Assembly (NCBI GenBank): GCA_038380795.1
Contig: CM076261.1
Span: forward strand, 12,406,556-12,470,555
DNA: 64,000 nt
From: Pyrocephalus nanus
Lineage: Eukaryota > Chordata > Aves > Passeriformes > Tyrannidae
Direction: 5' to 3'
In this document: positions 1 through 64,000 of the stretch, in pieces
Layout of the letters: every line of letters starts with the position of its first letter
Numbering within the stretch: the stretch's first letter is position 1
Notes under the pieces: model-generated
What the model was told of the DNA's origin: nothing
Databases searched by the model: none
Seen by the model: the letters and a program-made list of their open reading frames with translations, nothing else
Translations under genes and position numbers: made by a program

Positions 1-1189
1 AAAATCATAGCAGTATACATAGAAAAAATGTTACTTTTACACAGTCACAGGACTGATGTACTTATGCAGATGAGTAAAAGGTGATCTCAAATAGCAATGC
101 AAAACAAAAACAAAAAAAATCTAACTCTGCAATTAATGATGAATCAGGTGAAAGGGGTGGGCAATTCTTATTCTTTGTTGAAAACTTTAAAGCTTGAAAA
201 GTTGCTAAAAGTCTCAAAGAACATAGTGAGCTATTATGGCAGGGGCAACACTGAGAATGAAGCAATGTGAGAAGATAAAGTAAAATTCAGGATACAATGT
301 GGCTCAAAATGGGGAAGACAAGTGAGGAAACCCTCAAACCTGAGAAGAGGTATTGCCATGGTAATGATATGACTTGGATGCACTACAGGACTGATTTACT
401 TTGACTCATAAAGTCATTGGCAAGAGACTAAGCACTGGAGAAGTGCAGTCTGAATTATGTGGTAAAGTCTACAAATACAACGTGATCATTTGCCAAGGCT
501 GGTGCCAGTACATTATGTTTGCTCACTATATTTGCACTATGGACTTTTGGTTGTCTTCAGAATTTTAATTTTTTTGTACGCAGCCCTGGGTCCTGAAAAG
601 TAGAATATGTGTGAGAGTTTTGCCATCACTGTCCAAACATGATGACTAGTATACTGAGGCTTCTGCTACTGCTTTTCTTGTAAATAGCTGCCAAAAAATG
701 TGCCATTTCAAAACACAGCAAGAACACCAGATACAGTAAATATTTTTTTTCTGTACAATGCTTTTTTTCAGTGTCTTTTCATTTCAGTGGTGAACTAATT
801 CAATGACCATACTAAAGAAGAAAGAAAACATGAGAGAGAAACCATAACAGGTCCTGAGAATTTGCAACTGGCTGCAGACATTTCTATGCGTCTGTGAGGC
901 CAGGTGTCTTTATGTCATTGGATGGGAGTCACATTTGCAATGATATTTCTGTATTACTTAATGTATTATGATAACGTGGTCTGTAATTTACTTCTCAATG
1001 CACTTGCAAAGCAGGTATGAAAGGCTGGGCTCCTGGCAACTGCACATTTTTTTTTTTTCTGTGAGCTAAATTTACCATGCAAATTTTGCCCTAGAAGATA
1101 CTGATGAGGAAGGGGAACCTCTTGGTCTCACATCTGGAACATGTTGGAAGTGAATGCCAGTGACATAGACAGAGCTGTGAGCTTTCATT
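1..1189. other. Non-coding AT-rich DNA
   Basis: No gene, RNA or recognised repeat seen. Confidence 0.6.
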
Positions 1190-1740
1190 GTCACAAATTA
1201 ATGACTGGGGCACAAATGACCTCCACGAGCCAGGAGATTGCCACTGCTTAGCAAGGAACACCACCTAGGCATTGTAAGAGGGCTCCTCTGAGGGCACACC
1301 AGCCAACATGGACCTGAAACAGAACCCTTTTGCTCAAAGCAGAAAACCACTGTCAGACAGAGCATGGCTAGTACCTCTACGGAGCCATGTCTGTCAGATG
1401 TTAGGCAATCAGCATCTGGGACGGCCTGGATGAAGAGAAATAAATGCCTTTTCAGGAGACATGTTCCCAGTGCAAGGCCAGAGCTGACACACCTCCATGG
1501 ATGTAATGGGTTGCATGGCAAAGTGTTGGCAGAGAAGGTGGGGAGGGCTACAGGGAAGGCTTCTGTGGGGAGCTGACGGAAACTTCCCCAATGTCCAATG
1601 GAGACAGTGTCAGCCAGCTCTAAGGTGGACCTTCCACTGGCCAAAGCTGATCAGCATCAGAGGTAATATCTCTGCGATAACACGGTTAAGAAAGGGGAAA
1701 AAAATGCTTTTCAACAGTAACTGGGGCCAGAGAAGAGAGA
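1190..1740. other. GC-richer block left of the LTR-like repeat
   Basis: Base composition matches the adjacent repeat more than the AT-rich flanks, so it may be a further part of the same insertion. It has open frames on both strands (for example 1198-1644 minus, 148 codons), but their composition and overlap point to chance. No protein family was recognised. Confidence 0.3.
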
Positions 1741-2300
1741 AGTCAGAATATGCAAAAGAAACAGCCCTACAGACTCCTGGGTTGGTGAAGAAGGAGGGAG
1801 AGTAGGAGGTCCAGGTGCTGGAGATGAGATTCACCTACAGCCTGTGGTGGAGACCATGGTGAGACAGGCTGTACCCCTGCAGCCCATGGAGGTCCACAGA
1901 AGCATGGAGATCTACCTGAAACCTGGGGAGAACCCCAGGCCTGAGCAGGGGATTCCAGGAGGAAACTGTGATGCCGTGGTAAGCCCACTGTTGAAAAGTC
2001 CCCTGGCAGGTAAAGAGAGGAGTCCATGCCAGAGCAGGTTTGCTGCCAGGAATCATGACCCTGTGGGGGATCCACACTATAGCAGTCTGTTCCTGAAAGA
2101 CTGCACCTCATGTAAGGCAACCACACCAGAGCAGTTCATAAAGGTAATTCTCCCCTGGGTATGACCCCATATTGGAGCAGGGGAGCAGTGTGAGAAGTCA
2201 GAGGACTCCCTTAGGAGGAAGGCGTGGCAGATACAACATGTGACAAACTGACCAAAATCCCCATTCCCTTTCTCCATGCACCATTCTGACACTCCAGGGC
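1740..2300 (+). mobile_element. Old avian interspersed repeat, probably an endogenous-retrovirus LTR fragment
   Basis: A GC-richer block beginning about GAAACAGCCCTACAGACTCC, with phrases such as GGTGAGACAGGCTGTACCCC, TGCAGCCCATGGAGGTCCAC, CCAGAGCAGGTTTGCTGCCA and GCAGTCTGTTCCTGAAAGAC. It ends near GTGACAAACTGACC. I recognise this from memory as a common bird repeat whose consensus continues into an AATAAA-bearing LTR end. The internal rhythm of repeated GGAGCAG/CCCATGG-like units fits. The copy is eroded, with no intact retroviral gene. Assignment to an LTR, rather than another repeat class, is from memory. Confidence 0.55.
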
Positions 2301-5300
2301 TACAGATGCAGCATCTCTGAGCACAGTTTGCACACAGGCTGAAAACTCCCTGGGGGGTTGGGGAAGATGTTGCAAAGGCAGGGATTGCAAAAGAAGAACA
2401 TTAGAGACCAATTAAAGCCTATCTAATTGCAGATTCTGGTTGCCTCCAGAGCCCTGACACTTTGGATAGTACCTTATATATTTACGAGAAAGTGTGGGGA
2501 GGGAGGAGGAAGTCACAAGATGTGTACAGCACAGTCAAGGTGGGATGAACTGATTGCTGTGAGAGCTTTGGTGACACAAGTAGGTCTCTGTACAGCCAGG
2601 TGCCAGATGACACCCTGTCTAGTCTGGAAACTGTTAGGGTATTTAGGATGTTGAATTTTGAACACAAAAACATTTTCTGGAATGATCTTCTGCTAACAAA
2701 ACCATTTGGGAAACACACAACTTTGTCACCATGTTCCTTAGAAGCTCTCATTTGGGATATATCCATTCCTCAGGCATATTGCTGTAGTTTTTCTTTCTGC
2801 AGTCCTGGATGGCCAAATGTGTCCACCTGCAAAAGTCAGACACCATACTTGCGATTCTTATTTATAGGTTACACTGTGTGGTAATCCCAGCCTTCAAAAG
2901 CAACATCCAACATTACCTGAGGAAGCCTCATGGGGACACCCTGACTCCAGCAGGCCATCTGTTATAACTGAATGTTAAAATTAATTTCTAAGGGAAAAAG
3001 TCAAGCAACCCAACCAACAGTATCCCACAAGTCATATGCAGTATGATGTGCATCTTTTTTCAAAAATTCAGGAACCAAATGTCATATGAAGAGAATGTAA
3101 GATTTTTAGACCAGCTTAACAGGTCTGCACCTTTATTATATCACTCTTAAAGGAACATAATTTTGAATGTTGTGTATCTCCAAAAAAAAATCATTTGAGC
3201 GTTTTGCAAGGTTTGAAAATCCAGTTAGCTTTGACTTTCAGTTATTCTCTTAGCTCCCTCAACCCAGTTAAGCTGTTGACTGAAGTATACAAAAAGACTG
3301 GATAGGAAAAGATTAAATATTAAAATTTCAATATTATATATCAAATACAACAGTAGCTTAAACAATAGTATTATTCAGTATAAAAAAAAAGCTCTTGCTT
3401 ACTTTACTACATTGTATGGTCAACAGAGACCAAAGTTCTATGTTGCAGGATCTATTAAGACTCACACAAAACACAGTATCATAAAAACATGTAAGTTAAA
3501 TCAGTCATTTCAATTCCATTCATAGCTATATTCCACCAAAGCATCCCACTCACTTCAAATGTGCAGAAATCTGGGAACAGTGGGGCTATCTTGCTTCAAA
3601 AAACTTAACTAAACATTGAATTAACAGCTGAGCAGATGTTCTTTTTTATTCCACAGTATTTTACTGGTCTAAAGCTGCACAGGGCTAGAAATCAGTTGAT
3701 TAAGGCAGCTGTGAGTGCCTTCAGCAAGCAGGAGAATCTTAACAGATGCAGAATAACCCATCTGACCTCCTCATTACAAAGGATGCATGAGTAATACTGC
3801 AAGTGTATCGGGGAATGAAAGCACCAAATTCAGGCTTTCTCTAGCTGATGAAAAATCTTTTGCAGAAGCTGCCAGCTGGCATGAGCTATAGGAATCAGAA
3901 TCTAAAATGTCCTAAACAACAGTGCAGATCTGCCATCAGAACTAGAGAACCACAGTGGACTCCCTAAAGACCTGCTCAGGGGATTTCTTTCAGTCCTAAT
4001 TAAATGTTTTCCAAATACAAAACCAAAACTTTCAGCATTTCAGAATCCTTTTTATTTCCCCATGTGCAACAGTGTGTTTGTACATTTATCATGCATTTGG
4101 TCAATTGTGAAATTTTTGTGAATGGGATGGCAGCTCTGGCTAAAAAGACAAAAAACCTGCACTGTAGGATAGAAACCCTGTAGGATAGAAAGTATGTGGA
4201 CATTATAGAGGAAACGGTGATGTCTTATCACCTAACCCACATTAATATAAGCCCATATGCAGCAAAATGCTCCTGCCTAGTGTCAAGAGAAGTGTGTTCT
4301 CCCACCTTGTCGAACAGTTAGACATATGAAGATGTTACAGGTGGTAGGCAAGCATCTGTCCTGATGCCTTACCTACTGCTTGTCCCAGCTCAACCTCTCT
4401 TTTCCTTTCTGTGCACGTAGCAGCATTTGTCAGCATGCCAAGATAAAGTGCACAGAAGAAAAGGGCTGCAGAAGCAAGTTTGATCTGTTCTCTCAACAGA
4501 GAAATAGGAAATTTGAGGAGCAAAATTACAGGAGGGAAGTTTCCACAGTTAAAGCTTCCATAGTTAAAAGCTGTATGTTTATACGCTGACATTTGGAGGG
4601 TTCTGTCGGTTACAGAACTCAGTAAGGCCTTTTGATCTTGGCTAACAGACCTGGCTTATATTAAAATCAGATCTGAAGTTTCTTATTATTGGGTAAGCTG
4701 AAAGATTAAGTCCTGTATATTTACTAGGTGGAGTTGCTTTTCAGACTTAGCATATATTCTTAAAATGAAACCAATTTTTAGCACCACAAAAATGGGCACG
4801 TACAGATTGCATGTGCAATTGTTCACTGTGTGGTGTGTAAGCCCCATTTTTCTCGCACTGCAAGAGAGAAGCCAATTCCAGAGCTCCCAGCTGGGTCCCC
4901 ACTCCCTCAGGTGACCTTGTTAGCAGCCTCCCTGCCGACTCAGGCCCATATCCTACACTCCTCAGTCACTTTCTCTCTGATAAATATCAGGTATCCTAAT
5001 GAAACACCGATTGCCCATCAGCAGGGAATGTGAAGTATTGCTTGTCTTCATTTTATGCTTTAAACACATCGTTTGTTTTGTTGCTTTCTTTCTGCTTCCC
5101 AGTCATTACCTGCTGTCATGTCATCCTGTCTCAGTTCTTCCCTGATGCCTAATGTTTCATTGCTTTTTTCTCACCCTCTCTCTGCGCTCTGCTAAGCACC
5201 TTTGCTGCAACCAGCTAGAAGAGATACTGTCCCTCCTTTTCTAGCTTAACAACCATTATGCCAAACCCTTCTCAGTTTCCCTGGGTGCATTGGGATTAAT

Positions 5301-8300
5301 CAAAATTTGTTGTCTCCCTGCCTTTTTTTACTCTATCACTGATTCAGTGAAGAATTTTTTTTCTTATACTGGAAGGTAAAAACTACAGCAAATTACATAA
5401 ATTTAGAGTATATCAAATCCATTTTACTCCATTAACTGCAAAATATATTTTCATATAATTTCACATCTGTGCAAAATGCTGTGTAAACATGCCTTAAAAT
5501 TCACATTGTTCTTAGGCTGAAATATCTAGAAAATCAGGGATGAACATGATAAGCACAGGAACTATTTTGAGAGGATAGGACACAGATGTTGCATATATAC
5601 ATGGAGAGGGAAAAAATGAGGAAACAGCTTGTCTATCAATTTTTTTCTTTGCGGTATGCTTCCACCTTAACCTTTTCTTGGCATCACATTACACTCAGAA
5701 CAAGACATGCAGCAGGCTCAGTTTCGCTGCAATTGTAGCTGATCTCCTGTTTGATGACAACTCAGTTGCCAGTCTCAGTGATATTTACATTCCAAAATAG
5801 AAGACTCTTAATGTATGTCATGTCCATAAAAAGGAAATATTTACAGTGATGCTACACCCTGTACTTCCTGATGCTTATAAACTTGTCTGGGAAAGCCATA
5901 TTAACTCCATCTGTGCCTTTCTGGTGGAGCAAGAAAGGGATCTTTTTTTGGCATGGATAGTTTATGTGTTGGTAGGGAGTTCCCAGTGGCTTAGATATCC
6001 AGTCCTGACCTTAATAGTGTCTTGACCTAATTTTATAGGTTTATATGATTAAAAACTATAAGCCATATGGGTTTTTTTTAGCTTTGCAATAAAATGCAGG
6101 TAAAGTCAGGAATTAATCCTGACGACAATCATACAGGTTTGTGTGACTCAGTAATTAGTGTGACTGATAGGCCCTTAACTGGAAATGATCTTTTCTTACT
6201 GGAGTATGAGTTCAATGCACAGCATCTGTAGTGTTTCCAGCTGGTGAATAAATAAGTTTGTAGCATTTCTCAATGACATGCTGACAGGATGCAGCATGAC
6301 ATAGTCTGCTATGTGAGGAATTGATAAGGAAAATCATGCCTATTCAAGCAATCACAAACAATTGTTTCTGCAATCACAGTCACAGGAAGAACCTAGGAGG
6401 TAATAATGTCAAGATACATTTAATTCACCTCATATTTTATCATGACATGAAAGTGATAGTGAAACCAAGTACAGAAAAAAACAGTCCCACCGACTACAGG
6501 CAGAGTCCTTAGGAAATGCACTGCATGGGAGTAAATACAATGCCCAGAAGTGCAAAATCACTGTGTAATACATAAGCATATGTTTATAGTATTTGGGGTG
6601 CATTTACAGTAGAATTATGGGACAGAGATGTGTTCTTAAAGCTAATCTCTCAAATATCAATTATGAGCTTTGCTTTATATTTCAAAGTCATCTTGTAACA
6701 CATGAACATTCCTTTTGTATGCACTGACCTCAAATCAGCTCCATCCATTTACACACACTCTTGAAGCACATATTCTTAGGATATTGGATTCTCTGCATCA
6801 ACTTTTCTGCTTCACAAATTCACTTCTACTCACTTGCAATGCCATGTAGACATACTTTTTAGAGCCAAGTGGAAAGTTAGTGGGCACAAACAATAATCTA
6901 TATACACTGTACTCAATGAAGCTCCTTCAGTACCAGGGGGGTTAGTGTACTTCTTAGAAAGCAGCTCCTATTTCCTGAGCTCCTATTTTCCTATTTTTTT
7001 AATTCAGAATTGCATGAACATGTTTCTGTAAAAAATCCATTTTGAGTAATTTTTAACTTACTGTTATGTGTGCTCTTCATTTGTCTTAATTAAATAGCAT
7101 TTTTCCTGTACTAGGTGACTGTAATGTTTACTAGCAGAGAAAGGGCACTGGAAATGTTCAAAGATGGACACACAGACATCTAGACCAAGTTCTTAATGGC
7201 ATGGATAGTCCCAAAAAATCCTTTCTTAAAAATACTGAGGATTAAAATTTGTTTGTACTGTTGGGTTTTTTCCTGAATTTGTTTGAGGAAAATGTTTGCA
7301 AATGTTATCCGAGTGACTCAGACTCACTTATTCAAATAAACGTTCTCAAATACTTCCTGCTCTCACTTGCCCTACGCATTTTATTAGGGAAAGCATTCCG
7401 ACTACTTGCCTGCAAACCGAAAAACTAAGTATTTCTGAGGTACATTCTTTGATGTTTTTGTATATTCTACAGAGTAAAACAGGCATATAAGTTTACACAG
7501 TTATATTTGCAATGAAATCTCTTGTTCGTAATTCCTCAGGGGAGAGTACAGCTTTGTATTTTTATTTTTGCAAAAAAGTTTCCTATACTACTTAGGTAAA
7601 AATAATTAGACTCAGAGGAATGTTCAAATAGATATTACGGTTGTAAACATGCTCATTAAACTTTCCAAAGCACCAAGCAGGCGTCACCAACAAAGTGATC
7701 TTCCTGAAGAGGGATAGTTACTAACTCCATAGGTACCCTGCTGGAAAAAATTAAAGCTCTAAGTTTGAATGACAAGTTCTATTAAAGTCACAGAAATAAG
7801 AAGAGTACAATTATTTGCCTGCTGAGTTTCTTTTTGTGGTATCTTCTCATGTACATGTGTCTATTTACCAAAATCCATTCAGAAATAAGTAATAGTAGGA
7901 ACTTTTTAGTAGCAAATATGTTTATCTAACTTCCTTTATCTTACTCTATCTAATCTTCCTCTGTTATTCCTGGTTTTGCTCATTGTTTATTGTGTAAATT
8001 ATAGAACTGACAGAATTCTATAAATTATAGAAACAGACCCTGACTATCATGGTTAAATGAAGTAGCTTTAAACTGCAGTTTCATAACCAGTTTAATATGA
8101 CATAAACCAGCTCAACCATCAGTCATCCCACCACCCCCTCATTCCTGGGTGATTGTTCCTCCACCCATAACTGCAGGCACATGAAGTCATACAGCATTGC
8201 AATGAACCACCTCGGGGAAGTCATCTGAGATAATTAACCTGGGGGAAAAAAAAAGACAAGAAAAAAAATAAAAACACATTTGAACCTTCCTCTACCAACT

Positions 8301-11300
8301 AGACGTTTCTTCAGAGAAACTTCTTCAGCTGCTTGGTGGTGATTTTTTTCATTTTTATTTTTACAGCACAAGGGACGATGCTTGGGGCAAGAAAATACTG
8401 CCAAGATTTCAGGTAGTAGTGCCACCTTATGCAGACTTAAATTAACATAAAATGATGACATCACCATTCAGTCAATTCTTTGCACTCCAAAGAGCTATTA
8501 ACTAAAATGACTACAATGCTACCCAAAGCAAAATGAAAATAACCTGGCTTAAAGTAGCCAATGAAATCTGAAGTAAAAAGAGTGTGTCACAAAGTCTGCT
8601 TGCCATATCTAAATGGTAAAATGCAATATCAGCATATATATCTATAGTTTAAAAAAGAAGTAGGAAAACTGTGAAAATTTCATATATATATATATTAAAA
8701 AAAAGGTGAATTAACAAAGAGATTTTGCAATGCAGCTTCTGTTTCCTCCATAAGAAAGAAAATAGAGACAGGAATCTTCCATCACAGGAATTATCCTTTG
8801 CATTGGTTGTTTTTTCATGAAGTAAGTGGGTTAAAGCTCTTAAAGTGAAATATTGACAAATGCAGGCACTTAAATGCAGAGTTCTGAGGACTTAAGCTGA
8901 GAAGCACTGTAATTCTGCATGTGCCCAGTTTGTTTCTTCACATTTCCCAAACTTGGCAGTTTGCACATCCCACTCATGCTCTCTGAGCAGCATGAGCAGC
9001 TGGTTTGTACCAAAGCCAGGTCAAGACCTGCAAGCTAAACATTCTTTAGCACACTTGGCGCTGATAGGGTTGATCTTCCTATAAAGTGCAGCTACTGCTT
9101 TTCTTTATAGGGGAGGAGATGACATTAGCTCTTTTTTTCTACTCTGTGTTAGCTCACAGGAAAGAGGGAAATATCCTGAATTAGCAGAATGATATACCAC
9201 TTTATCACAGTCTATTTTGTGTGACATATTTTTCACTTCTCAGTTTGAAACTCTGCTACTGAACTGAAAGTGCAAGTGCCATGAAATTTCAGACCTATAA
9301 AGCAGCAGTGAGAATGTCTGAGTAGCCAAGGGTTTAGGGTATTAACCTGGGGAGAGAGCTCTGTCCACACTCCAAAATTGTCTCCTGGTTTTGCTTTTCT
9401 TATATACTTTAGCGGTTACTGGGTAAAATAGGCATGTGGTGCAGAGGACTAGATACGCCCTCCATCTTAACCTCTACACTCTAAAATCATACTGTATCTC
9501 AATCTGAGTCTCCTATAGTTCTCATAAGTTTTTCTTCTGCCCCATAATTCCTGCTAGATAGTTCCAGAGTCATTTGGCATTCTGAGTTTGATGGGATAAT
9601 TTTCAGAAAAGTAATTTTAATTGTTCATTATTATTATTGGGTGTTTGGTTCCATTTGGGAAATCAGACCACTAAAAAGTCACCACTGAGACAATATGTCT
9701 ATCTGAAAAGGGTCTGTCCTTACTCTTGCTAATTTCTGTAAATTATTTGTGCTGTACAACTGGGAGCTCAAACTGCAGGACCATAATAATTAATATTAAC
9801 TTTTACTAAATTATTAATAACAATAATCACTATTATTAAAGACATAATAATAATGGTAGCAGTGGATTCAGGATTTAAAAGCCAAGTCTTTATTATAGAA
9901 TAAAATTATAGGGGAAGAGGAAAAAAAGATTTATTTAAGAACTTCTGCCTTTTGAGCAGCTAATTTTTTCAACAGAAAATATTTGTTGATCACTTGACAT
10001 ATAAAATCAACTTTTTCTTTTTTCTCAAGTTTATTCTCACAAAAGTTCTATTACAGAATTTTTTCTTTGAGGCAAATTTGCTTTCTCAATATTTGTTATG
10101 AGTAATTCTGTGAAATTTATTCTTCACAGGCACACATTGAGTTTAAAAATTTATTGGAGGTAGAGATGCTAACATCTCATTGCCAAAGCCCTACGTTATC
10201 CCAATTTTCCAGGGATTTTGTCAGTAATTAGTATATTTCTGTGTCAATAAATCATTTTTATTTTCATTCTGAAACTTAATTTCAGCCCATAGAGAAACTA
10301 TAATAAATACTTATTATGCACATGATTTATTGCTAATGAAGATGATAAATTGCTAATGAAAAAATATATTATGAAAACCTTGATGAAATATAAGTAATAA
10401 ATATTACACTTAGAATACAATTTTCAGGTGCTCAAACATTGTTATTAGATTTAATATGCCCTTCATACACACAGAGTTCATCCCCTACAATTCCATAGAT
10501 TTCTTCCTCCTCCACCAAATCCAGTGGGACTTCGAATACTGATATCTGTAGGAAACATGTCAAGCTATGAATCAGTCAAGGAAAAAGGACATCCAACATG
10601 ATTTTATGCATCAGCAGGTTGTCCCACATGATGCCAGGCCTGAAATAAAAAAAGATTGTCAAGTAATATTTGGCAAAATCAGTCCTAGGAGAAAACAGGA
10701 AGAATCAAAATTCTGAATGGAGGTCAGCGTGCTTGTCAGGGAGCTGTGAGAGAGTCAAGATGAGAGCCAATTGAGAAAACACTGCCAGCAGTGCAAGAGC
10801 CTCACCATCACAGGAGCTGCTCCTATAGCTCTTGAGCAAAAAGGGCAGGGCAAGGCCTGAGCCAGGATCACAGCAGCAGGATAGCTAGGCAGGGACATGG
10901 AGATATGTCTGAAGATGAGCTGAAGCTAAGCTGGGATGTCAGCCCATAGGTGGTGGTCAAGGTCAGGAATGGGGAGGTAGGAGGTTCAGTGCCTTGAAAT
11001 TCTGAATCAACACAAAGTATCTTTTCTAGTTAGAGCAAAATAAAAATACACAAGTGCTTTTATTACTATTTTTCCTCTTTAGTTTTTTGCAATTAAAATA
11101 TCTTAATGCAGGGTATTCTTGTAACATACTATATTGTTTTTAAACAAAGCCAAATAAGTATTTTCTTCCAATCCAATATCATGAATCACCAGTTTTCATT
11201 CTGTTAATATCTGACATGTATTGCTTAGCATTAAAATGCTCTTAATTTCACTCTCTGTTTTATCTTTCAGATATAGAATTTGGTTTATTAATTAGGGATT

Positions 11301-12402
11301 CATTAAGCCATGTAATGAATAGTGGCTAATAATTAAATAATTAAATAATTAAACAGGTGCTCAATTTTAAATACACTTTTCAGTCCCAGTGAGACAGGTG
11401 AAGATAATGCTTACTTAAACATTCTCTTACTTAAGTGCACTTAACACAGATGCATAAGACAGGTATCCTGAATTGTAGTGGGAACTCAGATCCAAATAGT
11501 TATGTGCCCAGTGTCATTATCTTTTAATCAAACACAACATTGTGCCAAATAATAAAGCAGTGCTCAGATCTTCCATTTAGGAAGAGCTCCTTTTCTTTTT
11601 CAGAGTAATAATAGGGGTTTATCAGCTGCAATTTACACTTTAATAGTTTCTGACAAAACTGTTGTGCTTGCATAAAAGCTTAGCAAAATCATCTTAAAAT
11701 TTGCAATCCAAATTAAGTTTGCCTCTTCAATTTTCCTATTAATGCAGAAAAGTCTAGCTGCGTTAAGTATGGGTTGTCAAATTCTGTCTTATTCCTACCT
11801 GAGTCCTAAGATAACAAACAATTTGCACTACATACAATATGTAGTGTTGAAAATTCCCATGTTCTTAGCTCTGAAGTGCTTTAAGATGAAATGATAGTAA
11901 CAAAAAATACACTTCCCTTTCCATTATCTGCTTTTATATTACAATAAAAAGATTTTATTTTTCTTATTCTTATTTTCAGACATTCTCTGATTCACAAAAA
12001 AAAGAAACCCAAACAGATAATTTAGCAATTTAAAATACTCTCTACAGTTTTAAGAGGAGTTTAACTGTTGGGGAAATAGTGAAGTGTGGCCATGTCAAGT
12101 AACTCCTTACATTACAACAGAGCGTATATTCTTTTCACTTCTAAAATTTATATGCAAGAGATTTTAGCTCTAATATACCAATATACATGTGTCAATACTT
12201 GTGAAAGGAAGATCAGTGCCTTTAGCCTTATTTTTAAAGTCAGGACCAAACTGAGTAGGCCAAACTTGTTTAACAAAAAAAAAGTCAATAAATTATAAGC
12301 TTTAAAATTAACAGAAATTTATCATCCACAGAATCAGTTGCTGTTTTACCTTACTTTTATTAGTATTATAAGTATTATTTACTACTAATCTTAGTACTTG
12401 TT
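2301..12402. other. Long AT-rich gene-free stretch
   Basis: No convincing exon. It holds a short TA run (about 8,682-8,696), an AT-rich AATAAT-type patch (about 9,782-9,858), an AATTA-type run (about 11,326-11,354) and one GC-richer purine-biased block at about 10,720-10,990 that I could not assign. Open frames here are short and show no family resemblance. Confidence 0.6.
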
Positions 12403-12475
12403 CTACTGAATTAAAAAAAAAAAAAAAAGGAAACATAAGTTAAAGCCACTTAGCTGTTTTATATAACCAAAATAA

Positions 12476-12693
12476 CATGAATGTAAACTATTTAATACTT
12501 CCATCAATTGACCTCGAATACAGTTTTTCAAATAACTTCGAATTTGCTGTTTCTCCAGATATGGATCCTCTCTGTCCAGAATATCTGTATAGGATAATCC
12601 TTTAGCCATGGTAACAGCAGGTCCCATAGAGCTGGAGGCATCTGTTAGCCTTCTGTATATGACTGACACTCTGCTGCTGCTGATGTGGGGAAA
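12476..12693 (-). other. Isolated exon-like open frame (unassigned)
   Basis: The minus strand has a good acceptor (TTTCCCCACATCAG) at about 12,680, then an open frame. Within it is an ATG at 12609 in a strong start context (TTACCATGG). From there it reads MAKGLSYTDILDREDPYLEK, then QQIRSYLKNCIRGQLMEVLN. The composition is protein-like (charged, helical), and the segment from IRSYL onward loosely resembles LisH-type helices near the N-terminus of some centrosomal and ciliary proteins. I did not identify a homologue. No strong donor follows (best are GAA/GTATTA or GAG/GTCAAT), and no partner exon was found. It could be a first or internal exon of an unrecognised gene, a relic exon, or chance. 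Confidence 0.25.
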
Positions 12694-13469
12694 TTTTAAA
12701 CACAATTAGCGTTTTTCTGCTGAATTTTCCATCTTATGCATATGGAAATATATGCATTTTAATATATGTGGTTTTAAACCTAAAAATTATTTAATCCTCA
12801 AAGACATTACCTTACAAAAATTTTTCACAACTATTTTCTTTTCTCAGCTTTCTAGAGCCCTATTGGCCAAGATACAGAAGCAAAAGATTACATATAAAAG
12901 CAACTCAAATAATTTACATCTTTATGAACTGAATCTTCTTGTAGACAGCCTCTTTCTAAAAAGCAGCACACAGTCCAAGCTTTGAAAGGAAGAAACTAAG
13001 ATAAATGTATTTAGGACAGAAGAACATTTACATTTATTTATATTTATTATTTGTATTTGCATGATCACTTCCATTTGCTTGAAAGTCCTTGCTCCTTTTA
13101 TACTTCATTAACATAAATTCCTTTCAGACATCAAAGTGGTTGCTGTACTCACAGCAACATAGGCGATAGCTCTGTCACATCAGGGCAGCCATGGTGTATA
13201 AGAAGGAAAGAGTTTGGTATTTAAGCCAATTCACAGCGACAGATTTGGACAACCATTCTCTGTGAATGTCATTTAGTAGAGTGTGAACAGCTGTGTTCTT
13301 TCATACTACAAAGCTTGGATCAGTAAAAGACTGTCCTCTTTCCTTTTTTGTCATCCCCCCCAAAAAAAACAAACAAAAAAACCCTCAAAACACATAAACT
13401 TACGTTTTTTCCTTCAGAAGAAGAGTTTCTTGGGATTAAGGACTAAGGTTTCAGTTCAATAAGGATGGG

Positions 13470-13560
13470 AAGAATTACAGAACCACAGATCTGAGTTGGA
13501 AGAAACCCAAAGAGATAATGGAGTTGAACCAGAAGCTTCTACTGATCAGGCATTGCCTTT
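13470..13560 (-). mobile_element. Eroded CR1 3' end, minus strand
   Basis: AATTACAGAACCACAGATCT, then GAGTTGGAAGAAACCCAAAG and GATAATGGAGTTGAACC follow the reverse-complement CR1 terminus (…ACAGAATCACAGAAT…GGTTGGAAGGGACCT…ATCTAGTCCAACC) with many changes. Confidence 0.6.
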
Positions 13561-14499
13561 TCTACATAATCTCTGTAACAACTAATATTCAGGAGCTTTC
13601 CCCCTCATGCATTCATTTCCCTCTAAAATAAATCAAGAATATGATTCCATGTAGATGGCAAGAGTGTTAGTGGCCCAGATAAGTAGCCAGGAAATGCTGG
13701 AAAGTGATTTGCCTTCAACTCTCTAGAGACATCCAGGAAGAATAATTTAGCAAACAAGTAGGTGGAAAAAAACCTTTATACTATGGGGATTATGGACATC
13801 ACTCAAAGCAATAGCTACATCCATCCCTCTGGGAATCAGCAGAACAAAGCTACATTTTTCTTTTCAAGTACAACCAGCATCAAGTGCCTGGAACATTTAT
13901 ATCAAGAGGTAGTTTCTCACTTGATTCTTTGCTTACTGGAATTGGATATGTCCTTTGCCTCCAGAAATGCTCTCCCCAGACAGACAGAGAAAATTACTGT
14001 CTCCTTTATAATGGGGAAGAGAAAGACAGTACCCTTCTGCTATGGATGGGAAAAAAACCACTATATCATGGGAGAAATAGAAGGAAACTAAGTCCTTCAG
14101 GATATTGATAAGACACTTAACTGTGTATGTATGTCCTATGAGTCTAGCTTAGAACTGGTTGTTTTTGTTATTAAAGATGAACATTAAAGAGCAGCTTAAA
14201 TACAAAAGATGAAGGCTATTTATAAAATTTGTGGATATGTTATATGCATTCTGACCACACCAAGGATTACACTACTAAAGGAATTTGAGCTGGAAATACC
14301 TATCTTCTGGACCCTGATTTGTCTTAAGAGTAATGAGAAGCACACCAAGTTCAATGCAGATCTCACTGGCTCAAAAATCCGTACTTATTGGGACATAAAT
14401 ATGGACATGCCAAGATTTTAAAAAGGAGCAGTAAGGTTTCTGCAGGGTTTGGATGTCACCAGAATTAAGTATTATCCACCAAAAAATTTCGAGAATCAT

Positions 14500-14541
14500 A
14501 ATTTTTGGCATTTAGTGCCTAATTTTTGGCATTTAGTGCCT
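14500..14541. repeat. Exact 21-bp tandem duplication
   Basis: Two identical adjacent copies of a 21-bp unit beginning AATTTTTGGCATTTAGTGCC, followed by a degenerate partial third copy. Confidence 0.95.
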
Positions 14542-17424
14542 TATTTTTGCCTTAAGTATGAGATAACCTTTCTATATATTATTATTCCATGATCTTTGAA
14601 TAAACTTCAGATAGAGTTTTACAGAAGCATATGGAGTTTCCCTGTGAATCCTGTTTATCATTCCTTCTGCACTGATACTGTCCTTGGCAAATGGCCTCAG
14701 TCAGCGATGCAGAAAAGTCCACGTTAGTATTCAGCTAATGTGCAGTTGGGACCCCTAATGACTCAGGCTATTATATAATCGACTGAGATCACCTCAAGGA
14801 AAGGAACAAGATCATTACAAAAATCTCAGTATTCTCTCAGTCTTATAATGCTTGTGCTCTGAAGACAGAATTCCCTGTTAAATACTCTGAAATGTCTAAT
14901 CAAAGCTGACTTACAATTTTGATGATAGTTGCAATTGAGACGCCTCTAGCTATTCTAATTGTTTCACCTGTTTGGAAAAGGGACAAAGGCCAAAAAAAAG
15001 GTCAAAATGAAATTAAGCGATAAGCAAAAATTAGAGACGAGGATGCTACAGTTAGCTCAGTCAGAATTACAGAGTATTTTTAGGTCAGGGTTAATAGCCA
15101 GTGTCTGAGCTCTACACCCAGAAAATTGCTGCAGATGATGGATTAGGTTTACTGGCATATTTTAATAGATTGGGGCTGCAAAGAGTCCTGTTAATATTTA
15201 TCTCAAACATCAGCATTTCTCTCTTTCTAATTAATCTAAAGCTAACTTGATATATTGTCAGAGGTTCAATGAAATTTGATGCCATCTACTGAGAACTACC
15301 AATGCCAACTTTATTCGGGAGAGAAGAAGAAAAAAACTACAGTTAGTTGAAAAGTTAAGACAGGTGTGGCCAGTTAGAACATCTGAAATGAAGAGATTTA
15401 AAATTGGAAGTAGTGTGGTAGAAGATGTAATTATTTCTATAAACAAGCAATAGAATAGTAATGAGGGCTCAGCTGGGCACAAGCACTGTATTTAATCCTT
15501 GGGCTGGGAACAGTGTCTGTTTTCAGTCCTGCACTGGTATCCTGCACTAAACTTTTATTCTGGTGTTAGTCAGAGTCAGAAAGTTACTCAATAAAAATGA
15601 GTGTACAAGCACATTACATAATATACCTTGCAGTTCAAAGACAAAGAAGAAGGAAGAACATACAAAGGCATGGAAGAAACTCCTCCCATCTAAGACATCA
15701 AAAGAAAGAAAGGTCTGGGATAGCTGTAAAATATGTGAATAGCATTTCCTTGTATAAATAAAGACCTTTCCTTATAAAAACACTTCTGCAAATGCAGTAT
15801 GAAAAAAATGAATTCTGAAAATTCAGATATAATGGAAGAATACAACATATGACATAAAATAACAAAAAAAGAAATCCTTGAAATCCTCTGAATTTTGAAT
15901 ATTTTCACGTTTTCCTGATTAGCATATTTAATTTATTAAATTTTATAAAATTCATCATACATATTCACAAATATTTTGTTTGGTTTTAATAGTAAATAAA
16001 ATTAATAGTGTTTCCCTAATTTAATCTTCTTGTCTGACACAATATATCAAATTTAATTTATCTCTATAACTAATGTTTGGAAGGGAATTTTTTCATTGAA
16101 TTATACCTTTCAACACTTGTCTTGCAGGTAATGGAATATATAAAAATAAATCACATTTCACACAAGTATTTTATGGTATGTCATCACCAAGTATCCAAAG
16201 TAAAATCCTTAAGTATTAAAAGTGAAACAGTTAACTTTGCAGATAAATCTTCAAATCTTCTCATCTAAAAAATTATGTTTAAAGGTCTAAAGAACTCTTA
16301 GGGATAATAACTGAAAATTACCATATATTAGATTCTTTCTTATCTTTAAGATAAATACAGATTTATTTTAGTTGAACATAAAGTCCTGTACTCTGATTTA
16401 TTATTTTAAATCATAGAAAGGGTAACTATAACAATGCATGAGGAAGTGCCTTTTTTCACCTTCACTGCCTAGGGAAAATGTGAATATATTTCCTTCACTT
16501 AAATAAAATACATGGCTGAAGTGAGATTAAAATTAGAAATGTATTTCTGAACACATGAATATGACAGTGCTGACTGTATTTAATAGCTGATGACTATAAC
16601 TGTCGTGCTTGAGTTGGCCTTCCATTCTCTAAAATAGACTTCTTTATGTATCACACCACATTGCTGAATACTGTTAATCTTCAATATATTTAATATATTC
16701 GGCAAAAAAAAAAAATTCTTGTGGGTTTTACTTCAAGAAAGTATATTTGAGACAGTCAGTTTGGTCAGACTTTTTGTGGCCAATTTTGGAAAAAAACCCC
16801 ACAAACTAACCAACCCACCACAAAACAAAACAGAAATTTAGTGCAAATTTAAAATGTTTCCTGTCATGGGAGATACGTTATAAGATATAGGTTAGAGCTT
16901 TTCATTCATAAACTTTAAGAAGGAGATAATTTAAATTCTCTTGTTTGATGGGCTTTTTGTTGTTACTGGTTTAGGGTCTCTTTTTGTTTTCATATCCATG
17001 TGTTGACACCCCCCCTGTCCCCCAAATGAATATGAGACTGTATAACGGATTTTGCTAGGAGTCTTCAAGCTATCTTTTGTTATTCCTAGTCTGTATGTGA
17101 CAATAATACACTCAATATAATTTCTTTTCTAGTAGAATAATTTTGAACCTAAAGGATTTCTGTTAGACCCTATGGCTCTAATTGACTTACTACAGTTTTC
17201 AAAAGTAATGCATATTCAGCACATACAGCAAGAGGAGTCGGGAATGAAGTTTGCACACACTGTCAACAACTCCTAGTAACCAAATCTTTGGAGTTTCTGA
17301 AATATGCAATTAAGCTTGTTCTCAGAAAATAGGAACATTGGAGAAGTCAAGCTACTTCTGGAAAAAGAAATCTGAAATTATATTTGATAATTATGTAGCT
17401 GCCATGAACTATTAACGCTTTCTC

Positions 17425-17485
17425 AAAAAAAACCCAAAACAAACAAACAAACAAAACAAACAAAACAAACAAAAAAACCCCTCAA
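17425..17485. repeat. AAAC/AAAAC simple repeat
   Basis: Runs of ACAAACAAACAAAC and AAAACAAAC units, A and C only on the plus strand. Confidence 0.9.
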
Positions 17486-18793
17486 ACACCAACCATATTT
17501 TTCTGAAGTAGATACTGGTGATATCTTTTCTATCTCTTCCTCTGTCACCCAAAGTTTTGTTCATTTTGGCATTTCTGTGGATTTAGAACTTTACAGACCA
17601 TGAAAGCAAAGGAAAAACTCATGGAACATCTACAAGTGGAAAGCTTTATTGTGAGCAAAGAAGATGGCCTCGTTTTTCTTTGAATACCAAACTGAGTATT
17701 TCAGATATAGTAGGAAATCTATATTTATTTTGAAGACTTTAGGGAAAGAAAAACAAATTTAACAGAAATGGAGTGGAGGGGAGACTTCACATACTAGTTC
17801 AGCTGGAGAGATTTATTCCTCAGTTTTCAAGAGGTATTACTGAAAAAAAAGAAATCAAAACAGCAGAGTGACAGGTGTTTTTTAAATTTCCATTTTTATT
17901 GTCAATAAGGCAAAGAAATTCTCAGCACATACCTAACAGAGACTATTGAAACTGTATAAAAAAACCCAAGTCACTGAATTATGACAACTCTACTACAATA
18001 TTCAGGCAAATATTTCTTCTACCATACTCAGAATTACTATGCAGTTGATAGTGTTGGCATGTTCATAGCTACAATCTGACACCATACTTTTTCAATATCC
18101 TCAGAAGGTTACTCAGTCTCATCACATAGGGGCATGAACTACAGTGATACTACTGAAATACCATTGCTACATAACTGAAGATTCTGCAGCACCAGCAAAA
18201 TTATTTTACCACAAAACCCCACGAACACCTGCTAGTAGAAATAATAGAATACTAAAGGAAAATAAAGGAGTGATGGGAAATTTCAGTAAATCCAAAATTC
18301 TTGTAAGCAAATCCAAAATTAAGGCACAGTTTCATTATGAGAATATATAATTTCAACTCCTAAAATACCTGGAGAAGGTTAGCACTGAAACAGTACCAGT
18401 CATCTGAAGAAGATACATTTCCATTCACCTACTTAACCTTTCAGCTGGGAGGCCTGGGTGTTGGAAACAAAGGATAAAGTCATCTGTCCTTCTCTAATTC
18501 AGGTCTAGTGACAGAAGTTTCCCAGCTGTATTGAATCAAAAAGGCACAGCTGTGGAATTTAAGTTTTTCCCATAAACCTAAATGCATACAATGTATATGA
18601 GAAATTTTTTGGAATATGAAACACATGAAAAACATTCAGTTGTAAAAGCCAATAAATTGGTATTAATTATTCAGTCAGTTTTTTGGATTCCTGATACTGG
18701 AACTGTAACACATCTAGAGTAGTAATACTAAACTTATTATTAAAAAAGGAAAAAAAAAAAGGAAAAAGAAGCAATTAAACTCTTCAGTTGATT

Positions 18794-18799
18794 TTTAAT
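18794..18799 (-). terminator. Candidate polyadenylation signal (ATTAAA) of the transglutaminase-like gene
   Basis: Reading the minus strand past the TAA at 19374, this ATTAAA is followed by T-rich DNA (about 18,740-18,775) that could serve as the downstream element. It would give a 3' UTR of about 0.6 kb. An AATAAA at 17,895-17,900 is the alternative (3' UTR about 1.5 kb). The two cannot be separated by inspection. Confidence 0.3.
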
Positions 18800-19373
18800 G
18801 ATTTAGTTACTCCACAACCTCCACAGTTTTCATTGCCTCACAAACAGGGATATATGAGTGCACCCAGAACTGGTCTGAGCTACAACACTGGGGCTCAGGG
18901 ACACAGTGTCTGTTAGGCAGGACTTAAGGTACATCTGCTGCCACCTCTTTGCAACATCCCAAGGACACTACATTTCATGCAGGGAGAGAGATTTGCTACG
19001 AGTGCTGTAGCTTAGGAGGATCTGACAAATACACATTGCAAGAAATCAAAAGAAGAGAGAGTGAAAGCACATCATCTATAAAACAGCTTGACTGAGCAAG
19101 GAAGTCTGATTACCTGCACTGTGCAGCTATTGTCATGACGGCTCCACGGGGAGCACATTCATTTGTCACTTCCACCTACCATATCTGAAGACATGCAAGT
19201 ATTACATGAATGCATCCCTCAGCAGTTGTCTTGCAGCCCGTTTTCTGGCACACCTCAAATCCTTAAATAAATGCTCAGGACTATGCATGCTTCACCCTAT
19301 TTCTAACCTCTTTCAAAGTGTCTGCACACCTGCTTTAACTCACTGGCTTTGCGTTTTCCCAGGTTACTTTCCA

Positions 19374-21048
19374 TTACAGGTATTTGCGTTTGAAATAGGT
19401 GAGAGTGCTCCTCCCGGGGCTCCATGGCCTGCGGGACCCTGCCAGAGCCAGGGTGCTACCAGAGGGGCATGACCCAGAGCGGGTCAGGGTGGCATAAGGA
19501 GAGGGAGAGGTGGAGCGGGGTAGGGTGGTGTAGGCAGAGCGGGACAAGGTGTTGTAGGAGGAGCGGGACAAGGAGCTGTATGGAGGGCGTGTGAGGGTGC
19601 CGTAGGCGGTGCGGGATGAGGAATAGCCTGAGCGCCCCTCGGGGCTCCACAATGATCTAGAGGTGAGACCCCACATGGATTGGGAGCCCGAGCGAGTGGT
19701 GGTGTCACAGGAGGGGCCCCACTGAGAACCACACAGCGAGCGAGACCCCTGTGTGCCCACAAACCGAGAGATGGAACGAGAGGTAGGGGCATAGAGGGAC
19801 TGGGCTGTGACAGCTGACAGGGGGCGTGGGGATGGGGGGCATGGGAGGCAGGCTGCTGACGATGACTCCAAGGGTTGAGCTGCAGGAGAGCTGGCAGGGC
19901 GGGACCCCACAGCCCCCAGAGAGGCAGAAGTGGGGGAGCACAGCGAATGGGCTGCAGGGGGCCCTACTGGGCGGGAGGCCGGAGAGCACAGTGAGTGGGC
20001 TGCTGGGGGTCCCACAGGACGAGGGGCTGGGGAGCTCCTCATCTGCAGCCCTGTTGGGGTGGTGCTACGGTCAGCAGTGCGGGACACTGGGGAAGCTGCT
20101 GGGCAGGGGCTTGGGGAGCACACCCCGCGGGCTACCGGGGCACTCAGGGGTTGAGAGGCCAGGGTGGTCATTGGACCACATGGAGGCTGGGTGGTGGGAG
20201 AAGGTGCAGAGCCACAGACGACGTGTGATATGGAGGCACCAGGCACTGAAAGGGGAGCTGCAGATGGCATGGGACTGCCAATGGTGTGGACTACAGGAGA
20301 GCACATAGAGTAGGATGGTGGAGCAGACATATGGGTAGGGACTGCCTGGGTTGCCACAGTGGGACTGGGGCCAGCCATGAAGTGGGTCAGCAGTGCACTC
20401 ACCGCATTGTTTGCGGGGACAGAGACAGAATAGGACATCGGCCCCCCTCCAGCTCCAGGCAAGTGTGTGGGAGCAGAACCTGTCTCAAACACCACATGAG
20501 GCATAGGGGTGCACACAGGATTGGACGTTGGGGCAGGCATGGAGCCATACACGGATGGAGGCATCGGAGTGCACGTAGCAGGAGGCACCGTCTCGCATAT
20601 GACACGGAAGCCAGGATCGCATCCCATCTCAAAACCAGAACTGATGCTTGGATTGAATCCTTGGTTGCAGATGGAGTTGCATAAGGGATGGCCTGCAGGG
20701 AGGTACACGAAGTCGTACACAGGCTGGCCCCCTGCACTGCAGTTTGGGTTGCACACTGGGATACATATATATTCACACATGGAGTTGAACGCAGGGTCAG
20801 CCACAGGGATAGGCCCAGAGCCATTCATGGGGACAGAGCCATTCTCACATACTGGGAGTGACCCATTCTGGCTGACAGGCAGGACACCATTCTGGCCTGC
20901 AGAGCAGCACACTTCAGCCTTGGCACATCCCTTGCAGTAGGCAAACTTATGGCATCCAAAGTTGGCCAGGAGCCGGTGGCTGCCAAGCCTATAAGGTGTG
21001 AACTCCACAATGGTCCGTGCCTGTTGGTTGGATGCCAGTGTTCCCAAA
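19374..21048 (-). CDS. Transglutaminase-like gene, terminal exon 13: end of barrel 2 plus a 511-residue low-complexity tail
   Basis: The first ~46 codons (ARTIVEFTPYRLGSHRLLAN and onward to AKAEV) complete the second beta-barrel. Homologues normally stop soon after. Here the frame stays open to TAA at 19376-19374. The tail begins with Cys/Asn/Gly-rich octets (QNGSLPV-like), passes through a Pro/Ala/Thr/Met/Cys region, then two copies of RPVGPPAAHSLCSP. It ends in Ser/Arg/Tyr octets (for example SYNTLSRS) and the basic terminus FKRKYL. It has about 25 Cys, about 13 Gln and Lys only at the very end. No transmembrane segment or known globular domain is seen. The exon is markedly GC-rich against AT-rich flanks. 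A 557-codon open frame joined in phase to a conserved gene is unlikely to be chance. Confidence 0.9.
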
Positions 21049-24000
21049 CTGAAACAAGAGAAGGAAAAGAATTAGGACCCTAGGTAGCTCAGAGACCTGA
21101 AGCGCTACAAGATGAGCACAAAAAATTGGGTTTGATTTGCTACAACATTCTTAGAAACAAAGTGTTTTGACAACTTTTTATTCCTTACTTCCTCCAAAAA
21201 AACCCACATTCTTTGTTTTGAAAAGCATGGTAAAAACTTCTGTCCCAAGAGAAAATTTGGAATACTCTTGTAGTCAATTCTGTAATTGGAACTGGGAAAT
21301 AATTTGTGATATTGTCTTGAATTCTTAAAAAAGTTAGTACCCTTCTACCTCAAAGATGTATTTACTGATTCACATTTCCAGCAGTCTAAGTTTGATCGGG
21401 CAGCTTTGTGGAATTGAGTTCATTATTATTCAGTGAGAACAATTCCTAATTGCTTCCCCTCAAAACTAGTCATACTTTGTCAGTTCTCCTTGTCATGAAG
21501 CACAGCAATGCATATTAATGAACAGCTACTTTTCCTAGGAAAACTAACTGGAAGTTTCCAGTTTCCTGTGATTAACATCTTATGACTTTAGAATGCATAC
21601 TGGTGTTTCTCACTGTCATTCTCTAATTGTTCCTATATGTGGAGCTAGTTCATGAATATTTAGAGGAATTTTATTAAAAGTCGATAGGATTGTAAGGGAC
21701 TCAGTTAGCACTTCTTGTAAAGACAAGAGTGAATTCCCTTTCAGAAAGGAATTTGATACATCTACTTAAATTAAATCTTGAGAAAAATGAAGCAGCAGTG
21801 TATCTGTCAGCTTTAAATGATCCATCAGTTTCAAGAGGAGTTAGGCTTTTAATGGAGTCTCAGACTAATAAGGGGCAAAAAGTCCTGTTCAGGTGTTAAA
21901 CACCAAAAAATCAGAACTAATATTTTCTTCAAAACCTGCTCTGATCTTGCACACCTTAGTCACCCCTCAATATTATCCACGTTTAAATAACTGATGAACT
22001 TACTCAATGGTCATTGGCTCTTTGAATAAACCACAGCCTTCTAATGTCATGACACAGTTCTTCATATCTTCCTGGAGAGGATTGCAGAAGGAGATCTCTG
22101 CAGTACATGGTACCTTCAGTCTGGGCTGGCTCAGTAGCTAGTCAGAAAATAAACATATTTTTTGTTTTGTAACCCTTACAAAATCAACAATGAAGTAAAT
22201 AAATGTAAAAATAAATAAATTAAAAAAAATATTCATACATGTTTCTTTCTGATTTAATCTGTGATCTCTATAATTTAAGTCAACTGTTATACTTTAAAAA
22301 TCGCACCAATCTTGCTAAAATAAAACTTATAGTAAAAAAAAAAAAAAAAAGTGAAGTATTTCAAGATCATTGGCCTTGTACCTAGGAGGTAGCCAATAAG
22401 AATCCTTAAATCTGATCCTTAGATAATAAATCCCATAATTAAAGTTCTTTACCTTTACAATAACAGGTGGTCTGTTGATCACAATATCCCTGCTCACCAT
22501 CAGAACTTCTCCACACTCTGGGTCTGAGACAGCAACTACTTTCATAATGTTGTGATCACACAGGTAAGGTCCATACTGACTATACGAAATACACAGTGGA
22601 ATTTTTTTCACTGTAAAACAAATTAATTTTTTTTTCCTGAATTATTATTGTTTCCACTTTCCTTCCTCCTAAAGTTTAACTGAAAGTTATAATGGCTTAA
22701 ATAAATATCAAGGTATATCACAGCATCTTTTAAAACAGATAGGATTTTTCCTGACCTAGGGTGATACATAGCCATCTTCAACAATAAGTTTCACTATTTC
22801 CAATTAATATATCAGTGCATTTACAAGGGAATTAGATGTTTATTATTATTATTATTATTATTATTACTCAGAATTTGGAAACTTTCATTCCAGTTCAATC
22901 TTCAAGGAATAATTCAAATGTAGGCAAATTAAAGCTTAGTATTTTAATATCAATATGAAATTTTGTCTTATAATGATGCGTTTTAAGTAAAAGTGTCTTT
23001 TTTCTTCCAGAAATAAATATATTAACCCTGGAAACAGGTGTTTATGTTCTGCTACACCTTTGCACTTCCCAACATACGGTATGTCTAGGTGCTCTAAGCA
23101 AGTCTTTTACACTGGCTAATATCTTCTGGCCAAAGAAAACAATGCTTTTCTGATAGACAACTGCAACTTAACCTTTGCATCGAGTAGAGAGATCAGAATT
23201 TAAATTTTATTAGAAACAATTTTTTAAAGAATCTATAAGCTTTGAGAAATTAAGGAAAGACTACAGTTTACCTGTCACTATACATGTAGTATTGACACTG
23301 TGTTGATTTTTGAGGGATCACCCTAAAGGGAATTCAGCTGTCAGTAATTAACGCTGTATACGTTTCACTTCCCACCTCTATTAGGAAGTCTCCACAAATC
23401 CTAAAAACAGCAGTCTCCTGAAAAGAACAGGGTTTTAGACAATTTCACCTTCTTACCTTCTCTTGGACCCAGTGTGACATTCACACTGTCTTTCCAAAAC
23501 TGATCCATTGGGCAGCCACTGTAGGTTATAATTTGTGCGCACAAATTAAACTTCAGGGTTTTGTTTTCATTACGTAGATTTTCAAGCAGCCAGTGCAGTT
23601 GGACATCTTCACCATACATTGGACAGTTAGCCATCTTTAACCTCATGTTGATACCAGAGTCACTCAAAAATGGGTTTTTCAGAGATGATAACTCTCTGTC
23701 AATATGGCAGTTGGAAGCATTGCAGTACCCTGGGTGAATTCTTCTGTAGGCCCGGTAATAGGCTTCTTTGTTTTTCACAGAACCTGTTGAAGAAGACACG
23801 ATAATGCATCTGCTGGAGGTACAAGAAGCCTATTATTATTCTACTCAAATAATAAAGATAATTAAATTTATTGCTGCTTCTTCTTGGAACCTAAAGTACC
23901 CAGTTGGTCTAGCACAAATCCACCAGATAATGAAACACGAGATACAGCAGTCTGAATGCACAGAAGAAAATAAATGTCTCATGAAAAAAAATTTAAAAAA

Positions 24001-27000
24001 TTCTTTTACTTTTAAGTAGTTAAATATAAAGATGGTCACGTAAATCTCAAAATGTATCGTTAGCAAAACTAAAAATACAACTCTCTATAAGGAAAAGAGT
24101 GAATATAGAATGCTACCAGGTCTCTCAAAAAGGCTAAATACACCATTAAAAAAAAAAAAAAGAAACTATCAATTTTTTCGTTTTTGTTCCTATTAAAAAT
24201 AAAGTAAACTAAAAACATGCAAACAAACAAAAAATACTCCCCCCATCCCAACAACGAACCAAAAACAAAGAAAAAAAAGAACCACCCCACAGAGCTTGCA
24301 ATTGTACAATCAACTGTGATCCACCTTTCATTCCTCTAGGCAATTGTGCTGGTTGAAATCCTCCCTTCTACTGGAATATGAAAACCAGTAATCTATAGCC
24401 CAAAGTAAGAATAGCAGAATATTTTAATAATACATGAATTTAGTAAGTAGGTATATTTTCTGACAGACCCTGTACAAGAAGCAACAAGTAAGACATTAAT
24501 CCTAGGTTTAGAAGAATTTGTGGTTTTTTTAGATTCTCTCAAGTCTGCTAATATTTTAAACTACTGTACAGATGAGATGAAGATATGTACATAATGATGT
24601 TATTCTAAGGGCCGGAAGGCATATCCTTAGAGCAGCTAAGGACTTTGGGTTTGTCTGGTTTGGAGAAAAGGAGGCTGAGAGGTGATCTCATTGTTCTCTG
24701 CAGCTTCCTGATGAGGAGAAGTGGAAAGGGAGGTGTTGAGCTCTTTATCCCAGTATCCAGGGACAGGAAGTATAGGAATGGTTCAAAGCCATGCCAGGGA
24801 AGGTTTGGACTACACATTAGGGAGCATTTCTTTATTGAGAGGCTGGTCAAACACTAAAACAGGCTTCCTAGAGGGATAGATTGTGTCCTTTGGTTGTCAG
24901 CACCTTTAAAAAAAGGCATTTAGACAATGCCCTTAATAGTATGTTTTAACTTTTAGTCAGTCCTGAAGTGTGAGGCAGTTGATGAGATGATCATCATAGG
25001 TCCTTCCAACTGAAACATCTTATTCTATCCTAAATGCATCTAATTACTATGTGCTTTGTTTGAATCACCTAAATATATTTAGAAGTTTAAGAATCAAGGT
25101 CTTTGAACAGAAAAGAACCTTCCTCCTTCTCAAAAAAAAAAAAAAAAAAGACAATTTCAGATTGTTCTACACATTTTAACACAGCAGGGATTACATTGAT
25201 ACTTTTCTATGATTAGCATATAAAATTTCCTCTAACCCATTTAATATGCTTTAGTCATACCTAGTTCATACTTGTAAGCTCCAGTGATATCTTCAAATTG
25301 CTCACTGCCAATACTCTTGGTGATTAGACGTTGTCCACATGGCCAAGTGTCACAGAAAAATTTTGTTCTTTTGCCATTGTTTTGGGAAAGCCAGCCAACA
25401 TAGTTTGAATTTACTCGAGAAAACATATGATGACCATCATAATCCAAGTCCAGTTCCCCTTCCCTGATGCTTCGAACCCATGTCGGACCACTGCAAGCTG
25501 AACCTAGACCATGGAAGAAAAATGTTATAACACATTGTAACCTAAGTAGAGAAAACAACATAACACAAGGAAAATTATTACAATTATAGTAAACAGCTAC
25601 CTCTGCCAGTTTCCAAAGGTGTTGGATCTAGACACTGCCAATCACCACAGCACTGATTTATGTCTCTGCGAGCCATCCAAGATTCATTCCAGCAGTGGTA
25701 TCGCCTATAGGATGAAGGAATAGGAATATAGAAGTAAAGACATCTCTTGGATTACAAAGTTTAATTCCTTACAATGGAGAAGAACCACACCAGAGATAAT
25801 ATTTTAATCCTCAGAATTCTTTCTATGTCTTAACCCTCTTAACAATGGGGACAGGAGTGGTTTTGTTTGCTCAGACTAGAAATTTACTCTATAACACCGC
25901 AGACCTGATTGTAAAATGTGTGTCTTTTAGTTGATAACATGCCAACATAGTTCTTCTGTTTAGGTAGTTTCTTTTCCTAATACTTTTCTCCTGATTCTTT
26001 AGAAGAAAATCATATACTCAGTCATATTTTTAATGGCTTAAGAAAATATAAACCCCAAGTATTTTATGCTAAAATCAGATCCTCATTCCCCTAGTATTTC
26101 ATTTTGACCTCATCTTTTTGGCATGTGATACAGTAGAAAATTCACTGAAAGGTCTCACAGATGAGATTTGGACACAAAAAAAAATTCTCATGATCTATTT
26201 CATACTTTTACAGTTACTAAGTTTGACGGCTTTATTTTTCACCTGAGGATAAACAGTCAGAATGGATTCTCACAAGAAGCTTTGCTTTTTTTTTCTTTTC
26301 TGAAAATATACATTAAGCAGACTGCCTCTTTAGTAATTTCAAGTTTTTGAAATGCATTATTAGAAAAACGAACAGCCTTACCACACCAGAGAAAAAAAGA
26401 AACCAAAGAGATACATTGATCTGCTAGATTTATACCAGTTTTTCTACCATTAAATTTTTTTAAAAGACCAAAAGAGCTTTATATTTTTCTTATTTACCAT
26501 AGCTTGTCTTTGCCACACAAGTTTTTGCCAGTACAGTCAAAAATCTCATTGATACCAAGGGGATTCTCAATTGAGCATGGAAAACAGAAGTTTGTTACAA
26601 CACGGCTTGGAATTCCCAAACATCTCATCACTGAAAGAAAAAAAATATGAATGAGTCATTACAAATCACAATTAATCAGGCAAATCCTTCTCTCATTTTA
26701 TAAGTAATTATTGTATGTCCTAATTTGCAATTATAGAAACAGAATGGATTGGAGGCAGTATTTGGGATGCAGTGATTTTGTCTTCAAAACTTGTTTTTAG
26801 GTTTTGCAAAGTCTGGAAAGGCTTAGCAGAAAGGAATAGCTTGTTACTATTCCAACTTAAAAAAAAAAAAAAACAAACCACAAACAAAAACCAACCAATC
26901 AAACAAAAAAAACACAACCAAAAAATAAAAAAAAATTGTAAAAAAAAAAAAAAAGCCCAAACAAAACCAAAACCAGATCTGTTTTAATTTTAGAAATCAT

Positions 27001-30000
27001 TAACGTGATTCTGCATTAATGAAACACTAATTTTTTCTTATAAACAATGTAGTATAAATCTATGGGATTTCAAATTATCTGTCTTCAATGTACAAGCTAG
27101 TTCAGTAAATAAATAGTACAATTTTAGAACTCTTTTTAGAACTTTGGCCTGTAGTGTTTAGTCCACTATTACTCTTTGCAGTAAAAGGAGAAAATAGCCT
27201 GATGCTTTTGTGTTTTGGAGGAGACATTACTAGAGAACTTTTTCCTGTCTGTAACTTAGTGTTTTTCTCATCTTTCAAACCTCACCCAAAGCACAAATTT
27301 TGGCTCCATGGTGGTAGTTGGACTAGATGACCTTTAAAGGTCCCTTTCAACTCCAACTATTCTATGATTCAAGATGCTGTATTTGCTCTGTGTTTTAATA
27401 AAAGTTGCAGTACTGATAACTGCATAGTATGAAGGTCATAGAAAAGACAGAACTGCTTTTCTTGCTCTTCAGCCTGTATAGGAAAGTAATAGGTTTATAA
27501 TAAACACTATATTAGGAGCATGAGAAAAATACTCAATTTATTTTCCAGTGAAATGCTTAGAAGTAATATTCTTCAAATAGGTTTTAGCATCAGAGATTTT
27601 TGATCCTCATTTTCTCTACTCTTTTTTGATTAAACTAGGTAAGGGCAGACTGAAATATCATACCTGTGCACATTACTGAAGCAAGAGACCCACAGTACCC
27701 ATATCTGACTGGCCTGCATCTGCCATTGTACCACTGCTGAAGAATAGGGACACTTCCATTCCAGGAAAAAGGCTTTGTTCCTTTCAGGTAATCATTGTTT
27801 TCTGGAATCTTCATGATACTGTTAGTGGTATGGCTGCTTATCTAGAAAGATAAAAGAAAAACAACCTTTTCAAATAGCTGACCACATCTTCACATCCTAA
27901 GCATGCCTCAAAATCATCAGAGATTAGTGTTACAAGTTTATTTTCCCTGTGAATCTGAGCACAGATAGGATTTTACCTTACCACAGTGTTGTAGATTACA
28001 GTGCAGTTTGTCCTTCCATAATATAATGAAGCATGACCTGGTCTATTCAGAGGTCTCACACCACTAGAGGTCTTACCATGTGATTTACCACCATGCTGAC
28101 ATGCACAGGATCATTGCGCCAACAGTGGTCACGATCAGAGCCGTGATGGTAACTTGCACCCATATCTAAGATCTTCAAGCAGATATCCAGTATCCCATCT
28201 TCAAACTGAGGAAAGAGAGGTTAACATAGGCATCATGGTATTCTGGCATTGACAAATTATCTTTCTTGTCAATAATCCAGCCTTTTTTACTTATATGAGC
28301 TGTTATCTCTCGCCTTCTGCCCTTTTCTTTTTTTTTTTTAAATCAAGCACAGCTCCTAGTGATCTGAATGGTTTTGTCTACCTGCCCAAAGGAAAACCAA
28401 AGGGAAAACCATTTCATTTTACTTATATTTGGCAACCTGAATAATTTTCCTTCAGAAGCACAATATTTGTTTCACCTATTCCCAGAACATTCCGCAGTTT
28501 CCTTAATTTTACTATGGAAAACTTCCTTCCAGTTTTCCAGGGCTGCAATGAGATTCTCAGACATTTTCTTTTGTGTATGCATAGGCTGGACTGATCCCAA
28601 AAACCTTTTCACTACAAATAAAGCATACATTTCTGAAAAAATATAGATAATGCTTCACTTATCAGTATATGGATGACATCTATTTCTGAAGAAGTCTTCA
28701 AAAAGTACCTGTCCAAAGTGCCATGGTCGAGAAGTAATATGCTTGTGAACTCCTTCATACAGTATTCCATGTTCATTCAGAACATATTCTTCTCTATGGG
28801 CCTGATTGTCCATGTATACAGGGTCATCTGGAAAAAATGCAGAGCTATAATTCAGACAAAATACATGTTTCTAGCACTTCTGCATCTTCTGCTTCACTAG
28901 ATCCCTCTTTCTATTCCTATCAATTTTTGATTTTTACTTTTAAGCATGTACAAGGTTGAGAGCTCTTTAAAAGTTCACAGATAATTAATTCCTACTTACA
29001 GCTAGATACTACCCTTAGGCAGTCTCTCCCTGTTGTAGTACATCTTAATGGAAGAGCTTGCAATTTATCTTCACACTAAGCTGTTCTACAAGTCAAACAC
29101 TGAACAGGTAGAATTGTGTATCTCATTTTGATCAAATCAGCAAAGGCAATGTGAATATTTGTCATGTAATGATTTTGGCAAGGTCCTACAGGGTCCAGAA
29201 TTGCTTGCTACCAGAGCCAGACTTACAGAATTTAATTAGTATTTGTGTTATTTCACGGTGATAACAGAGAATTCACAGAATTACAAAATAGTTGAGGTTG
29301 GAAGGAACCTCTGGAGGTCATCTGGCCCAACCTCCCACCAGTTTCCCAGGAAAACAGCTTTTAAATATCTCCAAGGATGGAGACTCCACAACCTCTCTGG
29401 CCAATCAGTCCCGCTGCTCAGTCACCCTCACAGTAAAAATGTGTTTCCTGATGAACAGAGAAAACGTCCGTATTTCAGTTTGTCCCTACTGTTTTCTATC
29501 CTGTCAAGACTGTACAAACTGCAGGAAAACATCCCCCCTTGCCCCTACCACCATTAAGAACACAAATCAAAACACTGGCCTGAGACAGTCTTGAACTTGG
29601 AGGAAAAAATAAAAAATAACAAAACAAAATCCCTCCTTGTTTCTCTTCATTTCTGTGACTCCATCCTTTACTTACCAGCTAAATAATAAATACATTCAAC
29701 ATTTTTACTCATCACTAGCAATTTTCTTAAAACTATCTGATAATCACTAAAGTCCTTACCTGCACACCAAGGGTTAAAAAGGACATAAAAATCTCCAAGA
29801 CATCGCTGATATGTGTGACCACAAGATGTGATTTGCATATTGAGAATATAACGGCCAATGCAGACACTGGAGGGAGGAAACACGCTGATACTGATGCATT
29901 TTGGCTGATGAATTTTGTAGGAAGCACTCCAGCAGGTTTGATCTAGACATCTGCCCATTGGGAAGGTACATTTCGTCTCATTTGATTCACAGGGTCTGAG

Positions 30001-32801
30001 GCCTTTTCAGGAAAATAAAAACAACTTCCATCAGACTAAACAAAGCACATGTAAAAGGCTAGTAATTTGCTTAGCCATCATTTGCAAGGCGAAGCTCCCA
30101 AGGGTGGATTTCTTTTTCACTTGTCACTTCTGTAGCACAGTGAGAAAACTTTACATATTAGAAGAACTGCCTGGTTTAGGGGAAGGCAATCTCTTCACAT
30201 GGAAGATGAATGAGTAGATAATAGTTGTCACTGAAGATTATGGGAAATATTACAAACCAGCAAAGAACTATGAAAGAGTGCTTGGTAATGAGTACCTGTC
30301 TCCACAGTGAAAATAGCCTGGTCCACGGAGTCATCCCATTCCCGATTTTGGAAATGGGCATAAAAACTGAAGGCTTGCCCTCTCCTTATTATCTGTCTGT
30401 CAGTTCCGAAGAAATGAGTATTATGTATTTGACAGTTGGAAGGACAGTTCAAGTCGACATCTCCCAGCTCAATGACTGCAGGACAGAGAAAGGAACACAA
30501 AGGAAAAAAACCCATATAATTAAGTTCCCATCTTCGTCTGTGGTTAAGATTAGGTGGAAGAGGAAATAATGATTAAAGACAGAGATAATTCTTTCAAAAA
30601 ATTCATTCAAGACTTCATTCAAAATTCAGCAACTCTGAAATTGAGACATAAAAGTACTCTTGCAAGTTCACCACTTTGCTAGCTTGCAGATGGAAACTTG
30701 TCTAACTCTTTGATTTTTAAAGCTGTGCTACAAGTTTTACTTCTTTTATATAGTGTCTGTTTGTATTAGAAATACTTGATGCTGAGGGATGATCTTAGCA
30801 TCTCTACTCTCTACTTTAAAAACTGATTTTGTATAGTAATATTCTCTCCACATTACAACACACTGTCTACAGTCAGTTACTTTTCAACAACAGCAAGACA
30901 GCAAAAGTATTGCACGTTATCATTTGATCGAGTTTTTTATACAAGCAGTGAAATAATAAAGTAAATAGAATAATCTAAAGACTTGATAACAAATGTAGGT
31001 ATTTGAAAGTGGCACTCTAAATGATTTATGAAAAAATAAATACATATAAATATCTACACAGAACTGTAAACAGTGTTTAATATCCATGCAACTGTCTCAG
31101 TCTGTACTCCCAAAGTCATAAAAACTTTGCAGACCTCTTTGAGGAACCTAATGCAGAATGAAACATTCGCAAATTGTGACATTTAAAAAATGCTGACAAT
31201 CTACCCCAAGTGCTATGATTAGCTTGACAAAAATCTTGACTGATTCCCCCTTAGGCATTCTGCTTGCATATCAGCCATTTCATAGGAGTAATTATGACAC
31301 TGGTGCCAGAAGGATGGGTGGCAACGTTCATCTTTGCTTATTTGCATACCACTTTTTATTTTCAAAAGTGTTTCACTGTAATTGAAGACAATGGGAGCCA
31401 CAGATTCTCAGCAGTTTTGGAAACTTTGGGTTACTGAAGTACAAAGTCTTATATATTATTATAATTCTAAAGGGTTAAGTTTGATCCTGCTATGCCTACA
31501 GAAAAATCTAACAATATAACTTCTCTAACTTCATGGTACCAAGTTGAATACAGAGTTGGAATTTAAGGGAAACTAATTTTTCCCATCTAGAACCAAAGGT
31601 GTGTCCACATAAAAGGAGATTCGCATAGTGAAGCCCATGGAACCAGGACACTTTTAACACAAACCCCTGGAGTTTCACAGGATCACATCCTGAATTAAAT
31701 AACAATTAAAATTAATAGAGAGGAGAGGGTGGATAGGAAAAAAAAAAAAAAGAGCAGGTTTTTTTTCTCATTTGTTTCCTTGAATAAAAATATCTCATTT
31801 CTCATCTAAATATTTAAATGTGGTAATGAATTGGTCATTCAGCTCTTCAGTAGAGATCAGCAACAAATGCAGGCCTTGGGCACTACCCACGTCAAAAACA
31901 CACATATTAGCAACAACAACCAAAAAATACAGCAGTGGATTACATCACTCTTGCTCATGAATACATCATATCTGCTGACAAGAAAGAGCAACAGAATTGA
32001 TCTTGGATCTTAATGAGAGTTGTCAACCATAACATAAAGTGGTCTGGCAGAACAGAAAGTGCTTATGGCACATATGACAAATTCCTGTGAAGAGCACTGA
32101 AAGAACCTGATCCTTGCCTGGCCTCTGGAGGCATTTGTAAACCAAGACAACTACTCTTCATCCACTCATTAATCCAGCTGAACCGGAACATCAGGGAGTG
32201 GAGCTATTACATCTTTCCCAAGGAAGCTCTCTAAAGTCAGCCCACAGTTTACTTATCAGATTTAGGTATCACAACTGGATCACAAAGGAGCTAGTGATTG
32301 CTTTCTTAAGCAAAAGTAGCTCAGAAAAAAATATTAAAGGCAATTCAATTTCACATCTCTTACTGGTTTTCTGTCTCTGGGAGAAACCCAACTGTCAATA
32401 TCACTCAATGGGTTTTCTCTAACAATTCACATTTCGCCTTCATTCATTGTGAAATAATTGCTTCTAGCACGAGAATACTGAAAACTAGTACTTTATGCTG
32501 CAAATACAATGTATTCTTTTCATGCTATTTCTTATTCTCAAAATTGGCTGTTGTTTCACAAAGTCTCCATAGCTCTCTTTTTGCTTTATAAAAGTTTATT
32601 TTTCAGAAGTTTTTTTTCCCTTGACCCAGAGCAAAACCACGACACTCTACAAAGAACATTCAAACATACAAGCAGTTCCTAGACTTAATGCCATACACAA
32701 AAATATGTGTAAATTTCTGTCTGTACACCTGATCATTTAATTATTTCTGCTTTCAGTCCTGACTCAAAGAATAGTAAAGTTTCAAGACACTTACCTTCCA
32801 T
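19374..32801 (-). CDS. Transglutaminase-family protein with a long Ser/Pro/Cys-rich C-terminal tail (complete, 13 exons, 1209 aa)
   Basis: Transglutaminases form isopeptide bonds between protein Gln and Lys side chains. Coding exons in order are 32801-32795, 30475-30296, 30002-29760, 28827-28709, 28205-28077, 27841-27664, 26630-26498, 25704-25601, 25503-25261, 23783-23457, 22610-22453, 22137-22004 and 21048-19374. All have GT-AG borders and join in frame (3630 nt with stop). The family fold is visible: N-terminal beta-sandwich (about 1-140), papain-like core (about 141-450), two beta-barrels (about 450-698). Triad residues are C276 (VRYGYCG), H333 (RYHCWNESW) and D356 (CLDPTP). No signal peptide is apparent, as expected for the family. 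Residues 699-1209 are a low-complexity tail not found in the transglutaminases I know. Oddities: altered residues next to the active-site Cys, an eroded calcium loop and about 43 Cys in the core. The gene looks intact, not a pseudogene. Which paralogue it represents (TGM4, TGM5/6, EPB42 or a separate avian lineage) I could not decide, so no symbol is given. Family call very sure; enzymatic activity doubtful. Confidence 0.92.
19479..19610 (-). repeat. Octapeptide (24-bp) repeats near the C-terminus of the transglutaminase tail
   Basis: Four contiguous octets follow the pattern x-x-Tyr-x-(Ser/Thr)-Leu-x-Arg: TAYGTLTR, PPYSSLSR, SSYNTLSR and SAYTTLPR. A spaced fifth copy ends in YATLTR. The period is 24 bp. 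The Tyr-Ser-Arg composition recalls the head segments of keratins and other structural proteins; that resemblance is compositional only. Confidence 0.9.
19926..20021 (-). repeat. Two tandem 48-bp coding repeats in the transglutaminase tail
   Basis: Two adjacent 16-residue units share RPVGPPAAHSLCSP followed by AS or TS (20021-19974 and 19973-19926). The protein copies differ at one residue while the DNA differs at several synonymous sites, so the duplication is not brand new and the protein sequence has been kept. Confidence 0.9.
20802..20897 (-). repeat. Asn-Gly octets at the start of the transglutaminase tail
   Basis: Four imperfect 8-residue units: GQNGVLPV, SQNGSLPV, CENGSVPM, NGSGPIPV. 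Three contain Asn-Gly-Ser, which fits an N-glycosylation sequon if the protein were exported by the secretory route, though no signal peptide is seen. The 24-bp period is the same as that of the C-terminal octets. Confidence 0.8.
22004..22137 (-). CDS. Transglutaminase-like gene, exon 12 (second beta-barrel)
   Basis: 134 nt. AEISFCNPLQEDMKNCVMTL and EGCGLFKEP match the barrel-2 pattern (x-x-x-F-x-N-P-L, then x-x-x-E-G-x-G-L). The donor is GTAAGT. The last codon is completed in exon 13 as Asp. Confidence 0.93.
22453..22610 (-). CDS. Transglutaminase-like gene, exon 11 (end of first beta-barrel)
   Basis: 158 nt. The stretch KKIPLCISYSQYGPYL matches the family barrel-1 motif with I-x-Y-x-x-Y-x-x-x-L. 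It is followed by MVSRDIVINRPPVIVK, matching the R-D-x-x-x-x-x-P-x-x-x-x segment. It ends in phase 0 before GTAAAG. Confidence 0.92.
22840..22866. repeat. ATT/TTA trinucleotide microsatellite
   Basis: About eight or nine consecutive TTA units inside intron 10 of the transglutaminase-like gene. Confidence 0.95.
23457..23783 (-). CDS. Transglutaminase-like gene, exon 10 (linker and first beta-barrel)
   Basis: 327 nt. It starts with GSVKNKEAYYRAYR, the helix that follows the core (family pattern G-S-x-x-E-R-x-x-x-x-x-A). It ends in the strands of barrel 1 (NVTLGPREG). The middle is divergent and Cys-rich. Confidence 0.9.
24605..25030 (+). mobile_element. CR1 LINE 3' end, plus strand (antisense in intron 9 of the transglutaminase-like gene)
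   Basis: The end of a CR1 element is recognisable: a GGAGAAAAGGAGGCTGAGAG-like segment, then CTCATTG..CTCTGCAGCTTCCTGA, then TTTCTTTATTGAGAGGCTGGTCAA, then a terminal GGTCCTTCCAACTGAAACAT..ATTCTAT. These are the familiar landmarks of the CR1 reverse-transcriptase end and 3' UTR. Substitutions and small deletions are numerous, so this is an old, immobile copy. Confidence 0.85.
25261..25503 (-). CDS. Transglutaminase-like gene, exon 9 (end of catalytic core)
   Basis: 243 nt. CSGPTWVRSIREGELDLDYD matches the family C-G-P-x-x-V-x-x-I-x-x-G segment. VNSNYVGWL and ITKSIGSEQFEDITGAYKY match the end of the core, where the family has S-T-K-x-V-G-x-D-x-R-x-D-I-T-x-x-Y-K. The canonical Arg before the Asp is absent. 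Confidence 0.93.
25601..25704 (-). CDS. Transglutaminase-like gene, exon 8 (active-site His and Asp)
   Basis: 104 nt, the canonical exon 8 size. RYHCWNESWMARRD carries the catalytic His (H333) and GDWQCLDPTP the catalytic Asp (D356), both in standard context. Confidence 0.95.
26498..26630 (-). CDS. Transglutaminase-like gene, exon 7
   Basis: 133 nt, about two codons shorter than in TGM2. It opens with VMRCLGIPSRVVTNF, a near-perfect match to the family motif. The following loop, normally S-A-H-D with calcium ligands, reads CFPCSIENPLG instead. The last codon is split and completed by exon 8 as the conserved Trp just before the active-site His segment. Confidence 0.92.
26858..26990. repeat. 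A/C-only low-complexity tract in intron 6
   Basis: A long run composed almost wholly of A and C on the plus strand (AAACAAACC, CCAACCAATC and poly-A blocks). It is G/T-rich in the sense of the transglutaminase transcript. Confidence 0.85.
27300..27375 (+). mobile_element. CR1 3'-terminal fragment, plus strand
   Basis: The short segment GTTGGACTAGATGACCTTTA, then AGGTCCCTTTCAACTCCAAC and TATTCTATGATTC, is the diagnostic terminus of avian CR1. Only the last ~75 bp is present, the usual result of 5' truncation. It lies in intron 6 of the transglutaminase-like gene, antisense to it. Confidence 0.88.
27664..27841 (-). CDS. Transglutaminase-like gene, exon 6 (active-site cysteine)
   Basis: 178 nt, the canonical exon 6 size. 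It encodes the active-site helix. SWNGSVPILQQWYNG aligns with the family's W-x-G-S-V-x-I-L and VRYGYCGSLASVMCT with V-x-Y-G-Q-C-W-V-F-A. The nucleophile is C276. The flanking Gln is Tyr and the following Trp is Gly. The residue matching TGM2 Trp241 lies in IPENNDY and is Pro or Glu. Confidence 0.94.
28077..28205 (-). CDS. Transglutaminase-like gene, exon 5 (start of catalytic core)
   Basis: 129 nt, the canonical exon 5 size. It encodes FEDGILDICLKILD and DPVHVSMVVNHM, matching the family motif F-x-x-G-I-L-D-x-C-x-x-L-L-D and the D-P-V-x-V-x-R-x-x-x-x-M helix. The usual Arg of that helix is Met here. Confidence 0.94.
28709..28827 (-). CDS. Transglutaminase-like gene, exon 4
   Basis: 119 nt, the canonical size of exon 4 in this family. 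It encodes DDPVYMDNQAHREEYVLNEH and the WHFGQ that leads into the catalytic core. The exon 3 junction restores the Asp codon. Confidence 0.94.
29268..29600 (-). mobile_element. CR1 LINE 3' region, minus strand (sense in intron 3)
   Basis: Read on the plus strand, the left edge shows ACAGAATTACAAAATAGTTG, then GGTTGGAAGGAACCTCTGGA and GGTCATCTGGCCCAACCTCC, the reverse complement of a CR1 terminus. It continues through CTCAGTCACCCTCACAGTAA and TTTCAGTTTGTCCCTACTG, both standard CR1 segments. The copy is old and interrupted. Confidence 0.88.
29760..30002 (-). CDS. Transglutaminase-like gene, exon 3 (beta-sandwich)
   Basis: 243 nt. It ends in DFYVLFNPWCAG, the counterpart of the family motif LLFNxWCxxDxV that closes the N-terminal domain. 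Nine cysteines fall in about 80 residues, far more than usual. The donor is GGTAAGG and the exon starts in phase with exon 2. Confidence 0.92.
30296..30475 (-). CDS. Transglutaminase-like gene, exon 2 (start of N-terminal beta-sandwich)
   Basis: 180 nt. It encodes residues 3-63, including the stretch IIRRGQAFSFYAHF, which matches the conserved Arg-Arg-Gly-Gln-x-Phe strand at the start of transglutaminases. Acceptor TGCAG and donor GGTACT are on the minus strand. A Cys pair (CPSNC) replaces the usual polar residues early in the domain. Confidence 0.9.
30476..32794 (-). other. Intron 1 of the transglutaminase-like gene
   Basis: 2.3 kb, AT-rich. It has a short A run at about 31,738-31,753 and no recognised interspersed repeat. 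A 60-codon minus-strand open frame (31219-31401) lies here; I do not regard it as an exon. Confidence 0.6.
32795..32801 (-). CDS. Transglutaminase-like gene, coding exon 1 (Met-Glu plus one base)
   Basis: The exon reads ATG GAA G followed by the donor GTAAGTG. Splicing to the acceptor at 30475 gives M-E-V-I-E-L-G-D-V-D-L. A first coding exon of only a few codons is the usual arrangement in this family, and the phase (one base carried over) fits exon 2. The start context AAAAATGG has a purine at -3 and G at +4. No other ATG in frame lies before the conserved beta-sandwich strand. Confidence 0.65.
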
Positions 32802-32923
32802 TTTTCTTCTACATGTACTAGTATCTGAGCACACTACTGGTGGAGGTATCTGGTCCTCAGCAAGGTGCACTGCAAGGTCTGACAGATCTCCTCTGCAAAC
32901 CAACCTAATTTCCTCTCAGTAAC

Positions 32924-32930
32924 ATTTATA
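32924..32930 (-). promoter_or_regulatory. Candidate TATA box of the transglutaminase-like gene
   Basis: TATAAAT on the minus strand, about 123 bp upstream of the ATG at 32801. It would place transcription start near 32,895-32,900 and give a 5' UTR of roughly 95-100 nt with no intervening intron. AT-rich DNA yields such matches by chance, so this is a position-based guess. Confidence 0.35.
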
Positions 32931-33904
32931 TTCAGAACTAAGAGGCCGTCACACATGTTGCATCAACAAAATACCAGTTTAAAAAGAGGCCCCACCCATG
33001 TGTCTAGTGATGCTCATAAATGATTCATTTTAACTTCCAGCATTATTAGGGACAGTCCTGCGGCTTGCTGAAGGAAGGGAGAGATCTTGGTACTTCATCT
33101 ATAGCATAGGACTCTCAATGTCCTACAACTTGCCCTGCCTCAAAAATATTTTAAGACCAGGATGAATCTAAACACATTTTAGAGTAAGCCATTACTTTCA
33201 GCCATCCAAAGTTCCCATAAATCCCAGCAGCTACTGCTCCCTGCTGGTTAGACATCTTCAGACACCTAGAGGGAAACAATAAAGAACACTAGAGTTAAGC
33301 TAAATTTCTACTCTCATAATATGGTCTTGAGTGGATTTTTTATTATATAATATAAGCAGAAAGCTCAGCTTTCAGAAGGTGTGCATAGCTCTTCCTCTGA
33401 GTGAAGGTTGGAGCAAAATGATCAGTTACAAACTTTTCCAGCTGATTTGTAAAATATAGAGAGGGCATGAATTAGATGTTTTTGAAGTTGATGGTAAAAT
33501 TTAAAATAAAAATTACATAAATTATTTATACTTTCTAGCACACAGTTTTGCAGCTTCTTAGCTTACCTCCCCCTCCCCCTTCCCCAGAATTTATGAAAAC
33601 CGTTTCCAATAATTTCTGTGAGTAAAAAACATTTCAATATTTTGGCACAAAAATTGCACTGTTTTATTTAGGTTCCAGGTGTATTTAGTAAAATAAAACC
33701 ACACAACCACAACACTGCATTTTCTTTGAACACACAGTGAGAAGGACACTGGCCTGCAAATAGGTAACATGGATTGAAATTTCTTCTAGAAAAACCAGAA
33801 TGAACGTGTGCTACAGTTTGCTCCTATCCTTCTTATTCCTTTATACCAAGCTTTACTCCATAAGCTATCCTTTAAATTCCCCAAAAGTTATTCTGCTTTG
33901 GATT

Positions 33905-34025
33905 AAAAAAAAACCAAAAACCACAACCCAACCTTAAACAAAAACCAAACCAAAACAAAAAACCAACCAACCAACAAAAAACCTAAAAAAACCCCCCACC
34001 CAAAAACCAGAGAAACCAAACAAAC
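33905..34025. repeat. A/C-only low-complexity tract
   Basis: About 110 bp with almost no G or T on the plus strand, including CCAACCAACCAAC and C runs. Confidence 0.92.
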
Positions 34026-37000
34026 TTAAGAACAAAAAAATCTGAGAAAGACTCAGACACAGTGACTGAAGTTCAGAGATTTGCGTAACTGTCTGGATTC
34101 TAGACAGTGTTTTAAGAAATCATTAAATGAAAAAGTGCAACTAACACTGAAATAACTTAGTAAGCGCAACTTAACAACTGAAGTATTGTGAAATAACTTC
34201 ACAGAAACTAAACCAAAGAAAAAAATCGGCACATCATCTATGGGTTTGGAAGAGAGTGGTTAAAAGATTTGCAGGATGCATATGAAAATGAACATAATAT
34301 TCAATGTGCTCATATTTTGAAAATTGAAAACATTTGGCTAGTCAATAGGCAGACATGAAAAAGTATGAATCCTAAGTATTTCATCTCTCATATATCTGAA
34401 AGCTTTCTTCTTCTTAGAATTTGCCATTTGACTATTAAAATTCAACTAATTGAAAAATGGAAATTTAAATCAAATACTTTTTCATAAGAAATAATTTAGT
34501 TGCCATACATGCATAATCAGCTTTCAGTCAACCTGCACAATAGGAATGGTTGTGGTCAAGTCAGCCATCAGAGACCTGCCTACAAACAGGTGTGCATACT
34601 GGTATCCAGAAACCAGAACAGAAAAGTCACAAAGTTGGTTGCAGTTTCCAAGAACACATTAAAATCCTCTGAAAGATGTTTAGTTCAGTCTTCTGACTGA
34701 AAAATTTTGGTAAATGAAAGCCTGTGACAAATACAAGAACTCAAATAAGCATCAGTAAGTGGCTACACCTGTGGGTTCAAAGAGACTTAATTAAGAGTGT
34801 AAAATAATAAAGACCTGAATCAGGAGCAGAACACTTTCTGTATATATATGAGTCACTGGCTTTAGTAAGTATGCTTGCTTAGATCCTTGAAGCTGCTTTG
34901 GTGCCTATCTGTCTCTGCAGGATCATTATATAGATGCCCAGCCCCAAAGCAAAGCCTCCCAGATCCCCAGGTTCCTGCCTATCAGTTTTTGCCAAGCCAT
35001 CCAATTGTTGCTGCCAGCTCACAGCTATCCGACTGGTTGGTCCTCTCACTCAAGCCCAAGTCTCATGTACCTAAAGTAAGAATCTTTTACAAGGTAGAAA
35101 ATCACAGCATACCAACCAGCTCTCTTGGTGCACTCAGTCTATTCTTACCCCTCTTGTCTACCAAGCCCTGCATCATATCACTTGGATTCGGGGTGTGCAT
35201 GCACCAGGGCCACCACTGAAAGAGGCACAGGAGACTGAGCACAAACAGGAAACAGAGATAATTGTTCAAAGAAAGGTTTTGCCTCTCAGCTTATGGCCTC
35301 TCTGAACAATTGATGCATCCTAATTGCTGAACTCCAAGGCAGGTTGCTGCCCTCCATCCAAAATGTCTCCTCCTGGATAAAAACAACTGCCTGACAGCGA
35401 GGTACACCAAGCTGAGGTTAATAGTTAGTCCCTTGGTCCCACCTGAGGCTCTTTTCCCCTCTGCCTCCATGTTTTTCCCTAACACTTTACTTATCATTCA
35501 CTCAAGCTCTTCTCCACATTAACTACAGTATCTTACACATCCAACATTCCTTGAAACGTACAGAGCAGACAATATGTCTGATGCAGGCCTGAAAATTCTG
35601 CAGGATAGCACACTTATGAGGATCTAGGCACTTCCAAAAATTAAGCCATTTAGGATACTAAGATCCTTTAAAGACCTTGACTTTGGACTATATAGTGCAC
35701 ACAATAATACAGGTTACATTTATTTGTTACAGTATGTTTGGTTTTTTTTAAATATTACTTACATTGCAATAGACTGATGTATGATGAGCATTTACAAAGT
35801 CAAGTGCTGTGCCTGCTAAGGCTCTGAAATCTCCATAGATTTCAATTGCCCATTGAGCCACCAGGAAAGGGCGAGGATTGAGGAACAGGGCATTGCAATC
35901 ACAGAAAGAACACCTGTGAATGGCACTGATGCAGTTCTACTGCATCACTAATATCTTTGGGAACAAAAAGAAGTTGCTGTAATCAAGCATCAGAGCAAGG
36001 AATCCTTTCAAGGAAAAGGAACTCAAAATGACAGCTCAACCAGGGAAAAAGGAAGGAATCAGAAAATACGTGAATTGAGATTAAAGTGTTTTGGTGAAAG
36101 TGTCATCTACTGGAAAGATGAGGTAACTGCAGTTCCTAAAAAACATTTTTCAACTTAAACATGTGCCAGCAGGCAGCTCTGAAGTTCACTTTTTACACTT
36201 GGTCATATAATTGTATTAATTTGATCACTGGAACTGGAGTTGATCTTATAGTAATGAGTGATAGAGTAAAAAGATACCTGTCAAGGCAGGATATTAGAAA
36301 TCATTAAGTGACATCACTAGCCACTCACAAGAGTTCAGGAAAATTCATGTCTAACAAGGAAAGGGGATAAAGAAGAAAAAAGTTGGATGCCATAGGTTAC
36401 TCTAAAATAAACACATTTGTTAGGAATCCACATCTGACCTTTCGAAGCCTCATATTACAAGGGCTACAGGCTGACAAACATGAAGTCTGTCACAGAACAC
36501 ACCCAGAGTTTCTTAAAATTCATAAATTAATTTGCAATGAAGGTGCCTTTCATTAAAGAGCCTGAAAGCACTGACAACTACTTTGTTAAGTGTAAGCAAG
36601 CATTACAACACCATATTTACAGATGAATTAGGACGTAGAAATGCTTCAAATGAAATCGTAAACCAGAAGTCTGTGTGTTTTTAGAAGTACATGGCAGCTT
36701 TGTCTTTCTAGATGCTGGAGGAAATTAGTAGCATTAAATAATTATAGGTGGTTTCTGACACAACGAAACCACCAGTCTTCATACAAAGAAACCAAAAACT
36801 CCTTCAAGGAAGCTCCTATCCAAGCTGGACCATAGGACTCGCTTTGAGTTCTGATGGAGCTACTTGCTCTCTTGTCTCTTTTTCTGGGTTTCCATTAATT
36901 GTTTAAGCCATTTTTTTTGCTCCATTTAATAAGATGTTTTTTTTCAGTATCCACAGTGCTGATGAGAAACACACACCTATAATGTTGCAGTATATGCAGG

Positions 37001-38346
37001 ATGCAAAAAGGTCAAACAATTATAGGATATGAACCTCATGACAGCAAGCAACATCATTTGTGCTTAAGGCATATTGGCACCATATAGAATAGAACCTAGA
37101 CTCGAGTCATACTATAGGCCTTACTTCTGTACTTCACCTTTGCTCTATAGCAATACTTTAGCTTTTCCTTTTTTTTTTTTTTTTTTAATTGACTGTTTTT
37201 CTCCTGTACCTTAATAACAGTAGCAACAGTGACCAGGTTAACTTAATAGAATAAAACCATAAACATTTCATAAATTTCAATTAGTGTGTTTCAATAAAAA
37301 GAAAAATTTGACTTGTTTACCAAAAAACCCCAAACAAAACCAAAACCCCAACCTCTTTTCACGAACGGAAGCTAGAATTTATAGCTGAGTAATTTGCCAG
37401 GTAAACGACTCCAAGTTCACTTTCCAATGAGCTTGTTTCCAACTATATTTAAAAATGGAAGTGGAATAAGGTAGGGCTACTGTAAATTCAAACCTCAGCT
37501 CACTGAGCAGAAACTTTCCCACACAGAGAAACCTATAAATCACCCAGCCTGTGGTTATAACCCACCAGTTTAACTGCTCTAGCAATAGAGTAGATACCAT
37601 GGATCTTTGACCTGTACAGGCAATGCTAATTGGAAAACTCTCAGTTTGAGCAGAGGGAGTTGAAAGAATAAAACTAGGAGGGACATTTACTGCGTTGGAT
37701 CACAGAAGGTTTGAGACACCCTGGAAGGAAGCAAGTCAGCTCCTATTGTGCTCTTTCATTTAAAGCTTCAATTTTTAATGAAGCTTGTTTGTTGTTTATA
37801 AATATCCATTTTCTCCTCTAGTGCTTTATTGCATTTAGAATTTTGTTATATAGGGGTAGATCTCAACATCTTGAGGCACAGGTCTAAAATACAGATCTCC
37901 ATCCCAGCAAAAAAGTAAGTGTCAGGTACCGTTATTTACAATATAAAGAGCTCTTGATTTCACCTGGAACTATCTAACGTTAAAAGTAAAGATGAGGAAA
38001 TATTTATTCTGACAAAATAAGTTCAATACCTGAGTGATGTAATTTTTTCAAGTTTTCTAAAATTTTGCATTCATTGCTTATTTTGAACTTAAAAATATGC
38101 AGTCATGATTTTTTTAATTTTAAACATTTGTCAGCCGATGATATGTAAGTTAAAATTAACAGGGACACACATAAAATTCTTGGCCCTTTCAGATCTCTGA
38201 CATATACACAACCTGGTATATAAAGAAGATAGAAATATGTGAGAGTAAGGAAGGAGTCATGTATCAGAAATGCAAATCCCAGTATTTATTGGTTTTTTTA
38301 AGCTTATACAGACGCAGTTTCTTCAGTGAGAAATGGGCTCCAGTAT

Positions 38347-38349
<3 letters not shown>

Positions 38350-38382
<33 letters not shown>
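38350..38382. repeat. 33-nt T homopolymer
   Basis: An uninterrupted run of 33 T, followed within 80 bp by further T-rich sequence. It could be the A-tail of a minus-strand retroinsertion, but no body or target-site duplication was recognised. Confidence 0.95.
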
Positions 38383-38385
<3 letters not shown>

Positions 38386-41300
38386 GAAAGAAACAAATAC
38401 ATTTCAACTCATTTGAATTTTTTTTAGTTTTTTATTTTAAAATTTTTTTTAGGTTATCAGGCCTGACGGCTGGTGGTTTCTCTGCTCATTCAGGAATAAT
38501 TAGACAGCAGGTTTGGGCAGACAAACTAACACATTTGCTGGAACACCAATCAATGGCATTGCTCTAATGGTATTTGCCTCAGCTTTCAAAGTCTTCCCAA
38601 TAATAGGGGATTAGCAATTGATTTTAGTGAAACATGGAGCTCTGTTTTCAGTACTATAAATACAGCACAAGACACAAAATGAAAAGTGTCAGAGGGGTAG
38701 GGTTTAGAAGTGCTGGTTTAGATGGAGACAGGCAGTAGCAAAAGACAAAGCAATAGCAGGTGTCCCCCCATGATAGAAGTATTTTTATGTACTTGTTTTA
38801 GATGTATTATACGCTCCGCTCCACTCCACTTCTGATTGCTCATTCAGTTCAAACTCTGTTACTGCAAGAGATTTTTACTTCTAGTTCATTATTTTGTCAT
38901 AAGGGACAGGCAGGTCAACTCAACCACTAATGGCAGTGTATAAAAGGAGGTCAAAACATAAGTCAGAACTGGCATAAAAACAGCTGATGCCTCTCAGTAT
39001 AAAAGCAGTAAACACTTCCAGGTCTTGTACAAGCATGGCATACAAACATAATCTTAGAATGATGCAGCAAATACTTCCAACTCTTTTACAAACCCAGACA
39101 TACAGACAAAGGTGTTAATGCCAACACATTTCTTTGAAGGCCCTTTTCTCCCTTTACTAGAAGTTCCTGAGTCAGTAGGCTTTCTTTCATTTCAATAAAC
39201 ATTCTTGGCTTGCTTTCAGATCTCTGCCTTTTGGCAAGAAGATCCTTGATGCGTCATTTAGCATCTTAACAGAGGCCACAATCACATTAACACCATCTTT
39301 TTTACAATAGTTTCTGATACACACTTCCATTTATACTTAATAAGTTTTACTAAGCAAAATACCCATTAACATGCTCTATAAAAGCTATATAGGTTCTACC
39401 ACCCTCAAAATGGAAAAAACCCCCAAAAATTAAAAGAAACTACCTTAGCTTAGTTTAGATTCAATATACAGATTTTATTCAGTAGGCTGTAGCACACACG
39501 GAGCAAGGGTTTTGGCAAAACATTGTGTAGTTATTCTTGATTCAGCATGAGTTTATATTATCAAAAGACATCACAGAGGTCCAAAGAAGACTGCTGTTCT
39601 GGTTGTTTGTTTCTAGCAGGATGCAGTATATAATGTTATTATGCTCACCAGACTGAATTTTAAGTTAATGTACTAAGTTACGACAAGTGTAAAGTGTTAG
39701 TAACATCTCACCATGCTTTGTGTTGGTCATGAAAAGTGGCATGGACAACTTGTTTTCGCAACCCTTAATGAAATTCCTTCACATGTGGAAAAATAATTAG
39801 CATGGGACTGAATATGCATCCTTTTATACCAAGATGACCAGTAATACAGAAATGATTGGCTACGTACTGTTCCCCATTATACATGGGCAACTTCTCCTAA
39901 TGCATCTGAGTAAAATTTCATGATGATGAATTTTTCAGCTATTGAATTATTTTCAGGAGAAAATCCAGAGTAAGATTCCACTTTCAGTTTTCAGTTGTTT
40001 CAATACATTCTTAATTGCACAAACTTTCCACATTTCAGCTGATACACAGAAATAGAATCCATGTCACACCTTTCTTCTTGGCACTTCACTATCAGAACTT
40101 CATTAATGCAGTAAAAAAAGTAGTGCAATGACAACTTAATTGCGTCATGAAAATAAGCAGGGAGACATCTACACACCCAGATATCACATACTTCAAGCAG
40201 CACCTTCCAGTTTTTCTAGTCAGCTTTTAAATATGACTGTATTTTAAGGACGTATGAAAATGCTTTGGGCTAGTTTGCTACCTACAAACATGGATTCTCT
40301 TCATGGTGAAGTCACAGTAGCCATAACCTTGATTTGCTGCATTTTAAACTAATCCAGCTGCCTTCAGTAATATCTTGGTCTAATCCTATGCTCAACTATG
40401 TTTTAAAGCTTTTTTTTTTAGCATTATGTTTCTCTGTTTCTGCTCAAAGAAACTGAATATTCACAAGATCTATTGCAAATAATTTTGCTACACTTAGAAA
40501 TCAATAAGAATATCAAGTCTATTCTTTGCTGGTTTCAAACACCACACATTAGAGAGTGCCATACAATAATCTGAAATGAGTTCTTTTTCATAAGCACACA
40601 TCCAGCTGAGCAATAATTACAGTGAAATATGCTGTCATCTTTCCAAAGAATAGTAATTAGGGATATGAGCCTGGATGCCTTGTATGCTTATGGAAACATT
40701 TTTTCTTTCCAGGCTAATGATCATCCAAATAGTAAATCATTAAAAGGAAAATGGCAAAGAGTGTGGGTAGTGATTGTCATCAGCCTTGTACACAGCTCCC
40801 AAACTGTCGTCTTACTTTGAAGAGAAAGGATGATGATGCCAAAGTTCAAATTCTTTGTGCTTCTTTGGTGAAGAAAATAAGTACAGGCAATTTATCTTGT
40901 TATTTTTTTATTGGTAACACTTCAAGACAAATCTCCCATGTTTTCCCCCCTTTATTGACCTGGGAAAACATCTTTATATTCGACAGACTATCCCTATTAT
41001 GTGGGGCAAAGAGTCAAAACCATCTCATACAAAAACTAGCATTGTATCTATGGCTACCGTAATAATTTAAAGCAACACCTAGGAGAACAGGCATATACCT
41101 CTCTGAAACTCACTTAGAATAATCACCAGCTTCCTTTTTTCTAGTCAGACCAATTTTTACTACTGACATACTAGTGCAAATGGATTGCCAGGAGGAATGA
41201 AAAAGCCCTCCCTCACTGCTCCATTTCACTGGAAACAGGAACCATTACTGTTATGTACACAGGTAACAAGTATCTAGTGAACAAGAATCTTGAGCTGGTT

Positions 41301-44300
41301 TTGGTTTAATGTCTCAGCATTAAATAAATATTTAACAAAGTAATAATTACCGACACTTGGTATTGTTTTTATTATTTTTCAATTAACATTACAAAGGGTA
41401 ACTGGTACCTTCTTTGCAGTTTTTTAAGGGATACACACCAGTCTGTTATATGACCAATGCACCAGTAAACCATAACATTTTCTTGGGACTTAGGAGAACC
41501 AGCTTCCAGAGATACAGGAAAAGCTGCTTCAAATCTAACAGTGTAGGTGTGACTATAACTCTTATCTCCCAAATAATATGTGATCTAATTCTAAAGCCCT
41601 TACAGCAAAGTTATCTCCTTTCTACCATTTAGATGAAAAATCACAGTGTTAATTAAATAAGCACCTCCTTTTTTTCTCTAATTTCAAGTGCAGCAAACTT
41701 CTGTGAATTTCCCCCTCAATGAGTGAGCCCATTCCAATGAATACCATTTTTCTCATCTACTGCTGATTTTCAGCTTGTTCAGAAAAATAATTTTTAGAGC
41801 ATAGGACACAACACAGAAAAAAAACTTGATAAAAAAATTGTGAGGATGATGACAGTAAAGCAGGTCAGAGAGATTATTGTTTAATTAAAAAATGCTTCCC
41901 TCTTTTACAAATACTCTGACCAATCTTTTTTTTTTTTTTTTCAACAAGTAAATGTCATCGAATCTATTCAAAATTATTCCCTTTCCAAGTGTTTTTTTTC
42001 TTCTTCCAAGCAGTAATACATTTCAGGTTTTGCATTTCTTTACCAATATACTGCATACAAACCACAGGCATGTTAAGACAAAAAGCAACACTTTACATTT
42101 CATCAACCTCACCGTGATGAAGCAGGTTCGTACATATTCCTGAAGCATGTTATTGCCCACAATGAAGAAATTCCCAAAGTGTGATGGCTGCTATTCATGC
42201 TCAGGATATTAAAAAAAAAAAACCAACCAAACAAAAAACTGATAACCCTCCACAGCAATATAATTTAAACAAAACCCTGGTAAAATATGATAAAAGATAG
42301 GACACAGGATTAGAGCAAGAATGTGTTTGGACATTTTGTAAGATTTACAAACACCTCAGTTACAATCTGCATTAAGCACTACAAGCAAGCTAATAACACA
42401 CAGCTCATGGTTTAATCCCTACACAATAACCAGAGATATATATTTTTTCAGATGTTTGATGTTTGACACACAAAACTGTAATTATAGGGATATTACCATT
42501 TAGCTGTGCGTAAGTAATGGCAAACACATCATAAAGGTCTCATGTGCAGAAAGAACAGGCCTAGCAGCACCTCAAACAGCATGTCTATCTAACATTTGTC
42601 ATTTACCACGGTCAACAAATCACACTTGCAGAACAGGTTACACATTTGTACTGAAATTCCATTGCTTTCATTACGACATCAAAGAGCTTCCAATCAAGGA
42701 AAACATCAGGGTTGATCTGAATCTCAGAGCTGGTTTGCCATTATGGCAGTATTTTCTATAACCATTTTTTAAATGGACAAATATGTATCATAAATTGCAT
42801 ATTATATTAGGATATATACACACTTTACCAGTCTTTTCTAATACTGGATGTATGCCATTGCCATTTTTTTCCCTTTTGTGTTAAAAATTCCAACAGATTT
42901 TCCACACTGAAAAATAAGTTTATTAGATCTTTTAAATAAGTAAATCCAATACATGCTTTAAAGTCTGACTTGACCCCTGACCAAAATATATTCTTCCCAT
43001 GACTTTTCCCATACACATTCAATTAGTATTTATGATTTGGGATAAACTATGACAAAGTTATGAACTGTAGTCATTTGTTTATAAGCCATTTATTTTTATA
43101 TTAAGTCATTTAAAATGTTCTGAAAATTAGATCATTCTTTCCTGCACTTCAGTGCTTATTGATACAAATTTATTTTGCTTATATATCAATCCTTGCCTAT
43201 ACTATGAAAAAGAGATATTTAAATCTGTATCCTGCTACTGTACTGACCCTTCAAAAGTATCTGTTCTGACAATCCATCAGGATGATATAAAACTTACAGA
43301 AGTTTGGCTACATACATGTTAAACACAACCTTCTGAAACACTCAGCTGACACTCTTTATTTTAAAAAACAAATTCAGAAATTTTTGTAGAAAAAAAAAGT
43401 AAAAATGACAGAACATAATAGAAAAATTGCATTATTCCTTATTAGATGTATTATTAACCTGACTTTCCTTTTTTCTAAGAAAAGAGAAATTTAAATAGAT
43501 TCTCAGTTAATTAAAAAAACACCAAAAAACCCCAAAAAAAACCAGCATGAAAAAATAGTGGTTTTCTGAATGGCTTACAACAGTAAAAACAAATGCATAG
43601 AGTTTCTAGTCAGATGCTTCAGAAAAAAACTTAGGGTTGGCTTCTATTTTTATTAGGAAATAGCATTATCCTTGACATTTTGCAAGCCCACATGGAATAG
43701 CACAGAAGAGTAATTTTCAAGCAAATTCATCATTTTAGGTACATTACCTTTCTACAGAAAGGTATTATTTTGGTTTGCTCAAAAGATAGCTCAAGTGGGT
43801 AATCAAAGCATTTAGGAAAACTTGTTCATAAAAACCACTCAACAGTTTGCAGGTGATAATTTAGCTCTACAACTAATATTACAACCTTAACTTGAGCCTA
43901 ACTTAAACATAGAATCCCTGGATCTATTTTTTTAGAGCTGAATCAAACCTGTGGTTCTTTGCAGCAATGCAGTCTCTCTTTTGAGAAACAGGGCTTTTTA
44001 ACTGACAGTCATCTTTCTCTCAAACGTACATGTTAGAATTTTAAACTATGTTGACCAATTATTTTCAAACTTGAAGCATTAAAATCCTCTTCTGGGTTTT
44101 ATTGGTCAGTTGTACCTAATGAGTCACAAAGCATATTCTAAGTCTGGGGATCATGAATGAAACATATTGGAAGACTTGCAAAGAGAAAACATTAAAGGAA
44201 AAGACTTGAAAACATTATTTTTTGATATTTTTGTGCTATGCTTTTTTTTTTCCAATTTAATTATTTCTAAATATACAATCATATTTCAGCAGCCTTGCAC

Positions 44301-46998
44301 TAGGAAGACTGGATTAGGCTTTTAATTATTAAGATCCCAAATTAACACACAGATTCAGAGACTAGGTATTTACTAATATTACCATATTAACCAAGAGGAA
44401 CTGCTGGAAGATTAAGACTTGAAATCCCAATTAAATTCCATGGTCTGTTCTCACAAGCAATTGTCCAGAACTGTCTTAATTTGTGTTGAAAAATGCATAG
44501 TATTAACTACAGAGATGGTCTTTTAATTTTCTGTGGAACAGACCACCCATGGCATTCTAAATCTATTTTTCAGGGAAAAAAAAGAAATCTATATTTTCTC
44601 TACTAGCTTTCACAGTAATTGAATCACATGCTGTTAAAAAATTGAATTATACAAATGACTGACAGTTATAATCTTTTTCTCTTTTTATTCATCAATGTGA
44701 ATCTTTTCTTCAATCTCAGAAGACTCAAAGAATGAATAATTAAACAATCCTTTAATATTGCCCTCATGTGAATATATTAGACTAAAAAGACACACATACT
44801 TATTTAAATAAGTATACTAACATTTTTACCTGTGTGATCTAGTAACACTTAGGTACCATTTACCTCTGTGATCTAGGTATAAAATTTTTTATTAACGATG
44901 AATTTATTTTGAAGTTTTATATTTTGTCTCTCATTAAGATTTTCTGTTTAAGAGAGAGTTAAATTGTTGCTATGCTTACATTATCCACATAAAAAGATAT
45001 CTCATAGCATCTGTGTAGATATATGGAGTCTAAAAAATTATAAATTTATTTACCATTATGCAGCGAGTTACTCTGAAACAGCATTAAGGTGCTGAAGAAC
45101 CTGATGGTCAATGGAATGCAAAAGCAATGAAAGCGAAGCAAATTAAAAATCTGTTTCTAACAGTTGTGTTTTAGAGAGTTGAAAGGGAGGTTATTTTGCT
45201 TTGAATAATCTGTAGATCAACTTCTGTTTAAGTTACATATTAATTTAGTCATTCGTTTTTGGAGATCATGGCTCAAATATTTCAATGAACCACAGTTTAA
45301 CAGATCTCAGCTACAATGCTGCAGGACCAAGTTAATTATACAATTTTTTCTGAGAGACCTGAGTTGTGGCATAGCCTAAACAGAACCGTTTAAAAATGGA
45401 ACATTTCAGCTCATTGCAGCAGACACAGGTACTAGAAATTACACTATCTAGAAGTCTTAATACTAAGCTTTAATGAATACAGGCAAATTAACTTTTAATT
45501 TGTGATGTTTGGGGGTTTTATACTACAATAGAGAGTTTGCTGGATCATCGTTTTTCCTGTTCCACTTCTGCAGGTTGCACAGAAATTAAGAGCTTGCACA
45601 ACTAGAAGTTTGTTAATATAATACCATTAGCAAACAAGCAATTCACAAAAAATTATCTTGCAGAAAGGTAATAAACTGCAGTGGTAGAAAGGTTTGAAAA
45701 ATCCATAGAGAACTCATAGTTCTACTCGAGCACAAACTATTTGGACTAATTGGGAATTATTCTTGTGAATGTTACAGAAGCACTGGTCATGTCTAAAACA
45801 ACCAAAATGAGATATTTTCATCATGAGAACTACCTACATGGCTTATCAGTTGCACAAGAACCCAGCAGTTTGCTTTCATTTAGTTTGTTTATATTTACAT
45901 TAACAAAGAAAGAGAAGGAGAAAGAGGTGTCCATCAATACACCTTGGTTAGATGAGAATCAAGAGTGCCATTGTAGCAGTCTGGAAAAACAAAGAACATT
46001 AGCTTTATTCAGTTAAAATAGTTTTGCCAAGAGAACACACATATCAACTTCTCTTCAACAGTAACCATTGTGTTTTCCACAGACATTGTGCCATTGCATT
46101 AAAATTACTCACTTCTAGATCACATTACCTGCTTTCTCTAGATTGCACCAAAACTATAAAAACAGGAGGAAAGAAAAGGACTCTGAAAAAAAGAATTAAA
46201 AATCAAATCACTGCTTTTCAATGTGAAAAATATGTGTTCTGCATCCATATTCTAATTAACTAGACATCAATTGCTAATCCAAAGATTAACTATATGAACA
46301 ACAAGAGCAGCAAATAGGTTTGTATCTACAATAATCATGGAAATTAATAATTAGCTAGGGGAAAAAACAGAAGTTTGCAAGACCATGTTTATCATTGAGG
46401 TCAAGACAAAACTGATCAGCAAACGGCTGTCTGTATGTTTGTCACTGAAAAAAAGCCTTAAATTCTTCATTAAGTGTAGCAAAAATTCAAAAGGGACAAA
46501 TCTAAAATTCTCCAGTTTTCTAAATGTAGGAGTGAAATGAGGCAACTCCCAAGAGGAAGGCTCAAAGAGAAGATGTTTTCTGTACTGCATATAAATCTGT
46601 TAAATCTCAAATCCGTAAGTTACCTGGAACAAGTTTTCATTTTATTTTAATAGTAAAATAGCCTATTAATTTCAAGACAGCCAGTCAAAATTAATGAGCA
46701 AACCTGTGTAAAATACTAGAATACTGAGCATGTTGGGCCACCAAGGAAACAACATCATTATGAAACAACTTGAGAGGCCACACAGTAGCCTGAATGAAGA
46801 TTTCTAACTACAGATTTTTTCATAATTATCTGGGTTTTTTCTGTATGTTTATTGCTGCTAATATGCAGGGAGGGAAAGAAAGGAGAATAAAAAAAAACTT
46901 GGAAAGAGGCAGGGGAAACTGGAGTGGTAAAAGAGAGGGCAAAATACAAAAGGAGATAATGAAAATTAGAGAACTAGGAAACAGAAGGTAAACAAACT

Positions 46999-47038
46999 AG
47001 AATAAGTTGTTAGATATCAGAATAAGTTGTTAGATATA
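46999..47038. repeat. 20-bp tandem duplication
   Basis: Two adjacent copies of AGAATAAGTTGTTAGATAT plus one base, which is C in the first copy and A in the second. Confidence 0.95.
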
Positions 47039-50000
47039 ACAAGCAAATGACCAACTGCTTGAGGAAAGTGGTCTTTTCAGCCACAGGGAGTGGTCAGTGC
47101 TGTTGCTAGTTGTCAGCACACATCTGGCCACTGCTGGTTAAAGTTGCCTTTTGCTTTCCTGTGAAGTTACTGGGAACATAATATATATAAGCATTTGGTA
47201 CTGCCTTCTCTGTTTCTCCAAGGTTACAACATTGTTCTCATCTAATTTGGGGAAAGTGCTTCTAAAAGTAAGCATTTCAGACGTGAGATTTTCATTTGAC
47301 CTTCTCTTCAAACAGTTCTTAAATCTATCCACCTCATAAAGCTCTTAAATTCTCATACAGAAAATTATATCAAAAAATTTGCAATTGCTAGACACCAGAT
47401 GGATTAGTCTAAAATTCCTTTAGTTGTTTTCTCTACACATTAAACAATTTTTTCTACTAAAATGCAAGTGTCAGAATCCTGTCCCTTTCTATAATGTGCT
47501 CCTGTTTCTCTTAGTTTTTGTATAAGTAGTTATGCACAAATGAACAGGATCGCTGAGTGTGGACTCAGATTTCAGGCCTTATGTGGTCTTAAACACACAT
47601 GCAGAACTGTAAAACAGAATTTATCTACAAATGTATAACCTAGTGAATCATCCTATCACTATGACAGTGATTCCACACAGTTACGCTCTGAGGTGTCATT
47701 CTTCCCACTCTTACCTAGTTATATTCCATCCTAACCTGATAAGGCTTCTGATCTTTCTTCTTCCATTTTAACTGTCTCCTAGAAAGGAGATGTTAGGAGA
47801 ATTACAAGCAATATTACTGAACTGCTCAAAGATGGATCTTGAGATAGCAACCCACTGTTTCTTCACTCTTCAAGTAAGGACTCAGCCAGATCACCTTTGT
47901 TTTTTGGAGGGAGAAAGCAAAGGGCAAAATATATATCTAAGTCAGCATAGCCAGCTTGTCATGAAATACCATAAAAAAGTTTCTCACTCTGCTGCTGCCT
48001 CCAAAGCTTTGTTGCTCTTTCATACTCGGGCACAATGTTCTGCCCAAGGAGTTGTATTCACCTGGATCAGTTCATGGCTCCACTCACAGCACTGCTTTTC
48101 CAACAGATTGCCTGGCCATAATTTGAAGGACAGCCTAGAAAGGCATGAGGATAGAAACTCCTTAAGCCAGCAGTGTCATTAAAGTTGCACTATAATGAAA
48201 CTATGGCCTAAGTAAGTCGCCTAAAACTGCACTCCATGTCAACAGAAGATGGCCAGGAACTGAACTTAATGCTCCATGGTGTGTCTACACTCTAATTTAA
48301 GCATGACAGGGCAAGTCCACTGCCTAAGGACCAAAAGGCACAGGCCAGCCTACGTCTGTGATCATGAGCTTGCTATGCCCAAAATGGAATGGCCTTGTCC
48401 CAACTTCAAACAAGCATGCATAGGCCTGAACAGAGGAAATAGCCCACAGGCTTTTGTGTCTGCTCACCTCTGTACTTCATGCATTCTTCCTCATCTTATG
48501 ATACATCATCACAGCAATGCAATGATGACTTTTTGAAGTGTTTAGGGCGTCCTTTCCCCTGTGCCTTCAGATGGCTGTCCACAGCAGCACGCGTCCTGTG
48601 TGTCAAAGCTGGGGCTCCTGAAGTCCCCGCTACCACCACTTTTCCAGCTCATGTTCACTATGGCCAACTTCTAATTCTTCTGAAAACCACTGTGGGGCTG
48701 ACCCACGTGTGTGTGACACAGGCTTCCAGAGCCACTGCTATATGCAGTAGAGCTCCCGCTTCTGGGAGATGACATGGGAAAAGCAACTAGTGCTGGAGCT
48801 CAGCAGCGCTAGGTCACACAAGGGTGTTTTTTCTTCTCAAAGGAACAAGTGAAAAGAAGTGCTATGGAAACTTTCCTTTTTCTTACCAACAAGGTGCATT
48901 GCATCCTGACACAACCTCAGGCTTTTTAACATTCTTTTAAGATGACTGGCATGATAGAGTAGTATATTATTTGAATGTGAATATTACAAGCTTCACTATT
49001 TTATTACGCTCTTACTTTACAACTCTTTCCTGGCCTCCACTGTAGCTTAACATGAGGAACAGTCTTACTTTAAGATCATCATACCTTTAGCCCTCATTGC
49101 AAATTTCATTCCCCTATGAGCCTAGCTGCATGTTTCTAGCCAAGATCACACCTTTTGGATGCAACAGTTAAGGATGTCAGTATGAAAAATTCCTCCCACC
49201 TCATAACCACTATTTACGAAACTAAAAGAAGGCTTGCAACTTCTTTTCTCAAGGTTGTTTAAGTCATAGATAATCATTATCCATCAGATAACACACAATG
49301 CCTGAGTTGGACTAATTTTCTATACATGGCTTGAGCCTTCACAAAACTAAGTGAGCAACTCAAAGTCTTATTTTTAGTATATCTTGGCATTTAGATTTCT
49401 GACATCCGAAGCTGATGAAGTTACAGCACACTGAAAGAACCCCGTGCTTCTGAATCATGCTTGAATTCCAGTTGCTCTCTGGAAACAGAGATTCACAAGA
49501 ATGCATTGAAAGCTTTCCTCTCTAAGACCGCTTAAATTATAAAAAACCACGATGTAAAAAGACAAATATACTATGTTCCAGTTTCATAGCTGTATTTAAA
49601 TCCTCTTCAAGAAATCAAATATTACTTACCCTCCCTCTTCTAGAAATCTTCTATTTTAAATCATAATAATGTGATACAAGAAGTTCACAGCTGCCTAAAG
49701 ATCCATTTCAAAGAGTACTTCTCATCTTCTGGGACATCTGTCTGTCAGAGACACTCAACAGAGAACAATACTTCTATTTACCTTTGAGAAATTACCTCCT
49801 CTTCTCCTTCCACCCACTCCAAAAGGACTTTTGATACTTCTTACCTCACAATAGGATCAGATAAATCAACACCACAATATATTGCTCTGTCTCTTGTAAC
49901 CTGTGGCAGTTTGAGATGGGATTGAAGCATTTTGGAATTTCATAAATGAGCCATGAAGACTAAAAATACGCATTCCTTCTGCATTTCTCTTAAAAATGTC

Positions 50001-52125
50001 AGTTCTAAGTAAAAATAACTCAACGATAAAAGAAAAAAAGAATTACTTTGGGAGGAGATTAAAAAACTTAGGTACTGAAGTCCCCAAGTTTTTTTTGTTT
50101 TTAGTACTGAGCCACTTAAAGCTTTCACAATTTATGAACAGTACACTGTCTGCTTTGGATTAAGAGTTAACATTTACTATTCAGGTAAAAAGAATGAAAT
50201 TGCAGCAATTGTTGAAATATATGTGATTTTTTTAATTGAAAAAAAACTCCAAAACACTTTTTAAGATGAAAAGACAAACCCTACATTATTGATAAGATCT
50301 TTAATTCCTGAAAGCATTAAGACTGCAAGTTGCCACCTAAGCAAAAATTTAAGTACACTCCAAATTGTCATTCCTTTAAAGTAGCAGTGTAGCAACAACC
50401 TAAAATGAATAGGAGTTGGGTTTTGGTTTTTGTTTCGAACAAATGATGACCATTAAAGTATGCTACTTGGAATGACTTGGAGTGTACATTTCTGCTGAGA
50501 AGCAGCATAAACATTCATAGATAACCTTGATGCGGTAGTAATGCTAGTCACTGTATGCCAGGCAAACCTGTCCAGTCAAAGGCTTCTGTAAATAAGTGGA
50601 GAAGATAAAATTTCTTCTGGAACGACAAACTCCCACTCGTATACATGTATGTTAAATGTACCTTATTCATTCAAAGCATAGGACACTGATACGAAAATAC
50701 ACGGCCCTGCTCCATCCCTTTCTCCCATTCCCATTACTCCTGCCTATGCATTTTCATCCCCTTCATGTGTCAGCCTAAGAGCTTAACAAAGCTTAACTCA
50801 AGACAACCTAAAACCACCCACCCGTTTGGTCAGGACAGTCATCAACCCAGATGAAGACTACGCCAACCTTGCAGCTGAGCTACAAAACAATACTATTACT
50901 TTCGTTAGTAGTCATCTTCAAAGGACTTTAGAGATCTCATTCAGGTTTTCTTGTTGAAAGCCACAATTCTCCATTCAAAAATGCTTTATGTAAAATACTT
51001 GTAGGCTATTTATCCTTGCCAAACAACTGCAAACAGTTCTATACTCCTTAGCGTGTAAGCAGAAGGAAGTTTGCCAACAACAGGACAGTTCACATCAGCA
51101 GCTAAACTGTGCCTTATGTCAGTAAACTGTGTATGGGACAGCCATGGCAATCCTTTAAAATGGTTAAAATTTCAGAAATTAAAGCCAAGTGCTACGGGAA
51201 CACGCATACTGCCTAGGCAGTTTACAAAAGCCTCCCAGGAGTCCAAAAAAGCATTCAGCACAATATTGGCAAAATTGTCTTTGTGGGTTACAGCAATATA
51301 AGTGTAACTGTTTCGTATGATTCGATCTGTTAGCGGTGTGCTCAGTGATGAGAACAGAACCGCAGAAAACTGCTTTGCTCCCTGAGAACATGAGAGCCAG
51401 TCTGTCACAGGATAATAAAACCTAAAACATCTGTAGTCTCATGAGATTTTAACAACTTGAGGGAAATACATTCTGGTTTTGCACCCTCTTCACCGACTTG
51501 AGCTTTTGGCTGTCATCAGAACAACTCTCCAGCCTTCCACTCTTCCAAATACAATCACTTCTCCAAACATGGTGACAAAAGAGGAACAGGGTACATTAGT
51601 TCTGGACCTAAATAGAGCAAGCTAAGACTTTTACTGAAATACTGCAAGAGAATTAAGCACTCTAGTGCCATCTTCAACACATCAGATGTATGAGAGTGCA
51701 GTCCTTCCATCTGTTAAGCAGGGAGCACCACGGTGTGGACAAAAGCTGTTAAAACAGCCCAGGTAAATAACAAAGCAGCATGAGACTGTGCACATCTGAG
51801 TGTCAAGACTACTCAAGTGCTTCCAGACGGAGATGTAAGCTAGGACAGATGTAAGTCTGCCTCAGCATCCCTTTGCTACAAAAACTCTTTAAAGTACGGT
51901 ATGTTAAAATTTCTTTTCCAGAAATGCATTTATTTATATATATTAACTCCTACTTCCAGAGATTATTACTGCAAAATACCAGCTGCATTTCTGCACTGTG
52001 TTACTTAAGGCCTAAAGTACACTTTCAACAAGCACCCCAAGAAGCACCCTCCTACTCAACATGTAATATCTAAGCTCCTAACACACTGTAAATTAAGCAA
52101 AGGAAACAATCTGTTTTAAATGTTT

Positions 52126-52131
52126 TTTATT
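52126..52131 (-). terminator. TMX3: Candidate distal TMX3 polyadenylation signal (AATAAA)
   Basis: AATAAA on the minus strand, followed downstream by T/G-rich sequence (TTGTTTCC, and GTGTGTT on the minus strand), the expected layout of a cleavage site. It would give a 3' UTR of about 2.8 kb. Confidence 0.4.
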
Positions 52132-54877
52132 ACAGAAAAAGAAAAAGCTTACACTTGACTTAAAAAAGCAGCATTACTTTATGAATCCCAAGTTATTACA
52201 GTGAAGTTGCTTTAAGAAACCTTTAGAGACTGAAGAAAAAAAATAAAATGCCCTCCCCTCAGACAGCACTCTAGATTACTTGTGTGACCACAGCAAATGC
52301 CTGAATCTCACATCACTTCTGACACGCAGTATATGACTTGTACGCTTTTCTTCTCCCTGTGACTTGCTCAGTATAGCTGGGAAATGGATTTGGTGAAAAC
52401 AGCAGTACATTTCAAGTTTAATTTTCAATAGTTCAGTACCCATCTGATGGATATTAGAGTTCAGAAGTGACCGAGACACTGGCTTTACTCCTAACTCTAG
52501 CTACTAAGTGCTACAGTTTTAACAGATCCCAGTGTGATCTGTTTCTTCCACAGTATTTATCCTTACTCAGGTCCCATCTCAGAAAATTTCTCACCAAGTT
52601 AACTGGCTACTACTGATTATAAATACAAACAAAAAATTAACCACAAAAAAAAAAAAAAAAAAACCTCATAGTTGAAACAGCTCTTAGCAGTGCAGCAGAA
52701 CTCAGATATTTTTTCATTTTGACTACACTCCATAGAAGGAACAGCAGTGTTCCAGTGACCACTTGAAGTTTTTTTATTACAACAAAAGCTGCAGGTTTCC
52801 AGCCTGAGCCGAAATTAAATATATGTAATTGGTCTGTCTTGAAATCTTAAAGAGAAGACAAATCAAAAAAACGTATTACTGCCTTAATAGTCCTATATTT
52901 TGACTATTAGCAGTGAGTTATGCTGAAGTCAGAAAAAATTTATAGGTTTTTCAATAGGTGATTTTTTGTTTATTTTTTTTTCAAACTTTTTTAATAAACA
53001 ACCCAGGACCTCAATACCATGTTAAAAAAACTTGCTAAACACATTTTTAAGCATCTCATTCTTCATATATGTACTAAAACTATACCTCAAAGACTCTGCC
53101 AAAAAAATTAAACATCAACAGAAACAAAAAAACTTAAGTCACTATGTACAACTAGCTATAATGACTAAAATAAAAAAAAATTCATAGAAGGAAAATGGAG
53201 AAAACAAAAAATGGGGAAAAAAAAAAAAGGTATCTGACACATGCTACTCAGTATTCTATGAACTCATTTTTTTTCTCTCCACCCGAAAGGAAAAAGGTTG
53301 GATTCAAAACCAGACAAAATTTTTCTGAAAAAAACTTCCTAATCTCTTTACATGTTGTTTATACTGTTTGATAACAACATCTTTCAAGTCAGAGATCTAC
53401 TCTGCATTGCAACCTGAAGCCAACTGTTACCAAGCTACTTAAACAGAAGAAACAGGTTTCTGTCCTACAGGGAAAAAGAATACAATGTTTTCCCTGGTCA
53501 CGATTCTATAGCATCATCAGATTTACTCAAATACAAAATCTGTCTATTTAAGCTTACCCATGTTTTTTATTTGAAATTCCTTAATTTAGTGCTATAGCAT
53601 AGTAATTTCTTATGTGATCAAGCTGCCTTATAAGGAAGACATTATAATTTGTATTATAAAGTAATATAGCTTTGAACGAAAGAGGGGAAAAAAAAAAAAA
53701 ACAAAACAGCAAGGAATAGTTCAAGGAGGAGCAATGTAAGTTCTGTGGTATTCTCTGTGGCACTAATGCCACAGGCTCCTTTATAGCTTCCCTGTGGATA
53801 TTTTAACCCTGGACACAAATTAGTCCTTTTCAGAGTCACGGGGTTATATTAAAAGTGAATTTTATGATGAGAAAGGTAAGAAAAATGCATTATACTGATC
53901 AATCTATATAAATGTTAATATTATGCTCTACTAACTTCCTCCTTCAGAGTAAGTAACAGTCTCAAACAAAACCAACTACCTCAAAGATATATAACAATCT
54001 CAATTAAACACTGTAAAACAAATTTACACCATTCAAAAAGGTTGTCATTAGAGAGCTATACAAAATCGTCAGAGGGTCTTTATATTTACGTCTTCCTTTA
54101 TCAAGTTATGCTGTGGATTTAGGAAACTTAATACCTTTCACATTAAGTCCGTGCAAGCACTCATAGAAAACAACAGGCAATCATGTTCTAAAAGGTTTAT
54201 AACATAGCTATCCAATATTTTCAACTGCTAGAGCACTAGTAAACATTTAACTTAGAATTTAACTCCCACATCCTATATCAAGTAAGCATTCTTGACTGCC
54301 AATATTTATATTATTACATGGTAGAACAGTCCTCCAATTCATAAGAGTTTACATTTAATTTGAGAAAACAGAAAAGCTTCTTGGTTTGTGGGTTTTTTTC
54401 ATAATAATGTGCAACAGGCAGAAGATGTGACTTCTTGGAAAATTTGTAACTTGTCTTTAGCTATCAGGCTCTGAAAGACTTCACAGCTTTCTTCATCTTT
54501 CTTAGTTTTCAGCCTTAATTTTATATGAATGAGTGCTTAGCTGGGCTATTACTAGTAGCAGTTCATCACATACAGTAAGGCCAAGTAACATTATCTCACT
54601 GTTCTGGAAATGAACAATTCATACCTCTTCCAAAAATGGTACAGAACTGTACCTGCAAATTTCTTCAGTTTAAGTTGTTCTTTGTTAATCTAATAAGGAC
54701 AATTAAGAAAACATCCATTTTTTTTTCTGTCAATTTCTGAGAAATTTTGAATACATGCAAGTCAAAACTACCATAATGCAGACAAAACGGTCCTCTGTCA
54801 TGAAGATCATCAATTAACGAAAACCTTCAATAAATAAATCTATTTGGAAATTCTAGAGAATTCTTCTGCTAAACAAG
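52126..54877 (-). other. TMX3: Probable TMX3 3' UTR
   Basis: AT-rich sequence without convincing coding potential running from the TAA to the AATAAA at 52,131-52,126. It includes several other AATAAA-like sites (for example near 52,768 and 53,570), so shorter forms are possible. A runs sit at about 52,646-52,664 and 53,689-53,701. Confidence 0.45.
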
Positions 54878-57800
54878 TTAGTCTTTTTTCTTTTCCATTA
54901 TGTCTTTCTGTTTAAGCTCTCCATCTGAAAGTTCTGTGTATTTTCCATTCTTTTCCTCCTCTTGTTCTTCCTCACTGCCTTCGTCTGTGAGCTCCCGATC
55001 GCCACTTTCCTTTTTAGCTCCCTCATGCTCAAATACCTCTCCATCTGTATCAGCTGTGCAGATTCCATAACACATAATGCTGATGACCCCCAGGGGCAAC
55101 CCAAAGAGAAAGCATCCCAGCAGTGGTGAACTCTTGAACACAGACTGTTGAAATAGAAATTTGAAGTAGAAAACACTTTCAGTGAACAAAGTTACTGCAT
55201 TACTTCTCTTATCACTCTGTGTATTTATTCAAAAACATGCAAAATGAGATTCAGTGGTTTTCAGGGAGATGCATAGGTGGTTTTGGGTTTTCTGCTTGCT
55301 TGGTTTGGGGTTCGTTTTTTGTACTGATGTTGCTTTGGGTTTTTTTCAGATTTTGTTTTGCTTTCTTCTGCAAAAATGACAAGGAGTCCTCAATTGCAAC
55401 AATATCTACTATAAGTTTATAAAAAAATACTTAGAAATTCAAATATTACAATACTGCTGGGATAATTAACGTTAACATGCCAACAGCATATCCTATTCAT
55501 TGTTTGAAGCTTCAGAAACAATAGTTCTAATGGTGTTACAGAAACACTTTGAAGGAACCAGATTCAGCTACTATTTGTGCCTCATTCTCAAAAATTCAAG
55601 TAATAAGGGATCTGCAGAAATATTCTGTTACTAGACAGCTTCCTTTTGAAGAGTAGCTTAATGGCATGGGAAGAAGTACTTATGGTTGCAGAAATGTATG
55701 GGTAAAAGTTGCACTTTCACAGAAGTAGAAGCCACTGATATAGAAAAATGTAAGTTTCAATTTAAATTCACAGCACAGGTTTATTTGCTTGTGTAAGACA
55801 AGTGAAGAAATGTATTTGTGTACATCCTCAGTTAACAGAACTTCATTAGCCATGATTATTAGCTAATAAGAAAGATGATACAAACAGCTGCTTTAAACCT
55901 ACACAGAGTTGTATTTAATCCCTTTATGCTGTAACTAATTAAACCAATAACATTTTTCAGAACATGGAAGTGCTACCAGTTTCAGGAAAGGATGTAGAAA
56001 GATCAAGGAAAAGATTTTGAATTTTCCCTGTTCTATCCCTTAAAATACTTGTCAGACATACAGAGAGAGAGTGAAAAACTAAGAAACCAACTTATGTTGA
56101 ATAATTATAAAATATAGTATTAAAATACTTAATCAAGCAGTTAATTTGGCTTAAATCCAATTTATATATACCCATAATATATACACAATATATATAATAT
56201 AAATCAACTTATATAAAAATATTTTTTAACCCTCTGAAAATATCCTGATTGATAAGGGTACCATCAAATTTAATGAAAAATAAAACTTACCATTATAGTA
56301 GACTTGGCATCATAGATTATTCTCTTCACTCGTTGCAGAAGTCCATCACCACCCTGTGCCTGAAATTTCAAATGCAACCAAGTCAAAACTGCTGACACTT
56401 TTCAGTTATGATTCCAAAAGTTCATTCTTCAGACCTTGCAATGTTAAGTCCCTTTAGAAGGAAACGAAAAGTAATTATTCTTACATCTCGTGATGCCCAG
56501 ACACTCCAACTTGTCAATCTTAGATAACTGTTATTCAATAGTCCCATGAAAAAGTCTCTCACAATCGTTTTAAACAATCAGTGTCAACTTGAACAGTGGC
56601 CTGACACTCACTCTCTTATCATAGAGAAACACTAATAAAAATTAGCAACTGTCCTGATGTAACATCAGTAAACTGCAGAGATCTTCTGAACTTTCCTGCA
56701 GCTGCTGGATATCCATTTAAGGATTTTTGACAGTGCAGTTAGAAAAAGCTAAGGACTAAGCAAAAAGAAGATGCGAAGGTGCAATAAATAAAACTTGTGT
56801 CAAGCAATTACAGACTATACCTACAAAGCCATCTAATTCAGCAAGTGTTCAAAATAACTACATGAATCTGAGGGCAATCTGTCTGTTGAACAGGACTAGT
56901 TTTCACCTGTTGAGTTGCCAGAGGAACAAAGCCCATTTTGGAAGTCAACTCATCAGCACCTGATCTGACCAAAACCCCTCAAAATAGCAAAAAAGTCCAC
57001 AAAGATCAAACAGGCCCACAAAAGGTTACCTATAGGGGGCCTTACAGAAAATAACAAGAAAGTCAAGGTGAATAATCCAACACTTCCCAAGGATTATTGG
57101 CTCTTCACCAGCATACTTTGAAGACTTGTCATTTCTCAACAGCCATACAATTTCTTGGGCAAAGAGCATGGCCAACGTAGTGCTATTTTATGTCTGTAGA
57201 CACCTTAGACAGCCTAAATGAAGGCACATCCTATATTTTTGTCTTGTATAGAGATGTGAATTTAGACCAACCTTTAATCATTCTAGCTGGAATACTGCAA
57301 ACAAAAGATAGAAAGACCTAAGTGACACTATGGCAGCAAACCAATCACAAATTAATTTCCTCAAAGTTAAAAACCAGACAGAAATGAATTTCATTTGTTG
57401 TTTCAACCAAAAGGACATACTTAAATAGAGTCTGGCATGTTAATAACATAATTAAATGCATTTTAAAAAGCACTAAAAAAACTGAGAACTGAAGAACAAA
57501 GAACTACCAAGTAAGTTATAGTAATACCCCTCACCCTGCAACTGGAAGCATGGCCACTGAAGTCATGAACAACAAGTAAATCCACCTACATTATGTTGCT
57601 ACATCAATTCATCAGATTCAATAAACCAAAGTGCCCCATATGACTGAAATGATCTTCAGCATTACTTGCCATTTCCACCCAATGACCTAAAACTGCTGAT
57701 GTAATGGAAAGCAGGATTCAGCTAACACAGTAAGCATTCTGCAGCAAGTTGGGGCTTAAATCAACACAGGCTTCTCCTCGGAGGCAGACAAATTACTTGT

Positions 57801-60800
57801 TAGCATTGCTCCCCTTCGTGGCAAAGCCTTCCACCCCCACAAGCACAAATGAAAGCTCTGATCCATGTTTTTCTCTCATCCGCACAACATAGCCTTCTGT
57901 CTAACAAAATACACCAAGGGAATAAATACTAGGAAATTATCCAAGCCATCAATTCCAGATGGACTTATTAACTTTGTTGTTTTAACAAAAGACGGCTTGA
58001 TTTTAGTTTTAGAGCAGACATGGGTAAGTTTGTGTCCATTTCTAACGTACAAAGTGAGTATAACACTGTTTTTTGAATCAAAACTTAACATTCATCCACC
58101 TATTTGATTTATTGATTTACCATCCAAAAGAAAGAGTACGGTTGAATTATGCACTATAATAAATATTTTAAACAAATGCATTTAATGCAAACCAGGAGAT
58201 TAATAAAGAGATCTCCATTTACCAGTGCACCAGTACAAGGAATATCAAAAGAAGCCAACCAACATTATGCTATAAACAAAATAAACCTTGTTTTCTACAG
58301 GAGGTTTTGCAGTCAGAACAGTAAGCAACAGCACAACTCCAGAATTCACAGTCACATATTCACTGCCAGCACACAAGACAATAAGACAGATAGGATAGGA
58401 AGATAAAACAGATGACACAACAATCAGAGAAATCAAATGTTTTTCCTACTTTAGCATCTAAGGAAATAAACACCAAACAACATGTTCCAAGTCACAGTGA
58501 AGACTTACTTCTGCTGTACCATCCAAGATATTGTTAATAAACTGAACCATGTCTTCTGTGTTCTCAATGTGCCTATCTGGTAGAAAATACTGCTGATTGG
58601 AAGTATTCAATACAACAATAGTAGGGATTGTCAAGTCACTGGAAACATAAAACAGACAGTTTATACATTTAAAGAACTACCATGCAAAAAACTGGAATTC
58701 AAGTAATCACTACATCACTTAAAAGGATATCCATTAATCTTCACTGTCTTGTGTGTTCTTTATAGCAGTTCCTTAAAGGCAAGAGGGAATAGAGAAGAGA
58801 ATCACCTGAATGGTTATGTTTCTCATTAGTATTTTTTTCCTTCACATCTGTGTCATTGACACTATCGAAGCTTTGTGTAATTTATGTACCCATAGTGACT
58901 GCAAATCAGGTACCTTACAACTTTCCAATTAGTGAGAGATCACAGACAGTAGCCTTGTATACAAAATGTATTAAGTGTTTTAGTGCACAAAGGCAGAATA
59001 TAATTCAAAACTTTAATCCCATACAACCACGGTCTAACTGACCAGCTCCACTGATCAACCTCTGCCTGTCAAGTCAAAAGAATAAGACACACCAACTGAA
59101 GTTTTTCAGCATCTCTTTTAGATATGGCAGATGAGCTACAGAGTTTTAAAGAAATTAATACTCAGCAGTTAACCATGTGCATAAGCACTACCTAGTATCA
59201 CAGAACTGGAAAGAAGAAAAAAGAAAAAAGTTAGAAACTAACTCTGGACACAGACCAGTTTAATCTTCTATTCAGTGTTTAAGAAGTTTTAGCACTGCAC
59301 AAGTATAGTGTACAACAAGAAAAATTTAAAATACATTAGTTAAGGTTAAAAATCTCCTATAGTCTTTGTCAATTTTCTACAATTCTGTCAATAATTAATT
59401 CAAATACTAGGTGGCTTTCCTTCATAGCAGAAGTAATGCAAACCTTGTTTTTCTACATTTTCACTCTTCCTTAATAGCGTCCCATCCATGTAATATTGAT
59501 GATGATTTCAGCTTTAACCATGACTATCAGTCCACAAAAAATTATTTCATTAAAATATTGTTTAGCATTTAGCATTCAAGATTGTTATTCTTCTTTGAAG
59601 TCATTGAACTTATCCTAAATTTTCTCTAATATTTTAGGTGGGTTCTTTGTTTGTTTGTTTGTTTTTGTAATTTAAATTAAAATGCAAACCTAAAAGTGAA
59701 ACCATTTAATACTCATACATGAAAACTTTCTAAACTTCTAGAAAGCTGAATACTTCAAGACCACATTCCCAGTACTCAAGTTGAAAGCATGGAGGCACTT
59801 CAGAAAATGTATGGGCAACTACAGAAACAACAAAATAATGTCATTATTTAAATAGAACTTTAAAAGATCAACCAAACAAAATTTTTTCCACAGAAACAAC
59901 TTTCAGCATAAGATTCTCTCGGTATAATTTTCCCTTGACATTTTTATTCTGTATTTATTAGAAAAACCCAAGAAATTTAAGTTGAGGGCACTCAAACCAA
60001 GTCAACTGTTTTTTGCAAATTAGGAACTTCTGCCAAAATACATCGTCTCACCTAAAACAGAACAAGTTTCATTACCGGGATGCAGAAAGATTCCTCAAAA
60101 AAACCCAACCTCAAAACAAAACAAATGAACAAACAAAAAACTACCTAGTGTTTCTATTGCATTTAACAGTCTGGTAACTGATGTTCTCAGAACAGCTGAA
60201 AGACGACCTCCATACACAGATTCTATACGCTATACAGAGGTTCATAAAAGCATATTTAATGCATCTCTTCCAGGAACTGAAGAATTAATACTCTACATAC
60301 ACCTCTAGTTGACGTTCTCAATGACACTATACACTCCAGCTTGCACAAAGCTGTATCTTTGCTTTCAGTAACGTAAGGAATATTTTTTTTCTTCTTTTGT
60401 GTGTGGTTTTTAACCATACCTTTTCTAACCCAACAAAAGCATGTTCATACAGTGCTGAAGAGACAGAAAAATGATAAATATGTTTCTGTCAGAGTCTACT
60501 AATTCTATCCCTACAAATCATACAATATTTTGTCCTTTTTAAAGAAACAGAATTTGTTCCTATGTCCATCTGGCACAGTAAAAAAACTGTTCTGTGATAC
60601 ATTTCTCACTATTCAGGAGGCTTTTTCTATTTCCACTTGCTGCCATCTGGTGACAAACCAGAGCATTTGCAATATGCTTTTACTTGAATTATTCACGTAT
60701 TCACAGGAAGAGCAGCTACTTGTGACACTGAACATAACTTGCTGCGTTCTTTTGCTGCTTCCACTTACACTTGAAATGTTTACACTCTGTTTAGAAAACA

Positions 60801-63800
60801 ATTAAAAGCCAGTGAATACTTGAGCAACAACTTGCCATATACTACAGATTATAAAGTCAGGCCTTTTGCAGATTCAGTTAAACAATCCAGCTGAACAGAC
60901 CTGGCCACTGAATCACTACCACTCTATGCGGCAGTTCTGTCTTCGTTCCCTTCAATTGCTTCCTCCTAGAGATCTCATCTCCCTCCCCCTGCTTCTCTGC
61001 ACATCAGTTCTGGTACTCAGCAGAGTAGAAGGAAAGAGGTTTAAGGGTTTTGTTGAATCAGTAAAATAACTTCCCTACGTGGCTAGACAGAAACCATTTT
61101 TCTGCCAGATAAACAAGCCGAAACAGCTCAGCAGACAGTCAGACGTAAAAGCCTGCACAAGAGAAGCAATTAACCAACTGAGAAAGGTCTCACTTTTGGC
61201 AACTATAAAGCTCAATCACATTACTTGACTTCAACTGAGAGACAGCTGTTTTTAAAGTAATTATATTCAGGTCTTAATCTACAGACATCCTACAGAAATA
61301 CAGGTCTTGTGCTGCCTGGGTCCCCAGCTCCTAGAACCTTTAGGGTCACAAACACATGCTTTATTAATGCTTTGATACCCCAGAAAGTGGTTTGGAAAAC
61401 TTACAGAGCTGGCATACAGACCTCCGATTTTCACCTCTTTCACTCCAAAGGCCACGGGAGAACAAATAGTCAATGGTAAATGTCAAGAAACTTAATTCTC
61501 TAATTATGCATTTATTTAGAAAAGGATCATAACAAGGGCAACTGTCAAACATCTTGTTAAAGCACTTATATATTTCAAAATCTGCCATGTACATATCAAG
61601 AGCAGACAGCATCTTACAGGCATTTTATGCTTCTTCTCTACAGAAGCATACTTCTATGCATGTCTTAAAAATGCATCAAGAATGAAAATCCCACAACTCT
61701 AACAGTCTGCTTAACAAAGCAGACCTAAAAGATAAGTTTGTCTATCAGTCTTATCAGTAAGTCAAGCTTCTAATATTAAATTATGCAGCTTAATTAATTT
61801 AACAAACAACCATTACTATGTTTCATGCTGAATTCTGAGGACAGGGATTTTTTTTTTTGAGCCATAAAAGCCAGGAATTCTTCATATGATTGTTTTTAAT
61901 TAAATATATTTGGTAACAAATACAAGAGAAGAAAGAAAACTCAAGTAAGAATTTACTTACTCCATTAGTAAACTGTTAATGTAATCATTTCCATCCATAT
62001 GGCCAAACTGGAAATCCCTGTAACAAAAATGGTGAAAAAAGCAATGATGAAAAAGAAAACAGAATAGTGGATTTCAGCATTTCAAAACATTACCTTTAAA
62101 TATTTTTCCTATAACTAAAGACACTCTGCAACGTAATTCAAAAAAGTGATGATCTACAAGACAGTTCATTTAAGATATCAGTGTACAATGTGTGCCTACC
62201 TGTGAAAGTGATCCCGATAATCTCTAGCAACTTCCTGAATAATGGACTTTAGTCTGGAGGCAAAAAAAAAATGACACTAATAATCCAAGATATACTCTTT
62301 CAAAATACAAATGATAAACACTGAGATTTCCCTAGAAAACAGCAAATTTGACCTCGTCAGCAATAAGGATTAAAAAAAAAACACCTAAAGGTTTAAAATC
62401 TCATACACAGTACTTGAACTGCATTTTCTTAGTTTAATTACATATGCAACCAGAAATGGACAGGGGAAGGTCTCGTTCCTCAGTCTCAAACTCCAACCCC
62501 TTTTAAAATGTTCCACAGACAACTAATACGTAAGCATCAGTACATTCATTTTTAATGCGAGTGAGCTGAGTACAGTAATTTGTTTAAACTTACTAAGTTC
62601 ATCTCAAAGTCATCTAAACTCAAGTACTCTCATCTAAAGGTGACACAATAGCTTTTAAAAGCTGTGAGATCACCGTTGGCTCCTGTGATCTCATTAACAA
62701 AGGGCAGAAGAGTGAGTCAGGAACTCCTACCATCCCATTGAACTCACACGTGCTTCACCTGAGCCATAAATTAAGTAAATTCAGGACACTAAGTCAGAAA
62801 TTAGAGAATACTTGCAAGTTAAACCCACTCATTCAACCTAGTATTTCTTAATAATTAAGAAACTTCCAAAGTTCCCTTTGCTATACCAGCACATTTCTCC
62901 CATAGCGTCACCAATACTCAGTTCAGTACCTGGTATGTTCCACTGATGAGTTTTTATCATCAATGACTGCAATAGCCACAAGTTTTCCTAAAATAAGGAA
63001 TAAAATTCTTGAAACCATTTAAAAAGAAACACATTCTCAGACGGAAAATATGTTAACTTACAAGAGCAGATACTCTCCAGTGACAGGAATTAGTTTTTAA
63101 GTATAAACCAATCTCAAAGCCTCTTCAAGCTGACCAAAATGTGGTTTTCTAAAAGCTACTGAAAATAAATGAAGATGTGGCTTACTGCCACACCACTAGC
63201 ATTCTATGAAAAGCCTATCCTTAGGAAGAAGTTAAAAGGGAGAAAATACAGATAAAAAATTAGTTACCTACTCAGGCTGCATATTTGCATATACCTAAAT
63301 ATGAGGCTATGGAGTCCTTTATCACATAACAGCAGTTACAAGCTGATTCTAAGTCACTGAATCACTACAGTGTGGATTTAGTAATGATTACTTTTCACAC
63401 TATTAAAAATTTGGAGTATTATAGAAAAAAAAATTTGGAAAATACTGTCAGAGCTCAGAATTCATTACATCATAAAAACAATTTAGTTCACAGATCAAGC
63501 ACTTCCTATTAGAAAAGCAGATCTGCTAACAGTGCAGTCATCAGCCAGATTAACTAAAGCCTACAGAGTGCAGATATGTTAATTCACTTCAGATGCCATG
63601 ATTCATTCATAACCCTCCTCACCAGCACAACCTATTGCTCTGTTCCTACCTATCATCATGCAACAGGGAGCATTCTCCTCAAAAATAGGAAGTTGCTTTT
63701 GTACAACTAATACTGAAGAGTTTTAAGGGCAAGAACTATGATTCATTCCCAGGCTTTCTTGTGAAATAGCAACAGCTTCTCCCTGTCCCACTTCTTCCAT

Positions 63801-64000
63801 ACCTCAATTCTCACTTTTCCCCATTTCTTTCCATACCCTAAGGCACTACCTAGTGAATACACTAGGAGTCAACTACCTTTTAGACTGAAAAAGACAATGT
63901 AAATAAATTCCAGGTACATCCATTTCTCCATTGTATTAATAAAGTCAACCTTTTTCTTTTTTTGTAATTTGAGAAACTATTAGACAAAAATGTAACAGGA
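52126..64000 (-). CDS. TMX3: TMX3, thioredoxin-related transmembrane protein 3: 3' half (six coding exons and 3' UTR)
   Basis: TMX3 is a type I ER membrane protein disulfide isomerase with a luminal catalytic thioredoxin domain, further thioredoxin-like domains, one transmembrane helix and a short acidic cytosolic tail. Present here are coding exons 62987-62930, 62253-62200, 62017-61961, 58638-58509, 56359-56291 and 55144-54878, all minus strand and all joining in frame with GT-AG borders. They encode about 210 residues, roughly the C-terminal half of a protein usually near 450 aa. Identification rests on long near-identical stretches such as DFQFGHMDGNDYIN, LNTSNQQYFL, DMVQFINNILDG, FKSSPLLGCFLFGLPLGVIS and the terminus EKKKD. 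The CxxC-bearing thioredoxin domain lies past the right edge, so catalysis cannot be judged. Intact as far as seen. Confidence 0.95.
54878..55144 (-). CDS. TMX3: TMX3 last coding exon: transmembrane helix, acidic tail, ER-retrieval signal
   Basis: 88 codons plus TAA. SVFKSSP is followed by one hydrophobic helix (LLGCFLFGLPLGVISIMCYG), then CTADTDG and an acidic tail with a Glu run (EGSEEEQEEE). The last four residues are KKKD, a KKxx-type ER retrieval signal as in other TMX3 proteins. The helix and KKKD are conserved; the acidic linker differs from the mammalian one I recall. Confidence 0.95.
   Translation of the reverse strand, partial: SVFKSSPLLGCFLFGLPLGVISIMCYGICTADTDGEVFEHEGAKKESGDRELTDEGSEEEQEEEKNGKYTELSDGELKQKDIMEKKKD
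56291..56359 (-). CDS. TMX3: TMX3 coding exon (luminal, just before the membrane)
   Basis: 69 nt, phase 0 at both ends, 23 codons: AQGGDGLLQRVKRIIYDAKS and then TIM. It matches the juxtamembrane segment of vertebrate TMX3. Confidence 0.93.
58509..58638 (-). CDS. TMX3: TMX3 coding exon (thioredoxin-like domain)
   Basis: 130 nt. LTIPTIVVLNTSNQQYFLPD is a thioredoxin-fold strand with the cis-Pro type I-P-T motif. It is followed by DMVQFINNILDGTAE. The first base completes an Asp codon begun in the upstream exon. Confidence 0.94.
61961..62017 (-). CDS. TMX3: TMX3 coding exon
   Basis: 57 nt encoding DFQFGHMDGNDYINSLLM, with split codons at both ends that resolve to Arg upstream and Asp downstream. 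Nearly identical to vertebrate TMX3. Confidence 0.94.
62200..62253 (-). CDS. TMX3: TMX3 coding exon
   Basis: 54 nt encoding LKSIIQEVARDYRDHFH between two split Arg codons. The acceptor is CCTCCAG and the donor GTAGGC. Confidence 0.93.
62930..62987 (-). CDS. TMX3: TMX3 coding exon (most upstream one in the window)
   Basis: 58 nt encoding KLVAIAVIDDKNSSVEHT, starting with two bases of a split codon. Splicing to the next exon gives EHTR-LKSI as in other TMX3 proteins. No further exon was recognised between here and the window end. Confidence 0.92.
62988..64000 (-). other. TMX3: TMX3 intron, continuing past the window
   Basis: AT-rich sequence in which I could not find the preceding TMX3 exon. 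No repeat was recognised. Confidence 0.55.

Follow-up and report, generated by a model that had tools for sequence, protein, structure and literature searches.

What does a gene encode when its transglutaminase fold runs on, within a single exon, into a long Ser/Pro-rich extension—a cross-linking enzyme with an appendage, or a structural protein made from one? The question is posed by a 64,000-nucleotide stretch of the Pyrocephalus nanus genome (contig CM076261.1), referred to here as the window, in which the sole open reading frame of at least 200 aa (19374–21071, minus strand, 565 aa) lies in the region of that exon.

Gene model and identity of the locus

Exons 2 to 13 could be joined into a series of 12 exons with AG/GT borders throughout and consistent phases, spanning 30.5 kb down to 19.4 kb on the minus strand. 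The short first exon was located by a splice-site search, in which a single candidate of the form ATGGA[AG]/GT[AG] was found between 30475 and 60000; its sequence, ATGGAAG/GTAAGT, yields the protein start MEVIELG, identical to that of the bird models P0001–P0004. With exon 1 included, the window protein comprises 13 exons and 1209 aa. The features of the locus are as follows.

54983..62988, minus strand: TMX3 exons, six pieces, from tblastn with the Zootoca TMX3-TGM9 fusion model P0149
32795..32801, minus strand: TGM9 exon 1, coding part (ATGGAAG; ME and the first base of V), from the splice-site search
30296..30475, minus strand: exon 2, AG/GT borders, entered in phase 1; tblastn match to P0149
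29760..30002, minus strand: exon 3, from exon joining and tblastn with P0149
28709..28827, minus strand: exon 4, from exon joining and tblastn with P0149
28077..28205, minus strand: exon 5, from exon joining and tblastn with P0149
27664..27841, minus strand: exon 6, with the calcium-site-1/W236 loop and the nucleophile Cys in VRYGYCGSLAS; both Trp lost
26498..26630, minus strand: exon 7, with the loop FPCSIENPLG, in which TG3 D301/D303/N305 are replaced
25601..25704, minus strand: exon 8, with catalytic His and Asp retained (RYHCW, CLDPTP)
25261..25503, minus strand: exon 9, from exon joining
23457..23783, minus strand: exon 10, from exon joining
22453..22610, minus strand: exon 11, from exon joining
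22004..22137, minus strand: exon 12, from exon joining
19374..21048, minus strand: exon 13, end of barrel 2 and tail; stop codon at 19374–19376
19377..20909, minus strand: Ser/Pro/Ala/Thr/Cys tail of 511 residues (517 when counted from the residue after YCKG)
19722..20402, minus strand: candidate in-frame intron within the tail, 681 nt (GTGAGT...TTCTCAG), from a donor/acceptor search and bird models

The window protein carries all parts of the vertebrate transglutaminase fold, that is, the N domain, the core and the C-terminal barrels. Pfam detected the N, core and C domains in the whole protein (PF00927 at 2.1e-31), and among solved structures TG3 stands closest to it in sequence (E 4.4e-139); homology and prediction together point to a retained four-domain fold. 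Exon 13 taken alone gave no Pfam hit past a cut-off, its match to PF00927 being sub-threshold at E 0.24. The first 46 codons of this exon form the end of barrel 2, and 511 codons follow up to the stop; the open reading frame and the exon joining here bear out a sequence-only reading of this DNA, which had the barrel completed in ~46 codons with ~511 more in frame.

Close bird matches in the protein search bear the name 'transglutaminase 5 (-like)'. A different assignment was made by Sachslehner et al. 2024 (PMC11152450), whose accessible text names the gene TGM9, declares it not to be TGM5 and places it between TMX3 and DSEL. In our tree, the window protein falls into a TGM9 clade of 47 members with a support of 1.0; fragments P0121 and P0122 are omitted from the tree and from the site counts given below, and the fusion P0149 was dropped from the tree for low coverage. 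TMX3 was found on the same strand as TGM9 and on its 5' (upstream) side, as published; the public model P0149 of Zootoca vivipara, which merges TMX3 with the first part of TGM9, independently fits this adjacency on one strand. Five of the six published chicken TGM9 primers match with 0–2 mismatches and the sixth with four; the published 'reverse' primer R2 matched in sense orientation. Given its TMX3 neighbour, its place in the TGM9 clade and the matching chicken primers, the window gene is avian TGM9, the same gene as in PMC11152450, and the system taken for undescribed from sequence alone is a published one. Among the related models, that of Ficedula albicollis (P0002) has an exon-8-like stretch twice within the core, which is probably a fault of annotation.

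Neither the gene nor its expression is new. According to the accessible text of PMC11152450, TGM9 mRNA and protein occur in the chicken egg tooth (the protein in three egg-tooth replicates), the mRNA co-localises there with TGM activity, the protein is present in developing flycatcher feathers and the gene is expressed in lizard claws; its gain and loss are tied to the amniote egg tooth and claws, on the premise that it cross-links proteins, and a contribution to cornification is proposed. As far as their text could be consulted, PMC11704414 reports the loss of TGM9 in mammals, snakes and worm lizards, PMC12821399 groups it with protein cross-linking enzymes enriched in the egg tooth, and PMC11816140 and PMC12665336 mention it once each. 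The main text of PMC11152450, as consulted, holds no residue analysis of TGM9: the terms 'tail', 'C-terminal', 'active site' and 'histidine' are absent, and 'catalytic' occurs three times, twice on EPB42 and once in the references. More broadly, the main text of open-licence PMC articles on TGM9, in the parts consulted, makes no mention of the tail or of catalytic-residue loss.

Composition, age and transcription of the tail

The window tail consists of 17.6% Ser, 15.3% Pro, 9.2% Ala, 7.8% Thr, 4.9% Cys and 0.4% Lys and contains short imperfect repeats, a composition and repetitiveness that had been read correctly from the sequence. Long tails hold only 1–3 lysines each and, being nearly lysine-free, are unlikely lysine donors for a transglutaminase. 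Cysteine, on the other hand, is abundant throughout the window protein, with 42 in the body and 26 in the tail, compared with a mean of 15.4 in 88 other transglutaminases. Conservation across archelosaurs is not significantly higher for the derived cysteines (10 of 26) than for derived residues of other kinds (74 of 255; Fisher p = 0.37).

The end of barrel 2 is reached by 30 TGM9 models including that of the window, of which 12 have a tail of at least 436 residues. Besides the window protein, tails of 436–549 residues were found in nine bird models (P0001–P0009, ostrich and tinamou among them), one crocodile and one sea turtle, so that a search of birds, crocodilians and turtles—the groups singled out in the sequence-only reading—recovered tails in all three. 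A further nine models, from birds and turtles, end sooner or splice within the tail, and the remaining nine, comprising all eight squamates and the platypus, stop 18 residues past the barrel. By parsimony, with one monotreme as the outgroup beyond squamates, the tail was probably gained in the ancestor of turtles, crocodiles and birds. The suggestion that a stop codon had been lost is contradicted, as a recent event, by this distribution across birds, crocodile and turtle.

The tail changes faster than the body (window to ostrich, 64% versus 90%), and sequence comparison nevertheless indicates conservation in excess of chance. In the comparison of tail and body, which took in eight of the 12 long-tailed sequences, tail identity to the window was 61–79% in five other birds, 42% in the crocodile and 38% in the sea turtle, with body and tail values of 97/79% for hummingbird, 90/64% for ostrich, 75/42% for crocodile and 75/38% for turtle. 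A conserved motif, CEYxCIPxCN...YDxVYLPxGHPxC, stands early in the tail. The repeat pattern differs lineage by lineage: SHAMSTPAS[HR]PICTPV-type repeats in the crocodile (P0015), CGSxPQVV in the sea turtle (P0017) and, near the end of bird tails, SRSxYxTL-type repeats. A protein search with the tail alone returned five hits, all TGM9, with no donor gene and no other family among them. In the AlphaFold2 prediction for the pigeon (Columba) orthologue (P0004), the ten-residue mean pLDDT of the tail is 23–34, as throughout the part past residue 780, apart from 44 at residues 701–710 and 44–49 at 741–780; the tail is predicted to be disordered.

The tail could in principle be mostly spliced out or never translated in vivo, its open frame being an annotation effect. 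A GTGAGT donor and an in-frame acceptor do lie inside it, and five bird models (P0010–P0014) do not follow the tail in full, in four cases diverging at or close to the candidate intron sites: the Lonchura model (P0012) joins exactly at the 20402–19722 borders, that of Melospiza (P0010) shares the acceptor, and P0013 and P0014 both part from the tail sequence directly behind the same residues (PANNA). However, P0003, from a source labelled 'lgn', is a 1215-residue TGM9 complete with its tail, and the contig that encodes it is no longer than 4393 bases. Because the gene spans more than 13 kb in the window, P0003 is most simply read as a spliced transcript with the tail present in its entirety, in keeping with the earlier proposal of a transglutaminase fold and a structural-type polypeptide in one protein. 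The C-terminal motif YFKxKY[LV], moreover, recurs in eight of the nine further bird models with a long tail, as far out as ostrich and tinamou. We regard a tail absent from the protein as highly improbable; the 681-nt candidate intron may yield a short-tail isoform. Beyond the TGM9 stop codon there is further conserved sequence on the minus strand, at 19005–18925, 10545–10459 and 3911–3777, matching the last exons of P0013, P0014 and P0005 (E 4e-8, 4e-5 and 2e-8, respectively).

Active-site and calcium-site residues

Residues of the catalytic core were compared in two alignments, with numbering anchored on C272/H330/D353 in P0107. The first holds the window protein and the best 120 of 1432 hits (24 TGM9 and 97 other transglutaminases); the wider one draws on the best 120 of 1432 and the best 120 of 827 and holds 47 TGM9 and 144 others, the latter including several long fused gene models, with the fusion P0149 set aside from them. 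We take TG3 W236, W273 and position 271 to be equivalent to TG2 W241, W278 and Q276, respectively, and N224, D301, N305 and E443 to be TG3 calcium-site residues spread over three sites.

Among the best 120 of 1432 hits, tryptophan occupies the W236 and W273 positions in 97/97 other transglutaminases and in 0/24 TGM9. The wider alignment agrees: among the matches listed, the TG2 W241 equivalent is Trp in none of the 43 TGM9 sequences with a residue there and in 144/144 others, and the W278 equivalent in none of 45 and, again, 144/144; the window has E and G at these positions. The Q276 equivalent is lost in TGM9 along with that of W241. The calcium sites are affected as well. In the first alignment (best 120 of 1432), N224, D301, N305 and E443 are kept in 96, 93, 94 and 95 of the 97 others and in 0/24 TGM9, two of which lack the D301/N305 region; the window protein has S, S, P and L. 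Other calcium-site residues survive in the same set, namely N393 in 24/24, D324 in 17/22 and E448 in 4/24. In the wider, rougher alignment, whose calcium-site-1 columns differ (some gaps, a few N), the matches listed include a single TGM9 with N at 224 and none with D301, N305 or E443. A scan that was not biased towards known sites returned 123 positions with at least 97% invariance among the others. Of these, 87 are kept by TGM9, 19 are partly kept and 17 are lost; the lost positions all belong to the catalytic core, and nine of them lie at 221–236 or 271–274, regions picked after the lost positions had been seen.

The Cys-His-Asp triad, by comparison, is intact in the window protein and largely kept elsewhere (Cys in 39/45 sequences with a residue there, His in 44/44 and Asp in 43/45 among the matches listed in the wider alignment), as is the TG2 W332 equivalent (41/43 of those listed). 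The nucleophile is replaced by Ser in six turtle sequences (P0017, P0018, P0126, P0128, P0129 and P0133), which we take to be cryptodires; the seventh, from the side-necked turtle Pelusios (P0130), retains Cys, placing the loss of the nucleophile within turtles. The loss of both tryptophans most likely predates the split of the lineages concerned, as it is common to platypus, lizards, turtles, crocodile and birds.

In TG2, as reported in the accessible parts of the respective papers, W241A and C277S abolish detectable transamidation (PMC2701606), W278 is crucial for transamidase activity and W332 matters for isopeptidase activity (PMC5332030), and W241 and Q276 hydrogen-bond an active-site inhibitor (PMC7139744). 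For a protein that has lost its transition-state Trp, the Trp next to the nucleophile and several residues of the calcium sites, the label of cross-linking enzyme is doubtful. What had been called a cross-linking enzyme fold is thus present as a fold, and the part of that description implying catalysis did not hold up equally well; the alignments strongly support the view that TGM9 would not transamidate.

A structural reading, its rivals and related systems

We consider it rather likely that TGM9 is a pseudo-transglutaminase whose role in hard cornified tissue, such as egg tooth and feather, is that of a structural protein linked by disulfides. This reading draws on the lysine-poor tail with its 26 cysteines and on an egg tooth that, according to the consulted text of PMC12821399, holds TGM3 together with the cysteine-rich keratin KRT9LC3, EDDM and EDCRP, for which disulfide cross-linking is proposed. 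Under such a mechanism, the folded body would act as a stable, cysteine-studded node and the tail as a flexible Ser/Pro strap; as the cell cornifies, disulfides would form among the tail cysteines and between these and cysteine-rich keratins and EDC proteins. Any cross-linking through TGM9 would, on this view, proceed via disulfides, and the isopeptide bonds of the egg tooth would come from TGM3 or another active enzyme. Disulfide incorporation of TGM9 is, at this stage, hypothetical. Several observations stand against a structural role: the retained triad and some retained calcium-site residues, the co-localisation of mRNA and TGM activity in the egg tooth, the fast-changing tail, the derived-cysteine test (p = 0.37) and the deviation of P0010–P0014 from the full tail.

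The retained Cys, His and Asp mean that the site may still act, and the published view takes TGM9 for an active cross-linking enzyme, in which case the tail could anchor or target it in the cornifying cell. The triad of the window and other birds fits this view, as do the co-localisation with egg-tooth TGM activity and the listing among cross-linking enzymes in the texts consulted (PMC11152450 and PMC12821399, respectively). Against it stand the absence of the W241 and W278 equivalents from every TGM9 covering them among the matches listed, together with the replaced calcium-site residues, the lack of detectable activity of W241A TG2 (PMC2701606, in the parts consulted) and a nucleophile missing in six of seven turtle sequences, and we judge an active cross-linker to be distinctly unlikely. 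The same turtles weigh against a residual, non-transamidase activity of the kept triad, for instance isopeptide or ester hydrolysis. Such an activity would suit the nearly constant His and Asp and the W332 equivalent (kept in 41/43 of the matches listed), given the separate roles of W332 in isopeptidase and W278 in transamidase activity described in the accessible text of PMC5332030; yet the equivalents of W241 and Q276, the inhibitor-binding residues of TG2 in the corresponding text of PMC7139744, are lost, leaving this option quite improbable. Somewhat better placed, although still unlikely, is an inactive TGM9 acting as regulator or docking partner of active transglutaminases (TGM3) or of keratin filaments, with the tail as an uncross-linked scaffolding arm; the cysteine load of body and tail would be superfluous for docking.

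Extending the structural reading back in time, we tentatively propose that a stem-amniote transglutaminase duplicate lost its calcium and transition-state chemistry, retained its fold and gathered cysteines, that a disordered, cysteine-bearing tail of ~440–550 residues was added later in archelosaurs—here, the common ancestor of turtles, crocodiles and birds, with no recognisable donor—and that the product hardens egg tooth and feathers by disulfides. If this is true, the hardening of these tissues in birds would depend in part on a cross-linking enzyme that no longer works and is cross-linked by disulfides itself, and TGM9 would stand as a clear example among vertebrates of a catalytic fold turned to structural use and later extended, within one clade, by a disordered tail. 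If TGM9 cannot cross-link, its link to egg tooth and claws must run through structure or binding rather than catalysis.

The proteins with which TGM9 compares in its proposed mode of action are EDCRP, EDDM and cysteine-rich keratins, egg-tooth and feather proteins for which the consulted text of PMC12821399 proposes disulfide linkage. The likeness does not extend to sequence, as neither the Pfam search with exon 13 nor the five tail-search hits revealed a relation to EDC proteins, nor to location, since TGM9 adjoins TMX3 and has 13 exons. The TGM3 and TGM5 sequences examined retain W241, W278 and the calcium-site residues and end soon after barrel 2; TGM9, in contrast, lacks both tryptophans and several of the site residues, and carries a tail in some lineages. 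A parallel in loss of activity is EPB42 (erythrocyte protein 4.2), described as inactive in the accessible text of PMC11152450. TGM9 is set apart from it by a clade of its own and differs in keeping the triad in most species, without both tryptophans, in being cysteine-rich and in bearing a tail in three lineages. What our comparison adds to the known gene is a probable pseudo-transglutaminase with a clade-specific tail.
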